Shown: positions 1 to 64,000 of the stretch, piece by piece
Layout of the letters: every line of letters begins with the position of its first letter
Position numbering within the stretch: the first letter of the stretch is position 1
Assembly (NCBI RefSeq): GCF_014873485.1
Contig: NZ_JADBDT010000001.1
Location: 1,674,001 to 1,738,000, forward strand
DNA: 64,000 nt
Direction: 5' to 3'
Source of the DNA: Sphingopyxis sp. OAS728
GTDB taxonomy: Bacteria > Pseudomonadota > Alphaproteobacteria > Sphingomonadales > Sphingomonadaceae
Position numbers and translations under genes: made by a program
Notes under the pieces: model-generated
What the model saw: the letters and a program-made list of their open reading frames with translations, nothing else
The model's database searches: none
What the model was told of the DNA's origin: nothing

Positions 1-692
1 ACACCGAGCGCGGCATCGCGTTCGAAACCGTCATCGCGGGCATCACCCGCGCGCTCGACGATGCGACGGCAAGCTACGGTATGACGTCGAAACTGATCAT
101 GTGCTTCCTCCGCCACCTCAGCGAAGCCGAGGCCGAGGCGACGCTCGACGAAGCCTTGCCTTACCTCGGTCGCATCGACGGCGTCGGCCTCGATTCGTCG
201 GAGGTCGGCCACCCGCCCGCGAAATTCGAACGCGTCTTCGCGCGCGCGCGCAGCCTTGGCCTCAAGATCGTCGCGCATGCCGGCGAGGAAGGGCCGCCTG
301 CCTATGTCCATGAGGCGCTCGACCTGCTCAAGGTCGACCGCATCGACCATGGTAATCGTAGCCTCGAAGACCCCGCGCTCGTCGCGCGCCTCGCGGCCGA
401 AGGCATGACGCTCACCGTCTGCCCGCTTTCGAACCTGAAGCTCTGCGTCGTAGGCGACATCGCCGACCATCCGCTCCGGACGATGCTCGACGGCGGGCTC
501 CGCGCGACAGTGAACAGCGACGATCCCAGCTATTTCGGCGGCTATGTGAACGCAAATTATCTGGCGGTCGCCGACGCGCTCGATCTGTCGAAGAGCGACC
601 TGCTCACGCTCGCACGCAACAGCTTTACGGGCTCGTTCCTGAGCGAAGCGGACAAGGCAAAATACCTCGCCGCGATCGACGCCTACGCCTGA
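1..692 (+). CDS. Adenine deaminase (adenosine deaminase superfamily), 5' end outside window
   Basis: This is the C-terminal part of an adenine aminohydrolase, which converts adenine to hypoxanthine in purine salvage. The frame is open from base 3, before the first ATG, so the gene starts upstream of the window. Visible family motifs are SSEVGHPP, the metal-site motif HAGEEG, IDHGNR, CPLSNLKL and the NSDDPSYFGGY block with its catalytic Asp pair. The DSSEVGHPP and SDDPxYFGGY signatures are those of bacterial adenine deaminases of the add-like type rather than classical adenosine deaminase. The next gene (mreB) converges on it with only 7 bases between the stops. The family call is firm. The adenine rather than adenosine specificity is inferred from motif resemblance. 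Confidence 0.88.
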   Translation, partial: TERGIAFETVIAGITRALDDATASYGMTSKLIMCFLRHLSEAEAEATLDEALPYLGRIDGVGLDSSEVGHPPAKFERVFARARSLGLKIVAHAGEEGPPAYVHEALDLLKVDRIDHGNRSLEDPALVARLAAEGMTLTVCPLSNLKLCVVGDIADHPLRTMLDGGLRATVNSDDPSYFGGYVNANYLAVADALDLSKSDLLTLARNSFTGSFLSEADKAKYLAAIDAYA

Positions 693-699
693 ACGCCGC

Positions 700-1812
<1,113 letters not shown>

Positions 1813-1919
1813 TCATATATCGCTGCGTCGAAGGGGGCATGACGTCAACCGCGGCCGCACCACTTGCTGCCAGAACGGTAGTTTCTCAGGCCCGGCCGAT
1901 CCGCCCGGCCCCGATTTTA

Positions 1920-2399
1920 TTAGTCGTGCGCGCCCGGCACAAGGAACTTCAGACCCTGCAATTTGATCACCTGCTCCCCCGCGCAAACGGGGGCGGTGAT
2001 CAACCGCATCCAACGGCGCTGCGCTGCGGCGGGCTGGATTTCGACATCGAGGGTAAAGCCGCGACGGTGCTTGATCGCATAGGCGCGCAATTTCTCCATC
2101 GCCGCGCGCGACCCTTCGCAATAGCGTGCGGCGGCGTCCTCACGCGTGATCGCCGCGTCGCGCGGGATGCCGAAAATGTCGTAAACCTCGCCCGACCAAC
2201 TTAACCGGTTGTTGTCGCGAAGGTCGCACTCCCACACGCCCGGCCGCATCTGCCCCAGCCGCGCCGATCCCACGATATGCGTGATATCCGGCACCGGATC
2301 GACCATGTCGCAGCTGTGGATTTGCCCCAGCTCGAAAAAACGGTCGCGCTCATAGAGCGGCCAGCTGTGATGCACGGGCAAGGGATAGGTCTGTTTCAA
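1920..2399 (-). CDS. PAS-fold protein of unknown role
   Basis: A 159-residue single-domain protein. The segment from about residue 48 (RLGQMRPGVWECDLRDNN) through VYDIFGIPRDAAITRED to the RRWMRLITAPV strand resembles a PAS/PAC sensory fold, with the usual WE(C/L)D, Y-x-I-F-G and final beta-sheet pattern. No output domain is attached, so it may sense a ligand or bind a partner. The only upstream start in this frame is TTG at 2399, which is not strongly supported by a ribosome site, so the true start could be internal. It is alone between mreB and an RNase H-like gene. PAS assignment is fairly sure; function is unknown. Confidence 0.65.
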   Translation of the reverse strand: MKQTYPLPVHHSWPLYERDRFFELGQIHSCDMVDPVPDITHIVGSARLGQMRPGVWECDLRDNNRLSWSGEVYDIFGIPRDAAITREDAAARYCEGSRAAMEKLRAYAIKHRRGFTLDVEIQPAAAQRRWMRLITAPVCAGEQVIKLQGLKFLVPGAHD

Positions 2400-2463
2400 C
2401 GCTCTGGTCTTCCCGTCGGATTGCCCTGACTAGAGACCGGCACTTAACAAGTAGTGATGAAAA

Positions 2464-2853
2464 TTAACAGTCTGCCGCCGCGCCCGCCAGCGCGATCCCC
2501 GCCAGATTCTGCGTCCGCTTGATATGCCGGATGCGCGGCATCGGCCCTTCGCCGACGAGGGCCTGGAAATTGGCGAAATGGCGCGCGCCTCCACCCCGAG
2601 CGCGCACATCGCCATTCGCCTGTGCCACGACCGCCGCCGCATCGCCGAGGAGGATAAAATCGGTCAGCTTCAGCTCCTGCGCAAGCCGCAGCGCCGCGAT
2701 CAGCGCCAGCCACTCGGCGTCCATGCTGCTGCCGATCCCCGCGTCACGGACGACCGTCGCAGCGCCTCCGGTCACAACGGCGGTTTCCATCTTCCCGGGA
2801 TTGGGCCGGCAGCCGCCGTCGAAGTATATTTTGATCCGGCGCGCCACCATCAT
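2464..2853 (-). CDS. RNase H-like (reverse-transcriptase-like) domain protein
   Basis: A 129-residue protein with an RNase H fold. Carboxylates sit at the expected places: Asp in IYFDGGCRPNPGK near the N-terminus, Glu in MDAEWLALIAAL, Asp in LLGDAAAVVAQ, and a terminal Asp in GAAAD. The N-terminal FDGGCRPNPG motif is characteristic of RNase HI and plant-type RNase H-like proteins. It is shorter than RnhA (about 150) and lacks the basic handle, so it could cleave RNA in hybrids or be a non-housekeeping relative. Two adjacent ATGs (2853 and 2850) follow an AGGGAG ribosome site. Confidence 0.75.
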   Translation of the reverse strand: MMVARRIKIYFDGGCRPNPGKMETAVVTGGAATVVRDAGIGSSMDAEWLALIAALRLAQELKLTDFILLGDAAAVVAQANGDVRARGGGARHFANFQALVGEGPMPRIRHIKRTQNLAGIALAGAAADC

Positions 2854-2867
2854 ACTCCCTTAGCGGG

Positions 2868-4967
2868 TCAGAACTTTCCGCGCACCGAAAAGGAAAAGAT
2901 CGGTCCGATCAGCCGGTCGCGTTCCTCGATGAAGCTGACGGGGCTTTCGCCGCGAACTCCGGTATAGGCTGTCCGGTCGCGCTTCGATCGCGCATTCGCG
3001 ATGTTGCGGACCGACGCGCGCACCGTCAGGCCCAGCACATCCTTGTGCTCGACAAAAACCGACGCCCAGACCGGCCCTTCCCAGACCTTGTCGACCTGGG
3101 TGCGGCGATAATTGGGCTGATAATGCGCATATTCGACATCGCCGCCCCACGCCCAGTCGCTGGCCGGGATATCGTGGCGCAGGCCCAGGCTGATCACCGT
3201 GTCAGTAAAGCCGTTCCACTGCCGCTTTTCGCCGGTGAACGGATCGCGCAGCGAACTTTTCTGCAACAGCATCCGGGGTTCGAGACGCATCCCCTTGATC
3301 CCGGCGGGATCGAGATTGATCGTCGCGGTCCAGTCGATCGCGCCCGCCTTCGCCTTTGCGATATTGCCCACCGCCTCGCCATTGGTGCTGATCGGGATCA
3401 CGTCGACGCGGTCTTCGACATCGCGATAGATCAGGATGACCTTGGTCGAGCCCCACGCGCCGAACTTCTTGTTGATCTCGGCCTCATAGGTCCAATCCTG
3501 CTGCGGCCTGAGGTCGTTATTGCTCTCATTCTGGTTGCCGTCGTTCAGGAAGGCCCGCGCGAGGAAATCGTAGAAGCTGAGCTGGAGCACGCGTCGCCGC
3601 AGCTTCACCGACACGTCGAAGTCGGGCGACGGCGTCCAAGCGAGCGAGATCGAGCCCTTGGGCCGGAAAAAGCTGCGCGTCAGCCCGTTCATCCCCGTCT
3701 GGGTGATCGTCGAATGTTCGGCGCCGGCGATGATCTGAAAATTCAGCTTGTCGGTCAGCTTGCGCCCGAAGCTGAGCAGGCCTTCGTAACGATCTTCGCT
3801 CACCCCGCCGGTGCCGCCCTCGAAGGGCTGGTCGATCCATTCCCCCGTTGGACCCAGCACCGCGATCGATGCGACATTGTCGAGCGTGTTGAACGCCGCC
3901 TCGCCCGACAATTGCCAGTCGCCCCCGAACATCTTCCACTGATATTCGCCGCGCCCGATCGTCTCGCCGATGTCGCCGGTTTGCGCAAAGCGGTCGCCGG
4001 TCGCGATGCCGCCCTCGGGAGTCGTGACGATCTCCTGACGGTAGGGCTCGTGGCTGAAGCGCCTGAGGCCGATCAGCTTCAGCTTTCCGGGGCCGAAGCC
4101 GAACTGATAATCGCCGCTGACCTCATAATTCCAGCTGTCGGCATTTTCATACACGGTACGGATACGGTCGGGCAGCCCCGGGCCGGTCCGCACGCCATCC
4201 TCATAATAGCGGTCATATTTGCGCTGATAATGACCGCCGAGATTGGCGACGGTGTCGCCTGCGGGATCCCAAGTAATCCGCCCCGACAGTTTCGGCGTGT
4301 CATAATGGGTGTTCCAGATGTCCTTGCGCCGCTCGATGACATTGCGCGCCCCGTCATAGATCAAAGTCGGGCCGCCCGCCCCGCTGCGGGCGGAATCGTC
4401 ATTGTTCAGCGCGACCTCATATTCGATCGCACCGGTGCGGCCGCGCACCGACACGTCGGCGCGGGTGAACAGCGGGTCGGTGTAGTGCGCGCGAAATTCG
4501 GGCTTCCATGAAAACTGCCCTGAAAAGGCATCGGCGCGATAGACGATATTGGCCACCTGCCCCGACAGGCCCGGAATATCGAGCGTCGCGCCGTCGACGA
4601 TCTCGATCCGCTCGACATTGCTCGCGGGGATGCGCGACAGCTGGGTGTACATGTCGTCGGCCTTGTTCGACGGCCGCTCGCCGTTGAACAGCACATTGCC
4701 CGTCGCCTGCCCCAGCCCGCGGAGATTCTCGTTATCGCGGATCTGGAAGCTCGGAACCTGGATCAGCATATCGTACGCGTTGTTGGGCGCGTAGCGTGCG
4801 AAGTCGGCGGCCGTATAGATCTGCCGCGCGGCGCTACTGATCCCGCCCGCCGGCACTTCGGTCGGTGCAGGCGGCGGCGTATCGCCGGTCGGCGCCGCCG
4901 TTTCCTGCGCCGACACAGGCGTCGAGAGCGCGGCCGCGACCGCAGTCAGGCTGATCCATCGCTTCAC
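2868..4967 (-). CDS. TonB-dependent outer membrane receptor
   Basis: A 699-residue outer membrane receptor for TonB-energised uptake; substrate unknown. A signal peptide (MKRWISLTAVAAALSTPVSA) is followed by a plug domain (about residues 50-170, with NVLFNGERP and the VERIEIVDG strand) and a long barrel ending in Phe, as needed for BAM insertion. It starts with GTG in a GTGA overlap with the stop of the upstream gene, so translation is probably coupled. It is the last gene of the BlaI/M56/repeat-protein operon, which suggests that the repressor-protease pair controls receptor production. No siderophore biosynthesis gene lies nearby. Confidence 0.9.
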   Translation of the reverse strand: MKRWISLTAVAAALSTPVSAQETAAPTGDTPPPAPTEVPAGGISSAARQIYTAADFARYAPNNAYDMLIQVPSFQIRDNENLRGLGQATGNVLFNGERPSNKADDMYTQLSRIPASNVERIEIVDGATLDIPGLSGQVANIVYRADAFSGQFSWKPEFRAHYTDPLFTRADVSVRGRTGAIEYEVALNNDDSARSGAGGPTLIYDGARNVIERRKDIWNTHYDTPKLSGRITWDPAGDTVANLGGHYQRKYDRYYEDGVRTGPGLPDRIRTVYENADSWNYEVSGDYQFGFGPGKLKLIGLRRFSHEPYRQEIVTTPEGGIATGDRFAQTGDIGETIGRGEYQWKMFGGDWQLSGEAAFNTLDNVASIAVLGPTGEWIDQPFEGGTGGVSEDRYEGLLSFGRKLTDKLNFQIIAGAEHSTITQTGMNGLTRSFFRPKGSISLAWTPSPDFDVSVKLRRRVLQLSFYDFLARAFLNDGNQNESNNDLRPQQDWTYEAEINKKFGAWGSTKVILIYRDVEDRVDVIPISTNGEAVGNIAKAKAGAIDWTATINLDPAGIKGMRLEPRMLLQKSSLRDPFTGEKRQWNGFTDTVISLGLRHDIPASDWAWGGDVEYAHYQPNYRRTQVDKVWEGPVWASVFVEHKDVLGLTVRASVRNIANARSKRDRTAYTGVRGESPVSFIEERDRLIGPIFSFSVRGKF

Positions 4968-5710
4968 TTGGAAATTCCCCCCGCCGCACGATTCATCGCC
5001 TGCGCATATTCGCCCGTCACGCCCATCGCCTTCATGCCGACGACGTCGTCAGCGCTCAGCTTCCGGTATCCCGCCGCAGCAAGCCCGCGCACATAGGCGC
5101 CGTCGACGCCAAGCGCCTTGCACGCGATCGCATCCTCGACGTCGGTCAGCACCAGCGCCTCCGATTTCAGGTCACGCACATATTCGGGCCGCACATCGAG
5201 CGCGGCCGCCGCGATCAGATCGTCGGCATCCTTCGGTCGCACACCCTCGTTCGCCAGCCCGTCGGCCAGCTCGATCGTCGCATCGACCATCAGCATCGCC
5301 AGCAGGGTCGAGCGCCGGTCGGGCGCGAGCCCACGCGCGCTCAATTCGCGTTCGAACGCGGGATCGGAGGTGAAGCGGCACTCTCCCCTGCCCTCGAATG
5401 CGCGGGTCAGTGTACCGGTGCACGACAGCGTCCCCGCGCCATGCGTCACTGTAAAGCTCACCGGCCCGGGCGTCTTCCGGCCCAGTGCGGCTTCGGCTGT
5501 GGCGAAATAGGGACGCGAGCCGTCAAACGACTGATCGCTGCTCGATCTTTTGTGCTGGATGCGGACGCGCGGCGCCCCCTTCTTTCCGTTCGCGGGCTCT
5601 GCGACCCAGCTGACGTCGCTCAGCACAAGCGGGTCGGCTGCGGCGGTCGGCGCCGAACAGGCGAGGACGGACAGCAGCGCGGCGCCGCCGGCAAGTAACA
5701 GGGCTTTCAT
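4964..5710 (-). CDS. Exported protein with three MGVxxEYV-type helical repeats
   Basis: A 248-residue protein. The start at 5710 is chosen because a strong GGAGGAG ribosome site precedes it and it begins directly with a signal sequence (MKALLLAGGAALLSVLACS). The VLAC could be a lipobox, which would make it a lipoprotein. The middle has one Cys pair (LSCTG...GECRF). The C-terminal 90 residues carry three repeats of about 28 residues with the pattern DDLI-x-KALGV-x-EYV-x2-L. The same repeat forms the C-terminus of the adjacent M56 protease, so the two proteins probably interact or share a partner. It overlaps the TonB receptor by GTGA. Function is unknown. Confidence 0.75.
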   Translation of the reverse strand: MKALLLAGGAALLSVLACSAPTAAADPLVLSDVSWVAEPANGKKGAPRVRIQHKRSSSDQSFDGSRPYFATAEAALGRKTPGPVSFTVTHGAGTLSCTGTLTRAFEGRGECRFTSDPAFERELSARGLAPDRRSTLLAMLMVDATIELADGLANEGVRPKDADDLIAAAALDVRPEYVRDLKSEALVLTDVEDAIACKALGVDGAYVRGLAAAGYRKLSADDVVGMKAMGVTGEYAQAMNRAAGGISK

Positions 5711-5823
5711 TTGGTGCACTCCTCCCTCCGTGCGCCGGGCGAGCGTCATCGCTCGCCGCCGCAGCGGCAATTTTGAATCAGGTTTCGATTAATCGTCGGT
5801 CGCTGCGGACGAATGTCCGGGCG

Positions 5824-7551
5824 TCAGTCGCGGACGGGCGGCTCGGGCGGTTCCGGCATGGCTGGGAATTCGACCCGCGCAGTGCGGCCGTCGGCACGGC
5901 GCGCTTCGATCACGCCGCGTTCCATATCGACGACGGCGACATTTCCGTCACGGACAGCCCTCGTCACGGGTCGCGGAGCCGCCGCGGGACGAGGCTTCAC
6001 GGGGCGGAACCCACGCGTCGCGCGCAGTTCGATCGCATCGTCGGCATCGCGCATTTTCACCCCCGACTTCTGCATATCGGTGACGAAATCGCAGTCGACG
6101 CCCATCGCCTTCAGCGCGACCAGATCGTCGACCCCGATGTCGGGGAAATGCGACTTCATATCGCGGGCAAAGGCTGCGTTGACCCCGACATGCCGCGCGC
6201 CGACCAGATCGTCGAAATCGGCGTTGGGGATGATGGCGCGCATCTGCGCGATATAGGCCGGATCGATCCCGCTCGCCTTCGCCGAAATAATATCGTCGGC
6301 GTCCAGCGATCCGCCATGCTGGCGCATCTCGGCGACATATTCGGGGGTCACGCCGACCGCGCGCATGCTGACCAGTTGCTCGGCGCTCAGCGTCTTCGAT
6401 GTTGCTGCGGCGGTGGCGGCGTCATCGGTCGCAACCGCCTTTGCGGCTGCAGCGGACCGCGAGGTGACGGTCGTTGCCTCCCTCGTCGTCGAGGCGACAG
6501 CGGAGCGGACGTCCGCCGTCGCCGCGGGCTTGGCCGTCGCCGAGAAGGCGGCGAGCGGCACGGTGACCCCCGCGAGCACCACCAGGCTCATCAGCATCCA
6601 GCTCGCGCTCGCCGGGCCGCGCTTCAGGCTGCCGTCGAGGACGCGCGTGATGCGGCGCTTCAAACTGTCCTTGCCGGGCGCAACGCCATGCGCGGCGAGC
6701 AGCGCGCCCTGATTGTCGTGCCGGGCCGCGCCGACCAGCAGCGTTGCATAATCGGGGCCGTTGATGTCGGCCATCAGCACCGCATCGTCGGCGGCTTCCT
6801 CGCGCAATTGATGGCTTTCGCGCGCCAACATCCACACGAGCGGGTTGAACCAAAACACCGCGCAGGCGACGCGCGCGCCGAGCAGTTTCGCCCAGTCGAG
6901 ACGCGCGACATGCGCTAGTTCGTGCGCGATGATCGCCTCGGCCTCACCCGCCGCGGCAACCGCCTTCGGGCTCAGCACGATCGTCGGGCGCAGCACGCCC
7001 CAGCTGATCGGCGAGCGCAATTCGTTGCTGACCAGCAGCGCGGTGCCATGCTTGAACCCCATGCGCCGCTGCGCTTCGGCGAGCGCCGACAGCCATGACC
7101 GTTCGACCAAAATCTCCGCGCGCCCGCGCATCGCGAACAGCCGCACCACCGCGAGCGCCATCACTCCAGATAATAGCAGGAGGGGGACAAGATAGAGAAA
7201 GGGAGCAAGGTCGCTCCACGAAAAGACGATCGGCGTCGACCCGGCACCATCGACCACGACAGGGACTGACGTCGCGGCGGGTGCCGGATCGATCACCGAT
7301 CCCCCCGTTGTTGCCGTTTGCACGATCGGCACGGCGGGTTCGAAAGACCATGCCGCGGGCAGCGGCGCCCATTGCGGCAGCAGCAATATGGCGGCCGGCA
7401 GCGCGAGCAGCGCCATCAGGCCCGCATGCGCGATCATCGACCGCTCACCTGCCGAGCGCCAGCGCGCGAGGCGCAGCAGCACCAGCGTCAGCCCGGCGAC
7501 AATGACGGATTTCCAGGCAAGGCCCAGCAACATCGCGGTGGTCAGCATCAC
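5824..7551 (-). CDS. BlaR1/MecR1-like M56 family membrane metalloprotease with C-terminal repeats
   Basis: A 575-residue integral membrane protease of the BlaR1 type. Helices occupy about residues 5-60 and 113-140. The zinc site HELAH is at residues 210-214, with FWFNPLVWMLARESHQLREEAADD downstream as in BlaR1/HtpX-like M56 enzymes. Another hydrophobic segment lies near 318-338. Instead of a penicillin-binding sensor, residues about 388-510 hold at least four 27-residue repeats (pattern DDLV-x-KAMGV-x-EYV-x2-MR), which is probably the sensory or partner-binding part on the periplasmic side. The first codon GTG (7551) forms a GTGA overlap with blaI; an ATG at 7548 is the alternative. By analogy, signal sensing would lead to cleavage of the BlaI-type repressor. 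Confidence 0.87.
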   Translation of the reverse strand: MMLTTAMLLGLAWKSVIVAGLTLVLLRLARWRSAGERSMIAHAGLMALLALPAAILLLPQWAPLPAAWSFEPAVPIVQTATTGGSVIDPAPAATSVPVVVDGAGSTPIVFSWSDLAPFLYLVPLLLLSGVMALAVVRLFAMRGRAEILVERSWLSALAEAQRRMGFKHGTALLVSNELRSPISWGVLRPTIVLSPKAVAAAGEAEAIIAHELAHVARLDWAKLLGARVACAVFWFNPLVWMLARESHQLREEAADDAVLMADINGPDYATLLVGAARHDNQGALLAAHGVAPGKDSLKRRITRVLDGSLKRGPASASWMLMSLVVLAGVTVPLAAFSATAKPAATADVRSAVASTTREATTVTSRSAAAAKAVATDDAATAAATSKTLSAEQLVSMRAVGVTPEYVAEMRQHGGSLDADDIISAKASGIDPAYIAQMRAIIPNADFDDLVGARHVGVNAAFARDMKSHFPDIGVDDLVALKAMGVDCDFVTDMQKSGVKMRDADDAIELRATRGFRPVKPRPAAAPRPVTRAVRDGNVAVVDMERGVIEARRADGRTARVEFPAMPEPPEPPVRD

Positions 7552-7922
7552 CCTCTCCCTTCGCGCGCTTTGGCGATCATCTGTTCGAGTTCGTCGAGTT
7601 CCGAATTGCTCATTTCGTCCTGCATGCCGAGCAGCGCCGCGGCGGCGCTCGTTGCCGATCCGTTGAAGAAGACGCGCACGACCTGGCTCAGCGCCGACTT
7701 GCGCGCGGTCTTGTCCGACACGCTCGGCGCATAGACGAAACCGCGGTCGGACTGTTCGCGTGCGACAAAGCCCTTTGTCTCGAGGCGCTTCAACATCGCG
7801 CGGATCGCCGAACCCGAAAGTTCGTCGGCCAAGGCTTCACCGATCTCGATGACGGTCGACGCACCGCGCTCGTAAAGGATATCGACGATTTCGCGTTCCC
7901 GCGGCGGCAAACTGGACAACAT
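7548..7922 (-). CDS. BlaI/MecI/CopY-family transcriptional repressor
   Basis: A winged-helix repressor of about 124 residues (MLSSLPPRERE...). It contains the family pattern REREIVDILYERGASTVIEIGEALAD, followed by a wing and a C-terminal dimerisation helix. ATG at 7922 is preferred because GAGG lies 8 bases upstream; an in-frame GTG at 7931 is possible. Two perfect dyads just upstream (7939-7968) have the TACA/TGTA core typical of BlaI operators, so the repressor probably controls its own operon and perhaps the divergent VWA gene. It overlaps the M56 protease gene, its presumed inactivator. Confidence 0.9.
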   Translation of the reverse strand: MLSSLPPREREIVDILYERGASTVIEIGEALADELSGSAIRAMLKRLETKGFVAREQSDRGFVYAPSVSDKTARKSALSQVVRVFFNGSATSAAAALLGMQDEMSNSELDELEQMIAKAREGRG

Positions 7923-7934
7923 GCGACTCACCTC

Positions 7935-7972
7935 ATGCGCTACATTTGTAGCGTGCTACATTTGTAGCGCAT
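7935..7972. promoter_or_regulatory. Tandem BlaI-type operator (two identical dyads)
   Basis: Two identical 14-bp dyads, GCTACATTTGTAGC, lie at 7939-7952 and 7955-7968, 16 bp apart start to start. The outer flanks (ATGC... / ...GCAT) make the whole block nearly palindromic too. The half-sites contain the TACA/TGTA core of BlaI/MecI operators. The block lies between the divergently transcribed blaI-like gene and the VWA gene, immediately upstream of the blaI start. Repeats and positions are read directly; binding by the adjacent repressor is inferred. Confidence 0.8.
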
Positions 7973-8080
7973 ACTTGGCAAGGGGTTTTATTCCGATAAT
8001 ACACAAGGCCGGATCAGGATGCCGCTTTCCGTGAACGTAAAGTGATTGCGCCGACCGCCCGAACGCGATACCCCTGCCCC

Positions 8081-9259
8081 ATGTTTTTCGGCTTTCTCGA
8101 CGAGCTTCGCGCCGCGGGCATTCCCGCCAGCCTGAAAGAGCATCTGATGCTGCTGGAGGCGCTCGACCGCGAGGTGATCGATCGCAGCCCCGAGCAATTC
8201 TATTATCTGTCGCGCGCGATTTACGTGAAGGACGAGGGCCTGCTCGACCGCTTCGACCAGGTGTTCAACAAGGTCTTCAAGGGCATCATCTCCGACTATG
8301 GCCAGAACCCGGTCGATGTTCCCGCCGATTGGCTGAAGGCGGTCGCCGAGAAATTCCTGACGCCCGAGGAAATGGCCGCGATCGAATCGCTCGGCGACTG
8401 GGACAAGATCATGGAGACGCTGAAGGAGCGGCTCGAGGAACAGCAGAAGCGCCACGAGGGCGGCAGCAAGTGGATCGGCACCGGCGGCACCAGTCCCTTC
8501 GGCAATTCGGGCTATAATCCCGAGGGCGTGCGGATCGGCGGCGAGAGCAAGCACAAGCGCGCGCTGAAAGTCTGGGAAAAGCGCGAGTTCCAGAACCTCG
8601 ACAACACCAAGGAACTCGGTACCCGCAACATCAAGATCGCGCTGCGCCGCCTGCGCAAGTTCGCGCGCGAAGGCGCGGCGGACGAACTCGACATTCCGGG
8701 CACGATCGACGGCACCGCGCGGCAGGGCTGGCTCGACATCAAGATGCGCCCCGAACGGCGCAATGCGGTCAAATTGTTGCTGTTCCTCGACGTCGGCGGA
8801 TCGATGGACCCGTTCATCAAGCTCTGCGAGGAATTGTTCAGCGCCGCGACGACCGAGTTCAAGAATCTCGAATTCTTCTATTTTCACAATTGCCCGTACG
8901 AAGGCGTGTGGAAGGACAACAAGCGCCGCTGGTCCGAACGCCACCAGATGTGGGATATCCTCCACAAATATGGCCATGACTATAAGGTGATCTTCGTGGG
9001 CGACGCATCGATGTCGGCCTATGAAATCACCCATCCGGGCGGCAGCGTCGAACATTTCAACGAGGAATCGGGCGCGGTGTGGCTTCAGCGCATCACCCAC
9101 GTCTATCCCGCCGCGGTGTGGCTCAATCCGGTGCCCGAGGCGCATTGGGGCTACACCCAGTCGGTGAAGCTGATCAAACAGCTGATGAACGACCGCATGT
9201 ATCCGCTGACCCTCGCCGGACTGGACGATGCGATGCGCGAGCTGACGCGAAAGCATTGA
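8081..9259 (+). CDS. VWA domain protein of the CoxE-like family
   Basis: A 392-residue cytosolic protein. ATG at 8081 (MFFGFLDELRAAG) is the natural family start; the frame extends slightly upstream but without good start context. The C-terminal half is a von Willebrand A domain with the MIDAS-like motif LLLFLDVGGSMDP, a second block IFVGDASMSAYEI, and the helical DELR/EHL N-terminus of CoxE-like proteins. The first Ser of DxSxS is Gly here, as is usual in this family. Such proteins typically work with a MoxR AAA+ ATPase in metallo-enzyme maturation, but no MoxR gene is adjacent. It is divergent from blaI and shares its operator region. Confidence 0.82.
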   Translation: MFFGFLDELRAAGIPASLKEHLMLLEALDREVIDRSPEQFYYLSRAIYVKDEGLLDRFDQVFNKVFKGIISDYGQNPVDVPADWLKAVAEKFLTPEEMAAIESLGDWDKIMETLKERLEEQQKRHEGGSKWIGTGGTSPFGNSGYNPEGVRIGGESKHKRALKVWEKREFQNLDNTKELGTRNIKIALRRLRKFAREGAADELDIPGTIDGTARQGWLDIKMRPERRNAVKLLLFLDVGGSMDPFIKLCEELFSAATTEFKNLEFFYFHNCPYEGVWKDNKRRWSERHQMWDILHKYGHDYKVIFVGDASMSAYEITHPGGSVEHFNEESGAVWLQRITHVYPAAVWLNPVPEAHWGYTQSVKLIKQLMNDRMYPLTLAGLDDAMRELTRKH

Positions 9260-9290
9260 CGCGGCGTGGGCGGGCGCTAGGGGCGCGAAG

Positions 9291-10097
9291 ATGATCGACC
9301 TCCCCCTCGTCACCATCCTGCTGCTCACCGGCTTCATCAACCTGATCGGTGCGCTCGCCTATGCCGCGCGCATCGCCGGGGTCCGCACACGGCGCATCGC
9401 GATGTCGTTCGCGCTGTTCAACATCCTCGTGCTCTTCTCGCGCACGTCGAACAGCTTTCTCGGCCCCTTCCTCGCCAAGCGCATCGAGACGCGTATCCAT
9501 GACGGCAGCGGCGCATCGCTGTTCATCGACATGCAACTGGTGCTCGCCGCAGCGAGCGTCGCGACATTGATCGGCATCCTGCTCGTCCCCACCGGGCAGC
9601 GCATGTTCGCCACCGCGATCGGCTGGTATCAGAACAACCGTTCGACGACGAAACTCGCGATCAAGGCCGCAAGCCCGAGCGGCCTGCGCACATTGGGCCG
9701 GTCGCTGACCATCCCCAGCCTTTCGCATCTCAAAAGCTGGAAGATGCCGAAGGGGATCGGCTGGGGCGTGTTGATCGCCAATTGCCTCGCGCAATCGCTG
9801 CTCGCTGTCGGCGTCGTCGCCTCGCTTTACGCCGGCTATCTCGCGCCCGAATTCCGCGTCACGGCATCGCAGCTTTCGGCGCTGATCAACGGCTTTGCGA
9901 CGATCCTGCTCTTTGCCTTCATCGACCCGCAATTGTCTGTGATGACCGACGATGCGGTCGAGGGCAAAGTCGACGAGGCCGATTTCCGCCGCGCGATCAC
10001 CTTCATCTCGCTGAGCCGCCTCGCCGGTACGATCCTCGCGCAGGCGCTGTTGCTGCCTGCCGCGGCACTGATCGCCTACGTCGCCATCTATGTCTGA
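9291..10097 (+). CDS. amj: Amj-family lipid II flippase
   Basis: A 268-residue polytopic membrane protein with about six hydrophobic segments. It carries the Amj/YdaH signature: INLIGALAYAARIAGVRTRRIAMSFALFNILVLFSRTSN near the N-terminus, and RLAGT in the last third. Amj was described in Bacillus subtilis as an alternative lipid II flippase to MurJ, moving the peptidoglycan precursor across the inner membrane. It overlaps the DUF817 gene by 8 bases, so the two are probably cotranscribed. The family call is good; activity in this organism is inferred. Confidence 0.85.
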   Translation: MIDLPLVTILLLTGFINLIGALAYAARIAGVRTRRIAMSFALFNILVLFSRTSNSFLGPFLAKRIETRIHDGSGASLFIDMQLVLAAASVATLIGILLVPTGQRMFATAIGWYQNNRSTTKLAIKAASPSGLRTLGRSLTIPSLSHLKSWKMPKGIGWGVLIANCLAQSLLAVGVVASLYAGYLAPEFRVTASQLSALINGFATILLFAFIDPQLSVMTDDAVEGKVDEADFRRAITFISLSRLAGTILAQALLLPAAALIAYVAIYV

Positions 10098-11307
10098 ACC
10101 CAATGGGCGCGCGGCGCGCGGCCACAGCCGCTTTCACGCCGTCCGCGCACGGCTGGAGGCGATGGCGGTCGAGCCGGGGCCGCGCGGCTGGTTCCTCGAA
10201 TTTCTGGTCTTCGGTTTCAAACAGGGCTGGGCGTGCCTGTTCGGCGGGTTGATGCTCGCGCTGTTGCTCGGCACGCATCTCTTCTGGCCCGAGGGTGCAC
10301 CGCTCCATCGCTATGATGCGATCACGATCGGCGCAGTGCTGATCCAGCTCGGCATGCTCGCTTTCCGGCTTGAGACGCCGAAGGAAGCACTGGTCATCCT
10401 GATCTTCCACATCGTCGGCACGGTGATGGAATTGTTCAAGACCGCCGCGGGATCGTGGCAATATCCCGAGGCCAGCCTGCTCCACATCGGCGCGGTGCCG
10501 CTCTTCTCGGGCTTCATGTACGCCGCGGTCGGCAGCTATATCGCGCGCGTCTGGCGCATCTTCGACTTCCGCTACACGGGTTATCCGCGCATTTGGGCAA
10601 GCTATCTTCTTGCCGCGGCAATCTACGTCAATTTCTTCGCGCACCACTGGCTCTACGACATCCGCTGGCTGCTGTTCGCCGCGACCGCCCTGCTCTTCTG
10701 GCGCTGTCAGGTGTGGTTCCGCCCGCTCCACGTCTATCGCCGGATGCCGCTGCTCGTCGGCTGGGGCCTCGTCGCGCTGTTCATCTGGTTCGCCGAGAAT
10801 ATCGGAACCTTTGCGCGCGCATGGACCTATCCGAGCCAAAACGACGGCTGGCACATGGTCGGGCTCGAAAAGCTCGGCAGTTGGTATCTGCTGATGATCA
10901 TATCGTTCGTACTGGTCAGCCTCGTCCAGCGACCGAAGGCGCCGGACCCCACTGCAGAAAAGGGCACGCCCACGCTGTACCCCGAAGCTCGCTGGGTCGT
11001 GGTCATTGACGATGACGTGTTGGCTGTTACCGACGGCAAGGGTGAAAGAATGGCTTGCCCATTATCCGATATCGCCGGAATTATTATCGAGACCAACGAC
11101 AGTGGACCGTGGGGAAGCGATGTTTGGTGGATGTTCCTTGGGCCCGATGGTCGGCCGAATCTGGCATATCCGCAGGGTGCGACGGGCGAAGCCCCGGTCC
11201 TCGAACGGATCACGAAATTACCCGGCTTCGATCACGCCGAAATGATCGCCGCGACGGCATCCACCGACAACGCCAGGTTCATCGTCTGGAAAAAGAAGAC
11301 CCCTTAG
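10090..11307 (+). CDS. DUF817 membrane protein fused to a soluble C-terminal domain
   Basis: 405 residues. Residues about 30-280 form a DUF817 integral membrane domain with about eight helices and His/Trp-rich conserved patches (FHIVGTVMELFKTAAGSW, NFFAHHWLYD, FAENIGTFARAW). Residues about 295-405 form a separate soluble domain (VVVIDDDVLAVTD, IIETNDSGPWGSDVWW, LPGFDH, TSTDNARF-like end), which resembles a stand-alone small protein family of unknown role. One continuous frame joins them, so this is a real fusion and not a frameshift artefact. The stop overlaps that of the convergent M24 peptidase. Function is unknown. Confidence 0.78.
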   Translation: MSEPNGRAARGHSRFHAVRARLEAMAVEPGPRGWFLEFLVFGFKQGWACLFGGLMLALLLGTHLFWPEGAPLHRYDAITIGAVLIQLGMLAFRLETPKEALVILIFHIVGTVMELFKTAAGSWQYPEASLLHIGAVPLFSGFMYAAVGSYIARVWRIFDFRYTGYPRIWASYLLAAAIYVNFFAHHWLYDIRWLLFAATALLFWRCQVWFRPLHVYRRMPLLVGWGLVALFIWFAENIGTFARAWTYPSQNDGWHMVGLEKLGSWYLLMIISFVLVSLVQRPKAPDPTAEKGTPTLYPEARWVVVIDDDVLAVTDGKGERMACPLSDIAGIIIETNDSGPWGSDVWWMFLGPDGRPNLAYPQGATGEAPVLERITKLPGFDHAEMIAATASTDNARFIVWKKKTP

Positions 11308-12551
11308 CCGAACGGCTTGTCGATCGACGGCGGCGGTTCGCTGAACCACTTCGGGCCACTGTCCGTCATGTAGAAACAATCCTCGAGCCTTATGCCGAAC
11401 TCGCCGGGGATATAGATGCCGGGTTCGTTCGAGAAACACATGCCGGGCGCCAGCTTCGTCGTCTCGCCATGCACAAGGTTCACCGGCTCGTGTCCGTCGA
11501 GGCCGATGCCGTGGCCGGTGCGGTGCGAGGTGCCGGGAAGCTTGTAGCCGGGCCCCCAGCCGAGGCTCTCATAATAAGCGCGCACCGCATCGTCGACCTT
11601 GCCCGCCGGCGTGCCGAGCTTGGCCGCGGCGAAGGCGACATCCTGTCCCTTGCGCATCTGGTCCCAGACCTGCCGCTGGCGCGCACTCGCCTTGCCGTAG
11701 ACGAAGGTCCGCGAAATATCGGATTGATAACCATGCACCGTCGCGCCGCAGTCCATCAGCACGACCTCGCCATCCTTCACCGCCTGCGGCTTGCCGCTGC
11801 CATGGGGATAGGCGCTTGCCTCGCCGAGCAGGATCAACTCGAACTCGCTGCGCCCGCCGAGCGCGATGGTCGCGGCCTTCATGATCGCGCCGATATCGGC
11901 GGGGGTCATTCCGGCTTCAACGCGCGGCGCGGTGTGGCGATAGGCGGCGAGCGTGATGTCGGCCGCGATCTGCATCAACGCAATCTCGGCGGGCGACTTG
12001 TGCATCCGGCAACCGCGCACGACCGGCGCGCCGTTGACCACGGTCACGCCCGGCATCGCCTTTTCGAGCCCGTCGACGGCGAAATAGCGCACCGTTTCCT
12101 CGACGCCTATCTTGCCTTTGGTCAGCCCGCGTTTGCCGAGCCACGCCGCGACCGCTGCGAGCGGGTTCTCGTCCTCGTTCCACGTCAGCACCTCGGCCTC
12201 GACGCCCAGGCTCTCGCGCACCGAAGGTTCCTCGAAGAAGGGGGTGACGATCGCGACCTCGCCCTCGCGCGTCAGCACCGCGGCGGTCAGCCGTTCGCTG
12301 CGCCACCATTCGACCTCGGTGAAATAGATGAGACTCGATCCCGGCTCGATCAGCAAAGCGCCGATGTCGTTCGCGCGCATCAACTCCTTCGCTTTGGCGA
12401 TCCGCGCCATGCGCTCGGCCTTGCCGATCGGCACCGCCTTGGCTGCAAGGTTGGGGAGCCCCGCGGTATCGGCGGCGAACGCCGATGCGGGCAGCGCCGC
12501 GGCTAAGCAGGCCAGCGTGGCGGTGCCGAGAAATTGCCGTCGGTGCATCAT
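11304..12551 (-). CDS. Exported M24 family metallopeptidase (Xaa-Pro peptidase-like)
   Basis: 415 residues with a Tat-like leader (MMHRRQFLGTATLACLAAALPASAFA). It has a creatinase-like N-domain and the pita-bread M24 fold. Likely metal ligands are visible: Asp in VLMDCGATVHGYQSDISRTF, His in TSHRTGHGIGLDGHE, and Glu in NEPGIYIPGEFGIRLED. It would cleave N-terminal Xaa-Pro bonds of peptides in the periplasm. It is 11 bases downstream of the NamZ-like gene and ends the DOMON/namZ/M24 operon, which fits scavenging of cell-wall or dietary peptides. Confidence 0.88.
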   Translation of the reverse strand: MMHRRQFLGTATLACLAAALPASAFAADTAGLPNLAAKAVPIGKAERMARIAKAKELMRANDIGALLIEPGSSLIYFTEVEWWRSERLTAAVLTREGEVAIVTPFFEEPSVRESLGVEAEVLTWNEDENPLAAVAAWLGKRGLTKGKIGVEETVRYFAVDGLEKAMPGVTVVNGAPVVRGCRMHKSPAEIALMQIAADITLAAYRHTAPRVEAGMTPADIGAIMKAATIALGGRSEFELILLGEASAYPHGSGKPQAVKDGEVVLMDCGATVHGYQSDISRTFVYGKASARQRQVWDQMRKGQDVAFAAAKLGTPAGKVDDAVRAYYESLGWGPGYKLPGTSHRTGHGIGLDGHEPVNLVHGETTKLAPGMCFSNEPGIYIPGEFGIRLEDCFYMTDSGPKWFSEPPPSIDKPFG

Positions 12552-12562
12552 CGTCCCCTTCG

Positions 12563-13768
12563 TCAGTAGATCAGCAGATCGGCGATTTCTTCACGCCACG
12601 CCGCCTCGTCGGGCTGCGCCAGTGCATCGAGATCGCTCGCCGTCGCCCCCGCATCGTCGACCCACTCGCGCAGACCCGGGCCGCCGTTGATCACGTCGAT
12701 CGCGAGCACATCGTCGGTGTATTCATATTTGAAATCCTTGCCGCGCCAGATCGGATAGTCGGGATAGAGGCCGCGGATCGCCTTGAAGCCCAATGCCTGC
12801 ACGCGCCACGGCTGGAACGCGTCATCGTCGTACCAGGGTCCGTCGGCATGGATATGCACCCCGCTGTTGAGCTGACCGACATGTTTGTGGAAGGTCGGCT
12901 GGAACCAGATATCGCGCAGCTTGCACCCGCCGAGCCATTGCGGCGCGAGGCGCTGCATTTCGGCGATCACCGCCTTGGCGTTGATATCGGGCGCGCCAAA
13001 CAGTTCGAGCGGGCGCGTCGTGCCGCGACCTTCGCTGAGCGTCGCGCCTTCAACCATCACCGTTCCGGCGTAGGCGCGTGCCATATTGACGTTGGCAGCA
13101 TTCGGGCTGGGGTTGATCCACACGCGGTCCATTGGCCAGCCGAAGCCGGGACCTTTCGGATCCCATCCTTCCATGCCTATCACGCGATAATCGACGTCGA
13201 GGTTGAAGTGGCGGATGAACCAGTGCCCGATCTCGCCCATCGTGAGGCCATGGCGCATCACCATCGGCCCGGCGCCGACGAAGCTTTCCCAGCCGGGCAG
13301 AAGCCGCGTGCCCTCGACGGGGCGTCCAGCCGGATTGGGCCGGTCGAGCACCCACACAGCCTTGCCATGCTGCGCCGCGGCTTCGAGGATGTAGAGCAGG
13401 GTCGTCACATAGGTGTAGATGCGGCAACCGAGATCCTGCAGGTCGACGAGCATCACGTCGAAGGTGTGCATCGACTGGCCACTCGGGCGCCGCACCTCGC
13501 CATAGAGGCTGAACACCGGCATGCCATAGGTCGGATCGGTGAAGTCGGGCGACTCCATCATATTGTCCTGAAGGTCGCCGCGCACGCCATGCTGCGGTCC
13601 GAATACCGCGGTGATATCGAGCCCCGCGGTAACAAGCGCATCGAGACTATGCGTCAGGTCGGCGGTGACCGAGGCGGGGTGTGCGAGCAGCGCGACGCGC
13701 TTGCCTTCGAGCGGTTTGCGAAGCGCCGGGTCGGCGAGCAGGCGGTCGATGCCGAAGTTTACTGTCAT
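12563..13768 (-). CDS. namZ: DUF1343 protein, exo-beta-N-acetylmuramidase NamZ-like
   Basis: 401 residues. It belongs to the family founded by Bacillus YbbC/NamZ, which releases MurNAc from the non-reducing end of peptidoglycan fragments. Conserved blocks include VALLAHPASV, FGPQHGVRG, MLVDLQDLGCRIYTYV, VLDRPNP, EGRGTTRPLE and the PSPNAAN segment. The start at 13768 is chosen for its ATGA overlap with the upstream stop and for family length. No signal peptide is visible, so it may be cytoplasmic or exported by another route. It shares an operon with an M24 peptidase. Confidence 0.87.
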   Translation of the reverse strand: MTVNFGIDRLLADPALRKPLEGKRVALLAHPASVTADLTHSLDALVTAGLDITAVFGPQHGVRGDLQDNMMESPDFTDPTYGMPVFSLYGEVRRPSGQSMHTFDVMLVDLQDLGCRIYTYVTTLLYILEAAAQHGKAVWVLDRPNPAGRPVEGTRLLPGWESFVGAGPMVMRHGLTMGEIGHWFIRHFNLDVDYRVIGMEGWDPKGPGFGWPMDRVWINPSPNAANVNMARAYAGTVMVEGATLSEGRGTTRPLELFGAPDINAKAVIAEMQRLAPQWLGGCKLRDIWFQPTFHKHVGQLNSGVHIHADGPWYDDDAFQPWRVQALGFKAIRGLYPDYPIWRGKDFKYEYTDDVLAIDVINGGPGLREWVDDAGATASDLDALAQPDEAAWREEIADLLIY

Positions 13769-14322
13769 GCCGCGTCGGGTGCCCCAAGCGTGAGCGCAAA
13801 GCAATCGGGATGATGGAAGTCGGGCTTGCCCGGCGGATGCGCGAGCGCCCAATAGCTTTTGGTGCCGTCGAGTTCCTCGATCACCGCCGACAGCGCGAGC
13901 TTGGCCCCATTATCGGGAAAGATGCCGGGTTCGACGCGCAGCGCATAGCTTTGCTCGCCCTTCTCCGCCGCCATTTCCCATGGCGCGAGATCGTCGGTGC
14001 GGAGCAGCGAGCGATAGTCGTCGAACTGGTAGCAGGCCCAGCGGCCGTCGGGCGAATAGTTGAACTCGGTATAATCGGGCTCGCCCTGTTCGGTCAGGAA
14101 GGCTTCGAAGCAGGTGCTTTCCCACAGGCCATCGGTCGCGCTGTCCGCGATGACGAGTTCGCCCTGCCCGTCGGGCAGCACCAACGCGGAGATCGCGCCG
14201 TCGACGATGAAGCGCAGCGCAAAGCCGTCGTCGAACGACAGGCTGACCTCGACCGCAACGCCGCGCACGGCCTTGCCCGGAGTCGCCGGATGACAGATCA
14301 GCTCTTTGCGCATGCTATCCAA
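13765..14322 (-). CDS. DOMON-like domain protein
   Basis: 185 residues forming one beta-sandwich domain. The conserved pattern [11 protein letters not shown]...[21 protein letters not shown] is that of the DOMON-like proteins found in many proteobacteria, possibly carbohydrate- or heme-binding. A Met four residues in (MRKEL) is an alternative start. It overlaps the NamZ-like gene by ATGA and is divergent from tyrS with 32 bases between. Role is unknown; operon context points to cell-wall or peptide metabolism. Confidence 0.8.
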
Positions 14323-14354
14323 ATATCAAACCCCATGCTAAGCGCCCGCCCGCT

Positions 14355-15581
14355 ATGACCAGTTACAAATCCGACCTGCTGCGCCTGCTCGACGAGCGAG
14401 GCTATATCCATCAGACGACCGACGCGGAAGGGCTCGATGCGCTTGCCGCGAAACAGGTTGTCCCGGGATATATCGGCTTCGACGCGACCGCACCCAGCTT
14501 GCATGTCGGCAGCCTCGTCCAGATCATGATGCTGCGCCGCCTGCAACAGACGGGGCACAAGCCCGTCGTGCTGATGGGCGGCGGGACAACGCGGATCGGC
14601 GATCCCACAGGGCGCGACGAGAGCCGCAAGATGCTGTCGGACGAGACGATCGCCGCGAACATCGCTTCGATCTTCAGCATATTCCAGCAGTTCCTGCACT
14701 TCGGCGACGGGCCGACCGATGCGGTGATGGTCGACAATCAGGACTGGCTCGGCAAGCTCGGCTATATCGAATTGCTGCAGGAAGTCGGCACGCATTTCAC
14801 GATCAACCGCATGATGACCTTCGATTCGGTCAAGCTGCGGCTCGATCGCGAACAGCCGATGACCTTCCTCGAATTCAATTACATGATCCTGCAGGGCTAC
14901 GACTTCCGTCACCTGTCGAAGGACATGAATGTCCGCCTGCAGATGGGCGGGTCGGACCAGTGGGGCAATATTGTCAACGGTATGGAACTCGGCCGCCGCA
15001 TGGACGGCGCCGATCTCTATGGCCTCACGACTCCGCTGCTGACGACCGCGGCGGGAGCCAAAATGGGCAAAACCGCCGCCGGCGCGGTCTGGCTTAATCC
15101 CGAACAACTGTCCCATTTTGACTATTGGCAATATTGGCGCAACTGCGACGACCGCGACGTCGGCAAGTTCCTGAAGCTCTTCACCGACCTGCCGCTCGAT
15201 GAGATCGCGCGATTGGAAGCGCTCGAAGGCGCGGAGATCAACGAGGCGAAGAAGATCCTCGCGAACGAAGCGACCGCGATGTGCCGCGGCGCGGACGCCG
15301 CGAAGACCGCTGCAGAGACCGCGACGCAAACCTTTGAAAAGGGACAGATCGGTGGCGACCTTCCGCAGGCCGTCGCGCCCGCCGAAGGCATCAGCGTCGT
15401 CGATGCGCTGCGCGAATTGGGCTTCGCAGCGTCGAACAAGGAGGCGCGCCGCAAGCTTGAGGAGGGCGCGGTGAAGGTCGACGGCACGGTCGTTCGCGAC
15501 CCGCAGCACCTGATCCAGCCCGGCGCCGAAGCCGTTCCACTGAGCCTCGGGTCAAAAAAACATGGTCTTGTGACGCGGTAA
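14355..15581 (+). CDS. tyrS: Tyrosyl-tRNA synthetase
   Basis: 408 residues, full length for bacterial TyrRS. It is a class I aminoacyl-tRNA synthetase charging tRNA-Tyr. The HIGH-type motif is HVGS at residues 50-53, and the KMSKS-type loop is KMGKT followed by AAGAVW. The [10 protein letters not shown] and [15 protein letters not shown] blocks and the YDFRHL tyrosine pocket are present. The C-terminus has an S4 RNA-binding domain ([17 protein letters not shown]). It is a single housekeeping gene. Confidence 0.97.
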
Positions 15582-15629
15582 CGCGCAGAGAAGCGTTTAC
15601 GACTTTTTCAGCAATCGGATGGATCGTTC

Positions 15630-15998
15630 ATGGCCAAATCAACAAGGTCCACGAATATGCGCAAGATCGACACCAGCAAGGCCCATTATGTCGGCCTCGA
15701 CCAGCGGATCGCTCCGCGTAGCGACGTCTATTGCCGCCTGCCCTTCGTCATGCCCGATGGACGACAGGAAATGTGCACCTGCGTCAATATCAGCGCCGAT
15801 GGTATGCTGATGCGCTTCGAACGCGGGCTGGAGATCGGCGACCTCGTCGTATTCCGCATGCCGATCATCGGCCGCACCGCGGCAAAGGTTGTCTGGTCGC
15901 TCGGCGGCAAGACCGGTGTGCAGTTCGACAAGTCGATCTCGGTAGAGGATTATCTACCGATGATCCGCGCCATGGGCGCGCGGGGCGACGTCAACTAA
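15630..15998 (+). CDS. PilZ domain protein
   Basis: 122 residues. It has the c-di-GMP-binding signature of PilZ domains: an Arg-rich entry (QRIAPRSDVY) and NISADGM, matching (D/N)xSxxG, about 30 residues later, followed by beta strands ending in GKTGVQFDKSI. It is a single-domain protein that could relay c-di-GMP level to motility or envelope targets. An EAL protein that could degrade c-di-GMP is encoded 6 kb away. The stop overlaps recG tail to tail. Confidence 0.82.
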   Translation: MAKSTRSTNMRKIDTSKAHYVGLDQRIAPRSDVYCRLPFVMPDGRQEMCTCVNISADGMLMRFERGLEIGDLVVFRMPIIGRTAAKVVWSLGGKTGVQFDKSISVEDYLPMIRAMGARGDVN

Positions 15999-18061
15999 CC
16001 GCTTCGCAGCAGCGGCACCGCCGCATCGCGCTCGAACAGATAGAGGCAGAGGCGCACCGCTTCGGCCCGCACGCCGTCCATTCCGCCATCGCGTTCGACA
16101 AACAGCCGGGCATCGTCATGTGCGACGGGCAGTAGCCGGACGAGCTGTTCGGCCGTTGCGAGCCGGTAATCGGCATCGCCCGACTGTTTAAGGCCGAGCA
16201 GCTCGCCGCCGCCGCGCAGTTCCAGATCCTTCTCGGCAATCACGAAACCGTCGTTGGTGTCGCGCATCAACGCGAGCCGCTCGCGCGCGGTTTCGGACAG
16301 ATTTTGTGAGCGGAGCAACAGGCAGACCGACTTCGCCGCGCCGCGTCCGACACGGCCGCGGAGCTGATGAAGCTGTGCGAGGCCGAAATTCTCTGCATGC
16401 TCGATGATCATCAAACTGGCGGCGGGCACGTCGACCCCGACCTCGATCACCGTCGTCGCGACAAGCACGCCGATCTCGCCCGCCTGGAAGCGCGCCATGA
16501 CGTCGTCCTTCTCGGGACCCTTCATCCGCCCATGCACCAGACCGACACGTTTTTCGCCGAGCCGCTCACGAAGCAAGGCCGCGCGATCTTCGGCGGCGGC
16601 GAGTTCGCTCCCTTCGCTTTCGGCAACAAGCGGACACACCCAATAAGCCTGCGCGCCTGTCGCAAGGTGGCGGTCGAGCGAGTCCACGACGTCGTCGAGC
16701 CGGTCGAGCGAGATCACGCGCGTATCGACCGGAGTGCGCCCCGGCGGCATCTCGTCGATCTTCGACACGTCCATCTCGCCATGATTGGCGAGTTGCAGCG
16801 TGCGCGGGATCGGGGTCGCGGTCATCACGAGCAGGTGCGGCGGCCGCGCCGCCTTTTGGGTGAGCATCAACCGCTGCGCGACGCCGAAGCGATGCTGTTC
16901 GTCGACGACGACAAGCGCCAGATCCTTGTACGTCACCGCCTGCTGGAAAATCGCATGGGTACCGACGAGGATGTCGATACTGCCGTCGGCGAGCCCCATC
17001 AGCGTCGATTCGCGAACCTTGCCCTTGTCGCGCCCGGTCAGGATCGCAAGATTCACCGGCAGCCCGCCGAGCATCCGCTGCAAGGTCGCGAAATGCTGCC
17101 GCGCGAGGATTTCGGTCGGCGCGAGCAGTGCTGCCTGCGTCCCCGCCTCGACCGCCGCGAGCATCGCGCGCAACGCGACGAGCGTCTTGCCCGACCCGAC
17201 ATCGCCCTGCAGCATGCGCAGCATCGGCGTATCCTGCGCCATGTCGCCCGCAATCTCGCGCCCGACACGTTCCTGCGCGCCGGTCAGCCCGAACGGCAGC
17301 TTCAGCGCATCGGTGAGCCGGCCGTCGCCCACGATCGAACGGCCCTTACGCGTGCGGAGCCCCTGCCGGATCAGCATCAGCGCGACCTGGCTTGCGAAAA
17401 TCTCGTCATAGGCGAGCCGGTCGCGCGCCGCTTCGTCGCGCGGGCTGGCGTGCGCGCGCTCCATCGCCTCGTTCCATGCCGGCCAGTTCCGGCTGGTGAG
17501 CAGCGGCGCGTCGATCCACTCGGCAAGCTCGGGCCGCCGTTCGAGCGCGACCTGTCCCAGCTGCGACAGCCGCGCGTTGGTCAGCCCCTCGGTCAGCGGA
17601 TAGACGGGCTCATGCTCGGCAATCCCCGCCTCGTCGCCGGGTTCGACGACCTGATCGGGGTGCACGATCTGGCGCATGTCGCCATAGAGATCGAGGCGGC
17701 CCGACACCCGGCGCTTCTCGCCGAGCGGAAACAGCTTGCGCGCGAGCCCCGACGTCCGCCCGAAATAGACGAGCCGCACATGATCGCCCGCACCGTCGAA
17801 CGCTTCGACGCCGAAGGGCGCACGCGGCGAGCGGCCGGGGCGATAGTCTTGGGCGGTTAGCTCGACGATGATCGTCTGCCCGGCCTGTGCCTGATCGAGC
17901 CGGTCGATGGGAAAGCGCGAGATCAATCCGGTCGGCAGATGGAACAGCACATCGACGACGCGCTCGAGCCCCAACCGCGTCAGCGGCTTGGCAAGCTGCG
18001 GTCCGACGCCCTTGAGGTCGGTGAGCGCGGCAAAGAGCGGATTGAGTATCTCGGGTCGCAT
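15995..18061 (-). CDS. recG: ATP-dependent DNA helicase RecG
   Basis: 688 residues. It reverses stalled forks and processes Holliday junctions. The N-terminal wedge/OB domain (LKGVGPQLAKPLTRLGLERVVDVL) precedes helicase motifs: Walker A GDVGSGKT, DEQH box (VVDEQHRFG), TATPIPRTL, then VHGRMKGPEKDDVMARF, TTVIEVGVDVP, QLRGRVGRG. ATG at 18061 is chosen over an upstream in-frame start because MRPEILNPLF fits the family. The recG-sdhE-mfd neighbourhood is conserved in alphaproteobacteria. The stop codon is TAG. Confidence 0.97.
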   Translation of the reverse strand: MRPEILNPLFAALTDLKGVGPQLAKPLTRLGLERVVDVLFHLPTGLISRFPIDRLDQAQAGQTIIVELTAQDYRPGRSPRAPFGVEAFDGAGDHVRLVYFGRTSGLARKLFPLGEKRRVSGRLDLYGDMRQIVHPDQVVEPGDEAGIAEHEPVYPLTEGLTNARLSQLGQVALERRPELAEWIDAPLLTSRNWPAWNEAMERAHASPRDEAARDRLAYDEIFASQVALMLIRQGLRTRKGRSIVGDGRLTDALKLPFGLTGAQERVGREIAGDMAQDTPMLRMLQGDVGSGKTLVALRAMLAAVEAGTQAALLAPTEILARQHFATLQRMLGGLPVNLAILTGRDKGKVRESTLMGLADGSIDILVGTHAIFQQAVTYKDLALVVVDEQHRFGVAQRLMLTQKAARPPHLLVMTATPIPRTLQLANHGEMDVSKIDEMPPGRTPVDTRVISLDRLDDVVDSLDRHLATGAQAYWVCPLVAESEGSELAAAEDRAALLRERLGEKRVGLVHGRMKGPEKDDVMARFQAGEIGVLVATTVIEVGVDVPAASLMIIEHAENFGLAQLHQLRGRVGRGAAKSVCLLLRSQNLSETARERLALMRDTNDGFVIAEKDLELRGGGELLGLKQSGDADYRLATAEQLVRLLPVAHDDARLFVERDGGMDGVRAEAVRLCLYLFERDAAVPLLRSG

Positions 18062-18127
18062 GGCTAGGGCGTGTCTAGCCCCCACATTCCGTTTGTGTCG
18101 AGCGAAGGAAAACGCATCCCTCTCTTC

Positions 18128-18213
18128 CGTTCGTGCTGAGCTTGTCGAAGCACCGTCCTTTTTCCGGCGGCGCGAAGAAAGAACGGCCCTTCGACAAGCT
18201 CAGGGCGAACGGT
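18128..18213. repeat. Inverted REP-like repeat with GAGCTTGTCGAAG core
   Basis: Two inverted arms of about 36 bases flank a short centre. The left arm (18128-18164) contains CTGAGCTTGTCGAAG. The right arm (about 18174-18213) contains the complement CTTCGACAAGCTCAG. They differ at only a few positions and could form one long hairpin. Such elements are common intergenic repeats in sphingomonad genomes. It lies in the divergent gap between recG and sdhE. Confidence 0.8.
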
Positions 18214-18265
18214 GAATGGGGCAATGTTCGTTGCCACTTCGACGCTTCCGACTAAAAGGCCCGCC

Positions 18266-18526
18266 ATGCAAGACCGCCTCAAACGCCTGAAATTCCGTGC
18301 CTGGCACCGCGGCACGCGCGAGGCCGATTATATGATCGGCGGCTTTTTCGACCGCTATGCGGCCGGCTGGAGCGAGGAAGAGATCGCTTGGTACGAGGTC
18401 GTCGTTGAAGAAGATGACGTCGACATCATGGCCTGGGCGCTCGGTACCGGCGAGCCGCCCGCGCATCTCGACCGACCCGAAATGATCGCCGCGATGCGCC
18501 GGCTGGACTATATCCCGCTGCCATGA
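18266..18526 (+). CDS. sdhE: Succinate dehydrogenase assembly factor SdhE (FAD assembly factor)
   Basis: 86 residues, normal for SdhE/SDH5. It assists covalent flavinylation of SdhA. The family motif RGTREADYMIGGFF (RGxxExD) is present, followed by the EVVVEEDDVDIMAW segment. ATG at 18266 gives the usual N-terminus MQDRLKRLKFRAWHR. It overlaps mfd by ATGA. Confidence 0.92.
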   Translation: MQDRLKRLKFRAWHRGTREADYMIGGFFDRYAAGWSEEEIAWYEVVVEEDDVDIMAWALGTGEPPAHLDRPEMIAAMRRLDYIPLP

Positions 18527-21500
18527 CCCGAAGCGCCGCCGACATTTTTGCCGCGATTGCGTCGGCGGCCCAGCCGCTGACGATTTCGCGCGCGGCCGAC
18601 GGTTTCCTGCCGCTGTTGCTCGCCGATCTGGCGCGCGCGAGCGACAAAAGGCTGGTCTATGTCGCAACCGACGATGCCGCGATGCAGGCGGTCGCCGACG
18701 CTGCGCCCTTCTTTGCGCCCGACCTGATCGTCCACCGCTTCCCTGCGTGGGACTGCCTGCCTTATGATCGCGCTGGACCGTCGATGCGGGTCAGCGCGGA
18801 CCGGCTGGCGACGCTGTCGGCGCTGCAACTGCCGCCGAAGCGCGGCGAGCTGATCCTGACCACCGTCGCCGCGATCACGCAGCGCACGCTGACGCCGTTC
18901 CGTATCCGCCAGCTCGCGACGACGCTCGCTGCGGGGCAGCGGATCGACCGCGACGCGCTGGCTGAGCTGCTCGTGTCGAACGGCTTCAGCCGCGTCGACA
19001 CGGTCGCCGATCAGGGCGAGTTCGCAGTGCGCGGCGGCATTCTCGACCTTTTCCCCGCGGGCGAGGAAAATGGCCTGCGCGTCGATTTCTTCGGCGACGA
19101 GATCGAAAGCATCCGCCGTTTCGACCCCGCCGACCAGCGCAGCCTTGGCCCCGCCAAGGCGCTGCAACTGCTTCCCGCGAGCGAAACCTTGCTCGACGAG
19201 GCAACGATCAAGCGTTTCCGTTCTGCCTATCGCGACCTATTCGGCGCGCAAGCGACGGGCGACCCGCTCTATCAGGCGGTCAGCGACGGGCGGCGACAGG
19301 CGGGCATGGACCATTGGCTGCCGCTGTTCGAGGAACGGTTGGCGACGCTGTTCGACCATATCGATCCGGCGACGCCCGTGCTGCGCGGCCACCGCACCGA
19401 AGCCACCGCCGAAACGCGTTTCGCGGCGATCGCCGATTATCATGCGAACCGCGTCGCCGCCGAGCGGGAGTCGCCGGGAAGCTATCGCCCGCAGGCACCC
19501 GAGACGCTCTATCTGACCGAAAGCGAATGGGCCGGGGCATCGTCCAATCGCCCGATCCATATCGTCACGCCCTTTGACGTCCCGCCGTCTGCGACGGTGG
19601 TCGATCTCGAAACCTTCGCCGCGCGCGATTTCACCCCCGAACGCACCGCCGACGAGAATGTCTATACGAAGGTTGCGGACCACCTCAGCGATGAGCGTCG
19701 CAAGGGCCGCAAGACGATCATCGCCAGCTATTCGGGCGGCGCGCGTGAGCGCCTGTCGGGGCTGCTCCGCGACCATGGCGTTACCTCGCTGGCGCCGGTC
19801 GATAGTTGGCAGGAGGCACTCGGCACCGCCTCAGCCGAAAGTGGCGGCGCGACCGCGATGGTCGTCCTGCCGCTCGACCATGGCTTTGCCTCCGACGCGA
19901 TCAGCCTGCTCACCGAACAGGATATCCTTGGCGAGCGCCTCGTCCGCCGCCAGAAGCGCCGCAAGAGCGCCGACGCCTTCCTCGCCGAACTCGCGACCCT
20001 CAGCGTCGGCGATCTTGTCGTTCATCTCGATCATGGCATCGGGCGCTATGAGGGGCTGACGCAAATCCCCGTCGGGAGCAGCCCGCACGATTGCGTCGCG
20101 CTCACTTATTCGGGTGGCGACAAGCTCTACGTCCCCGTCGAAAATCTCGACGTCCTTTCGCGCTACGGCGGCGAGAGCGAGGGGGTCGGCCTCGACAAGC
20201 TCGGCGGCGAGGCGTGGCAGCGCCGCAAGGCGCGGATGAAGGAACGCATCCGCGAGATTGCGGGCGAACTCCTCGCGACCGCGGCGCAGCGCGCGCTGCG
20301 TTCGGGCGAATTGCTCGCGCAGGACGCCGCTTATCCCGCCTTCGCGGACCGCTTCCCCTATCAGGAAACCGACGACCAGGACCGCGCGATCGGCGACGTG
20401 CTCGCCGACATGGCCTCGGGGCGCCCGATGGACCGGCTGGTGTGCGGCGATGTCGGTTTCGGCAAGACCGAGGTGGCGCTGCGCGCCGCCTTCGTCGCGG
20501 CGATGGCGGGAGTGCAGGTCGCGGTCGTGGTGCCGACGACCCTGCTCGCGCGGCAACATTACGCCAATTTCGTCGAACGCTTCAAAGGTTTCCCGGTCAA
20601 CATCGGTCGCCTGTCGCGGCTCGTCCCCGCGGGCGAAGCGCAGAAGACGCGCGATGGTCTTGCGAGCGGCCAGATCGATATCGTGGTCGGCACCCATGCG
20701 GTGATCGCCAAAGCGGTCGAGTTCAAGAATCTCGGCCTCGTGATCGTCGACGAGGAACAGCGTTTCGGCGTCGTGCACAAGGAGCGGCTGAAGCAGCTCA
20801 AGGCCGACGTCCATGTGCTGACCCTGACCGCAACCCCGATCCCGCGCACGCTCCAGATGGCGATGTCGGGCCTCCGCGAACTCAGCGTAATCCAGACGCC
20901 GCCGGTCGACCGCCTCGCGGTGCGGACGTACGTCGCGCCTTGGGACCCCGTTGTGATCCGCGAAGCGCTGCTCCGCGAGCACGACCGTGGCGGGCAAAGC
21001 TTCTTCGTCACCCCGCGGATCAAGGATCTGCCCGATATCGAGGAGTTCCTGCGCACGCGGGTGCCCGAAATCAAATATGTCGTCGCGCATGGCCAGATGG
21101 CGCCGGGCGAGGTCGAGGAGCGGATGAGCGCCTTCTACGACCGCAAATATGACGTGCTGGTTTCGACCACGATCGTTGAAAGCGGGCTCGATATCCCGAG
21201 TGCGAACACGCTGATCGTCCACCGCGCCGACCGTTTCGGTCTCGCGCAGCTCTATCAGCTGCGCGGCCGCGTCGGGCGGTCGAAGACGCGCGCTTATGCG
21301 TATCTGACCACACTCGAAGGCGGCGCGATCACCGACACCGCGGAAAAGCGGCTCAAGCTGCTCGGCGATCTCGACACGCTCGGCGCGGGGTTCCAGCTCG
21401 CGAGCCATGATCTCGACATTCGCGGCGCGGGCAATCTCGTCGGCGACGAGCAGTCGGGGCACATTCGCGAGGTCGGTTTCGAACTTTACCAGTCGATGCT

Positions 21501-22017
21501 CGAGGAGGCGATCCTCGTCGCCAAGGCCGAGGGCATGGGCGCCGCGCCGCCGCGCGAAGCGCTGTCGCCGGTCATCACGGTCGATGCGCCGATCCTGATC
21601 CCCGAGGATTATGTCCCCGACCTGCCGCTCCGCATGGCGCTCTATCGCCGGCTTAACGAGGCGGGCGACCGCCCTGCCCTCGATGCCTTCGCCGCCGAGA
21701 TGATCGACCGTTTCGGCCCACTGCCGCCCGAAACCGCGAACCTCGTCCAGCTGATGGAGATCAAGGCGAACGCCAAGCTCGCGGGCATCGCGAAGCTCGA
21801 TGTCGGCACCAAGGGCGCGTTGATCAGCTTCCACGGCGACCAGTTCGCGAATGTCCCCGGCCTGATCGCCTATGTCGAGCGGCTGAAGGGCCGCGCGCGC
21901 ATCCGTCCCGACAACAAGCTGTCGATCAGCGGCGACTGGGTAAGCACCGGCGCACGCCTCAACGGCGCGCTACAGCTATCGAAGGGATTGGGCAAGCTCG
22001 CGAAGCAGGTCGCTTAG
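18523..22017 (+). CDS. mfd: Transcription-repair coupling factor Mfd
   Basis: 1164 residues. It releases stalled RNA polymerase and recruits UvrA. It has UvrB-like N-terminal modules, an RNAP-interaction (CarD-like) domain around DLVVHLDHGIGRYEGL, then a RecG-like translocase with Walker A CGDVGFGKTE, DEEQRFGV, TLTATPIPRTLQMAMSG, TTIVESGLDIP and QLRGRVGRSK, and a C-terminal TRCF domain. It is complete and overlaps sdhE at the start and the EAL gene at the stop. Confidence 0.97.
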   Translation: MTRSAADIFAAIASAAQPLTISRAADGFLPLLLADLARASDKRLVYVATDDAAMQAVADAAPFFAPDLIVHRFPAWDCLPYDRAGPSMRVSADRLATLSALQLPPKRGELILTTVAAITQRTLTPFRIRQLATTLAAGQRIDRDALAELLVSNGFSRVDTVADQGEFAVRGGILDLFPAGEENGLRVDFFGDEIESIRRFDPADQRSLGPAKALQLLPASETLLDEATIKRFRSAYRDLFGAQATGDPLYQAVSDGRRQAGMDHWLPLFEERLATLFDHIDPATPVLRGHRTEATAETRFAAIADYHANRVAAERESPGSYRPQAPETLYLTESEWAGASSNRPIHIVTPFDVPPSATVVDLETFAARDFTPERTADENVYTKVADHLSDERRKGRKTIIASYSGGARERLSGLLRDHGVTSLAPVDSWQEALGTASAESGGATAMVVLPLDHGFASDAISLLTEQDILGERLVRRQKRRKSADAFLAELATLSVGDLVVHLDHGIGRYEGLTQIPVGSSPHDCVALTYSGGDKLYVPVENLDVLSRYGGESEGVGLDKLGGEAWQRRKARMKERIREIAGELLATAAQRALRSGELLAQDAAYPAFADRFPYQETDDQDRAIGDVLADMASGRPMDRLVCGDVGFGKTEVALRAAFVAAMAGVQVAVVVPTTLLARQHYANFVERFKGFPVNIGRLSRLVPAGEAQKTRDGLASGQIDIVVGTHAVIAKAVEFKNLGLVIVDEEQRFGVVHKERLKQLKADVHVLTLTATPIPRTLQMAMSGLRELSVIQTPPVDRLAVRTYVAPWDPVVIREALLREHDRGGQSFFVTPRIKDLPDIEEFLRTRVPEIKYVVAHGQMAPGEVEERMSAFYDRKYDVLVSTTIVESGLDIPSANTLIVHRADRFGLAQLYQLRGRVGRSKTRAYAYLTTLEGGAITDTAEKRLKLLGDLDTLGAGFQLASHDLDIRGAGNLVGDEQSGHIREVGFELYQSMLEEAILVAKAEGMGAAPPREALSPVITVDAPILIPEDYVPDLPLRMALYRRLNEAGDRPALDAFAAEMIDRFGPLPPETANLVQLMEIKANAKLAGIAKLDVGTKGALISFHGDQFANVPGLIAYVERLKGRARIRPDNKLSISGDWVSTGARLNGALQLSKGLGKLAKQVA

Positions 22018-23213
22018 GCTTCCATCAACGCGAGCAGTTGATCCGCGGGCACGGGTCCCGACTTCAGGAATCCCTGCCACGTCGCAACGCCGAGTTCGGA
22101 CAGGCGCGCAAGCTGGCGCTCATTCTCGATCCCTTCGGCCACGACCAGCAACCCCAGCGCACGCGCAAGGTCGACGATCGCACGCACGACGATACGGTCG
22201 CGGTCGCTACCGTCGATCGTGCGGGTAAAGCCGCTGTCGATCTTCAGATAATCGATCGGCAGCCGCGCGAGCAGCGAGAGGCTGGAATAGCCGGTGCCGA
22301 AATCGTCGATCGCGACCGCGACGCCGAGTGCGCGGATCTGCGCCAGCTGTTCGGCGGCGCTCGCGGGGTCGCTCAGCATCGCCTGTTCGGTCAGTTCGAG
22401 CGTCAGCCGGTCGGGGTCGACCTTCGCCGCCTTTGCCATCGCGGCGAACCGGCCCGCGAATTCGGGATCGCCGAGATCGGCGGCGGTGATGTTGAGCGAG
22501 ACGCGGAGTTTCGCCAGAGCCTTGGGCCAGCTCGCCATTTCGGCGAGCGCGACGCGGTGCGCATGTTCGGTGAGCTCGCATTCGAGCCGCGCCGCGCGCG
22601 CCGCGGTGACCAGCGGCCCCGCGCCGAGCAGCCCGAGTTCGGGGTGCTGCCAGCGCAGCAGCGCCTCGACGCCCGTCATGGCACCGGTCGCGACATCATA
22701 TTGCGGCTGATAATGGATCACGACCTCATTCTGCGACAGCGCCGCATGCACCATCACCCCGTCGCGTGCCGAGGCCGGCCGCGACAGCTGATCGCCGGCG
22801 TGACGAAGCTGTTCGGCGACCGACTCATCGCGCGTGATCAGCGCCGCGGCGATGCGGATCGACAGGCGGCCGTTCGGATCGCCGACGATCGGCTCGGCCA
22901 GCGCGACGTGCAGCGCGCGTTCCTGCGCGCGCAATGCGCCAAGCGACAGCGGCGTCGACGGCACGATCAGGAAGCGCGGGCCGTCGAGGCGGTCGACGCA
23001 CGATCCGTGGCCGAATTCATCGCTGGCGAAATTTTCGAGCCGCCGCCCGATCTCATCGAGCACCGAATCGCCCGTCGCCTTGCCCGCGCTATTGTTGATG
23101 CGCGCCATCTGGTCGACCTGGACCAGGATGACGCCCGCGTCGGCGTCGTGCCGCGCGTGCAGGGCTTCGAGCTTGCGGACGCAGGCGGAAAGGGATTCGG
23201 ACAGGCGATTCAT
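22014..23213 (-). CDS. EAL-domain c-di-GMP phosphodiesterase with degenerate GGDEF domain
   Basis: 399 residues. The N-terminal ~150 residues form a GGDEF-like fold with the active-site motif degraded (RLDGPRF instead of RxGGDEF), so it is unlikely to make c-di-GMP. Residues about 155-395 are an EAL domain with catalytic residues apparently intact: VEALLRW, LNITAADL, LELTEQ, AIDDFGTGYSSL, LKIDSGF, VAEGIE. It would hydrolyse c-di-GMP to pGpG. There is no sensory or membrane domain, so it is probably cytosolic. It is convergent with mfd. Confidence 0.88.
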   Translation of the reverse strand: MNRLSESLSACVRKLEALHARHDADAGVILVQVDQMARINNSAGKATGDSVLDEIGRRLENFASDEFGHGSCVDRLDGPRFLIVPSTPLSLGALRAQERALHVALAEPIVGDPNGRLSIRIAAALITRDESVAEQLRHAGDQLSRPASARDGVMVHAALSQNEVVIHYQPQYDVATGAMTGVEALLRWQHPELGLLGAGPLVTAARAARLECELTEHAHRVALAEMASWPKALAKLRVSLNITAADLGDPEFAGRFAAMAKAAKVDPDRLTLELTEQAMLSDPASAAEQLAQIRALGVAVAIDDFGTGYSSLSLLARLPIDYLKIDSGFTRTIDGSDRDRIVVRAIVDLARALGLLVVAEGIENERQLARLSELGVATWQGFLKSGPVPADQLLALMEA

Positions 23214-23272
23214 CGCATTTCTCTAGCAGGCTTTGCTTGCCAAGTTCCTGCCTTTTGCATCAATATGGACGC

Positions 23273-24289
23273 GTGGCTGTCACATTTTCCCATAGCGCCG
23301 CATCCGCGGCGCCGTTGATCGACGGACATGGACGCCGGATCAGCTATTTACGCCTTTCGGTCACCGATCGCTGCGACCTCAGGTGCCGCTATTGCATGGC
23401 CGAGGATATGACTTTCCTCCCCAAGTCGGCGGTACTCAGCATCGAGGAAATGGGCGAAATAGCCGAGCGCTTTGTCGCACGCGGGATTCGCCGCATCCGC
23501 CTGACCGGCGGCGAACCACTGGTGCGGCGGGGGATCGACACGCTGGCGATGCGGCTGGGCGCGATGATCGGCCATGGCCTCGACGAGCTGACGCTGACCA
23601 CCAATGGCATGCGGCTCGCCGAACATGCGCCGATGCTCGCGGCGGCGGGGGTCCGCCGGATCAATGTCAGCCTCGATACGCTCGACGCCGCGGCCTTTCG
23701 GCACATCACGCGCGTCGGCGACCTCACCGTCGCGCTGCACGGGATCGACGCGGCGCGCGATGCCGGGCTGGCGGTCAAGATTAACATGGTCGCGCTTGCA
23801 GGGCTCAACGAGGATCAGCTGCTGCCGATGCTCGATTATTGTGCCGCGACCGGGTGCGATCTCACGCTCATCGAGACGATGCCGGTCGGCGAGGTCGAGG
23901 ACGACCGCAGCGATCATTATATCCCGCTCCACCACTTCATCGCGCCGCTCCGCGACGCGCGCGCCATCTACTCAGTAGACAAGCGCACCGGCGGCCCGGC
24001 ACGCTATTTCGCGGTCGAGGACAGCCCGGTGACATTGGGACTGATCACCCCGCTCAGCGACAATTTCTGCGCGACGTGCAACCGCATCCGCCTGACGGTC
24101 GAGGGGCGCGTCTATATGTGCCTCGGCCAGGACGACCATGTCGACCTGCGCGCGGCGCTGCGCGAGGGCGGCGATGTCGATGGGTTGATTGATGGCGCTT
24201 TGGCTGGCAAACCGCGCGCGCATGACTTTCATATCGAAGGAAAGTCCAAACCGGCGGTCGCGCGTCATATGAGTGCAACGGGCGGCTGA
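23273..24289 (+). CDS. moaA: GTP 3',8-cyclase MoaA (molybdenum cofactor biosynthesis)
   Basis: About 338 residues. A radical SAM enzyme for the first step of molybdopterin synthesis. The N-terminal [4Fe-4S] site is DRCDLRCRYC, the second cluster site is CATCNRIRLT...YMC, and the protein ends in the typical Gly-Gly needed for activity. GTG at 23273 is the likely start; a TTG at 23237 would extend it by 12 residues of atypical sequence. No other moa genes are adjacent. Confidence 0.93.
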   Translation: MAVTFSHSAASAAPLIDGHGRRISYLRLSVTDRCDLRCRYCMAEDMTFLPKSAVLSIEEMGEIAERFVARGIRRIRLTGGEPLVRRGIDTLAMRLGAMIGHGLDELTLTTNGMRLAEHAPMLAAAGVRRINVSLDTLDAAAFRHITRVGDLTVALHGIDAARDAGLAVKINMVALAGLNEDQLLPMLDYCAATGCDLTLIETMPVGEVEDDRSDHYIPLHHFIAPLRDARAIYSVDKRTGGPARYFAVEDSPVTLGLITPLSDNFCATCNRIRLTVEGRVYMCLGQDDHVDLRAALREGGDVDGLIDGALAGKPRAHDFHIEGKSKPAVARHMSATGG

Positions 24290-24319
24290 CAGGCAGTCCG
24301 CGAGGGGAACCGGACCAAT

Positions 24320-25090
24320 ATGCATCGCAAGATCGCGCTTGTCGCATCAAACGCGCCCGCGGCCATGGAGGCGGAAGCCGAACTGCGCCCGCTCTATGAC
24401 TTCGTCGATCTGGCCGAAGCCGATTTGCTGATCGCGCTCGGCGGCGACGGTTTCCTGCTGCACATGCTGCATCAATTGCTCGACCAGCGCCGCAGCATGC
24501 CCGTTTTCGGGATGAACCGCGGCACGATCGGCTTCCTGATGAACGAATTCCGCATCGAGGGGCTGGTCGACCGCCTCGCCGCCGCGCGCCCCTTCCTGAT
24601 CCATCCGCTGTCGGGCGACATCACGACGATCAGCGGCGAGCGCCACATATTGCCCGCGATCAACGAAATCTCGCTACTGCGCGAAACGCGCCAGGCGGCA
24701 AAGCTCGAGGTGATGATCAACGAAAAGACGATGCTGGAGGAACTGGCGTGCGACGGCGTGCTCGTGTCGACTCCGGCGGGATCGACCGCCTATAACCTCA
24801 GCGCCAACGGCCCGATCCTGCCGCTCGAATCCGAAATGCTGGCTTTGACGCCGATCAGCCCCTTCCGTCCCCGCCGCTGGCGCGGCGCGCTCGTCCCCGA
24901 ATCGACGAGCATCCGTTTCAACGTCCGCGAGGCGGCGAAACGCCCGGTGAGCGCCGTCGCCGACCAGCGCGAAATCCGCGATGTGAAGACGGTTCTCGTC
25001 ACCACGGACCGCAGCCGACCGCTGACTTTGCTGTTCGATCCCGATCAGGGATTGGACGAACGCATCGCGATGGAACAATTTATCGTTTGA
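24320..25090 (+). CDS. nadK: NAD kinase
   Basis: 256 residues. It phosphorylates NAD to NADP. The diphosphate-binding motif is LIALGGDGFLLHML; other family blocks are GMNRGTIGFLMNEF, NEISLLRE and the nucleotide-site loop STPAGSTAYNLSANGPILP. Length fits the short bacterial form. It lies 30 bases after moaA and may be cotranscribed. Confidence 0.95.
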   Translation: MHRKIALVASNAPAAMEAEAELRPLYDFVDLAEADLLIALGGDGFLLHMLHQLLDQRRSMPVFGMNRGTIGFLMNEFRIEGLVDRLAAARPFLIHPLSGDITTISGERHILPAINEISLLRETRQAAKLEVMINEKTMLEELACDGVLVSTPAGSTAYNLSANGPILPLESEMLALTPISPFRPRRWRGALVPESTSIRFNVREAAKRPVSAVADQREIRDVKTVLVTTDRSRPLTLLFDPDQGLDERIAMEQFIV

Positions 25091-25151
25091 GGGCTTGATT
25101 AATACCGCAACCGACGGCAAAGGGGCCGCCTTGCCTGCTTCGGCGGCGTGT

Positions 25152-25226
25152 TCCTCGGTAGCTCAGCGGTAGAGCAATCGACTGTTAATCGATCGGTCGT
25201 AGGTTCGAATCCTACCCGGGGAGCCA
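25152..25226 (+). tRNA. tRNA-Asn (anticodon GTT)
   Basis: A full cloverleaf can be drawn. The acceptor stem TCCTCGG pairs with CCGGGGA (one G-T), the D arm is GCTCAGCGGTAGAGC, the anticodon loop CTGTTAA carries GTT at 25184-25186, and the T arm is GTAGG-TTCGAAT-CCTAC. Discriminator G is followed by an encoded CCA. A short T run (GCTTTTT) follows immediately and may end transcription. The tRNA marks the left edge of a compositionally different segment. Confidence 0.97.
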
Positions 25227-25625
25227 GCTTTTTCCTAACGTGCGCCAGACTACGCCAAAGCACCCAGCTTTGCGGATTTTTGCGGTCTAGTTTGAGCCCT
25301 CACGATCAATCAGCGTCGATAAGCACCTCCAATCTCAACAGGGGGCGGTTTATCGTAGTTTTTCGACGCCGCCAAAGCCTGAATCAGCCGAGCAAACTCC
25401 GGGAAAGTAATAGAAATTCTAGCGTATATTAGGAAAGGTTGCTGGCGCTGGCCTGCCGCGCTTTTCAACATAAATGGCGTTCGAATCCGGGCCTACATCG
25501 CCGTAAATCGACCATACGCAGCGAATCACCCGCTCAGGCCATCCCTCGATTTGGTTCAAGCCATCTCATTTGGCCGGTTGTTGACTGTCCGCTTTCGGCT
25601 CCCGATCGCAAGAGTAGCTGCCCTC
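25227..25625. other. Gene-free segment after tRNA-Asn, with decayed coding sequence
   Basis: About 400 bases without an intact gene and visibly less GC-rich than the surroundings. On the minus strand the frame 25419-25565 is open for 48 codons and reads like protein (for example GWPERVIRCVWSIYGDVG), with no start codon and an upstream in-frame TGA. A second minus frame just downstream also reads like protein (FPEFARLIQALAASKNYD) before a TGA. These look like remnants of a lost gene, perhaps one carried in with the accessory segment behind the tRNA. No integrase could be recognised. The remnant reading is tentative. Confidence 0.4.
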
Positions 25626-27014
25626 TCAGTGCCAGTTCCACCAACTGACTGAGGCTGATGCGACGGCCGCAATCGCCGCTGTCCCAAATACAAACGACGC
25701 CGCAGAATTTACAGAGCCTACCGAAAGCAAAATTGAAGCTGAAAGTGCCCCTGTCACCTGGCCCGCAAGCCGCGCCGTCCCCTGCACTCCCCCCGCCGAG
25801 GCAGCACGGTCAATGGGCGCTGAGAGGAACATGGTGCGGTTATTCGGCGTCTGGAACAGACCGAATCCGATGCCGCAGAGCATGACTCCGAGTATGTGCA
25901 CCGGAATGCTTAGAGCCAGTGGGGCGACTGTTAACGTAGAAAGTCCACACGCAAGTACCAACCCGCCAGCGGCGCAGAGCTGAGCGGGCTGAACGCGCTC
26001 TAGCAGGCGCGAGGTGATCGGCGTCGTAAATAGCACAGCGAGCGGCCAGGGCGTCATTACCAAGGCGGTGTCTCGGGCCGATAATCCAAGCCGGTCATGC
26101 AAGGCGAACGGCAGAATCAACAGCGCCATGCCCATCGCGAAAAAACACAAAACCGACGCGAGCACGGACAAGGTGAAGCTGGGCGACCGAAAGAGCGGCA
26201 ACGGAAGAAATGGCTCGTTTCGGCGGAGATCCCGCCGGACAAGGCCCCACAGGCCTAGGCCTCCCACCGCCGATAGCAGCATGGCGGCCAGCAACGATTG
26301 GCGCACGAAGCCAGCGGCGAGGACGAAAGCCGGAATCACGGTGACGTAAGCAAGCAGGCCGACGCTATCGAGTTTCTTTCCCACGCTCCGCCAGGACGGT
26401 AGCGAACATGCCCCGACCAATGCCATGCCCGCCAACAGCACGCTCCCCGCAAAAGCAAATCGCCAGCTTCCAAGGCCGATCAGCAAAGCACCAATCGTCG
26501 GCCCGGCCGCGGAAAATAACGCGACCGTCATCGCGTTCCAACCGATCGCGCGTCCAAAGTCGCCCTCTGCAACCGTCTGGCGGAGCAAAGCAACGCCCAA
26601 GGCCATGATCGCCGCGGCCCCGACGCCCTGAACAGCTCTGAACGCGACAAGCGAAGGGAAGGTCGGCGCAATTGATGATGCGAAGGCGCAGAGCGTGAAC
26701 AGAGCCACCCCAGCGACAAAGGTCAGACGATAACCGAAACGCTCGCCGACCGCAGCGAGCGGCAGTAGGCCGGCGACGAGCGCACCCTGATAGGCGATCA
26801 GGAGCCATGCTGCGACCGCGGGGTCGATGCGAAGCGCGGTCGCTATCGAAGGCAGCGCTATATTGACGCTAGATGCGTCGAGAACGGCGGCGGCCATCGC
26901 GAAGAGCACGCTGGCGATTGCAAGGCGGCGGCGCAGCGTGTCGGGTAAAGCTGAGATGCTCGTCACGGCTGCGATCTCAGGCAGAAGCGACCCAGACGCC
27001 GCCCGCGTCGGCAT
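25626..27014 (-). CDS. MFS drug transporter, DHA2 (EmrB/QacA) type
   Basis: 462 residues with about 14 hydrophobic helices. Motif A-like GERFGYR follows helix 2, and the N-terminus VLDASSVNIALPSIATAL matches the DHA2 motif around helix 1. It would be a proton-driven multidrug efflux pump in the inner membrane. It overlaps the 3' end of the cupin gene by 38 bases, so the two are probably one transcript. Base composition is less GC-biased than the core genes nearby, consistent with accessory origin. Confidence 0.88.
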   Translation of the reverse strand: MPTRAASGSLLPEIAAVTSISALPDTLRRRLAIASVLFAMAAAVLDASSVNIALPSIATALRIDPAVAAWLLIAYQGALVAGLLPLAAVGERFGYRLTFVAGVALFTLCAFASSIAPTFPSLVAFRAVQGVGAAAIMALGVALLRQTVAEGDFGRAIGWNAMTVALFSAAGPTIGALLIGLGSWRFAFAGSVLLAGMALVGACSLPSWRSVGKKLDSVGLLAYVTVIPAFVLAAGFVRQSLLAAMLLSAVGGLGLWGLVRRDLRRNEPFLPLPLFRSPSFTLSVLASVLCFFAMGMALLILPFALHDRLGLSARDTALVMTPWPLAVLFTTPITSRLLERVQPAQLCAAGGLVLACGLSTLTVAPLALSIPVHILGVMLCGIGFGLFQTPNNRTMFLSAPIDRAASAGGVQGTARLAGQVTGALSASILLSVGSVNSAASFVFGTAAIAAVASASVSWWNWH

Positions 27015-27507
27015 AACGGACCATCCTTGTATCGAGGCGGAGGTCGCGCGCGGTGAAGCGGAACTGGATCGCCGGTCCGCTCACGCAGCGCGTGTCGTGG
27101 ATATCGCCGGGCAGATAAACCTGCACGTCCCCGGGCCGAACGCGTGGTGATCCGCGTTTGACGAGACGCGTGCCCTCCCCCTTCTCCTCGAAGCGATCGT
27201 AGGTGCCCATCTCCATTTCACCGTGCAGCACACCGTAGATGACCCAGCTCTCGCCATGATCATGCGGCACCCGATAGCGCCCTTCGGCCTCGGTGTGCGC
27301 CAGGAGAACGAAACCGTGAACCGGATCGCGATAGAGTTCCCGGCTTTCAGGACGTTCGAGGCAGAGGTCAGCGAGCCACGCCTCGGTTTGCGGCGCCCGA
27401 AGCAGTTCAGCGAGGTGTGCGCTGCATGTGTCAATCAGTTCGGACGTCAACGCCCCCCAGCTATCGCGGACACGGCCGGCGAAGAGATCGAGTGCGGTTC
27501 CAGTCAT
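26977..27507 (-). CDS. Cupin protein resembling cysteine dioxygenase type I
   Basis: 176 residues. The start at 27507 (MTGTALDLFAGR) follows an AGGAG ribosome site. It is a cupin with metal ligands in VPHDHGESWVIYGVLHGEMEMGTY and the second His in YLPGDIHDT, as in cysteine-dioxygenase-like thiol dioxygenases. It may oxidise a small thiol or act as a detoxification enzyme. It is divergent from a LysR-type regulator (134 bases between) and overlaps the MFS gene, giving a regulator/enzyme/pump module. Substrate is unknown. Confidence 0.7.
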   Translation of the reverse strand: MTGTALDLFAGRVRDSWGALTSELIDTCSAHLAELLRAPQTEAWLADLCLERPESRELYRDPVHGFVLLAHTEAEGRYRVPHDHGESWVIYGVLHGEMEMGTYDRFEEKGEGTRLVKRGSPRVRPGDVQVYLPGDIHDTRCVSGPAIQFRFTARDLRLDTRMVRYADAGGVWVASA

Positions 27508-27640
27508 CGCAAAACTCCTGTCTCGTTGAGATCGAGACCGAAGATAGATCGGCGCCAACATGGCGGAAGGCGCAGCATTTGCATTCCATTGTTGCGTATG
27601 GCGCTATGTCATGCAATCGGCCCGTGCTATTGGTAGGGGC
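27508..27640. promoter_or_regulatory. Divergent promoter region of cupin and LysR genes
   Basis: The gap contains two inverted repeats: GTCTCG-N7-CGAGAC at 27520-27538, close to the cupin start, and TTGCAT-N26-ATGCAA at 27579-27616. Either could be a LysR-type site, the second being better placed. Assignment to the adjacent LysR regulator is by position only. Confidence 0.4.
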
Positions 27641-28585
27641 ATGAGCGGACCCGACCTCAACCTGCTGTTCACCCTGGATGCCCTGCTTCAACAAGGCAGC
27701 GTCGCCGGTGCAGGGCGCAAGCTCGGCCTTAGCCCCTCAGCGATGAGCCGGGCTCTCGCGCGCCTCCGGACAGTCACGGGCGATCCGCTGCTCGTCCGGG
27801 CGGGTCGCGGGCTGGTTACCACCCCTCGAGCAGAGGCGATACGCGACGAGGTTCGCCGGCTCGTGGAGGATGCCCGTGCCGTTCTGCGACCCGCGGACGC
27901 GGTCGACCTCTATCGCCTCGACCGAACCTTCGTGCTCAGAACGAGCGACGGCTTTGCGGAAACGATCGGGCCGGCGCTGATCCAGCGTGTTGCCGAGGAG
28001 GCCCCGCACGTCCGCATCCGCTTCATTCGCAAGCTCGACAAGGATAGCGCGGGGCTCCGCGATGGTGATATCGATCTCGAAACCGGCGTCGTAGGAAATT
28101 CGATCGGCCCCGAAGTCCGCGCGCAATCGCTATTTGAAGACCGCTACGTCGGCATCGTGCGCGCGGGTCATCCGCTAGCGAAAGGCCGAATGACCGCGGA
28201 GCGATATGCCGAATGCCGTCACGTGCAGGTCACGCGGGAGGGCTTGGGTCTTGGTGCGATCGACGAGGCGCTCGCGGCGCTCGGTCTTGCCCGCACAATC
28301 GTCACCACCGTCGATGGTTTCGCCGCGGCGCTCGCATTAGCCCGTGGTTCCGATCTCGTTTCGACGGTCCCCGAGCGGCACACGCGTGGTCTCCGCGATA
28401 GTATGGCAACGTTCGCGCTACCCGTCGAGACCGACGCCTTTACCATATCGTTGCTCTGGCACCCCCGCATGGATGGAGACGCCGCGCATCGCTGGCTGCG
28501 CCAGCTTGTACGGCAAGCATGCGACGCCGTGCTTCGGTCCGCTCCAGGAGCTAAACCCAAGCTGGACATGGCGCCGGACGCATGA
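27641..28585 (+). CDS. LysR-family transcriptional regulator
   Basis: 314 residues. ATG at 27641 gives MSGPDLNLLFTLDALLQQGSVAGAGRKLGLSPSAMSRALARLR, the standard LysR winged helix-turn-helix, then a two-lobe effector-binding domain. A longer frame upstream would run through the promoter region and is not used. It is divergent from the cupin/MFS genes, the usual arrangement for a regulator and its target. Confidence 0.9.
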   Translation: MSGPDLNLLFTLDALLQQGSVAGAGRKLGLSPSAMSRALARLRTVTGDPLLVRAGRGLVTTPRAEAIRDEVRRLVEDARAVLRPADAVDLYRLDRTFVLRTSDGFAETIGPALIQRVAEEAPHVRIRFIRKLDKDSAGLRDGDIDLETGVVGNSIGPEVRAQSLFEDRYVGIVRAGHPLAKGRMTAERYAECRHVQVTREGLGLGAIDEALAALGLARTIVTTVDGFAAALALARGSDLVSTVPERHTRGLRDSMATFALPVETDAFTISLLWHPRMDGDAAHRWLRQLVRQACDAVLRSAPGAKPKLDMAPDA

Positions 28586-28817
28586 ATGAAGTGCAAGCAA
28601 TGCATTTTCCGCCACGCCGGAAGACGCGATAGAAAAACTGCATCGCCGGGACCAAGGGCGGCTCGAAGCCAATTCGAACGATGTGGGGATGATTGCGGGC
28701 GGCGGTCATTATCCGGGCGCCGCCAGCGAGGAAGCGTTCGACCGTGGCACGGCCCAAACCCTTTGTACCGCCGCTGATGACGACGGGCTTACCTGCGAAC
28801 TCGGCCTCGATGCTCAT
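28551..28817 (-). pseudogene. Truncated short-chain dehydrogenase/reductase
   Basis: The first ~43 codons from ATG 28817 encode a clean SDR N-terminus with the cofactor motif SGGTKGLGRATVERFLAGGARI. Similarity stops abruptly after AARNHPH (about base 28690) and the frame runs on through unrelated sequence to a stop inside the LysR tail. About 200 residues of the enzyme, including the YxxxK active site, are missing. It overlaps the SnoaL-like gene by ATGA, showing that it was once the second gene of that operon. It is probably a deletion scar of the accessory segment. Confidence 0.75.
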
Positions 28818-29191
28818 GCCGTGATATCCAGCATCGTGATGATGTCGTTATCGAGCGTGAAGTCATAGGTGAAGCGGATCGGACTGCCCTTGAGATCGCC
28901 ATAGGCCGGCCCTTCGACAATGATTTTCCCGCTTTCGCGCTGCACGCCATCCGGTGTGAAGATCGCCTTAACGAGTATCACCTCTTCTTCGAACAGGGTT
29001 CTGATTGCGGCTAGGCCCGCAAACCGATGCCCGTTGTCGAGGATGACCGCATCGGCCGCGAACGGCTTTAGCATGGCCTCGATATCGAGCCGTGCGTTGG
29101 CCTCCACATAGTCAGCGATGGGTTTGGGCAAGGCTGCGACAATCGCTTCGGTGCCGCGCTGACTGGTATCGGACTCGCTCTGGTTCTGCAT
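28814..29191 (-). CDS. SnoaL-like / nuclear transport factor 2-fold protein
   Basis: 125 residues. It has the NTF2-like pattern PIADYVEANARLDIEAMLKPFAADAVILDNGHRFAGLAAIRTLF, common in SnoaL-like cyclases and small binding or isomerase proteins. There is no signal peptide. It overlaps the truncated SDR, so both came from an SDR/SnoaL operon typical of accessory metabolic modules. Its specific reaction cannot be told. Confidence 0.8.
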   Translation of the reverse strand: MQNQSESDTSQRGTEAIVAALPKPIADYVEANARLDIEAMLKPFAADAVILDNGHRFAGLAAIRTLFEEEVILVKAIFTPDGVQRESGKIIVEGPAYGDLKGSPIRFTYDFTLDNDIITMLDITA

Positions 29192-29285
29192 GAGATGTCT
29201 CCTTGGTTTGCCTTGCCTCCATTGTAAGAGCCGTTCACCATCCGGATAAGCAGGCTAATCTCTCAACTGAGACATCGGCATCTGT

Positions 29286-30167
29286 TCAATTTACCATTGC
29301 CGCAAACTTGTTGTGATCCAGAGCATTCCAGATCGCCTTACGTGCAGCGAAGCGGTCCGCCGTTTCGCCATGCCCCGCCGATGGCGGCGTTTCCACGACG
29401 AGCAGTTGCACGGCTTCGGGGCGGCTCTTGTCGAAGTAGGCGGGGTTGAGTTCCATGACTGTGTCGGCCGCCCGGCAATCGCGGACCAACGCGCCCGTCG
29501 TCCTGAGAAGACAGGCAGGGGCGGCGCGTTCGGTCGGATCAAGGTCGGCAAGCCTTGCTTCCAACTGGTGCCGTACGGTCGATCCTTCATATTCGATGGC
29601 GATCTGGCGCCGGAGGTAGCGGCCGGTCGATACCGGAATGAGCAACGGAGCGCGGCCATGCGTGAAGGCGACGGCGTCGCGTATTTCAATGATCCGGCGG
29701 TTTGCGATCTCGGCGTCGCGAACAAGCCACCAATTTCCCTCGCCTTCGCCGGCGCGCATCAGCGCCTCTTGTGGGTCGAGCAGCAGCGACAGGCTGTTGA
29801 GCCGAAAGATTACGCCGGTCGCGGTCATCCGGTGACATTTGCCTCCGCTGAAATTGATCGGGTTCATCACGCCGATTTCGGCGCCGAGCACGCCGTGAAG
29901 CGGCAAGATTTCGATCCATGATTTGAGCCGGTTGCAGAACGGTGCAGGTGGCGCGTTCACCTCCGGCATCGCCTCCAGCATCGCGATCAGCGCATCGGAC
30001 GACCGGCGAAACTGCCGGATCTTGTCACCGGGAAAGCCGGGGACGACGGTCTTGGCGTCGAGCTGCGTCTCGAAACGCCCGCCCGCACCCTTGACGATGA
30101 TCGGAACCTCCTGGGCGACGGCAGCGGTGCCGCACAACGCGGCGGCGAAAAGGGTTAGCAAGCGCAT
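29286..30167 (-). CDS. Exported protein of unknown function
   Basis: 293 residues starting with a clear signal peptide (MRLLTLFAAALCGTAAVAQ). No recognised domain. Cysteines occur in PFCNRL, GGKCHRM, PACLL and VRDCRA, suggesting two disulphides in the periplasm. It is the distal gene of the minus-strand arm of the secreted-protein locus, 39 bases after the CNDCEGG-family gene, and is probably cotranscribed with it and the TonB receptor. It may serve that receptor or modify its substrate. Confidence 0.7.
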   Translation of the reverse strand: MRLLTLFAAALCGTAAVAQEVPIIVKGAGGRFETQLDAKTVVPGFPGDKIRQFRRSSDALIAMLEAMPEVNAPPAPFCNRLKSWIEILPLHGVLGAEIGVMNPINFSGGKCHRMTATGVIFRLNSLSLLLDPQEALMRAGEGEGNWWLVRDAEIANRRIIEIRDAVAFTHGRAPLLIPVSTGRYLRRQIAIEYEGSTVRHQLEARLADLDPTERAAPACLLRTTGALVRDCRAADTVMELNPAYFDKSRPEAVQLLVVETPPSAGHGETADRFAARKAIWNALDHNKFAAMVN

Positions 30168-30206
30168 GGGGTATCCTGTCGTGGGGGCGCCGGGGAAGCG
30201 GCGCGA

Positions 30207-30881
30207 TCAATAGATTTCGTGCCAGTTCTCGACCTCGGACGAGCGGTTCGCGAGACCGAAGCAGATGAGCCCGGGACGGCTGGCCGAAGCCGAGCCTTTC
30301 TCCAGCCGGTATTCGAGGCGGCGGCAGCGGAAGCCATCGACCTGTTCTTCGCGCGCGATTGTCAGCGTGCCCTTGGAGGCCCTGCCCTGCCAGCGATGCA
30401 CATGGCCGACGGACCAGCTGCCGGCACGTTTTGCGCGCTCGCCATATTGGCCGCTAAACTGGTCATAGGGGAATTTGGGCCGACCGTCGAAGTCGATCCC
30501 GCCCTCACAGTCGTTGCAGCTCACTTCGCCGAACTTGTTATAGCTGGCCTTCTGTGCCTCGATCTCGGGCGGGACGCGCAAGGCGTCGATATAGCCTGAC
30601 GACTTTGGCGTCGTGGACGCGGCGCCCGAAGAGGATGTCGGTGGCGTCGCGGCCGTTTCACCGGCGCTTTCAGCCGGAGGGGCGGTCTCTTCGTCTCCCG
30701 ACTTATCCCCGTCCCCCCGAAGACCGGAAGCGATGGTGTCGCGAACGACGGTTTGGGCTTCGGCTTCCGCCTGCTGCGCCGCGCTATCGACGAGGCGTTT
30801 CAGAAACCCCTGAGCTTGCGCCACTTCGGCGATACCCAAAAGCATGGCGGCGGCGGCGACCGTTCGAAATATTTGGCGCAT
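30207..30881 (-). CDS. Exported cysteine-containing protein (CNDCEGG family)
   Basis: 224 residues with signal peptide (MRQIFRTVAAAAMLLGIAEVAQAQ), then a short amphipathic segment (GFLKRLVDSAAQQAE), a Pro/Thr/Ser-rich linker and a globular C-terminal domain. That domain has EVSCNDCEGG, SVGHVHRW, LTIAREEQVDGFRCRRLEYRL and RPGLICFGLAN. The same domain, linker style and leader recur in the interrupted gene at 38752-39354, so this is a two-member family within one locus. The Cys pair CxxC plus two later Cys may bind metal or form disulphides. Function is unknown. Confidence 0.75.
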   Translation of the reverse strand: MRQIFRTVAAAAMLLGIAEVAQAQGFLKRLVDSAAQQAEAEAQTVVRDTIASGLRGDGDKSGDEETAPPAESAGETAATPPTSSSGAASTTPKSSGYIDALRVPPEIEAQKASYNKFGEVSCNDCEGGIDFDGRPKFPYDQFSGQYGERAKRAGSWSVGHVHRWQGRASKGTLTIAREEQVDGFRCRRLEYRLEKGSASASRPGLICFGLANRSSEVENWHEIY

Positions 30882-30909
30882 GATAGGCTCCTATTCGTCG
30901 TGATACCGA

Positions 30910-32832
30910 TCAGCCGAGATCGGTCGTCAGCGTGGCGGTCAACCGGCGCGGCATGTTGTAGAGGTAGATGCCCGACGGTCCGTTCGCCCAACCGAACTTG
31001 TTCCCGACGTTGGCGACCTGGACGCGCAGCGTCGCCGGGGCCTTGCCGAGCTTGAAGCGGTAGCGCCCGCCGACGGAAGCGATAGCGCGAGCCGGGATGA
31101 CGAGCTTGCCATCGGTGCTCGCGACGCGGTCCGACGTGCTTTCGACGACGAGGTCGACCGAGACGGCAGGTGCAAAGGTCGGCCGGTAGTCGAGCACCGC
31201 AGTCGAGAGCCGGCCGAAGCTCGCGAGCGGCTTTTTGCCGAGCTGTCCGCTGTCGACCGCATCACCCGACAGCGTCGCGTCGATCAGCGCGGTGCCGGCG
31301 ATCGCGGTGAGCCCCGGCGCGATCTGCCCCGACAGCGAAAATTCGGCACCGCGATGGCGAACGTCGCCGAGTTGGCGGAACACGCGTGCGGTGTCGATCG
31401 AGTAGAAGGGTTTGGACACTTCGAACACGCCGGCCACGATGCGGATCGTGGGTGTGACCGACCAGCGCAGGCCGGCATCGATCTGGCGCGTGCGGATCGC
31501 GGGCGGCGCTTCGTCGCGGTTCACGGCATGGCCCGGCGCGACCGGGCTTTCCTCCAGCCCTTCGGTATAGCTGCCGTAGAATGCGAGCGAAGGCGACGCA
31601 TAGACGGCGGCGGTCGCGTTGAGCAGCAACGGCGCGTCCTTGGTCGTGATAACAGGCGTATCGGGGCCGAAGACGCGTTTGCGATAATCGGTCTTCTGCA
31701 GACCCACGCTGACCTCGCCGACATCTTTCCAGCGCCCCTCATAGGCTATACCGGCGGTCCATTGGTCGACCGTATCGCGCGTCTGCGCACCGAAGGCGGT
31801 GACCGGCTCGGGGAAGATCACCGGATCCTCGATCACATGGTTTCCGATGAAGATCTCGCGGCCGCCGCCATAGCTGCGCGAACGGTCGCGTCCCTTCAGC
31901 GACAGGTGCAGCGTGTGAAGACGCGGCCCGTCGGCAAAGCGGCGCGACAGGCGAATTTCGCCGCTGGTCGAGGCCGAACGCCGACCGGGTTCGGCGATGA
32001 CCACCTCGTCGGCCGTCCCGTCGGGACGGACGTTGAGGAACAGCTGCGTGTGCGAGCGGTCGAGATCGAGGATCGAGCGGAACGCGCCCGCCTTCAATGT
32101 CCAGTCGCCGCGGTTGATCGTCGTCGTCAGCCCGGTGGCGATCGTCTTGCCGTCATTGGCTGCCCATTTCTGGCCGATCCGCTTCACCCGATCGAGCCGC
32201 GGCGGCAGATAATCGCCGGCGGTCAGGAGCAGCGGCGGCAGTTCCTCGTCGGCGATGCCGATGCGGCTCCAGAAAGGCGTGATCTCGACGCCGTCGACGG
32301 GTTCCCAGCGCGCGATCGCTGCCATGGTGCGGAACTGCGCGCTGCCGCCCGTATGGTTACGGTCGGAGAAGAAGCCATAGCCCGCGCCGAGCGACAGCCG
32401 GTCGGTGACGGGAAGCTGGCCGTCGAGTTCGAGCACTTTCGCGCCAAAGGGTCCGAGCCGTCCGCTGACGCTGAGCAACCGCTTGTCGCCCGGCTTGCGT
32501 AGCTCATATTCGGCGATGCCCGTCGGGGCAGGAAAAGGATAGCCCTGCGCCGACAGGCCGACGCGCATCTGGAGCCCCGCGATCACGCGGTCGGAGAAGG
32601 CCGCCTGCTGGTCGATATAGAGGCCGTCGAGGCGGATATTGCCTGCCTCCGCCGCAGAAAAGCCACGAACATAATTGGGGTTGTAGATGCCGATCTGCTC
32701 ACCGCCGATCGAGGTGCCGAAAGCATCCTCGGCGCTGGTCGTCGCATTGTCGTCGGTGCGCTGGGCCAGCGCGGCGGCGGGCGCGGCGGCCAGCGCCAGC
32801 CCCAAAGCGGTCAGGGTAAAGCGGCGCATCAT
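30910..32832 (-). CDS. TonB-dependent receptor with short plug region
   Basis: 640 residues. A signal peptide (MMRRFTLTALGLALAAAPAAALAQ) precedes a plug (NPNYVRGFSAAEAGNIRLDGLYIDQQA, a siderophore-receptor-like stretch) and a beta-barrel. The plug is shorter than in classic receptors and the last residue is Gly rather than Phe, so barrel insertion signals are unusual. Its start overlaps the stop of the upstream gene. It sits in the middle of the secreted-protein operon and is probably the outer-membrane element of that system. Confidence 0.85.
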   Translation of the reverse strand: MMRRFTLTALGLALAAAPAAALAQRTDDNATTSAEDAFGTSIGGEQIGIYNPNYVRGFSAAEAGNIRLDGLYIDQQAAFSDRVIAGLQMRVGLSAQGYPFPAPTGIAEYELRKPGDKRLLSVSGRLGPFGAKVLELDGQLPVTDRLSLGAGYGFFSDRNHTGGSAQFRTMAAIARWEPVDGVEITPFWSRIGIADEELPPLLLTAGDYLPPRLDRVKRIGQKWAANDGKTIATGLTTTINRGDWTLKAGAFRSILDLDRSHTQLFLNVRPDGTADEVVIAEPGRRSASTSGEIRLSRRFADGPRLHTLHLSLKGRDRSRSYGGGREIFIGNHVIEDPVIFPEPVTAFGAQTRDTVDQWTAGIAYEGRWKDVGEVSVGLQKTDYRKRVFGPDTPVITTKDAPLLLNATAAVYASPSLAFYGSYTEGLEESPVAPGHAVNRDEAPPAIRTRQIDAGLRWSVTPTIRIVAGVFEVSKPFYSIDTARVFRQLGDVRHRGAEFSLSGQIAPGLTAIAGTALIDATLSGDAVDSGQLGKKPLASFGRLSTAVLDYRPTFAPAVSVDLVVESTSDRVASTDGKLVIPARAIASVGGRYRFKLGKAPATLRVQVANVGNKFGWANGPSGIYLYNMPRRLTATLTTDLG

Positions 32833-33683
32833 TTCACCTCCTTCATGCGGCGTTGGACATCTTCCCAGTCGGTCATGAACATCGCGGCGGCGAGCCGCGC
32901 GGCGGGGCGTTCGGGGTTCAGCCGGTCGCCGCGCAATTCGTCATTTTCGTGCGAATGGCTCGACAGATGGACGAGCAGCGGATGCACTCCCGCTGCGCCC
33001 GGCTGGTACCAGCTGCGGTCATGCTGCAATTGCAGCGCCAGCGGCCGCGGTTCCCAGCCATATTCGGAATCTGGATCGTAATCGGGCAGCCGGTCGGCGA
33101 CATAGAGCCCGTACGCCGCGCCCGTTCGCACCTGAAAGCTGGCCCGCTGCACGCCTTCCGCCTGCACCTGCCGGCGCGCCATCATGTCATAGGGGTTGAG
33201 GAAGACGCTGAGCACCGCGCCCTCCTCCGACGGGGTCAGGTAGCGGCCGTCGCGCGGGACCGTGTCGGGCTTGCCCTCGATCACGCTCTTGGCGCGGAGC
33301 GTGAAGGTCGCGCCGACCAACCGCACTCCGTCGAGCGTCGGCACGACCGAGATGTTGATGTCGGCATGCAGGCTGGTGCCGCGCACGTCGCGCAGCGACG
33401 GCTGCCGCATCACCGCGTCGAAGGCGACCATTGCGCGGCGGCGGAGCAGGTCGACCTCGGCGATCGGGATCGACGTGAGGTTCCGCGGCTGGTGCACATG
33501 GACATCGGGCGCCTTGGAAGCCCAGCCAGGCAGTCCGACGCCAGGATCCGGCGCTGCATTTGTCCAGCGCGCCATCAATTTCTTGGGCGCACGGCTGTCG
33601 CCGGTTGTCGCGAGCGCGGCCGGGATCGCCGGCGCCGCGGCAAAAAGGCCAAGCAGGGCAAGCCGCAAGAGGGACAATTTCAT
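32829..33683 (-). CDS. Exported protein of unknown function
   Basis: 284 residues. ATG at 33683 (MKLSLLRLALLGLFAAAPAIPAALA) gives a signal peptide; the frame continues further upstream without support. The mature protein is soluble, with His-rich patches (APDVHVHQPRN, HPLLVHLSSHSHENDEL) that could bind metal. No known domain recognised. It overlaps the TonB receptor start, so coupled translation and a shared pathway are likely. Confidence 0.72.
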   Translation of the reverse strand: MKLSLLRLALLGLFAAAPAIPAALATTGDSRAPKKLMARWTNAAPDPGVGLPGWASKAPDVHVHQPRNLTSIPIAEVDLLRRRAMVAFDAVMRQPSLRDVRGTSLHADINISVVPTLDGVRLVGATFTLRAKSVIEGKPDTVPRDGRYLTPSEEGAVLSVFLNPYDMMARRQVQAEGVQRASFQVRTGAAYGLYVADRLPDYDPDSEYGWEPRPLALQLQHDRSWYQPGAAGVHPLLVHLSSHSHENDELRGDRLNPERPAARLAAAMFMTDWEDVQRRMKEVK

Positions 33684-33718
33684 CGTTCGGACTTTCGGAA
33701 AGAGAGGGGTTTTCGCGA

Positions 33719-34864
33719 TCAGCCCGGCAGGCCGAGCGCACCGCCAAGGCCGCGCAGCAGCCCGCGCTTCTTTTTCGGCTTCTCGTCGGATACGGACGTG
33801 TCGTCGTCGCTGCCCGCCATCATCGACGCGAGATCGACACCCAGCAGGCTCATATGCGTCGCCCTTGTGCGCAGCTTGACCGACCATCCGGCGGGCACGT
33901 CGCGCGGCGAACCATAATTTCCCTCGGGCCCATAAGCGGTCATCATCAGCATCGCGGATTCGGCCGCTTTGGCGACCGCGGTCGGAACGATGCATTCGGT
34001 TGCGGTAGGGGCAAGCAGCACGCGCTGTTGGACGAGGCGCGCGATATCGCCCTGTTCGAGATAGTCGGGGAGCGCCATTGCCGGCATCCGCACCGCGCTC
34101 GACGTCCACATGAAGACGGTGCCGTCCTCCTTGGCGCCGGTGACCGACAGCATGTAGCCGCGCGCGTTGGCGAGCACGGGCCAGTGGACCTTGACCGCCC
34201 CCGACGCGAGCGCGGCGTTTCGGGGAGCGAGGGCTGCGAGGAAATCATTTCCCGCGCCGACCGCAAAGCGCATCTCGGGCGAATAATTGCCCTGCACGAC
34301 ATGGTCGCCGACCAACGAGCCATTTCGCGGAACGCGCGTTCCATTGCGGCTGTTCGGCCATTCGCCATAGGTCGCGTGGCTGGCCGTCGACGGCGGCGTC
34401 ATCGCGCGGACATCGGGCATGGCGCCAAAGGGCGACGCCGCACCGGGCTTCATCGTCGCGAGGTCGATCACCACCGGCTGACCCGCTGGAGCACTTTCCC
34501 CGCAGCCCCAATAAAGCTCGATCCGTCCCTTGGGCTTCGCGGCCGGGCCGGGCCGAAAATCGGCCCGCCCATCGGCCTTGGGCGTCACGACCGTGGAAGT
34601 CAGCAGCGGCAGGCGATCGCCGGCGCGCAAGGCTTGCGGCGGCAGATGGTCGGCGCTCGGAGCCGGATTACGGCGCACCGAACCGAGTTGGAGCATCAGA
34701 TTCTTTTCGACACCACCCGGTTGGCCGGTTGCCATTCCCGATACGGTCTCGGCAGAGAGCCAATAGACGGCGTCGATCTTGGGCTTGGGCGCTTGCTGCG
34801 CCGTGGCAACGGTTGCGGCGAAGGCGAGCGCGGCGAGCGCGCTCCCGGTCAGGATCATCTTCAT
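33719..34864 (-). CDS. Exported protein of unknown function with basic C-terminal tail
   Basis: 381 residues with signal peptide (MKMILTGSALAALAFAATVATAQ). The middle contains RIELYWGCGESAPAGQP and a repeated beta-rich module (GAVKVHWPVLANARGYMLSVTG). The extreme C-terminus is basic and glycine-rich (PKKKRGLLRGLGGALGLPG), which may contact a membrane. It resembles no characterised family that can be named. It follows the aspartyl protease gene by 19 bases and precedes the other exported proteins of the operon. Confidence 0.7.
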   Translation of the reverse strand: MKMILTGSALAALAFAATVATAQQAPKPKIDAVYWLSAETVSGMATGQPGGVEKNLMLQLGSVRRNPAPSADHLPPQALRAGDRLPLLTSTVVTPKADGRADFRPGPAAKPKGRIELYWGCGESAPAGQPVVIDLATMKPGAASPFGAMPDVRAMTPPSTASHATYGEWPNSRNGTRVPRNGSLVGDHVVQGNYSPEMRFAVGAGNDFLAALAPRNAALASGAVKVHWPVLANARGYMLSVTGAKEDGTVFMWTSSAVRMPAMALPDYLEQGDIARLVQQRVLLAPTATECIVPTAVAKAAESAMLMMTAYGPEGNYGSPRDVPAGWSVKLRTRATHMSLLGVDLASMMAGSDDDTSVSDEKPKKKRGLLRGLGGALGLPG

Positions 34865-34883
34865 GGGCGATATTCGCTTTCGA

Positions 34884-35855
34884 TCAGGATTTGGGGGAGG
34901 CCGACGGTGCGGCCGGGGGCGAGACGTGAAGACGCAGACCCGGATGATCGATGACGAAGCGCCGGTCGGCGAACATGTCGATCCCCAGGATCACCGCGGG
35001 TTGCTCCAGCGTGAAGCCAAGGACCTTGAAGATCGAAAGGTCAGCGATACGGACCTTCTTGCCCTCGACCTTCGCCTCGCCGATCGTCAGCGCGGCGATC
35101 GGCGCTTCGACGCTGGACATCGCATGGTTGGTCGCGCCCTTAATGTCAGTCGCCTTGACGACGCCGGGGCTGTCGGGGCTGATCCCGATCGCCTTGGCCG
35201 CCGCCCAGTTAATGATCGTGCCGCGCGCACCGGTGTCGAGGATCGCGGGAACCTCCACGCCGTTGAGGCTGATCTTGAGACGCGGCGCACGCATGTCGTC
35301 GAGCGTGAACGGCACCGCCGCCGGCAGGCCGTCGAGCGTCGCCGCCACGACCTTCGGCGTCATCCGCCAGCGGCGGCCGGGGATGTCGAGCTCGATCGCA
35401 TAATCGGCAATGATGTCGGCGCCCAAGATACCGTCGACCCCCAGATGATCGGTCGGCCCCGGGGGCAGCAGCATCAGTTCGGGCGAACGAAAGACGTGAC
35501 CCGCGACCTCCACCTGGCTGACGATGGTCGTTTCGACATCGCTCCGGCCCGCCGCGCCGTCGAGCGGATCGTCCGACAGCTTGGCAACAAGGCCGGGCAT
35601 TTCGGCGCGCAGCTTCGGCATGATCGTTGTCGTGCTTGCCGCGGTATCGATGACGAAGCGTCTGGGCGCGCCGCCGTCGATGCTGACGAGGACAACGGGA
35701 TGCCCCGAAGGAAGGATTTCGAGCGGCTGCGCGGCAACCGCCGCCGGTGCGGCAACAGCAAGGGCCGGTTCAGCAGCGACCGAGCGCGCCTCGGCGAGAA
35801 TGAGCGCGCCGAGCAGCCCGAAGGCGGCGAGGCCCGTGCGATAACGATAGGTCAT
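34884..35855 (-). CDS. Exported retropepsin-like aspartyl protease with two active-site motifs
   Basis: 323 residues. A leader with a hydrophobic core (AAFGLLGALILA) is followed by two aspartyl-protease lobes. The first motif is FVIDTAAST (Asp70; Ala replaces the usual Gly) and the second is AILDTGARGT (Asp207), so the chain could fold as a pseudo-dimeric protease in the periplasm. It is the first gene of the minus arm and divergent from the LytS-type kinase. A 22-bp motif shared with the other arm lies 120 bases upstream. It may process one of the exported partners. Confidence 0.8.
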   Translation of the reverse strand: MTYRYRTGLAAFGLLGALILAEARSVAAEPALAVAAPAAVAAQPLEILPSGHPVVLVSIDGGAPRRFVIDTAASTTTIMPKLRAEMPGLVAKLSDDPLDGAAGRSDVETTIVSQVEVAGHVFRSPELMLLPPGPTDHLGVDGILGADIIADYAIELDIPGRRWRMTPKVVAATLDGLPAAVPFTLDDMRAPRLKISLNGVEVPAILDTGARGTIINWAAAKAIGISPDSPGVVKATDIKGATNHAMSSVEAPIAALTIGEAKVEGKKVRIADLSIFKVLGFTLEQPAVILGIDMFADRRFVIDHPGLRLHVSPPAAPSASPKS

Positions 35856-35974
35856 GGCGTGTCTCCTTTGCGGCGTGGTGCCGCGAATGGAGACCGGCTA
35901 TCGGCCAGGATCGTCGCCTTCCATCGGCCTGCGACCAAGCCGGATCGGGTGTCGCCGGGCGCGGTACGGCGCGA

Positions 35975-35996
35975 CGAAAGCGGACGCTGATGCGAC
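35975..35996 (-). promoter_or_regulatory. Shared 22-bp motif upstream of the aspartyl protease operon
   Basis: Read toward the protease gene, the motif is GTCGCATC-N4-TCCGCTTTCG. A second copy with 18 of 22 identical bases lies at 37941-37962, read toward the 10-residue-repeat gene. Both are on the strand of the gene they precede and about 120-145 bases before its start. It may be the binding site of the LytTR regulator encoded between them. Confidence 0.5.
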
Positions 35997-36060
35997 GAGC
36001 GAGGACGTCAGCCGCGCCCACTTCCCTTATGCTGAGCGCAAACTACACATTGGAACCGCC

Positions 36061-37152
36061 ATGTCGCTGAAGCCCGAACATCGTCAGACCATTTCGCTGG
36101 TCATCGCGACCTGGACGCTGTCCGGGGTGCTCTACATCATCCCCTATCATATCTTCAGCGGTGCCAGCACCTATGTCACCGTGTCGGTGATCAACATCTG
36201 CGTGATGGGGATGCTGCTGTCGTGGGGCGTTTACTGGACCGTGCGCCGGACGCGCCATCGCAACATGGCGCTGCGCCTCGCCGCGATGGGCGCTGCGGTC
36301 TGCCTTGCGTCGGGAATGCTCGCGCTGATTGATGCGGCGACGGGCGAATGGATCGGGCGGCTGGTCGTGTCGAAGCAGATGGCGGCGCCATTTGGCCTGC
36401 GCGCCACCAACAATTTCATCGCGCTGGTTTGGCAGTTCGCGCTGCTCGGCGCCGCCTTTACCGTGATCGAGGCGAACAAGCTGACCCGCGAGCGTGAGCT
36501 GGAGCTCGCCGCGGCGCGCGAAATTGCCAGCCGCGCGGAGGCGGCCGCGAGCGCCGCGAGCCTCGCCGCGCTTCGCTACCAGCTCAACCCGCATTTCCTG
36601 TTCAACACATTGAACGCCATTTCGTCGCTGATCGTGACGAGGGAATATACGACCGCCGACGCGATGCTCGCGAAACTCTCGGAGTTCCTGCGCGCCACGC
36701 TGTCGTCCGAACCCGACGCGCTGCTGCCGCTCGAGGACGAACTCGCGACCTTGCAGCATTATCTTGAGATCGAGAGCGTCCGCTTCGGCGAGCGGCTCGC
36801 GGTCGAGTTCATCTGTCCGCCGGCGCTCAACAGCGCGCTGGTGCCGAGCTTCCTGCTGCAACCGCTGATCGAAAACGCGATCAAATATGCGCTTGCGCCG
36901 TCCCCCGTCCCTGTGACGATCCGCGTCGAAGCGTCGAGCGAAGGCGACACGCTGATCGTCGCGGTCGAGGATGACGGGGTCACGCAGGACAAGGAACTGA
37001 AGCCAGGGACCGGCGTCGGCATCGCCAACGTCCGCCAGCGGCTCGAAACGCTCTATGGCGCGAGAGGTAGCCTCGAGACGCACAAGCGCGAACGCGGTTT
37101 CGTCGCGGTCGCGCGCCTGCCGCTCGAACGGCATAGCGAGCTCGCCGCATGA
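36061..37152 (+). CDS. LytS/YehU-type membrane sensor histidine kinase
   Basis: 363 residues. Four or five N-terminal membrane helices (about residues 10-140) form the sensor, followed by a short coiled region (LTRERELELAAAREIASRAEAAA). The His_kinase motif LRYQLNPHFLFNTLNAISSLI contains the phospho-acceptor His, and the ATPase domain has PLIENAIKYAL and GIANVRQRLETLYG. There is no periplasmic domain, so it probably senses a membrane or envelope signal. It overlaps its LytTR response regulator by ATGA. Confidence 0.9.
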   Translation: MSLKPEHRQTISLVIATWTLSGVLYIIPYHIFSGASTYVTVSVINICVMGMLLSWGVYWTVRRTRHRNMALRLAAMGAAVCLASGMLALIDAATGEWIGRLVVSKQMAAPFGLRATNNFIALVWQFALLGAAFTVIEANKLTRERELELAAAREIASRAEAAASAASLAALRYQLNPHFLFNTLNAISSLIVTREYTTADAMLAKLSEFLRATLSSEPDALLPLEDELATLQHYLEIESVRFGERLAVEFICPPALNSALVPSFLLQPLIENAIKYALAPSPVPVTIRVEASSEGDTLIVAVEDDGVTQDKELKPGTGVGIANVRQRLETLYGARGSLETHKRERGFVAVARLPLERHSELAA

Positions 37153-37892
37153 GCGACCTGCATGTCCTGCTCGTCGATGACGAGCCGCTGGCACTTCGCC
37201 GCCTCGAAACGCTGTTCGGCGATATCGACGATGTCGAAGTCGTCGGCACCGCGGCGACCGGAGACGAGGCCGAGGCGCAGATCGCAAGGCTCCGTCCGGA
37301 CCTCGTCATGCTCGACATTTCGATGCCGGGAAAAAGCGGGATTCGCGTTGCCGCCGACCTCGCCGCGGATCCGCGGCCCGAAATCATCTTCGTCACCGCC
37401 TTCGAACAATATGCGCCCGACGCCTTCGAGGTCGACGCGGCCGACTATCTGCTCAAACCCGTCCGCTTCGACCGCCTGCGTCAGGCTGTCGAACGCGCGC
37501 GACGGCGCCGCACGATGCGCGACGCGGCCGACCGGCTCGCCGGTGTGCCTGCGGAAGCCCGCGACGAAGCAATCTGGGTACAGGTCGCGAGCGGAAACCT
37601 GCGCCTTCCCATCGCCCAGATCGAGTGGATCGAGGCGGCGCGCGACTATGTGCTCTTTCACACCGCAACGCGCAGCTTTATCCACCGCATCTCGATGGCC
37701 GCGCTCGAACAATTGCTGGGTCCTGAACAATTGATCCGCGTGCACCGTTCGACCTTCATCCGCCCAGCGCTCGTGAACGGCGTCCAACGGCTCGGTAAGG
37801 GACTCATTGCGCTCGAGATGCAGGATGGCGCGGTGGTGCAGGTCGGGCCAAGCTACGTCAAATCCGTGCTCGACCGGCTCGGCCTCGCCTGA
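37149..37892 (+). CDS. LytTR-family response regulator
   Basis: 247 residues. Receiver domain with acidic pocket VDDE and phospho-acceptor Asp56 in VMLDISMPG, then a LytTR DNA-binding domain (about residues 145-245) with IEWIEAARDYVLFHT and LIRVHRSTFIRPALV. It is the output of the adjacent kinase. Genes on both sides code for exported proteins; paired 22-bp motifs flanking this operon are candidate targets. Confidence 0.92.
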   Translation: MSDLHVLLVDDEPLALRRLETLFGDIDDVEVVGTAATGDEAEAQIARLRPDLVMLDISMPGKSGIRVAADLAADPRPEIIFVTAFEQYAPDAFEVDAADYLLKPVRFDRLRQAVERARRRRTMRDAADRLAGVPAEARDEAIWVQVASGNLRLPIAQIEWIEAARDYVLFHTATRSFIHRISMAALEQLLGPEQLIRVHRSTFIRPALVNGVQRLGKGLIALEMQDGAVVQVGPSYVKSVLDRLGLA

Positions 37893-37940
37893 CCCCTTCG
37901 TCGTGTCGGCGTCGGCCTTCGTCGACGCGCGACCGTTCAG

Positions 37941-37962
37941 GTCGCATCGCAATCCGCTTTCG
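37941..37962 (+). promoter_or_regulatory. Second copy of the shared 22-bp motif, upstream of the repeat-peptide gene
   Basis: Plus-strand sequence GTCGCATC-N4-TCCGCTTTCG, matching the site at 35975-35996 at 18 of 22 bases, the four differences being the central positions. It is 145 bases before the repeat-peptide start and on the coding strand, the same geometry as at the aspartyl protease gene. Confidence 0.5.
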
Positions 37963-38024
37963 AAGCAGACGCCGCGCCGCGAAAACCGCTCCTCCATAGC
38001 GTGACGATTGCGGCATCGAGCCGC

Positions 38025-38083
38025 GAGCAGGGATGACCGGTCCGTCCCGCGCCGACCCCGGCGAGCGACCGCCATCCCTGCTC
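38025..38083 (+). ncRNA. Long structured leader hairpin before the repeat-peptide gene
   Basis: An 11-bp perfect stem (GAGCAGGGATG at 38025-38035 with its complement at 38073-38083) continues, after a small internal loop, into CGGTC/GACCG (38038-38042 with 38067-38071), and encloses an apical CGCCG-ACCC-CGGCG hairpin (38050-38063). It ends 23 bases before the ATG. There is no T run after it, so it is not a simple terminator. It could be a structured 5' leader or a small RNA; type is uncertain. Confidence 0.5.
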
Positions 38084-38106
38084 TCCCTCACCGACGATGG
38101 AGACAT

Positions 38107-38319
38107 ATGATGAGCAAACTCCCCTTCCTCGCCGCGGCGATCGCGCTCGGCCTGCCGATGCCCGTGCTGGCAAAGGCCGAAGCCAAGCCCGAAGCGCACG
38201 CCAAGGCGGAAGCGAAACCCGAGGCGCGCGCCAAAGCCGAAGCGAAACCCGAAGCTCGCGCCAAGGCCGAAGCCAAGCCCGAAGCCCGCGCCAAGGCGGA
38301 AGCGAAACCCGAGGCGTAA
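38107..38319 (+). CDS. Exported small protein made of AKAEAKPEAR repeats
   Basis: 70 residues: a signal peptide (MMSKLPFLAAAIALGLPMPVLA) and then five decamer repeats of the form KAEAKPEARA to the stop. The mature part has only Ala, Lys, Glu, Pro, Arg and one His, and would be an extended, zwitterionic, disordered or helical peptide. An ATG at 38110 is the alternative start. It follows the LytTR regulator and a structured leader. It could be a periplasmic spacer, cell-wall-binding peptide or stress-induced filler; function is unknown. Confidence 0.7.
   Translation: MMSKLPFLAAAIALGLPMPVLAKAEAKPEAHAKAEAKPEARAKAEAKPEARAKAEAKPEARAKAEAKPEA
38170..38319 (+). repeat. Five tandem 30-bp coding repeats
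   Basis: Five exact-length 30-bp units (GCCAAGGCCGAAGC-type start) encode the decamer repeats, the last unit ending in the stop codon. Units differ mainly at third codon positions, which means the protein sequence is selected or the array has aged. Unit number may vary between strains. Confidence 0.9.
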
Positions 38320-38420
38320 CCGCCACGGCAGGCGGAGTGCCCACGGGATAGCCCCCTTCCCGGCACTCCGCCGCTTTCATCGACAATATTTCGTCACCGC
38401 TGGCTTTCAGGAGACCCTTC

Positions 38421-38723
38421 ATGCCATGTTTGCGTCCTGCTTTCGTGCTTGCGATGGCCGTTGCATCCGCCGCATCGGCCTGCGCCGCTACACCCGCACG
38501 GCCCGCGGCTGTCATCGCCTATCGGGACCTCGATCTGCGTTCGCCCGAAGATCGGCAGCGACTAAACGACCGGATCGACAAGGTCGCGAACGAACTCTGC
38601 CGGAAGGAAGCCGAAGACCGCCAACTCGGCGAGCATTTCAACCGCTTCAATCCCGGATGGTGCGTCAAGCCGACGCGCAAGGCGATTGCCGCCACCCTGC
38701 CGGCAGACGCCCGGAAAATATAA
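38421..38723 (+). CDS. UrcA family protein
   Basis: 100 residues with signal peptide ending near SACAA. The mature region VIAYRDLDLRSPEDRQRLNDRIDKVANELC matches the UrcA pattern (V-x-Y-x-DLDL, then R-I-x-x-A-x-x-x-C). UrcA proteins are small periplasmic proteins typical of sphingomonads and related alphaproteobacteria, with unknown function. It lies in the plus arm of the secreted-protein locus. Confidence 0.85.
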   Translation: MPCLRPAFVLAMAVASAASACAATPARPAAVIAYRDLDLRSPEDRQRLNDRIDKVANELCRKEAEDRQLGEHFNRFNPGWCVKPTRKAIAATLPADARKI

Positions 38724-38751
38724 CGCTCCCAAGCCCCCCGAAGGAATGACG

Positions 38752-39354
38752 ATGCGAACCCTGATCCAAGCGGCTGGATGCGCCGCGCTGCTCTTCACCC
38801 TGCCTGCCCCGGCATCGGGGCAAGGCTTGCTCAAACGGCTCGCCGACAAGATCGCCGACGCGCCGAAGCGCGGCGCCGGGGAGTCGGCGCCGGCCGACAC
38901 GCCGGCCAACGGGAAGCCGGCGGCCGTGCAGACGCCCGCCAAAAAATCGGCTGTGCCTAAAATCCTCTATCCAAGCAGCCTACCGAAACCCGAGGGCTTC
39001 GACGCCGTCAAACAGGCCTACACGGATTTTGGCAAGGTCCGCTGCACCAGCTGCGAGGGCGGTTATGCCTACGACGGTTAGCCCGTCTTTCCGCGCGACG
39101 AAACCCCGCGGCCGTACAACGGATCGCGCCATATCCTCGGCGAATTTGCGATCGGTCATGTGCACCGTTGGAAAGGCGCCGAGTCCGAAGGCTCGCTGAC
39201 TATCGTCAGCGAAGAACCCGTCGGCGGCTTTCGCTGCCGCCAGCTTCTCTACCGCCTGACGAAGGGTGGCGCCTCGGCCGAGCGCCCGGGCCTCCTGTGT
39301 TGGGGCTATGCCAACCAGTTCGCGGGGTCCGAGGGCTGGAACGAAGTTTACTGA
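38752..39354 (+). pseudogene. CNDCEGG-family exported protein interrupted by an in-frame TAG
   Basis: ATG 38752 follows GAAGGA and opens with a signal peptide (MRTLIQAAGCAALLFTLPAPASG), then GLLKRLADKIADAP and a linker. The domain shared with the gene at 30207-30881 runs KVRCTSCEGGYAYDG, then TAG at 39079-39081, then continues in the same frame PVFPRDE, AIGHVHRWKG, GGFRCRQLLYRL and RPGLLCWGYAN to TGA at 39354. The paralogue has DGRPKFP at the same point, so TAG replaces one residue (CAG to TAG would be a single change from Gln). Everything else is intact, suggesting a recent nonsense mutation, readthrough or a base error. Confidence 0.8.
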
Positions 39355-39377
39355 GTCCGCCCGACAAGGACATTCCG

Positions 39378-41591
39378 ATGACCATTTTGCGAACCCTGCC
39401 CGCGCTGACGCTCGGCCTGATGCTTTCCGTCGCCGCGGCTCCGGTCGCGGCGGCCGCCGCGGCCCAATGCGAAAGCGGCTGGACCGGAACCATCACTTAT
39501 ACGCGGCATCAGGCGAACAGTAATTCGAAGACCGAGAAGCGGATTTCCGGCAAGGGCACCGAAACGACCGACTGGACGATGACCTATGACTATAAGGCAC
39601 AGGTCGCGGTGCAAGCGACCGAGAACCCCGATCTCAGTACCGGGCTCGCGAATATCAGCCTGAATTCCGTATCGACCGAGACCAAGTCGGCGAACGAACG
39701 CTTCATCTGCCCGCATGAGCGCACCCCGCGCGAGATGTCGGGGAATTTCGTCTACAAGAGCGAGACGCGCGCGAACCAGAGCGGCGTCGAGGCCGGGGTC
39801 AACATCTCGCTCGATACCGGCGGCACCTACATGGTCAGCATCGGCCTTCCCGATGTGAAGGGCATGGCTTCGGGATCGAATTCGGCGACTTACAGCGGTC
39901 AGTGCAAGGCCAAGGAGGCTGTAAACCAGAGCCTTGGCAACATGCCGACGACCGTCGACGGCGTACGCTTCGCGAGCAGCGGCGAAGACCGTTACCAGCT
40001 CTCCGACCCCAATCGTCTTTCGGGAAGTCATTCGACGACGCTGCTCGGCATGACCGAAACGCTGGGCTGGAATCTCCGCCGCTGCGGCGGTGACCTCCGC
40101 CTTGTGGATGTGAAATTCGAGGACATGCGCTTTCCCGACTGGGGGGCGTGGAAGGATATCGTCGAGCAGGTCGGCACGATCGACGGCAATCTCGTCCGCC
40201 TGACCGCGATCGTCGCCAACGACGGCCCCGAGGAAAAGGCCGCGACCGTCAAGTTCCGCGACACCTACAAGGGCGACAAATGGGACGGCGCCAAGCCCGA
40301 CGGGATGCTCGGCGAAATGTCGGTCAGCGTCCCCGCCGGAGAGCAGCGCGAAGTGCAGTTCGAATGGGACAGTTCGGGTTATGCCTGGTTCGACGACGGC
40401 CGCCCGCGGCTGGTCCAGCGCATCAAGGCCGAGGTCGAGGATAAGGGCAAGAAGATCGACGATATGACGCGCAACCTGAAGGTCGCGCCGAAGCCGATCC
40501 TACTCGTCCACGGCCTCTGGTCGAACTGGCGCGCGTGGGAGACGTGGCAGAATATCCTGACCGCGAGCCACAGCCATGACTGGAAAGCCTTCCCCGTCGG
40601 CGAGCGGCCCGAACATGGCCGGATGAACACCGGCGAGGAAGTGGGAAATTTCGGCCCCACCAACACGATCGCCCAAAACGCCATCGAGCTCGGCAATTAT
40701 GTCCGTTATGCGCAAAAGGACCGCAACGCTTGGCACGTCGACATCGTCGCGCACTCGATGGGCGGGCTGATCAGCCGGCGCTACATCCACGCGACGATGC
40801 CGACATATCCCGACGGCAAGCCGCAGGTGTCGCATCTGGTGATGCTGGGGACGCCCAATATGGGCAGCCGCTGCGCCGACCTCCTCAGCGTTCCGCTCGA
40901 AACCGCCGGTCGGTCGATGGATGCGCTGCGCGAATTGCGGCCGAGCGTGGTCGAACAATTCAACGCCGAAAACAGCAATCGCAAGAATGTACCCTTCTCG
41001 GTTCTCGCCGGCAACCCACTGCCCCCTGGCTGCTACATGCCCAGCCTCAACGACGGCGTGGTCGCGGTGCCTTCAGCCAAATGGACGATCACAGACAATG
41101 AGACGCAACTGATTCTGCACACGAGCATGACCGGCAGCGAGACTTTCGAATCTTTTGTGAAGCCTCGCATCGTGCTCGGCCCGGGCAAGCAGGCTCCAGC
41201 CGGCGGGTCAGCAGCGGCGGCAACGGGCATCCGCGCGCCGGCCCGGCTCATGATAACCGGGGTCGAGGGCGCAGCGCCGCTCGAAGCGCCTATCTTTTCG
41301 AAAGTGGTAATGCTCGCCCCGGACCAGACGCTAGACATCTCGATCCCGGTCGAAAACGCGTCGAACCTCGGTGTAACCTTCGCCGCGGCGAGCACGGTTT
41401 CGGCGATGCTGATCGACGATCAGGGAGCAATCGCGGCGACCAACCTTTCCGATCAACCCGAAGCGAACCAGATATTCCGATCGCTTCGCGTGAACCGACC
41501 GGTCGCCAAGGGCAATTGGACGTTGAGACTGCACAGCAGAGACCGCGCCGATCGTGAAGTCATACTTTCGACGTGGTCAAACGAACGCTGA
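39378..41591 (+). CDS. Exported lipase-like alpha/beta hydrolase with large N-terminal region
   Basis: 737 residues; ATG 39378 starts a signal peptide (MTILRTLPALTLGLMLSVAAAPVAAAAAA). Residues about 30-370 are a beta-rich region of unknown type. Then comes an alpha/beta hydrolase core: oxyanion region ILLVHGLWSNWRAWETW, nucleophile elbow VAHSMGGLISR, LGTPNMGSRCAD, an Asp in LNDGVVAVPS and a His in LILHTSMTGSE. The C-terminus is another beta domain. It resembles secreted lipases or esterases and would act in the periplasm or outside the cell. It lies between the two amber-interrupted genes. Confidence 0.82.
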   Translation: MTILRTLPALTLGLMLSVAAAPVAAAAAAQCESGWTGTITYTRHQANSNSKTEKRISGKGTETTDWTMTYDYKAQVAVQATENPDLSTGLANISLNSVSTETKSANERFICPHERTPREMSGNFVYKSETRANQSGVEAGVNISLDTGGTYMVSIGLPDVKGMASGSNSATYSGQCKAKEAVNQSLGNMPTTVDGVRFASSGEDRYQLSDPNRLSGSHSTTLLGMTETLGWNLRRCGGDLRLVDVKFEDMRFPDWGAWKDIVEQVGTIDGNLVRLTAIVANDGPEEKAATVKFRDTYKGDKWDGAKPDGMLGEMSVSVPAGEQREVQFEWDSSGYAWFDDGRPRLVQRIKAEVEDKGKKIDDMTRNLKVAPKPILLVHGLWSNWRAWETWQNILTASHSHDWKAFPVGERPEHGRMNTGEEVGNFGPTNTIAQNAIELGNYVRYAQKDRNAWHVDIVAHSMGGLISRRYIHATMPTYPDGKPQVSHLVMLGTPNMGSRCADLLSVPLETAGRSMDALRELRPSVVEQFNAENSNRKNVPFSVLAGNPLPPGCYMPSLNDGVVAVPSAKWTITDNETQLILHTSMTGSETFESFVKPRIVLGPGKQAPAGGSAAAATGIRAPARLMITGVEGAAPLEAPIFSKVVMLAPDQTLDISIPVENASNLGVTFAAASTVSAMLIDDQGAIAATNLSDQPEANQIFRSLRVNRPVAKGNWTLRLHSRDRADREVILSTWSNER

Positions 41592-41787
41592 TGGCCGGTA
41601 GTCGACAGTCAGCTTTCGGAAAGTCCGCAACCAATGCAGCCATACCGGCTGCTCTAGAGACAGATTTCCGCGCCTAATTTCTCGCAGCGGCAAATGCTGG
41701 AAACGCAGACATATCAGGATTGTCACGATTGCTTATTCTCTTGCTTCAGAACGTCTGACACCCCGAGCCACGGTGGAGAATGACAGC

Positions 41788-42579
41788 ATGAACAGCGCGA
41801 TGATCTCGGCGGCGCTTGCCAACTCCCTTCTGATGCCGATGCCAATCGCGGCGCAAACACCTCCCGGGATCTCGGACCTTGTCGGCACCCGGGCGGCGGG
41901 CGGCGAGACCCAGCTCGAGGCACGGGGCTGGACGCACATCAAGACCGAGAAGGGCGACGATCGCGCGTGGAGCTATTGGTGGCAACCGCAGCGCCGTGAA
42001 TGCGTCACCGTCGCGGTAATGGACAGCCGTTTCGATTCGATCACGACGAGCCCGGCTGCCGATTGCAACCAGAGCGCGACAAAGTCGAAGGGCAGCGACG
42101 CCGGCTCCGCCGCCGCAGCGGCCGTTGCCATCGTCGGCATCGCGGCGCTCGCGCACAGTTCGCACCATCACAAGGACGGGAAGCATCTCGGCGAAGCGGA
42201 CGACGACCAGTATGGGCGCGGCTATCGCGACGGCCTCTACAGCCAGTCCTACCATAATTGCGACCGGTCGGACGCCTATTCCGATGGCTATACGCGCGGC
42301 ACCGAACAGCGCGGTCATGAGACTGGTTATCGCGATGGCCAAGGTTCGGGCGCGGGCTACGCCCCGGCCGCGAAGGTGAACGACCTTCTGACCATGCGCG
42401 CCGCAAGCGCGGACGTCGAATTGCAGAAGCGCGGCTTCCGCACCGGCAACGCCTATCAGGCCGGCGACACCTCCTACACGATCCGCGCGAACGATCGTAC
42501 CGGCCAGTGCGTCTAGGTCGCCACCCAGGATGGTCGCATCCGGTATATCTCCAACATCAAGGCCAAAGCCTGTCGCTGA
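41788..42579 (+). pseudogene. Exported two-domain protein interrupted by an in-frame TAG near its end
   Basis: ATG 41788 begins a signal peptide (MNSAMISAALANSLLMPMPIAAQ). Two related domains surround a Gly/Tyr/Asp-rich middle (GYRDG repeats). Domain 1 runs DLVGTRAAGGETQLEARGW to ECVTVAVMDSRFDSI; domain 2 runs DLLTMRAASADVELQKRGF to QCV, then TAG at 42514-42516, then VATQDGRIRYISNIKAKAC and TGA at 42579. Alignment of the two domains shows that TAG sits inside the second CVxVA motif, so the natural end is 42579. Without readthrough the product loses its last 21 residues including a Cys. Confidence 0.75.
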
Positions 42580-42694
42580 CGTCGCGCACGGGGGTCGGCA
42601 CGCAGCGGCGTTACCGATCCCCGCTTCCTCCCTGGCCGCGCAGCGGCTAGCGAAGCAGATACACTGCGAATTCTCGCACCTAACCCGGCAATTC

Positions 42695-43159
42695 TTATCG
42701 ATTATCCGCCTTTTCCAGCACAGTCGGCCAATTTGCCTTGCTGCGGTCAATCGAAGCGGCGAGGTCTGCCTCCCACAGTTCTTTGGCACGCTGATTATAG
42801 TTCAGGTACAATCGCCCATCGACAATGCGCCACACCTTGGGGTCGCCGGGCGCTATATAATTCTGGCTCACCGCCCAGGCACAATAGCCGCCGAACTGGG
42901 GCGCAAACGCCGCAGGATCGGCGGCGAAGCGGTCGCGCGCATTGGCAGAGGCGAAGCGCCAAAGCGCGCCGTTCCAACGATATTCGAATGCAGCAGAGCC
43001 GGCAATGGGACCTCCGTCGGAGAAGTAGGAGACGGCGTCATAGCCTCCGATCGCAAGCCCTTCTTCAGACATCGACACAGGCGGCGCTGAAGCTGGTGCA
43101 GCGGAGGTGCCGACCGTCGAGGCCGAGGCCAGCACGATGGCAGCAATGATCATACGCAT
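42695..43159 (-). CDS. Exported YHS-domain protein
   Basis: 154 residues. ATG at 43159 starts a signal peptide (MRMIIAAIVLASASTVGTSAAPAS); an upstream ATG at 43174 is possible. The YHS-like domain includes GGYDAVSYFSDGGPIAGSAAFEYRWNGALWRFASANARDRFAADPAAFAPQFGGYCAWAV. YHS proteins often handle copper. It is 28 bases after the DoxX gene and ends the bufferin cluster, which supports a role in copper handling. Confidence 0.85.
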   Translation of the reverse strand: MRMIIAAIVLASASTVGTSAAPASAPPVSMSEEGLAIGGYDAVSYFSDGGPIAGSAAFEYRWNGALWRFASANARDRFAADPAAFAPQFGGYCAWAVSQNYIAPGDPKVWRIVDGRLYLNYNQRAKELWEADLAASIDRSKANWPTVLEKADNR

Positions 43160-43202
43160 GAAAGGAGGCTCCATTTCCCAAGATGGACGAGTCGTCGGAC
43201 CT

Positions 43203-43706
43203 TCAGCGGTCGGCGGCGCTCAAGCGAAAGCTCGACGACGTCGATTTGACCCGCACCGCGGAAAGCAACGCGTCGATCGAAAACAGCCCCCCGCCGCGCA
43301 CCACCAGGATTGCCGCCATCGCAACCCAAAGCGAATGCACCGGCCACCAGGCGTCGGGAAAAACGAAAATCTGGATGACCAGCGTCATCACGAGGAGCGC
43401 GCAGCCCGAGAAGCGCGTCGCGAGACCCAACAGCAGCAGGATCGGGAAAAAATGCTCGGCGTAGGTGGTCAGCGGCACGGCGAAGACCGGATCAAGCGGC
43501 AGCCCCGAGAATTCGGATGCGAACAGATCGTATTGCGACGGGTCGATCGACAAGAAGCTGCCCTCGACCACCTTGGTCTGCCCCGACCGCCAGAAGACGC
43601 CGGCGAGCGCGAGGCGCAACAGGAACAGCGCGGCGGATTCGGGGATGCGCGAGGCGGCGATTTCCACGCCGCGGTCATAGAATGCGACTAAGCGATTCAT
43701 CATCAA
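43203..43706 (-). CDS. DoxX family membrane protein of the bufferin cluster
   Basis: 167 residues, four membrane helices, DoxX fold (LLRLALAGVFWRSGQTKVVEGSF, TYAEHFFPILLLLGLATRFSG). DoxX-like proteins are frequent partners of DUF692/BufC clusters and may supply electrons or assist export. It overlaps bufC by ATGA. Confidence 0.88.
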   Translation of the reverse strand: MMMNRLVAFYDRGVEIAASRIPESAALFLLRLALAGVFWRSGQTKVVEGSFLSIDPSQYDLFASEFSGLPLDPVFAVPLTTYAEHFFPILLLLGLATRFSGCALLVMTLVIQIFVFPDAWWPVHSLWVAMAAILVVRGGGLFSIDALLSAVRVKSTSSSFRLSAADR

Positions 43707-44401
43707 AGCCTTTCAAATGCCCCTGCGTCGATCAGCGCCGCGAGAGCGGCGCCACCGTCGGGATGGTCTTCACCCAGACGCGCAAGGAGGTTACAGAGTG
43801 GAGAAATTTCTTTCGCAAGTTCGAGCGCCGCGATGCCTGCCAATTGCACAGGCAACAGCCGAACCTCGGCATGCGGCCGCGTGACGAGCAGCGCCGGCAT
43901 ATCCGGTGCGAAGGCCGGGTCGATCCGCGAGGCCGCGCCGGTAGCCAAGCGAAGAAATCTGGTCGCGGGATGCAGGCGCACCGGCATATCGAGCAGCGAC
44001 GCCTCGTCATGCCCGGCCAGATCAGCGAGCCCGAATGCGGACGCTTCAGCTGAATTGTAACTTTCGAGCCAGGCCCATTCGATGCGCGCCAGTTCGGCCG
44101 CGAGGGGGGCGTCCAGCCAGTCGGCAAAGCGTTCGCCAATGTTGGTCAGCGGCCGCCCTTCGGCCCCGCCCGCGTCGACGAAGGCGCGTGAAAGGCGATT
44201 GAACACGCCTTCACCGAGATGCTCACGCGTTTGCGGAAATGTCTCTTCGAGCGCGACGAGCCGTGCGTGCGAGATCGTGTTGGCGTGCACGCGAAGACCG
44301 CGCAGCACAGACGCCTCGTCCCCCGCAAAAAGCGCCTCGGGCAAGTGGCCCGGCCCATGCAGCAATGTCGCCGCGAGGGCGCTCTGGTCGAGCTCAAGCA
44401 T
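43703..44401 (-). CDS. bufC: BufC-type DUF2063 partner protein
   Basis: 232 residues. The helical N-terminal domain (LRGLRVHANTISHARLVALEETFPQTREHLGEGVFNRL) and RFADWLDAPL...IEWAWLESY match the DUF2063/HvfC family that accompanies MNIO enzymes and helps them bind the precursor peptide. It overlaps bufB by 8 bases and doxX by 4. Confidence 0.85.
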   Translation of the reverse strand: MLELDQSALAATLLHGPGHLPEALFAGDEASVLRGLRVHANTISHARLVALEETFPQTREHLGEGVFNRLSRAFVDAGGAEGRPLTNIGERFADWLDAPLAAELARIEWAWLESYNSAEASAFGLADLAGHDEASLLDMPVRLHPATRFLRLATGAASRIDPAFAPDMPALLVTRPHAEVRLLPVQLAGIAALELAKEISPLCNLLARLGEDHPDGGAALAALIDAGAFERL

Positions 44402-45260
44402 GGGCTATCTCGGACATCAGCAGCGCGTCGGCCGCCCTCGCCTCGCCCATGAGCGTCGCATAATCGGGAACGTCGGTGTCCCATTCGACAAGCACCGGTT
44501 TTGTCCCGCCGCGCGCAAGGAAGCGTGCAAGCAAGCCCCAGCAGCTCGACCGAACGGACGATCCGTGATCGTCGATCGCGATCATTCCGCCCATGTCGTC
44601 GTCCTTTACGGTGTGACCCGCAACATGGATCTCACCGACAAGGCCCGGGTCGAAGGCGTCGAGCCACACGACCGGATCGAGCCCGAGATTGAACGCCGAG
44701 ACCTCGACATTGTTGATATCAAGCAACAGGCCGCAGCCGCTGCGCCGGCAAAGCATGTGGAGGAACTCGACCTCGTCCCAGTCGCTCTGTGCATAGGCCA
44801 GATAACGCGACGGGTTTTCGATCAGGATCGTCCGGCCCAGCCGGTCCTGCACGCGGCCGACTTCACGCACGAAATGATCGAGCGCCGCATGAGTGTAGGG
44901 AATGGGAAGCAGGTCGGGGAACTTGTCCTTGGGTCCGTTGCTCCAGCTCAGATGGTCCGAGACCATCGCGGGCCCATAGCGGTCGCACAGCGCCGCAAGC
45001 ACCTCGAGTTCGTCAAGGTCGACGCCTGCCGCCGAGCCAATCGACAGACCGACAGAGTGAAAACTCAGCGGCAGATGCTCGCCGATCGCGGTCAGCCATC
45101 GGTGCGGTGGCCCGCCTGCGCCGAAGTAATTTTGGGGGTGCACCTCGGCCCAGGCGGGCGCCGTCCCGCGCTCCGCCGCTGCGAGCACATCGGCATAATG
45201 GCTCGATTTGAGCCCTATGCCGGCACGCGGCGGCAGCGAGTGGAGCACGGGAGCGGACAT
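44394..45260 (-). CDS. bufB: BufB-type DUF692 multinuclear non-heme iron oxidase (MNIO)
   Basis: 288 residues, TIM-barrel family DUF692. Conserved metal ligands are visible in EVHPQNYFG, SFHSVGLSIG, MVSDHLSW, LIENPSRYL, LLLDINNV, HVAGHT and VEWDTDVP. Family members modify Cys residues of precursor peptides; in bufferins they are reported to form thiooxazoles that bind copper. It starts 2 bases after the nearer BufA stop, so it is tightly coupled. Confidence 0.93.
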   Translation of the reverse strand: MSAPVLHSLPPRAGIGLKSSHYADVLAAAERGTAPAWAEVHPQNYFGAGGPPHRWLTAIGEHLPLSFHSVGLSIGSAAGVDLDELEVLAALCDRYGPAMVSDHLSWSNGPKDKFPDLLPIPYTHAALDHFVREVGRVQDRLGRTILIENPSRYLAYAQSDWDEVEFLHMLCRRSGCGLLLDINNVEVSAFNLGLDPVVWLDAFDPGLVGEIHVAGHTVKDDDMGGMIAIDDHGSSVRSSCWGLLARFLARGGTKPVLVEWDTDVPDYATLMGEARAADALLMSEIAHA

Positions 45261-45262
45261 CG

Positions 45263-45556
45263 TCAGCCCTTGCGCGGAGCCGGCTTGGCGTTGCCCGCGT
45301 GCGCGGTCAGCGTGCCGCCCATCTTGACGCAGGTGCCGGCCTTCACATGTTTCCAGGCGTTGCCCTGATAGTCGACGGTCGACGTGCCGGCACAGCTGGT
45401 GCCCGGACCGGCAGCGCAGTCATTCTTGCCTTTCAGCGAGATGCCGTAGCATTTTTCGGTCTTGCCTTCGGCGGCGGCGGCACCGCTGACGGCAGTGCCG
45501 GCGGCTATGGCGAGGATCGCCGAGGCGGCGAGCGACAGTTTCAGCGTATTGGTCAT
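45263..45556 (-). CDS. bufA: BufA-type bufferin precursor (DUF2282), copy 1
   Basis: 97 residues. ATG 45556 follows AGGGAG. The signal peptide [20 protein letters not shown] is followed by a short core with four Cys: [26 protein letters not shown] and GTCVKMGG. This matches DUF2282 bufferins, periplasmic RiPPs that buffer copper after Cys modification by BufB. It is immediately upstream of bufB. Confidence 0.92.
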
Positions 45557-45645
45557 TTCTATCTCCCTTGGTTGAATGGGTGATGCGAGGGATGGCATCG
45601 ATCACCGGTTCGCGGCCCAAGTTGAGGAGGTTACGTCGCGACAAA

Positions 45646-46377
45646 TTATCGCCCCGGGCGCAGCGACGCGATCGCGCCGCTGTCGAATATCGCGTGAACC
45701 GCTCGGGTGATTTCGGCATCGGGATAGAGTGCATGCGCCGCGGCCGATGCCGCGCCGATCGTCTCGCCGATGCGGAGCCCCGACAGGATGCGATGCTCGG
45801 CAGGACCGAGACGTCGCGCCCGGACGGTGTCCGCGGGACGCGTGATCAATAGCCCTTCGGCCTTCCATTCGGTCGTCACCTCGGCGCGGCGCGGCGCGAA
45901 ATGCGCGAGCCAGATCGAAGGGGCCGGCACGGCGAACCAGCCAAAGCGCGTGGCGGCGTGCAGCTTGACGCGGCTCGACGACCATTGTTCGGCGGTCATG
46001 CCCGCGATGAGGGCCGGCGCGACGGGCGCATCGGCCGGCGCGCGCGCCGATGCCAGCCACAGCCGGTCGATAGAAGCGACGGCCGAAAGATAGGGCAGCA
46101 CGCGCCCGATATCTCGGCCGACGATCCACTCCGGGAAAAGCTGGCCGTATGCGGCCAGTGCGGGACCGTCGGGCGGCACCGCAGCGACGAACTCGCATGC
46201 GAGATCACGAAAGGGCGCTGGTCCGAGGATCGCGGCGACGATCGGATAATTGGCGGCAAGCGCTTCGACCGCAGCGACCGGCGGGCGCGAACGACGCAGC
46301 CGTCGCGATACGCCGAACGAACGGCGTGCGTCGGCGACCGTCCGCTGGACGGTGGCAAGATCAGACATGATGGGCAT
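45646..46377 (-). CDS. Second BufC-like (DUF2063-type) protein
   Basis: 243 residues. The N-terminal helix region reads VAAVEALAANYPIVAAILGPAPFRDLACEFV, then QLFPEWI and LPYLSAVASIDRLW, as in BufC/HvfC. The family's N-terminal lead-in is poor, so it is more divergent than the other copy. It lies between the two precursor genes, downstream of bufA copy 2, with a hairpin separating them. It probably serves the same MNIO enzyme with the second precursor. Confidence 0.78.
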   Translation of the reverse strand: MPIMSDLATVQRTVADARRSFGVSRRLRRSRPPVAAVEALAANYPIVAAILGPAPFRDLACEFVAAVPPDGPALAAYGQLFPEWIVGRDIGRVLPYLSAVASIDRLWLASARAPADAPVAPALIAGMTAEQWSSSRVKLHAATRFGWFAVPAPSIWLAHFAPRRAEVTTEWKAEGLLITRPADTVRARRLGPAEHRILSGLRIGETIGAASAAAHALYPDAEITRAVHAIFDSGAIASLRPGR

Positions 46378-46387
46378 CCTCTCCTCA

Positions 46388-46420
46388 GGATGGGCGCCCC
46401 GGCGCGCGGCCGGGGCATCC
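46388..46420 (-). terminator. Intercistronic hairpin between bufA copy 2 and its BufC-like gene
   Basis: An 8-bp GC stem (GCCCCGGC at 46396-46403 with GCCGGGGC at 46409-46416) with a 5-base loop, extended by GGAT/ATCC outside a 4-base bulge. It starts just past the bufA stop and ends 11 bases before the next start codon. There is no T run, so it is more likely an attenuator or mRNA stabiliser than a full terminator. Confidence 0.5.
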
Positions 46421-46423
46421 GGG

Positions 46424-46702
46424 TCAACGCTTTTTGGGCGTCAGCGAGCCGACACCGTTCGGCGTCTTGATCTTCGCGCACGTCCCCTTGGCGACATATT
46501 TCCAGGCGTTGCCCTGATAGTTGGTGGTCGACGTACCGGCGCAGCTCGTGCCCGGGCCGGCGGCGCAGTCATTCTTGCCCTTCAGCGCCACGCCATAGCA
46601 TTTGTCCTTGCCCGGCTGCGCCGCGACGGGCCCCGCCTGCACCGCGGCGGTGGCGAGGAACGAGAGGGTGGCGGCAGCAAGTGCGATCGTCGATTTGTTC
46701 AT
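46424..46702 (-). CDS. bufA: BufA-type bufferin precursor (DUF2282), copy 2
   Basis: 92 residues; ATG 46702 preceded by AAGGA. The signal peptide [23 protein letters not shown] is followed by [26 protein letters not shown] and GTCAKIKT. The Cys core is nearly identical to copy 1, while leader and tail differ, so the pair arose by duplication with selection on the core. It lacks its own bufB and must rely on the shared enzyme. Confidence 0.92.
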
Positions 46703-46808
46703 GATGAAATCCTTTCCGTTGAGAGCGCCCTTCAGGGCGTGCCCTTTCATCGGCCGAAACGGGCGCTGCGTCCGCTACCCAAAGCGCATCGTTTCCATGC
46801 ATGGTGCG

Positions 46809-47939
46809 TCAGCACGTCGGCTCGACCATATGGCCGCCGATGGCCTCGTGCAGGATGAAGCCTTCGAGCGGGTCGAACTCGCCGCGCCACGGCGCCGCCT
46901 CGAGCGTGTGCATCGTGTCGGCATAGCCCGCCTCGCGCCGCTGGCGGATGCCGGAGGGGCTGAAGTCGATATCCTTGCTATGATCCTCCCCCGCGAGCGC
47001 CGGAGCAAGCAAGCGGATCACATGCATCCGCGTCGGGCAGCCATAGGCGGCGAGTTCGGGCACGCCGGGCGCCGTGCGGCATCCGTCGGGCAGCAACGCG
47101 GTCAATTCTGTGATCACATGGCGCAGCTTGTGGAGCTGGCGCTGACGGCGGATATGCGTGCCCGCGCGGCTCGAATATTGGACGTCTTTCTGGCGATTCA
47201 TCACGTCCCAGATCGTTTCGGGTTCGGGGCCGTGCGAATTCCATATGTGGACGGCGTAGACCATCGAGTCCCGCCGCGGATTGTCATCGAAGACCGCCTC
47301 GACGGGCGTGTTCGACAGGATGCCGCCATCCCAATAGAGGTCGCCGTCGATGCGCACCGCGGGAAAGGCCGGCGGCAAGGCGCCCGATGCCATGATGTGG
47401 CGAAGATCGAGCGGCATGTCGCGTGAATCGAAATAGCGCATCTCGCTGGTCGTGACGCTGGACGCGCCGACGGTCAGTCGCACGTCGCCATCGTTGATCC
47501 GGTCGAAGTCGATCAGGTCCGATAGCGTCTCGCGCAACGGATCGACTGAATAATAGGCCGCCTCCTCGGCACCAAGCGCCGCATGGACGCTGCCAAAGGC
47601 CGACGGATTGGGGGTGAAGAAGGTCGGCAATCCGCCGACGATCGTCGTCCAGTTGCGAAAGAAGCTCGCGACCGCTGCCGGAAGCGCGTGGTCGAAGCCA
47701 TGGCCGTGCTCGACGCGGCGCCAGAATTCCGTCAGGCGATCGATCCGCTCTTCGGCAGGGCTGCCCGCGATGATCGCGGCGTTGATCGCGCCGATCGAGG
47801 TGCCGATCACCCAATCCGGTTCGACCCCGGCCTCGTGCAGCGCCTGATAGACGCCGACCTGATAGGCGCCGAGCGCGCCGCCGCCCTGCAGCACGAGCAC
47901 TTGTTGCCCATGCGCCTTGAGTTCGCTGGCAAGGTTCAT
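46809..47939 (-). CDS. Patatin-like phospholipase family protein
   Basis: 376 residues; ATG 47939 (MNLASELKAHGQQVLVLQGGGALGAYQVGVYQAL) overlaps the upstream stop by ATGA. Oxyanion glycines GGGALG, nucleophile elbow GTSIG and the Asp of DGG (LYWDGGILSNTP) form the Ser-Asp dyad. Patatin proteins next to 3-hydroxybutyrate dehydrogenase are commonly linked to PHB granule or membrane-lipid turnover. It ends the bdh/ndh/patatin operon. Confidence 0.9.
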   Translation of the reverse strand: MNLASELKAHGQQVLVLQGGGALGAYQVGVYQALHEAGVEPDWVIGTSIGAINAAIIAGSPAEERIDRLTEFWRRVEHGHGFDHALPAAVASFFRNWTTIVGGLPTFFTPNPSAFGSVHAALGAEEAAYYSVDPLRETLSDLIDFDRINDGDVRLTVGASSVTTSEMRYFDSRDMPLDLRHIMASGALPPAFPAVRIDGDLYWDGGILSNTPVEAVFDDNPRRDSMVYAVHIWNSHGPEPETIWDVMNRQKDVQYSSRAGTHIRRQRQLHKLRHVITELTALLPDGCRTAPGVPELAAYGCPTRMHVIRLLAPALAGEDHSKDIDFSPSGIRQRREAGYADTMHTLEAAPWRGEFDPLEGFILHEAIGGHMVEPTC

Positions 47940-49204
47940 TTGCTCTCTCCATGAATGGGGGCATCGCCGCCGGTGATCAGCCGCGCGCCGCGCTCGAAGG
48001 TGAGGTAGTTCCAGAGCCAGTTCGCCCCGACGAGCAGCCGGTTGCGAAAGCCCGCGAGGAAGAAGATGTGCGCCGTGGTCCACACGAACCAGGCGAGCAC
48101 GCCCGACATCCGCAGCCATCCGAAATCGATCACGGCGCGGTGGCGGCCGATCGTCGCGAGATTGCCATAGTCGCGGTAGCGAAAGGGTATCGCTCGGCCG
48201 CGAAGGATCTGGTGCGCGACATGCCGGCCTTGCTGCTTCGCAACGGGTGCTATGCCGGGAAGACAGCGCCCCGCCCCGTCGGTGAACGAAGCCGTGTCTC
48301 CGATGGCGTAGGCGCCGGGGAGCCCGGGGACCGAAAGGTCCGGTCCAACGATGACGCGCCCGGCGCGATCCGCCTCGACGCCGAGCCATGCGGCGGCGTC
48401 CGATGCGCGTACGCCCGCCGCCCAGACGACGCTGTGCGTCGGCACGCGGATGCCGCCGATATCGATATAGGTTTCGGTGATCGCACTGACGCGCTTGTCG
48501 GTCATCACCGTGACGCCAAGGCTCTCGAGCGCTTTGCCCGCCTTGTCGGACAGGCGCGGCGGGAAGGAGGCGAGCAGCCGCGGCCCCGCCTCGACGAGCA
48601 GAACGCGCGAGCAATGCGGGGTGATGCTGCGAAAATCGCCCGAGACCGATCGCCGCGCGAGTTCGGCGATAGCGCCCGCCATTTCGACCCCGGTGGGCCC
48701 GCCGCCAACGACGACGAAGGTCAGCAGCGCCTGGCGGCGCAGCGGATCGGGCTCGGTCTCGGCCAATTCCAGTGCGAGCAGCACCTTGCGGCGCACCGTC
48801 GTGGCGTCGTCGATCGACTTGATACCGGGCGCGTGCTGTTCCCAGTCGTCGCGTCCGAAATAGCTGTGGCGCGCGCCCGTTGCGACGATCAGCCGGTCGA
48901 AGCGCACGGTGCGGCGACTTGCGAGCAGCACGCGCCGTTCGCCGGGATCGACGTCGATGACGGTGTCGAGGAGAACCTGCACATTCTTGTGCCGCCGCAC
49001 GATCGAGCGGATTGGCGCGGCGATATCGGCAGGCGACAGGCCCGCGGTCGCGACCTGATAGAGCAAGGGCTGGAACAGATGATGGTTGCGCTGGTCGATC
49101 AGCGTGACCCGGACGTTGCCGCGTGCAAGCTCGCGCGCGGCGGCAAGCCCGCCGAAGCCGGCGCCGATAATCAGCACATGGAGCGGTGAAGCGTCGGCCT
49201 TCAT
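47936..49204 (-). CDS. NAD(P)/FAD-dependent oxidoreductase, type II NADH dehydrogenase-like
   Basis: 422 residues; ATG 49204. FAD motif VLIIGAGFGGLAAAREL at the N-terminus, second nucleotide motif VVVGGGPTGVEMAGAIAEL near residue 165, and GAYAIGDTA for FAD. The C-terminus (GVLAWFVWTTAHIFFLAGFRNRLLVG) is a membrane-anchoring tail seen in NDH-2-like enzymes, so it is probably a quinone-linked NADH dehydrogenase. It overlaps the patatin gene. Confidence 0.87.
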   Translation of the reverse strand: MKADASPLHVLIIGAGFGGLAAARELARGNVRVTLIDQRNHHLFQPLLYQVATAGLSPADIAAPIRSIVRRHKNVQVLLDTVIDVDPGERRVLLASRRTVRFDRLIVATGARHSYFGRDDWEQHAPGIKSIDDATTVRRKVLLALELAETEPDPLRRQALLTFVVVGGGPTGVEMAGAIAELARRSVSGDFRSITPHCSRVLLVEAGPRLLASFPPRLSDKAGKALESLGVTVMTDKRVSAITETYIDIGGIRVPTHSVVWAAGVRASDAAAWLGVEADRAGRVIVGPDLSVPGLPGAYAIGDTASFTDGAGRCLPGIAPVAKQQGRHVAHQILRGRAIPFRYRDYGNLATIGRHRAVIDFGWLRMSGVLAWFVWTTAHIFFLAGFRNRLLVGANWLWNYLTFERGARLITGGDAPIHGESK

Positions 49205-49349
49205 CGCTCGTCTCCGCGTCTTGCGAGGTCGGCCAGGACGCCGCGCGGAGAGGCGGAACCCCTGTCGCGCGGCGATGGCCCAATCGGCCTCGAGACGAAG
49301 AAGGCGGCAAGATGCGGCGGGAGCGGCGTGTGATTGGAGGTCAGCGGGG

Positions 49350-50183
49350 TCATTGCGCGGTCCACCCGCCATCGACCGGCAACGCCGCTCCGGTGATCGA
49401 TTGCGCACCGTCGGAACAGAGGAAGACGGCGAGCGCACCCAGTTCGTCGACGCTCGCGAATTTCTTGCTCGGCTGCGCGGCGAGCAGGACATTTTCGATA
49501 ACCTCTTCGCGGCCGATCCCACGGGCTCTGGCTGTGTCGCCGATCTGGTTTTCGACGAGCGGCGTCCAGACATAGCCGGGGCAGATCGCATTGCATGTCA
49601 CACCGTGCCGCGCGCCTTCGAGCGCGACGGTCTTGGTCAGCCCGACGACCCCGTGCTTGGCCGCGACATAGGCGCTCTTGAAAGGCGAGGCGACAAGGCC
49701 GTGGGCCGAAGCGACATTGATGATGCGCCCCCAGCCCGCTTCCTTCATCGGCCCGAAGGCGGCGCGGACGGTGTGAAAGGCGGCCGACAGATTGAGCGCG
49801 ATGATCGCATCCCATTTGTCCGCGGGAAAATCCTCGATCGGACTGACATGCTGGATGCCGGCATTGTTGACGAGGATATCGGCGCGCCCGAAGCGCTGCA
49901 GCGCGTCGTCGACCAAGCGGGTCGCACCCTCGGGCTGCGTCAGATTTGCGCTGTCATAATGGACGCGCACGTCGGCACTCGCTTCGATCTGGCAGCAGAC
50001 ACGATCGATCGCTGCGAGCTCGCCGAGCCCGTTGAGGACAATATCGGCGCCCGCATCGGCCAGCGCGCGCGCGATGCCGAGCCCGATCCCGCTCGTCGAT
50101 CCGGTGACAATGGCGACACGGCCCGCCAGCGGGCGGGCGCTGGGCTGGGCGCGCTTGAGTTCGCCCAACGGCTGAACGGTCAT
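49350..50183 (-). CDS. 3-hydroxybutyrate dehydrogenase (SDR family)
   Basis: 277 residues; ATG 50183 after AGGAG. Cofactor motif TGSTSGIGLGIA, NNAGIQHVSPIEDFP, catalytic Ser in INVASAHGL, YVAAK (YxxxK), and C-terminal PVDGGWTAQ. NAG-IQ-HV and SAHGLVASPFKSAY are characteristic of BdhA-type enzymes oxidising 3-hydroxybutyrate to acetoacetate. It is the first gene of the operon with the NDH-like and patatin genes. Confidence 0.87.
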   Translation of the reverse strand: MTVQPLGELKRAQPSARPLAGRVAIVTGSTSGIGLGIARALADAGADIVLNGLGELAAIDRVCCQIEASADVRVHYDSANLTQPEGATRLVDDALQRFGRADILVNNAGIQHVSPIEDFPADKWDAIIALNLSAAFHTVRAAFGPMKEAGWGRIINVASAHGLVASPFKSAYVAAKHGVVGLTKTVALEGARHGVTCNAICPGYVWTPLVENQIGDTARARGIGREEVIENVLLAAQPSKKFASVDELGALAVFLCSDGAQSITGAALPVDGGWTAQ

Positions 50184-50415
50184 CTTGGCTCTCCTGAATG
50201 AATGGATGACCAAAGAATGGAGACATGCACGCCGCGGCGGAAATGCCGTTCGTGCATCGAAACCATGCCGACAATCGAATGTCCGCGCGCAGCGGCCCCG
50301 GCTAAATTTCGAGGCGTCCCGGGAAGCGGCCAGCCGTTATCGACCCCCCGCTCCCTCGCGTCGGCGCCGCCGCTTCCCGCGACATCGAATTCTTGCAACA
50401 GAAGGAACTATCGCA

Positions 50416-50874
50416 ATGAAGCTCAACCATCTGACGATGGCCGCATTGGCCGCATTGGCCGCATCGACCATCTTCCTCGGCGCCACCCCCGCCTTTGCCG
50501 GCACTTGCCCGACCGGGCGCGACGCAGCCAACGCGCTGGCCGACGCGCCGACCGCACCCAGCAACGTCACCGACACCGTGATCGGATCGGTCGACCTCGC
50601 CAAGGAAATCGGCGTCGAAAACCGCGACCTGCGTATGCGGCGCCTCGTGGTGCAACCCGGCGGCGTCGTTCCGCTCCACAGCCATGCCGGCCGCCCCGCG
50701 CTGATCATCGTCGTGTCGGGCGCCATCACCGAATATCGCAGCAGTTGCGCGGTCGGGATCGACCATGCCGCAGGCGAGATTTCGAGCGAGTCCGACGGCA
50801 TTTCGCACTGGTGGCGTAACAATGGGTCGGTTCCCGCCGAACTCCTGTCGGCCGACGTGAAGGCACGCGACTGA
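50416..50874 (+). CDS. Exported cupin-domain protein
   Basis: 152 residues. Signal peptide MKLNHLTMAALAALAASTIFLGATPAFA, then a cupin core with metal-ligand motif VPLHSHAGRPALIIVVSG and a second His in DGISHWW. One Cys lies near the start of the mature chain (GTCPTGRDA) and one in SSCAVG. It probably binds a metal; activity unknown. It is divergent from the 3-hydroxybutyrate operon and followed by a strong hairpin. Confidence 0.82.
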   Translation: MKLNHLTMAALAALAASTIFLGATPAFAGTCPTGRDAANALADAPTAPSNVTDTVIGSVDLAKEIGVENRDLRMRRLVVQPGGVVPLHSHAGRPALIIVVSGAITEYRSSCAVGIDHAAGEISSESDGISHWWRNNGSVPAELLSADVKARD

Positions 50875-50920
50875 TTGACGGCTTTGGAGCGTGTCCATGC
50901 CTCCGTCCCGGACCGCTCCC

Positions 50921-50957
50921 GGCGCGGCATCGGTGTTTCGACACCGGTCGCCGCGCC
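50921..50957 (+). terminator. Strong stem-loop after the cupin gene
   Basis: The stem GGCGCGGC pairs with GCCGCGCC, followed by CGGTGT-TTCG-ACACCG with a TTCG tetraloop (50937-50940). A few Ts follow (CCCGTTTCTC). It is probably an intrinsic terminator of the cupin gene, or a barrier before the CMD-like gene. Confidence 0.6.
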
Positions 50958-50987
50958 GCTCCCGTTTCTCGCGCAAGGAATGATATT

Positions 50988-51380
50988 TTGACCGACCCCT
51001 ATCGCGCCGGAATCGACATCCTCTCACAGACTGGTTCGATCCAGGAGGCGCGCCGCAACCGTGCGGCCGAGGTGGCGCCCGATTTCGTACGGACCGCCGT
51101 CAGTTTCACCTATGGCGAAATTTTCGCGCGGCCGGGCCTTGACCTCAAGATGCGCGAGCTCGCCGCCGTGGCGGCCTTTGCCGCACTCGGCCGATCGACC
51201 GCGCAGCTTCGCCAGCACGTCGAAGCCGCTCTCCATCTCGGCTGGACCAAAACAGAGATTATCGAAGTGCTGATCCAGACCGCCGCGCATTCGGGCGTGG
51301 CGATGGCGATCGACGCGATTGCCGATTGCCACGACCTGCTGGTCGAGCGCGATCCAAACTCAACAGCTTGCGAAGACTAG
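50988..51380 (+). CDS. Carboxymuconolactone decarboxylase family protein
   Basis: 130 residues. TTG at 50988 is the likely start (LTDPYRAGIDIL), preceded by AAGGA. It has the CMD/AhpD fold: TYGEIFARPGLDLKMRELAAVAAFAALGR and QLRQHVEAALHLGWTKTEIIEVLIQTAAHSG. There is no CxxC active site, so it is a gamma-CMD-like decarboxylase or unknown enzyme rather than a peroxidase. The stop overlaps the convergent LysR gene. Confidence 0.85.
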   Translation: MTDPYRAGIDILSQTGSIQEARRNRAAEVAPDFVRTAVSFTYGEIFARPGLDLKMRELAAVAAFAALGRSTAQLRQHVEAALHLGWTKTEIIEVLIQTAAHSGVAMAIDAIADCHDLLVERDPNSTACED

Positions 51381-52264
51381 GCGGCGAGCGCCGGCCATTG
51401 ATGCCGGCGCGCCTCGCGAACGAAGGCACCGAGTGCCGGCGAATGCGGCCGGCCGCGCACCGTCGCGAGATAGATGGTGCGGCTATATTCGGGCTCGATC
51501 AACGGGCGCACGATCAGGTCGGGATCGGTGACGCTGTGCTCGGGAAAGAAACCGAAGCCGAGCCCGGCCTTGATCATCTTCTGCACCCACTCATCGCGCG
51601 GCGAACTGAACACCTTCTTGGTCGTGACCCCGCGCCGCGCGAAATCCTCGGTGACCATCTGGAACACTTCGCAATTGGCGCGCCCGACATAGGGTTCGCC
51701 GTCGAGGTCGGCGGCGCGGATCGCGTTGCGCTCGGCCCAGCGGTGACCGGGCGGCAGGACGATCACAAAACGCTCGCTGAACACCGGTAGCTGATGAAAA
51801 CCGTCGGGCAGCTCGCCGGGGATACCGACGAGGCTGAGGTGCAGATCGCCCTTCTCGAGCGCGCCGATCATCGCCGATGCCTCGCCGTCGATCACCTTGA
51901 CCTCGACGTCGGGATGTTCGGTCTGGAAGCGGACGATCAGGTCGGCGACGAGCTGGGGCCCGATCGTGCACATCGCGCCGATCGTCAGCGTGACATGCTC
52001 GATCTTCTTCGCCGACACCGCGGCCTCTTTCGCCGCACGTGCCGAGGCGGCCACGCTTTCCAGATACGGAGCCATCATCTGACCCAATTCGGATAGATGC
52101 GTATTGCCGCGCTCGCGATGGAACAGCGGGCCGCCAAGCTCATGCTCGAGCTGCTGGATCGCGCGCGTGAGCGCGGGCTGGCTGACGTTGCACTGCTCGG
52201 CCGCGCGCGTGAAATTAAGCGTCTGCGCCAGCGCGACAAAATAGCGGATCTGCTGCATTTCCAT
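51377..52264 (-). CDS. LysR-family transcriptional regulator
   Basis: 295 residues; ATG 52264 (MEMQQIRYFVALAQTLNFTRAAEQCNVSQPALTRAIQQLE), then an OxyR-like effector domain. It has Cys in GAMCTIGP and RANCEVFQ, so redox sensing is possible but unproven. It follows the YeeE/DUF302 genes on the same strand and converges on the CMD gene. Confidence 0.93.
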   Translation of the reverse strand: MEMQQIRYFVALAQTLNFTRAAEQCNVSQPALTRAIQQLEHELGGPLFHRERGNTHLSELGQMMAPYLESVAASARAAKEAAVSAKKIEHVTLTIGAMCTIGPQLVADLIVRFQTEHPDVEVKVIDGEASAMIGALEKGDLHLSLVGIPGELPDGFHQLPVFSERFVIVLPPGHRWAERNAIRAADLDGEPYVGRANCEVFQMVTEDFARRGVTTKKVFSSPRDEWVQKMIKAGLGFGFFPEHSVTDPDLIVRPLIEPEYSRTIYLATVRGRPHSPALGAFVREARRHQWPALAA

Positions 52265-52326
52265 GGGCGTCGTCCCCAAATCAACGCGGGCGAAGGATAT
52301 CAGCGTGCAGCCCGGCGTGCCAGTCG

Positions 52327-53268
52327 CTACGTATTCGCCGCCAACGCGGCGCGGGTTACAAACTCCAGCTTGATCGCGGCAGCGATCGACAGCGTCATTA
52401 CGCCCACCGCGACCCAGGCGTGTGGGAGCATCGCCGGCAGACCAAGCAGGATCAGCCCGTCGTTGCTGCCGGGAACGAGCGCAGCGCCCATCCCCATCAG
52501 CATGCCACCCGCGAGGCAGCGGACGACGGCAGCCGGCCGCGGCCATTCGCGGCGCAGCTTGCCCGCGATCGCCCCGCCCGCGATGGCCCCCGAAAGAAGC
52601 GCGACGACCATCGCACCGCGCAACGAGAGCATCGCGTCCATAGAGCGCGCCAATGCCGCCAGCGCGTCGGTGTAGGCCCAATATCCGGCACTCAGCAACG
52701 TCGTGACGAAGGTCAGCGCAATCAGCAGGGTCGCGCGATGCGGATGCCACAGATGAACGCCGATCCGCGGCGCGCGCGCCGCCTCGACGACGCGCCAGAT
52801 TGCAAGAACAGCAACGGCCAGCACGAGAACATATCCGATATTGCCGAAGCCAAATGATATCGCGTGCTGGCTCTCGGGTGCCGGAAAAGGAACAAGGCAG
52901 CCGATGAAAAAACCGACCGGGGTCGCAAGCCACGCCCATTGCCCCGACCCGATCCGCGCGACCGCTCCGAAAACGCACGCCTGGTTCACCCATGCGCCAA
53001 TGCCGAGCAGAAGCCCGCCGGCGATCGTCGCGCCATCGACCGCATAGGCGGGGAACGTCATCTGCAACCACCCCGTCGCCGCTGCGATCGTGGCAAGGCC
53101 GCCTGCCCAGACCGCCGCTTCGGCCAGCGCCACTGCGCGCGTGGCGCGGCCCGCACTCAATATCTCGTCGACCGCGGCGACCATGCAGGTCGCGCCGCGC
53201 TGGATAGCGAGCCCCATCAGGGCGGCGGACGCCAGCGCGACGAGAAGGACGCCCGCCGACGACATCAA
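52327..53268 (-). CDS. YeeE/YedE-family membrane transporter
   Basis: 313 residues, about ten helices, YeeE/YedE (thiosulfate/sulfur transport) fold. Family Cys motifs are seen in IQRGATCMVAAVDE and NQACVFGAVARIGSG, and PFPAPE follows GCL. Members transport thiosulfate or related sulfur species. It overlaps the DUF302 gene by 4 bases. Confidence 0.87.
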   Translation of the reverse strand: MMSSAGVLLVALASAALMGLAIQRGATCMVAAVDEILSAGRATRAVALAEAAVWAGGLATIAAATGWLQMTFPAYAVDGATIAGGLLLGIGAWVNQACVFGAVARIGSGQWAWLATPVGFFIGCLVPFPAPESQHAISFGFGNIGYVLVLAVAVLAIWRVVEAARAPRIGVHLWHPHRATLLIALTFVTTLLSAGYWAYTDALAALARSMDAMLSLRGAMVVALLSGAIAGGAIAGKLRREWPRPAAVVRCLAGGMLMGMGAALVPGSNDGLILLGLPAMLPHAWVAVGVMTLSIAAAIKLEFVTRAALAANT

Positions 53269-53756
53269 TGTGTCGCAGCTGTAGCGATCGAAAGGGTCAC
53301 CTCGCTCGCCATCTTGAATTGCGCCGTGCGGTCGGTGATCGAATAGCGGCTCGCGATAGCCGAAAAATCGGTCCAGGAGACGGTAACCGCACCGGCGGCG
53401 TCTTCCGTGACGAGCATGCGAACGGGCCAGTCGAGCCCGGCGTAAGGGTTCGATTGAAGAAACTGGACGCCGAGCGGCGGGTTGCCGAACAGCACCAGCG
53501 TCGACCGGCCGAGCGGCAGTCCGGCGCCCCCGGCAAGCTCGGCCTGATCGATCGTCGCGAAATGGCGAATGCCTTTCGCCGCGACATCGCCTGTCAGTTT
53601 CGTGACGGTGTCGTCGAACCCGTTCGCGCTCTTCAGGGTGAGGATGTCGGCGGCACGCTCAGCCCGAATCGGTGTATCTGCGGTTTGAGCACAGACAGGC
53701 GAGCAAATGCAGGCCGCGGCCGTGAAGAGCAGCGTGAGATAGGATAGACGGGGCAT
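53265..53756 (-). CDS. Exported DUF302 protein
   Basis: 163 residues; ATG 53756 after AGGAG, signal peptide MPRLSYLTLLFTAAACICSPVCAQ. DUF302 pattern: SANGFDDTVTKL, LVLFGNPPLGVQFLQSNPYAGLDWPVRMLVTED. Function unknown; often found with sulfur or metal genes. It is translationally coupled with the YeeE gene. Confidence 0.85.
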   Translation of the reverse strand: MPRLSYLTLLFTAAACICSPVCAQTADTPIRAERAADILTLKSANGFDDTVTKLTGDVAAKGIRHFATIDQAELAGGAGLPLGRSTLVLFGNPPLGVQFLQSNPYAGLDWPVRMLVTEDAAGAVTVSWTDFSAIASRYSITDRTAQFKMASEVTLSIATAATH

Positions 53757-54036
53757 CGGCAGTCTCCTGTGAACGAATGCCGGCACTTATGGCTGCTGTG
53801 CCGTTTCACAAAAAATGCCGGTTGCTTATGGTGTTTATGTGCGGCGCGCATGGCATACGCTTCGCATCGCCGCGACCCGCCGGTCGCGTGCTTCGAGCTT
53901 TGTAGCCCCGCTTTTCGAACCCTGGTTGGCCGCTTTTGGGAGGTGGCGGACTGCTAGCTCTTGGCGGTTTCAACCTGAGAACTGACATTCCGCATCCGAT
54001 TGCGCGCCCTTCGTCAAGAGCAGACCGTCGCGCAGA

Positions 54037-55746
54037 TCAGAATCCGAGGGCTACGCCCACGCGACCCCCGGTCGACCCCTTCGCGGTGGAACCGGCGAAC
54101 CCGCCGTTCAGATAGACGCGCGGCGACGCGCGCACGACGACGGCACCCGAAAAGCCCTGCTCGCCGCGATAGGTCGCGAGATTGAAAGACACTGACGCAT
54201 TGCTGTCGGGCACGATCATCGTACCGCCCAGCGCCATCGCCGCTGCAATCCCGCCATTGACCTGTTGGAACCCGCGATTGGACGCTAGTTCGAGAAGGTC
54301 GACGCGACTGTCGAGGTCGCTGAGACCGCTGTCGAGCGCGCCAATCGCGGACCCTACGTCGCGATAGGTCGCGCCCTGAACGGCATATTGCGGTGCGGTC
54401 ATCGTTCCCGTTGCGCTGTCATAGGAAGCCCCGCCGCCCAGAACGGTGGCGGTCGCCTGTCCGAGCGAGGTGTTGCGCGCGAGCGCGGTATTAGCTGTCG
54501 CCTGCGAGGCATTTGCCGTTGCCTGCGCCTGTGTGGCGGTCGTTTGTGCCGTTGTCGCGCTGGTCAGCGCCGTGCCGGCGGCCGCCTGGGCCAAGGCGGC
54601 ATCGCTTCGGGCCAAATTCGCGGTTCCCTGCGCCGTCGCGGCTTCACTGCGCGCCGTGTCCGCCGTCGTTTGCGCTGAAGCGGCGTTGGCAATCGCCGTA
54701 TCGGCCGCCGCCTGCGCTGTCGATGCATTGGCGAGCGCGGTGTTGGCGGTGGCCTGCGCCACCGCGGCCTCGTTCCGCGCGATGCCGGCTGTCGACTGAG
54801 CGCCAGCGGCATCCGCGAGCGCGGTGCCGGCCGTGGCCTGTGCCGCCGCGGAATTCGTCAGCGCCGTACCGGCGGCCGTCTGCGCCGCTGTCGCGGTGGA
54901 CGCGGCGGAGTTGGCCGTCTGCTGCGTGGCAAACAGCTGGCTGCCATTGACCGCATCGGTGCTTGTCGCGCCCACAGCGCCCGCGCCGACATTGGTCAGG
55001 GTGCGCGTCTGGCCCGCCGAGCCGAAGGATACGGTGTTGCTCCCCGTCGCCACCGAGTTCGCGCCAATGGCGACGCTGTTCGTCGCGCCCGACGCGACCT
55101 GGCTGCCCGAACCGAGCGCCACGCTGCTTGCAGCCAGCGCTGACGCGCCGGCCGATCCATTGTAGGCGCCGCCGATCGCGGTGCTGCCGTCGCCCGAGGC
55201 GACAGCGCCTTGTGTCGTACCCAGGGCGCTGCCGAGCGCAATGGCCGAGACGCCCGATGCCTGCGCGCCGCTCCCGCCCGTCTGCCCTGTAAATCCGCAG
55301 CATCCGTTGCCGCCGACGCCCCCGGCGCCGACCGCAATAGCGCCGCTCGCCGACGCCGACGCACCGGTGCCCCCGGTCCCGCCGGTCCCGCCGGCAGTTC
55401 CATAGCCGCCGGTTCCACCGCCCCCGATTGCCGTCGCCGCGCCGGCGGTCGCCTGCGCCCCAGCGCCGCCGACGCCGCCGATCGCCCCCGAATTTGAGGT
55501 CCCGCCCGAACCGCCCGCGCCGATCGCAGTGCCGCCGTCGCCTGTCACGGTTGGGGCGCTCCCTCCGGCGCCGCCGGTTCCGCCGCTGTCGGCCACGCCG
55601 GTCGAGCCCCCCGTGCCAACGACCACACCATCCGCAAAGGCATTGCCGGGCGACAGAAAGGCCAATGCGCTCGCATAGCCAAACGCATGCGCAAGGCGCC
55701 GCTTTGCTGTCGACTGCGCCCGCGCGCCGGTGCCGGAATTGATCAT
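54037..55746 (-). CDS. Trimeric autotransporter adhesin (YadA-like)
   Basis: 569 residues. An ESPR-like signal (RRLAHAFGYASALAFLSPGNAFA) is followed by a Gly/Ala-rich head with repeats (AIGAGGSGG, AIALGSAL, SVAIGANSVATG), neck TDAVNGSQLFATQQ, a long Ala/Gln/Thr coiled stalk of about 150 residues built from TAxTALxxAxxAQ repeats, and a C-terminal YadA anchor of four strands ending GVALGF. It forms a homotrimer on the cell surface for adhesion. A 7-2-7 dyad at 55886-55901 lies 140 bases upstream. Confidence 0.9.
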   Translation of the reverse strand: MINSGTGARAQSTAKRRLAHAFGYASALAFLSPGNAFADGVVVGTGGSTGVADSGGTGGAGGSAPTVTGDGGTAIGAGGSGGTSNSGAIGGVGGAGAQATAGAATAIGGGGTGGYGTAGGTGGTGGTGASASASGAIAVGAGGVGGNGCCGFTGQTGGSGAQASGVSAIALGSALGTTQGAVASGDGSTAIGGAYNGSAGASALAASSVALGSGSQVASGATNSVAIGANSVATGSNTVSFGSAGQTRTLTNVGAGAVGATSTDAVNGSQLFATQQTANSAASTATAAQTAAGTALTNSAAAQATAGTALADAAGAQSTAGIARNEAAVAQATANTALANASTAQAAADTAIANAASAQTTADTARSEAATAQGTANLARSDAALAQAAAGTALTSATTAQTTATQAQATANASQATANTALARNTSLGQATATVLGGGASYDSATGTMTAPQYAVQGATYRDVGSAIGALDSGLSDLDSRVDLLELASNRGFQQVNGGIAAAMALGGTMIVPDSNASVSFNLATYRGEQGFSGAVVVRASPRVYLNGGFAGSTAKGSTGGRVGVALGF

Positions 55747-55885
55747 CGCGATGTCCCCCTTCTGTCCCGGCGTGCCGGGATGATCGCGCTCGCACAGCCT
55801 TGGCTGCGCGAGCGCGCCTCTTCACACCCGGTGGCCCCCAATCCGAGCGCGGGCCGCTTCAAGCACCGGGACAGGAAAAGGAAAA

Positions 55886-55901
55886 TACCTGAAATCAGGT
55901 A
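55886..55901. promoter_or_regulatory. 7-2-7 dyad upstream of the adhesin gene
   Basis: Perfect inverted repeat TACCTGA-AA-TCAGGTA, 140 bases before the adhesin start. The arrangement matches the 7-2-7 spacing described for NarL-type regulators. A second copy (13 of 16) is upstream of the NarL-like regulator gene. Confidence 0.65.
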
Positions 55902-55908
55902 GATGGCC

Positions 55909-57771
55909 TTAGCTTTTCGTTAAGCTATTCACCGGCGCTTGTGAAATTTCGAGGATCACCATCGTGCCATCACGGGTCGAACGGATATCGAGCGCCCCAC
56001 CGAGCCGCGCGGCGCGCGAAGCCATGCTCCGCAGACCAAGCCCTTCGTCGCGCGCGCAAGCCGGATCGAAACCGCGCCCATTGTCGCTTATGGTCAGCGT
56101 CAGTCGGTCGCCGATAGACGCCAGCGCGACGGCAATCTCGCTGGCACCGCTGTGCCGAAGCGCATTGGTGACCCCCTCCTGCACGACGCGCGTGATGTCG
56201 AGGCTCTGCGCGAACGGCAGTATATGGGCTCCTGCTCCGTCGAGCCGCCAGTTGCACTTGATGTCCTGATTTTCGCAGAGCAGCGTCAGCCGCGATCGAA
56301 GGGGCGCGATCCATTCCGTCAGCGACCGGTCGGCCGCCTGTGCGCCGGTGGTCGTGTCGATGATTAGCCGCAGTTCCTCGCGCAGTTCCTTCAGGATCGA
56401 AAGGAAGCGTCCCGCGGGAACTGCACGCTCGCCATGCTCCAGCACCGCGATGTTGTTGACCAGCGTCGTCCCCATGCCATCGTGCAGGTTGCGCACCAGG
56501 TCGATCCGTTCGGCCATCCGGCTTCCGGCGAGTTCGAGTTCATGCTGGCGCCGGAGAGCGGCCGCCGTCTCCCGTCTTGCCACCTCGACCTTTTCGCCGA
56601 GTTCCTCGTTGAAGCGTTCGACGCGCGTCGCCGCCGACACGAAGCGCCAAGCAAGGACCGTCGCCATGCAGATGATCAGCATCTGCGAGGTCACCGGCGA
56701 ATAATAGATATTGTCGTCGAGCAGCCCGGCGAAGGTCAGATTGTCATGCGCGCCCGCGGCGATCGTCAGCACGTTGCTGACGTTGAGCACCCAATGGTCG
56801 ATGCGCCGGCTACGCGCGGTTTGCACAAAGAGGAACAAGACCGCGCCGCAATAGATCGCAAAGGCCGCACCCGACATCGCCACCCGCGTCGTATCGATCA
56901 GGCTGTGCGGAACGGCGACCAGACACAGTGCGCCGACGGCAAACCCCGCCCACAGCAGCATCTCGGCACGCGGATAGCGGCGATCGAGGAAGCGAAGAAT
57001 GAAAAGGCAGTGGCTGACCGCGAACAGGAGCAGGAAGACGATCGTCGTCCGCGCCCATCCGTCGGTGGTCGCGAACGGCCATGGACTGCGCGCGACGAGG
57101 TTCAGCGAATAGCCCGCCCAGGCGAAGGTCGCCATGCTGTACCAGCCATAGGCGGTCTCGCGCCGCCGCATCAGCCAGATCGCAAGGAAGAAGGAGGCAA
57201 GCGCGACGGTGATACCGAGGTTGAAGGTCGGCAGTGTTCGCCGCACGATCTGTGCCGCGTCGTAACGAGCCGATATCCGCGCCGGATCACCAAGGGTCGC
57301 GACGCCGAGGCCCGGCTGATAGACGGCCTGCCCCGACACGCGCACGAGCAGGACATTTTTGCCCTCGCGCAACATGGGCGGCGCGAGTTGCCATCGCCGC
57401 GGCGCATTCCACGAGCGCGAGAGCGGCTCGACGAGCCGGGGGTCGCGCTCGAGCAGCTGCCCGTTGAGATAGGCCGCGCCGGCCAGTGTCCAGTAATCGA
57501 TCATCAGCGCCGTGGGCCGAGCCGCATCTCCCTGTTGCCATGTCAGCCGGTACCAGACGACGCCGTCGAAACGCGGCCAGCGCCGCGACCAGTCATCGGG
57601 CAGCGTGACCCGCTCCCATCCCGAATTCGGAGGCACCGCCGCATTCCAGTCCGAACGTGCCGCCTCGATGGTCCGGAAACCGACGGTCCCCTCCTTCGCC
57701 GCCGCCTCATCGACAGCCACGACCACGAGGAACAGGCACGCGAGCCACCTAAGGCAGGAAACCACGCGCAC
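55909..57771 (-). CDS. Membrane sensor histidine kinase (NarX/DesK-like HisKA_3)
   Basis: About 620 residues. GTG at 57771 gives a signal-like N-terminus (MRVVSCLRWLACLFLVVVAVDEAAA); an ATG at 57834 would overlap the regulator more. The periplasmic part looks like a carbohydrate-binding jelly roll (WERVTLPDDW, YRLTWQ, AYLNGQLLER, GKNVLLVRVSG). Seven or so membrane helices follow, then HisKA_3 with RNLHDGMGTTLVNN and HATPase VVQEGVTNALRHSGASE. It is downstream of and overlaps its LuxR-type regulator. Confidence 0.88.
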   Translation of the reverse strand: MRVVSCLRWLACLFLVVVAVDEAAAKEGTVGFRTIEAARSDWNAAVPPNSGWERVTLPDDWSRRWPRFDGVVWYRLTWQQGDAARPTALMIDYWTLAGAAYLNGQLLERDPRLVEPLSRSWNAPRRWQLAPPMLREGKNVLLVRVSGQAVYQPGLGVATLGDPARISARYDAAQIVRRTLPTFNLGITVALASFFLAIWLMRRRETAYGWYSMATFAWAGYSLNLVARSPWPFATTDGWARTTIVFLLLFAVSHCLFILRFLDRRYPRAEMLLWAGFAVGALCLVAVPHSLIDTTRVAMSGAAFAIYCGAVLFLFVQTARSRRIDHWVLNVSNVLTIAAGAHDNLTFAGLLDDNIYYSPVTSQMLIICMATVLAWRFVSAATRVERFNEELGEKVEVARRETAAALRRQHELELAGSRMAERIDLVRNLHDGMGTTLVNNIAVLEHGERAVPAGRFLSILKELREELRLIIDTTTGAQAADRSLTEWIAPLRSRLTLLCENQDIKCNWRLDGAGAHILPFAQSLDITRVVQEGVTNALRHSGASEIAVALASIGDRLTLTISDNGRGFDPACARDEGLGLRSMASRAARLGGALDIRSTRDGTMVILEISQAPVNSLTKS

Positions 57772-58504
57772 GCGCCTCGAAAATGGCCTCGGTACGCGAC
57801 CGGACTGCCAGCTTTTTATAGATATTCCGCACATGACATTCGACCGTGAATCGCGAAAGCGAAACGATCTCGGCGATTTCCTTGTTCGTCAGCCCCTTGC
57901 TGACGAGGTTCAATATCTCGACCTCGCGCGGGCTCAGCACCGATTGCGGCACGTGCGCCAGCGCACCGCCCGGCGCTGCGGCGGCCAGCGAACCGAAGGT
58001 CGACAGGATATGCCGGGCGACAAAGGGGTCGATCGGCGCGCCACCACGCAGGACGCTGCGTATCGACAGCTTGATCTCGATATCGTCGCGCTCTTTCAGC
58101 AGATAACCTGTCGCGCCCGAACGAAGCGCCCGCATGATGATATGCTCGTCGCTCCAGGCCGATATCACGAGGATCGGAAGCGCCGGGTCGCGGCCGTGCA
58201 GAAATTCAATCAGGTCGATCCCATTGCCGTCGGGCAGCCCGACGTCGATGAGCGCCATCGCAAAGGGCTGTTCCTCGATCAATCGCCGTGCATCGGCGAT
58301 CGTCGTCGCGAAGGACAGCGCATCCCGGCTATATCCCATCTCTTCGAGAATGGAACGCAGCCGGATGTGCATCATCGCCTGATCCTCGACCAAGAGGAGC
58401 GGCGCGGGCAGCATCGGCTCGTCAATGTCTGGCGCAGGATCAATCAAATGGGCAGGTCCGCCGGCTGGAGAGCGCGACCCGTCTGCCGCAATATGACAAT
58501 ACAT
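57749..58504 (-). CDS. NarL/LuxR-family response regulator
   Basis: 251 residues. Receiver with phospho-acceptor Asp87 in MALIDVGLPDG, then a LuxR-type HTH (LSPREVEILNLVSKGLTNKEIAEIVSLSRFTVECHVRNIYKKL). ATG 58504 gives a 30-residue lead that is unusual; an in-frame ATG at 58414 (MLPAPLLLVEDQ) may be the true start. A dyad related to the adhesin's lies at 58524-58539. Confidence 0.92.
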   Translation of the reverse strand: MYCHIAADGSRSPAGGPAHLIDPAPDIDEPMLPAPLLLVEDQAMMHIRLRSILEEMGYSRDALSFATTIADARRLIEEQPFAMALIDVGLPDGNGIDLIEFLHGRDPALPILVISAWSDEHIIMRALRSGATGYLLKERDDIEIKLSIRSVLRGGAPIDPFVARHILSTFGSLAAAAPGGALAHVPQSVLSPREVEILNLVSKGLTNKEIAEIVSLSRFTVECHVRNIYKKLAVRSRTEAIFEARARGFLP

Positions 58505-58523
58505 CCGCCGTTCCGCCTGACCA

Positions 58524-58539
58524 TAGCGGAAATCAGTTA
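58524..58539. promoter_or_regulatory. Degenerate 7-2-7 dyad upstream of the response regulator
   Basis: TAGCGGA-AA-TCAGTTA matches the dyad at 55886-55901 at 13 of 16 positions. It lies 20 bases before ATG 58504, or 110 before ATG 58414. Consistent with autoregulation by the same regulator. Confidence 0.5.
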
Positions 58540-58641
58540 TAGCGAAGCACGGTCCCTTGCGACCTATGACAAGCGCCGGGCCGCCTCTGGCCGGACAACG
58601 AACGTAAGCGTCAGAGCGGCGCTGCAGATGATCGCAACGGA

Positions 58642-60312
58642 TTAACGCGCCGCGACAGCGCGCTCATAGGTCGATAGCGTCTTGAACTCCAGTTCGGGAA
58701 AGCCTTCGGCAGCCGATTTGTCGAGCGCGTCATAATAGAGGTTCGCGCCGCCGAAATAGATGAGGACGCGTGCGCCCTTGTCGTCGCGGTTGGCGCCCAT
58801 CATCCACGAATTGACCTTGTCGCCTTCGTTCATCAGCGTCTGGCCGTGGATATCCGCGGTTGCCGCAGTCCATTCGCGTTCGGCCTCTTCGCGCGGCTCG
58901 AAAATATCCATCCCCTCGCGTCCCATCTTGCCGATGCAACGCGATATCCAGATCGCATTCTGCTCGATCGAGGTCGGCAGGTTGGCAAAGGGCGCCTGCG
59001 GTCCGGTGACGGTGAACATATTGGGGAAGCCCGCGACGCAGACCCCCATGATGCACGCCGATTCTTGCTGCCATTTTTCGCGCAGCGTCTGCCCGCCGGT
59101 ACCACGGATCGGAAAGGCTTCGAGCGCGCCGGTATATGCCTTGAAGCCCGTCGCCAGCACGATGATGTCGAATTCATAGTCCGCGTGCGTCGTGCGCACC
59201 CCGGTTTCGGTGATCTCGACGAGCGGCTCCTGCTTCTTGATGTCGACCAGATGCACATTGTCGCGGTTGAAGGCTTCGAAATAGCCATGGTCGAGCGGCG
59301 GGCGCTTCGCGAACAGCGGATAGTCGTCGAAGCTGGGCGTCAGCAGGTCGGCGAGCGCGGGGTCGTTAACGCGCTCGCGCATCTTGGCAGCGATGAAGTC
59401 GCCCGCGATCCGGTTCGCCTCGGGACTGGCGAGCAGATCGTCGAACGTCTCGAAAACCCAGCGGAAGCTGCCGGTCCAATTCTCTTCGAAGATGCGCTGC
59501 CGCTCCTCGGGCGCCGTGTCCATCACATTGCGTCCGACCGGACTGTCGAACGCCATGCCGAAGACATGGTTGCGGCACTTGGCGACGATCGCCTGGTAAT
59601 TGTCCTTAATCTCCTTTTCCCACTCGGGGGTCATGTCTTTCTGCATTGCGGGGAGGACGTAATTCGGCGTGCGCTGGAACACCGTCACGCTGCCCGCGGT
59701 TTCGGCCACGACGGGCAGCATCTGCACGGTCGTGGCGCCGGCGCCGATGATCCCGACCTTCTTGCCGGCATAATCCAGTCCTTCGTGCGGCCAGCGCGAG
59801 GAGTGGAAGATGGGGCCCTTGAAACGATCCATACCGGGGATCTTCGGGATCATCGGCTCCGAAATCATGCCCATGCCGCTGATGAAATATTTGCTCGTAA
59901 AGACATCGCCGTCGCCCGTCGTGACCTGCCAGCAGCCGCGCTCCTCCAGATAGTCGGCCTCGACAATCTCGGTATCGAGCTGGATGTGCGGCCACATGTC
60001 GCATTTGTCGGCGACGAAGCGCATGTAATTCTGGGTTTCCTCGCGGCCGGGATAGCGTTTCGTCCACGACCATTCCTGAAGCAGTTCGGGCGAGAAAGTG
60101 AGGCAGTAATAATAGCTCTCGCTGTCGGTCGCGGCGCCCGGATAGCGATTCCATGTCCACGTGCCGCCGATGTCCGACGCCCGGTCGAACACGCGGACGG
60201 TGAGGCCCAACTCGCGCAGATAATGGATCAGCGCGAGGCCTGCAAAACCAGCCCCGATCACGATCGCGTCATAGTCCACCGCGGGCCCGCTTGAATTGTT
60301 CTTCTCGGTCAT
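58642..60312 (-). CDS. Flavin-containing Baeyer-Villiger-type monooxygenase
   Basis: 556 residues; ATG 60312. Rossmann GxGxxG (IVIGAGFAG, residues 20-25), second VGIIGAGATTVQM, and the BVMO fingerprint FKGPIFHSSRW (FxGxxxHxxxW, 164-174), plus the LATGFKAYTG motif. It would insert oxygen into ketones using NADPH, e.g. in steroid, terpene or alkane breakdown. It is downstream of the CoA-transferase gene and probably cotranscribed with it. Confidence 0.9.
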   Translation of the reverse strand: MTEKNNSSGPAVDYDAIVIGAGFAGLALIHYLRELGLTVRVFDRASDIGGTWTWNRYPGAATDSESYYYCLTFSPELLQEWSWTKRYPGREETQNYMRFVADKCDMWPHIQLDTEIVEADYLEERGCWQVTTGDGDVFTSKYFISGMGMISEPMIPKIPGMDRFKGPIFHSSRWPHEGLDYAGKKVGIIGAGATTVQMLPVVAETAGSVTVFQRTPNYVLPAMQKDMTPEWEKEIKDNYQAIVAKCRNHVFGMAFDSPVGRNVMDTAPEERQRIFEENWTGSFRWVFETFDDLLASPEANRIAGDFIAAKMRERVNDPALADLLTPSFDDYPLFAKRPPLDHGYFEAFNRDNVHLVDIKKQEPLVEITETGVRTTHADYEFDIIVLATGFKAYTGALEAFPIRGTGGQTLREKWQQESACIMGVCVAGFPNMFTVTGPQAPFANLPTSIEQNAIWISRCIGKMGREGMDIFEPREEAEREWTAATADIHGQTLMNEGDKVNSWMMGANRDDKGARVLIYFGGANLYYDALDKSAAEGFPELEFKTLSTYERAVAAR

Positions 60313-60376
60313 CTGTCTCACTCTCCACAAGTCCGACGGCGCCTTATCCGGCGCTCGTCCTGCTCTTCCAAAGCTC

Positions 60377-61534
60377 TCAGCCCGCCGTCACGCGATCGGG
60401 GTCCATGGCGCCAATTTCGGCGAGGATCGCCGCGCGATCGGAATCGCGCTGCCACATTTTGGGCATAACGACGTCGGTGTCCGCGAAGCGCGGCGCGGGG
60501 CGCGGCTGCATCCAGCCGCCGGCCTCGACATAGCTGCCGCGTGCGCGGCTGTGCTCGTGCGCTGTCGCGTCGGCCATCGTCAGCACTTCGCTGTAACAAC
60601 AGTCGCGCGATTGCAGTCGCGCGGTCCATGTTGCACGCGGTTCGCCGGCGAAAATCGCGGCGAGCCGCGCCTTCATCGCGGGCCATCGCGACTGGTCGTG
60701 CTGCGCGGCGAAAAGCGGGTCACCACCCAGCCCCAGCGCATCGACAAGCCGCGCATAAAATTGCGCCTCGATCGCCCCGATCGCGACAAAGCGGCCGTCG
60801 GCGCAGGCATAGCAGGCATAAAAGGGCGCGCCGCCGTCGAGCAGGTTCTGGCCGCGCCCGCGGTCCCACATGCCATTGTGCCGCAGCGACCACATGCCCG
60901 CCATCAACGCCGCGGCGCCATCGGCCATGCTGCAATCGATCACGCGCCCCGCGCCGCTCTGCCGCGCCGCGAGCAGCGCCGACACAAATCCGAACGCCAG
61001 CAGCATCCCGCCGCCGCCATAATCGCCGATCAGGTTCAGCGGCGGCATCGGTGGCTCGCCCTCGCAGCCGAGGGCGGCAAGGCATCCGCTGATCGAAATA
61101 TAGTTGAGATCGTGTCCCGCCTTGTCGGCGAGCGGGCCATCCTGTCCCCAACCGGTCATTCGTCCGTAAACCAGCGCCGGGTTGCGCTCCATCAAGACGG
61201 CGGGACCCAGCCCCAGGCGCTCTGCCACGCCCGGCCGGAACCCCTCGATCAGGCCGTCGGCGGTTTCAACAAGGCGAGCGACGATCTCGACCGCCTCGGG
61301 TCGTTTCAGGTCGAGCGTGATCGACCGCCGCGACCGCAGCAGGACATCGCGCCCCTGATCCTGCGACAGCGGGTCGCTGCCGCCCGGCCGGTCGATGCGG
61401 ATCACCTCGGCACCATGGTCAGCGAGCATCATGCCACAAAAGGGGGCCGGGCCGATCCCGGCGAGTTCGATGACGCGCACGCCATCGAGCACAGGCCGCA
61501 TCAAACCGCTGTCGATGCGATCCGTGCAGTTCAT
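60377..61534 (-). CDS. CaiB/BaiF family CoA-transferase or alpha-methylacyl-CoA racemase
   Basis: 385 residues; the start may be ATG 61534 or 61501 (MRPVLDGVRVIELAGIGPAPF). Family III CoA-transferase pattern: ELAGIGPAPFCGMMLADHGAEVIRIDRPGG, RRSITLDLKRPE, YGRMTGWGQDGP, and DLNYISISG. Several such genes are racemases (AMACR) for branched acyl-CoAs, consistent with sterol side-chain or terpenoid degradation. Confidence 0.87.
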   Translation of the reverse strand: MNCTDRIDSGLMRPVLDGVRVIELAGIGPAPFCGMMLADHGAEVIRIDRPGGSDPLSQDQGRDVLLRSRRSITLDLKRPEAVEIVARLVETADGLIEGFRPGVAERLGLGPAVLMERNPALVYGRMTGWGQDGPLADKAGHDLNYISISGCLAALGCEGEPPMPPLNLIGDYGGGGMLLAFGFVSALLAARQSGAGRVIDCSMADGAAALMAGMWSLRHNGMWDRGRGQNLLDGGAPFYACYACADGRFVAIGAIEAQFYARLVDALGLGGDPLFAAQHDQSRWPAMKARLAAIFAGEPRATWTARLQSRDCCYSEVLTMADATAHEHSRARGSYVEAGGWMQPRPAPRFADTDVVMPKMWQRDSDRAAILAEIGAMDPDRVTAG

Positions 61535-61704
61535 CCGATAGGGTTCCCGGGAAACAGACGATTGAGCGAGTATCCGGCAGCGCCCTTTGGCGCCACCATG
61601 GCGACCGAATGGCCCAAAACACTGCGCAACGGCAGCGGTTCGACAGCCTTTGCCAAGCCAGCTCTCCCAATATCTTCGATGCCTTCATGGCATCTCATGA
61701 ATTT

Positions 61705-61725
61705 ATTTGTTAGCGTCTAGCAAAT
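61705..61725. promoter_or_regulatory. TetR-like operator dyad upstream of the CoA-transferase
   Basis: Inverted repeat ATTTGTTAG-N3-CTAGCAAAT, one mismatch in nine, in an AT-rich 263-base gap. It overlaps a possible promoter on the minus strand: TTGATT at 61735-61730 with a 17-base spacer to TAACAA. TetR usually binds such dyads, so the adjacent TetR is the likely ligand. Confidence 0.6.
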
Positions 61726-61797
61726 GAAAAATCAAGTGCGAATAGAATCACATAAATTATTGCACTTATTGATTTTAAACGAGCCTTCGCGAAAGAA

Positions 61798-62502
61798 TCA
61801 GTAGGCGATCCCGAATGCCTTAGCCGTCGAACGGCGATAGGCTTCGAACTGCTTCGGCAGATCGACATTTTCGGGCGCGACGAGCCACTGATAGATCGTC
61901 CCGAAGATGAAGCTGCAGAAGCCAAAGGCATAGCATTCGGCGTCAACCGACGCGTCGATCTCGCCAGCGGCGATGCCCTCTTCGACCCAGTGCGCGACAT
62001 CGCTGCGATAAATTGCGTGATAGGCGGACAGATGATCGCGCACATCATTGTGCGAGCTGATCGATTCAAACCACAGGATGTACATTGCCTGCATATAGCC
62101 CGAGTGACTCGACAGGAATCCCTCGACCGCGCGCAAGGCGGCGAGGCAGGCCTGCGCGCCGCCACGCGTACCGACCTTGTTCGCCAGCTCGCGCGTCCAG
62201 CTGGTGTTGAAATGCAGCACCAGCTGACCGAACAGCGCATCCTTCGATCCGAAACGGCTCGATGCGAGCCCGCGCGAATAGCCGGCGCGTTCGCCGACTT
62301 CCTTCAGCGTCGTCGCGTGCGTCCCCTGTTCGACGATCAGCTGCATCGCGGCGTCGAACATCCGGGCGTCGGACAGCGCGGTGCGCTCCGCCTGCGTGCG
62401 GCGAACGGCGCGCGGCTTGGCGCGCACCTTGGCGGGAGCCGGCTGGACCTCTGTCACCTCGCGCAGCGAGGCCTTGCCCTTCATCGACGACGGTGCGTTC
62501 AT
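61798..62502 (-). CDS. TetR-family transcriptional regulator
   Basis: 234 residues, with an unusually long basic N-terminal extension (KASLREVTEVQPAPAKVRAKPRAVRRTQAERT). HTH: MFDAAMQLIVEQGTHATTLKEVGERAGYSRGLASSRFGSKDALFGQL. The C-terminal domain is a ligand-binding helix bundle. It overlaps the acyl-CoA ligase stop by ATGA and likely regulates the downstream CoA-transferase/BVMO genes. Confidence 0.92.
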   Translation of the reverse strand: MNAPSSMKGKASLREVTEVQPAPAKVRAKPRAVRRTQAERTALSDARMFDAAMQLIVEQGTHATTLKEVGERAGYSRGLASSRFGSKDALFGQLVLHFNTSWTRELANKVGTRGGAQACLAALRAVEGFLSSHSGYMQAMYILWFESISSHNDVRDHLSAYHAIYRSDVAHWVEEGIAAGEIDASVDAECYAFGFCSFIFGTIYQWLVAPENVDLPKQFEAYRRSTAKAFGIAY

Positions 62503-64000
62503 GAAGATTCATCAATCCTTTCAAAAGCCGTTTTGCCCGTCGCGACGGCCTCGCGCAGCGCCTGCTTGTCAATCTTGCCGACGCTGGTCAACGGCAGAGT
62601 GTCGGCGTGCGCCCAGTATTCGGGTATCCAGAAACGTGCAACGCGGTCGTTCAGGGCGCGGCGCAGGCCCGCGAAATCGGGTCGCGCGCCGTCGGTCGTG
62701 GTGACGATGGCGAGCGGCCGCTCCTCCCAGCGCGGATCGGCGACGCCGATCACCGCGGCGAGGTCGACGCCCGCGAGGCTTGCGACATGATTCTCGAGTT
62801 CTGCCGAGGGTATCCATTCGCCGCCCGACTTGATGAGATCCTTCATCCGGTCGGTGACCTGGACATAGCCGCGTTCGTCGATCGTCCCGGCATCGCCGGT
62901 ATCGAGCCAGCCGTCGGCGGTCAGCACATCGGTGCCCGCACCGCGATGATAGCCGCGCGCGATCCACGCGCCGCGCAATTGCAACCGGCCGACGCTCTTG
63001 CCGTCCTCGGCGACGCGCTTGCCGTCATCGTCGACCAGCCGCACCGACACTCCCGCGACCGGACGCCCGCTTTTCGCGCGCAAATGGCGCGCTTCCTCGC
63101 CCGCCGCGTCAGCAGCGGGATGCGACAGGACGCAGAGCGGGCTGGTTTCGGTCATCCCCCACCCCTGGATCAGCGGCACATTCCAGCGGCGCTCGACATC
63201 GGCGATCAGCCCTTCAGAGACGGCCGAACCGCCCGCAACGATGACGCGAAAACTCCCCATATAGACCGGCTCGGCGGCATCGGCGCGCAGCAGATCGTTG
63301 AGGATTGTCGGCACAGTGGCGGTAAAGGTCGGCGCGGTGGCACGGACCATCCGGCGGATCGCCTCGGGCTGCAGGTGCGGCCCCGGCAGCACAAAATCGG
63401 CGCCTGCAAGCCACCCCGAATAGGGAAGCCCCCACGCATTGGCATGGAACATCGGCGGCATCAGGAGGATCGTGTCGCGGTCGCTCAGCGCAAACGCATT
63501 CGCCGCCATTGACGCGAGGCTGTGCAGGAATATCGTGCGGTGCGAATAGACGACGCCCTTGGGATTGCCTGTCGTTCCGGAGGTATAACAGGTTGCGGCC
63601 GCCGCCGTTTCGTCGGGCACCGGAAATTCGGCGAGCGGCGCCTGGCCGGCGATAAAATCCTCGTAGGACGTCCAGGGCTTTTCCAGTCCGATGAGTCCTG
63701 TGGTGTCACCGGTGACGATGACATGCCCCAGCGCGTCGAGCGAATTGACCTGCGGCAACACCCCGGCGAGGAGCGCGCCATCGGCGATCAGCAGCGCATC
63801 CTCGGCATCGGCCATGATGAAGCGGATCTGGTCGGGATGAAGCCGCACGTTGAGCGTGTGGAGCACCGCGCCCATCGTCGGCACCGCCAGATAGGCCTCG
63901 ATATGCGCAAAATCGTTCCAGCTGAGCGTTGCGACACGCGTGTTCGGCCCCACGCCCGCCGCCCGGAGCGCCGCGGCAAGACGGCGGGCGCGCTCGGCGG
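62499..64000 (-). CDS. Acyl-CoA synthetase (AMP-binding), 5' end outside window
   Basis: About 500 residues visible, open to the window edge, so the N-terminus lies beyond base 64000. P-loop YTSGTTGNPKGVVYSHR, ATP motif GWGMTETSP, LDTGDAGTID and the C-terminal KDLIKSGGEWIPSAELE, then VGKIDK. It activates a fatty or other organic acid with CoA. It is the first visible gene of the operon-like TetR/CoA-transferase/BVMO group. Confidence 0.93.
   Translation of the reverse strand, partial: AERARRLAAALRAAGVGPNTRVATLSWNDFAHIEAYLAVPTMGAVLHTLNVRLHPDQIRFIMADAEDALLIADGALLAGVLPQVNSLDALGHVIVTGDTTGLIGLEKPWTSYEDFIAGQAPLAEFPVPDETAAAATCYTSGTTGNPKGVVYSHRTIFLHSLASMAANAFALSDRDTILLMPPMFHANAWGLPYSGWLAGADFVLPGPHLQPEAIRRMVRATAPTFTATVPTILNDLLRADAAEPVYMGSFRVIVAGGSAVSEGLIADVERRWNVPLIQGWGMTETSPLCVLSHPAADAAGEEARHLRAKSGRPVAGVSVRLVDDDGKRVAEDGKSVGRLQLRGAWIARGYHRGAGTDVLTADGWLDTGDAGTIDERGYVQVTDRMKDLIKSGGEWIPSAELENHVASLAGVDLAAVIGVADPRWEERPLAIVTTTDGARPDFAGLRRALNDRVARFWIPEYWAHADTLPLTSVGKIDKQALREAVATGKTAFERIDESS

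Follow-up and report, generated by a model that had tools for sequence, protein, structure and literature searches.

A bufferin precursor and its DUF2063 protein without an MNIO of their own in Sphingopyxis

Buf1 clusters and the Sphingopyxis locus

Bufferin clusters of the Buf1 type, such as that of Caulobacter vibrioides and the gig operons, encode a DUF2282 precursor, an MNIO, a DUF2063 partner and a DoxX protein in that order. PME1 proteins have been described as almost universally encoded beside an MNIO (PMC13097082), and activation of the iron cofactor by a partner protein has been reported as well (PMC13419390). Tandem bufferin precursors have already been reported, as have precursors without an adjacent MNIO gene and genomes in which several precursors are accompanied by only one MNIO-PME1 pair, and modification by an MNIO encoded elsewhere has been suggested (PMC12452194). 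An open question stated in the same paper is how MNIO partners prevent signal-peptide precursors from leaving the cytoplasm before modification (PMC12452194).

The window analysed here, a stretch of 64,000 nucleotides from Sphingopyxis sp. OAS728, contains a cluster of the same order, predicted to yield a copper-binding peptide, in which all genes lie on the minus strand at the positions assigned to them in a preliminary description. The first precursor, A1 (45263..45556, 97 aa), is followed by the MNIO (BufB), B (44394..45260), by C1, the DUF2063 partner of B (43703..44401), whose gene overlaps that of B by eight bases, and by an HvfX-like membrane protein of the DoxX family (43203..43706). 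B scores 299.5 bits against Pfam PF05114 (cut-off 25) and also exceeds the cut-off of the NCBIfam BufB equivalog, MNIO_BufB (323.1 vs. 310). C1 belongs to PME-type 1, as its DUF2063 domain (48.0 bits vs. a Pfam cut-off of 27.2; profile positions 3-83 of 83) adjoins an MNIO. As first described, a DoxX protein (Pfam 56.0) and a YHS-domain protein (42695..43174) stand at the 3' end of the cluster, the latter with a match to NCBIfam YHS_seleno_dom (149 vs. a cut-off of 70) and a Pfam score of 22.4, under the Pfam cut-off of 30.3. The YHS gene is found 3' of DoxX at loci L080 and L081 as well. No copper families were detected among the nine adjacent ORFs scanned (E 1e-5).

Compared with known Buf1 clusters, this locus has a second precursor, A2 (46424..46702, 92 aa, four Cys), and a DUF2063 protein to go with it, C2 (45646..46377), with no MNIO and with probable descent from a different cluster. 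Upstream of A2 are SDR, NDH2 and patatin genes (46809..50213, minus strand, assigned by Pfam). Both precursors, as originally proposed, are DUF2282 members above the curated cut-off (82.1 bits for A1 and 86.4 for A2 vs. 22.4). The NCBIfam matches of A1, A2, C1 and the DoxX protein are all below cut-off (for A1, 33.1 bits against the BufA2 family, cut-off 60), and C2 has no NCBIfam match. The idea that one MNIO serves two precursors could be extended to the whole genome (4.92 Mb, one contig), where one MNIO and two DUF2282 genes, and no others of either family, were found at E <= 0.001.

One enzyme for several precursors is also seen with the orphan precursors reported earlier (PMC12452194), but the orphan described here still has its own PME1-type protein, whose docking region appears eroded. 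Unlike the PME-type 1 partners NGO1945 (3dee), HvfC and FonC, and unlike TglI, the A2-C2 pair has no adjacent MNIO in five of the seven genomes carrying it. Tandem precursors were known before; what is new here is the enzyme-less pair of precursor and partner.

Synteny and descent of the A2-C2 pair

C2 is present in seven of 80 genomes of the genus, all of which lack B2, the MNIO that accompanies A2 and C2 elsewhere. In the other 73, no C2 was found at E <= 1e-20, and the pair is therefore dispensable. All seven carriers share the order SDR-NDH2-patatin-A2-C2, with a gap of 55-113 bp between A2 and C2, and keep an open C2 frame. Five of them have the pair on a contig without any MNIO (in G362, the contig stops 1.45 kb past C2 and the sole MNIO is on another contig); in the remaining two, the window included, the pair is joined upstream of A1-B-C1. 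DUF2282 and a Buf1-type MNIO occur in every carrier, compared to 44 of the 80 genomes (P 0.012, uncorrected for kinship). A scan of named organisms with a single C2 as the query gave no match; with an alignment as the query it gave 12 loci, six of them from the same genomes as G047, G043, G012, G361, G362 and G212.

At the four loci outside the genus that share these upstream genes (L074, L075, L076 and L067), NDH2 and patatin are followed by a complete A2-B2-C2-DoxX cluster, and SDR is also seen at L074, L075 and L067; the SDR, NDH2 and patatin genes serve as the synteny anchor for the missing B2. B2 is 44-46% identical to B, and the window B falls inside the B1 clade of the genus. In the tree, the enzyme-less C2 proteins form one clade (support 100/100) on a long stem branch (0.46), nested within the B2-linked C2 (next fork 98/92). 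Duplication of a cluster within the genome was considered as a source of A2-C2 and is ruled out, as C2 groups with the B2-linked C2 of other genera at the same locus; this tree is of C2 and not of the precursors, and for A2 the case against duplication is made by synteny and by the alignment of N-terminus and tail.

The simplest history, given the synteny and the trees, would be that A2-C2 is the remainder of a once complete A2-B2-C2-DoxX cluster 3' of SDR-NDH2-patatin, and that B2 and its DoxX were lost in one ancestor within the genus. In the lineage of the window genome and Sphingopyxis solisilvae, whose strain R366 shows the arrangement of the window, the remnant would then have been placed immediately 5' of the A1-B-C1-DoxX cluster already present.

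Precursor sequences and upstream regions

The identity between A1 and A2 is 57% across 77 aa, and the alignment places four conserved Cys in each. The near-identical core and differing leader and tail originally noted were borne out, with 31 of 36 residues of the core, KCYG...WK(H/Y), identical by eye, and A2 joins an A2-type N-terminus and tail to A1-type core residues. By eye, the N-termini of both precursors resemble signal peptides. A Lys before GKNDC is present in all seven enzyme-less A2 and in 28 of 32 A1-type precursors vs. none of nine B2-linked A2, and a Thr five residues past the third Cys in 7/7, 31/32 and 0/8, respectively. The A1-type group is made up of the 32 rows with best BLAST matches to A1, including L082, L083 and L091 from outside the genus and both genes of three tandems. 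The exception is L082, a precursor that adjoins a B2-type MNIO and has the Thr without the Lys, and that was typed by BLAST and counted as A1.

When silent sites of the core are compared, each enzyme-less A2 is as near to A1 as to the other enzyme-less A2; given these distances, the A1-type residues of A2 could stem from old gene conversion rather than adaptation. Recent conversion between A1 and A2 left no sign, with a core pS of 0.43 within a genome (7 pairs) and 0.44 between genomes (42 pairs). Median dN/dS across the seven genomes (Nei-Gojobori, the authors' own script; pairs non-independent and many synonymous distances near saturation, here and below) is 0.08 for A2 and 0.17 for A1, and A2 is under the strongest constraint of the five genes compared.

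A sigma-F-type promoter sequence, GTAACC-N16-CGAA, lies upstream of A1 (45609..45634, minus strand), as at the Buf1 cluster of Caulobacter, from which the consensus was taken (PMC3511200). The pattern has two matches in the window vs. 0.04 expected and, with no or one mismatch, is found upstream of 28 of the 32 A1-type genes. It was not found upstream of any enzyme-less A2, that of the window included. A conserved box (46770..46800, minus strand; GCATGGAAACGATGC...GGGTAGCGGAC in the window) is aligned upstream of A2 at 10 of 10 patatin-A2 loci and is a candidate promoter or operator. Judged by these sequences, A1, from its sigma-F-type promoter, and A2 are probably controlled separately, which is in keeping with the different timing, though it has no bearing on the distinct metals, proposed earlier for the two peptides.

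Conservation and possible roles of C2

C1 and C2 are homologous, given 28% identity over 204 columns (E 3e-9). Both exceed the DUF2063 cut-off, in line with the duplication of BufC-type partners noted in the preliminary description, and the concern raised there that a profile search might find C2 unrelated to DUF2063 was settled in favour of kinship (40.1 vs. 27.2), but C2 matches profile positions 34-83 only and lacks the first 33. The start of C2 is probably the ATG at 46368 (MSDL...), which is the start position of its relatives. In the predicted model, C2 has a two-domain fold with a C-terminal RRE, and this fold matches those of 3dee, 8hci and 8hi7, although a PDB profile search with an alignment gave no match at E 0.1.

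An N-terminal motif, (Y/H)RN(T/N), is carried by all ten B2-linked C2 and by none of the seven enzyme-less C2; C1 proteins have VHANT in its place. Both the motif and its equation with an MNIO-docking arm come from the authors' alignments and not from the literature, in which removal of residues 1-15 from TglI, a characterised MNIO partner, abolishes its binding to the MNIO (PMC10880893). Of the 46 rows in the motif table, with gene context known for a minority, 20 have the full motif and 26, including P0024 (YRNG), do not. AlphaFold confidence is low at the N-terminus of C2 and likewise of P0029, a relative that keeps the motif, and the models therefore do not tell the two apart. C2 seems, from the alignments, to have lost the enzyme-docking part. 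A separate BufC for each precursor, in the sense of two equivalent catalytic partners, is not supported, given the loss of the motif in all seven carriers and the grouping of C2 among the partners of the absent B2.

Median dN/dS in the seven enzyme-less C2 is 0.66 for the N-terminus (residues 2-33, the window C2 having one extra residue ahead of its likely start in the scripts) and 0.15 for the RRE domain, with the rest of the N-terminal domain still constrained (0.21) and perhaps able to contact an MNIO. The N-terminus of C1 (residues 1-46) is under strong constraint (0.16), and the whole-gene medians are 0.24 for C2 and 0.25 for C1. For eight B2-linked C2, with distances near saturation, the values are 0.44 for the N-terminus and 0.45 for the RRE domain, an equality that counts against the reading of the N-terminus as a constrained docking region.

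Because A2 is strongly conserved, has an A1-type core and is accompanied by an A1-B cluster in every carrier, it would still be a working bufferin precursor modified by the remaining enzyme B, with C1 probably the activating partner of B. C2 may be retained mainly for its RRE domain, which would bind the A2 signal peptide and hold or escort A2 until modification, and the relaxed evolution of its docking region suggests that docking on B is altered or absent. Taken together, the remnant history, modification of A2 by B and escort by C2 are proposed as the best explanation, albeit a tentative one. More speculatively, C2 may be an RRE protein uncoupled from the enzyme, in which the docking arm was freed from selection after the loss of B2 and the leader-binding domain was kept, so that the A2 signal peptide would be held from premature Sec export and handed to B-C1, the enzyme of another cluster.

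Alternatively, and close to the original proposal, C2 could dock on B in a changed manner, with B-C2 acting on A2 and B-C1 on A1, so that the partner picks the substrate. The constraint on C2 as a whole, which is like that on C1, the conservation of its RRE and remaining N-terminal domain, the A1-type core of A2 beside its own N-terminus and tail, and the joining of A2-C2 to A1-B-C1 in two genomes are all in agreement with this exchange. However, it is made less likely by the C2 counterpart of the TglI docking region, which is degenerate and does not approach the VHANT of C1, and by the absence of carrier-specific change in B: in a comparison of 23 genomes (7 carriers vs. 16 non-carriers) out of the 44 that have an A1-B cluster, no carrier-specific residue is fixed in B, C1 or A1, the best carrier-linked residue being Ser159 of B (7/7 vs. 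5/16).

Slow decay of C2, as a relic that could be dispensed with while B-C1 acts on A1 and A2 alike, is improbable. The long stem branch of its clade, its absence from most of the genus, the shorter C2 of G056 and the loss of a DUF2063 match in P0035, which has the same N-terminus as the G056 protein, would be expected of such decay, but the open frame in every carrier and the low dN/dS of the RRE domain and of the gene overall are not relic-like. That modification of A2 has ceased, and that A2, chaperoned by C2, now acts as a bare Cys peptide or serves some other purpose, is very doubtful: unmodified extra precursors have been raised as a possibility (PMC12452194) and the enzyme-less A2 lack the sigma-F-type promoter, but the core at the two central Cys is kept, with residues that the A1 partners of B also have, and none of the five genes compared is more constrained.

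With the leader-binding half of C2 seemingly kept, the enzyme-gripping half seemingly lost and a single enzyme in the genome, the two jobs would be separable genetically in Sphingopyxis, which would make C2 a natural test of MNIO-partner function. If C2 is indeed uncoupled, it would represent a natural separation of the jobs of MNIO partners, the holding of the substrate and the activation of the enzyme.

Gene content and carriers of the A2-C2 pair

The bufferin cluster of the preliminary description is present at 42695-46702, where A2, C2, A1, B, C1, DoxX and YHS follow one another on the - strand. As it had claimed, there are two DUF2282 precursors (A1 and A2) and one MNIO (B), all matching Pfam profiles over the curated cut-offs, and B also passes the NCBIfam BufB equivalog. 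The two BufC-like partners likewise held up, with DUF2063 found over the curated Pfam cut-offs in both C1 and C2, the match in C2 covering only profile positions 34-83 of 83. C1 and C2 align over 204 columns with 28% identity. A search of the whole 4.92 Mb, one-contig genome found one MNIO and two DUF2282 genes.

Within the genus, a C2 orthologue is encoded by 7 of 80 genomes (searched at E ≤ 1e-20). In all seven carriers the gene order is SDR-NDH2-patatin-A2-C2, with A2 and C2 separated by only 55-113 bp, and a second MNIO type, B2, is missing beside the pair (hereafter enzyme-less). In the window and in carrier G047, A1-B-C1-DoxX directly follows C2. In the other five carriers (G012, G043, G056, G361 and G362), all MNIOs found sit on a contig other than that of A2-C2, and one in each genome belongs to an A1-B-C1-DoxX cluster (L084, L085, L086, L096 and L098). 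DUF2282 and a Buf1-type MNIO occur together in 7/7 carriers versus 44/80 genus genomes (hypergeometric P 0.012, with genomes treated as unrelated).

Tandem bufferin precursors have been published, as have cases of a lone MNIO-PME1 pair accompanied by several precursors, and it has been suggested that MNIOs encoded elsewhere modify orphan precursors (PMC12452194). According to PMC13097082, PME1 proteins adjoin MNIOs almost universally. As no enzyme-less precursor-partner pair was found in the literature searched, which lies outside most subscription journals, we regard this pair as new, and tandem precursors and a shared MNIO as known. A literature search for MNIO in Sphingopyxis found no paper. 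Other arrangements include three loci (L087, L088 and L089, in G004, G006 and G009) with two A genes in direct tandem ahead of single B and C genes and no C2; here the second precursor has a different N-terminus and lacks its own sigma-F site (see below). At L090 (G019) and L092 (G212:C1), A2-like DUF2282 genes are divergent from a different, high-scoring MNIO type, with DoxX nearby.

Relatives with B2 and the history of the pair

A protein search returned 49 C2 relatives; those with an organism name come from Sphingopyxis and Sphingomonas. A genome scan added more distant relatives in Caulobacteraceae. Four loci outside the genus (L074, L075, L076 and L067) have the order NDH2-patatin-A2-B2-C2-DoxX, preceded by SDR in L074, L075 and L067, and their B2 enzymes are 44-46% identical to window B. 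Five more loci of the family (L077-L081) are arranged A-B-C-DoxX and have SDR and patatin close by, in reversed orientation.

In the C-protein tree (51 rows), the seven enzyme-less C2 proteins form one clade (100/100) nested inside the B2-linked C2 proteins, and in the MNIO tree (47 rows) window B falls among the B1 enzymes found in the genus. Because an MNIO also lies beside distant C2 relatives in the four Caulobacteraceae loci that have them (L068-L071), loss of B2 is favoured over late gain. The simplest history is a single loss of B2 and its DoxX, and a later single joining of A2-C2 to A1-B-C1-DoxX.

SDR, NDH2 and patatin (46809-50213 in the window) also accompany A2-B-C clusters of several genera, lying no more than a few kb away and in either orientation (L074-L081, L067); not every stretch examined has all three genes. 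This recurrence suggests a functional link. The A2 gene of L074, from a Sphingomonas MAG (G212:C6:952778-952939), carries an in-frame TAG in its core in an otherwise complete A2-B2-C2 cluster, reflecting either real loss or a sequencing error.

Constraint and core residues of A2

Of five genes compared, A2 is under the strongest constraint, with a median dN/dS of 0.08 (A1, 0.17; B, 0.16). The N-terminus and tail of enzyme-less A2 are still of the B2-linked type, but close to the central Cys two residues of the core match A1. A K before GKNDC is found in 7/7 enzyme-less A2, 28/32 A1-type and 0/9 B2-linked A2 sequences, and a T five residues past the third Cys in 7/7, 31/32 and 0/8, respectively, one B2-linked row being broken by a stop. 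The P in AGPG is common to enzyme-less A2 and A1 but also occurs in 3/8 B2-linked A2. A counter-case is L082: its precursor, typed A1 by BLAST, neighbours a C2-type partner and an MNIO of the B2 type, and has the T without the K.

This pattern fits use of A2 by B. Old gene conversion would give the same picture, since enzyme-less A2 is nearer to A1 (0.35-0.38) than to B2-linked A2 (0.47) when fourfold silent sites of the core are compared.

Likely separate control and a proposed role for C2

In Caulobacter, sigma-F controls DUF2282-MNIO-DUF2063 operons via GTAACC-N16-CGAA (PMC3511200). Such a site lies upstream of A1 (45609-45634), and another upstream of an ECF sigma gene adjoining the genome's only NrsF. 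With 0 or 1 mismatch, it occurs within 260 bp upstream of 28/32 A1-type genes, against a background of 56/4000 random 260-bp window stretches; three of the four genes without it are second in a tandem. At up to two mismatches, the site precedes 4/9 B2-linked A2 genes and 0/7 enzyme-less ones. The window's other exact match (52334-52359) falls within a frame holding a LysR-type regulator. A different box is conserved upstream of A2 (window 46770-46800) in 10/10 aligned patatin-A2 loci (seven enzyme-less, three B2-linked); it contains a near-palindrome, GCATCG-AAA-CGATGC in several relatives and one mismatch away in the window. Given these different elements, A1 and A2 are likely switched separately. 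In the window, transcription may nevertheless run on from A2-C2 into A1-B-C1.

The gene orders, trees, conservation pattern and promoter matches are read directly from the sequences; beyond them, we propose that A2 would be modified by B and that C2 may bind the A2 signal peptide. In the biosynthesis of bufferins and oxazolins, signal peptides reportedly serve as leaders (PMC13419390, citing Junger et al. 2026), and PME1 proteins have been envisaged as masking the signal peptide until modification (PMC12452194). The active iron state of HvfB reportedly requires its partner HvfC (PMC13419390). If C2 is unable to dock, the active iron state of B would have to come from C1.
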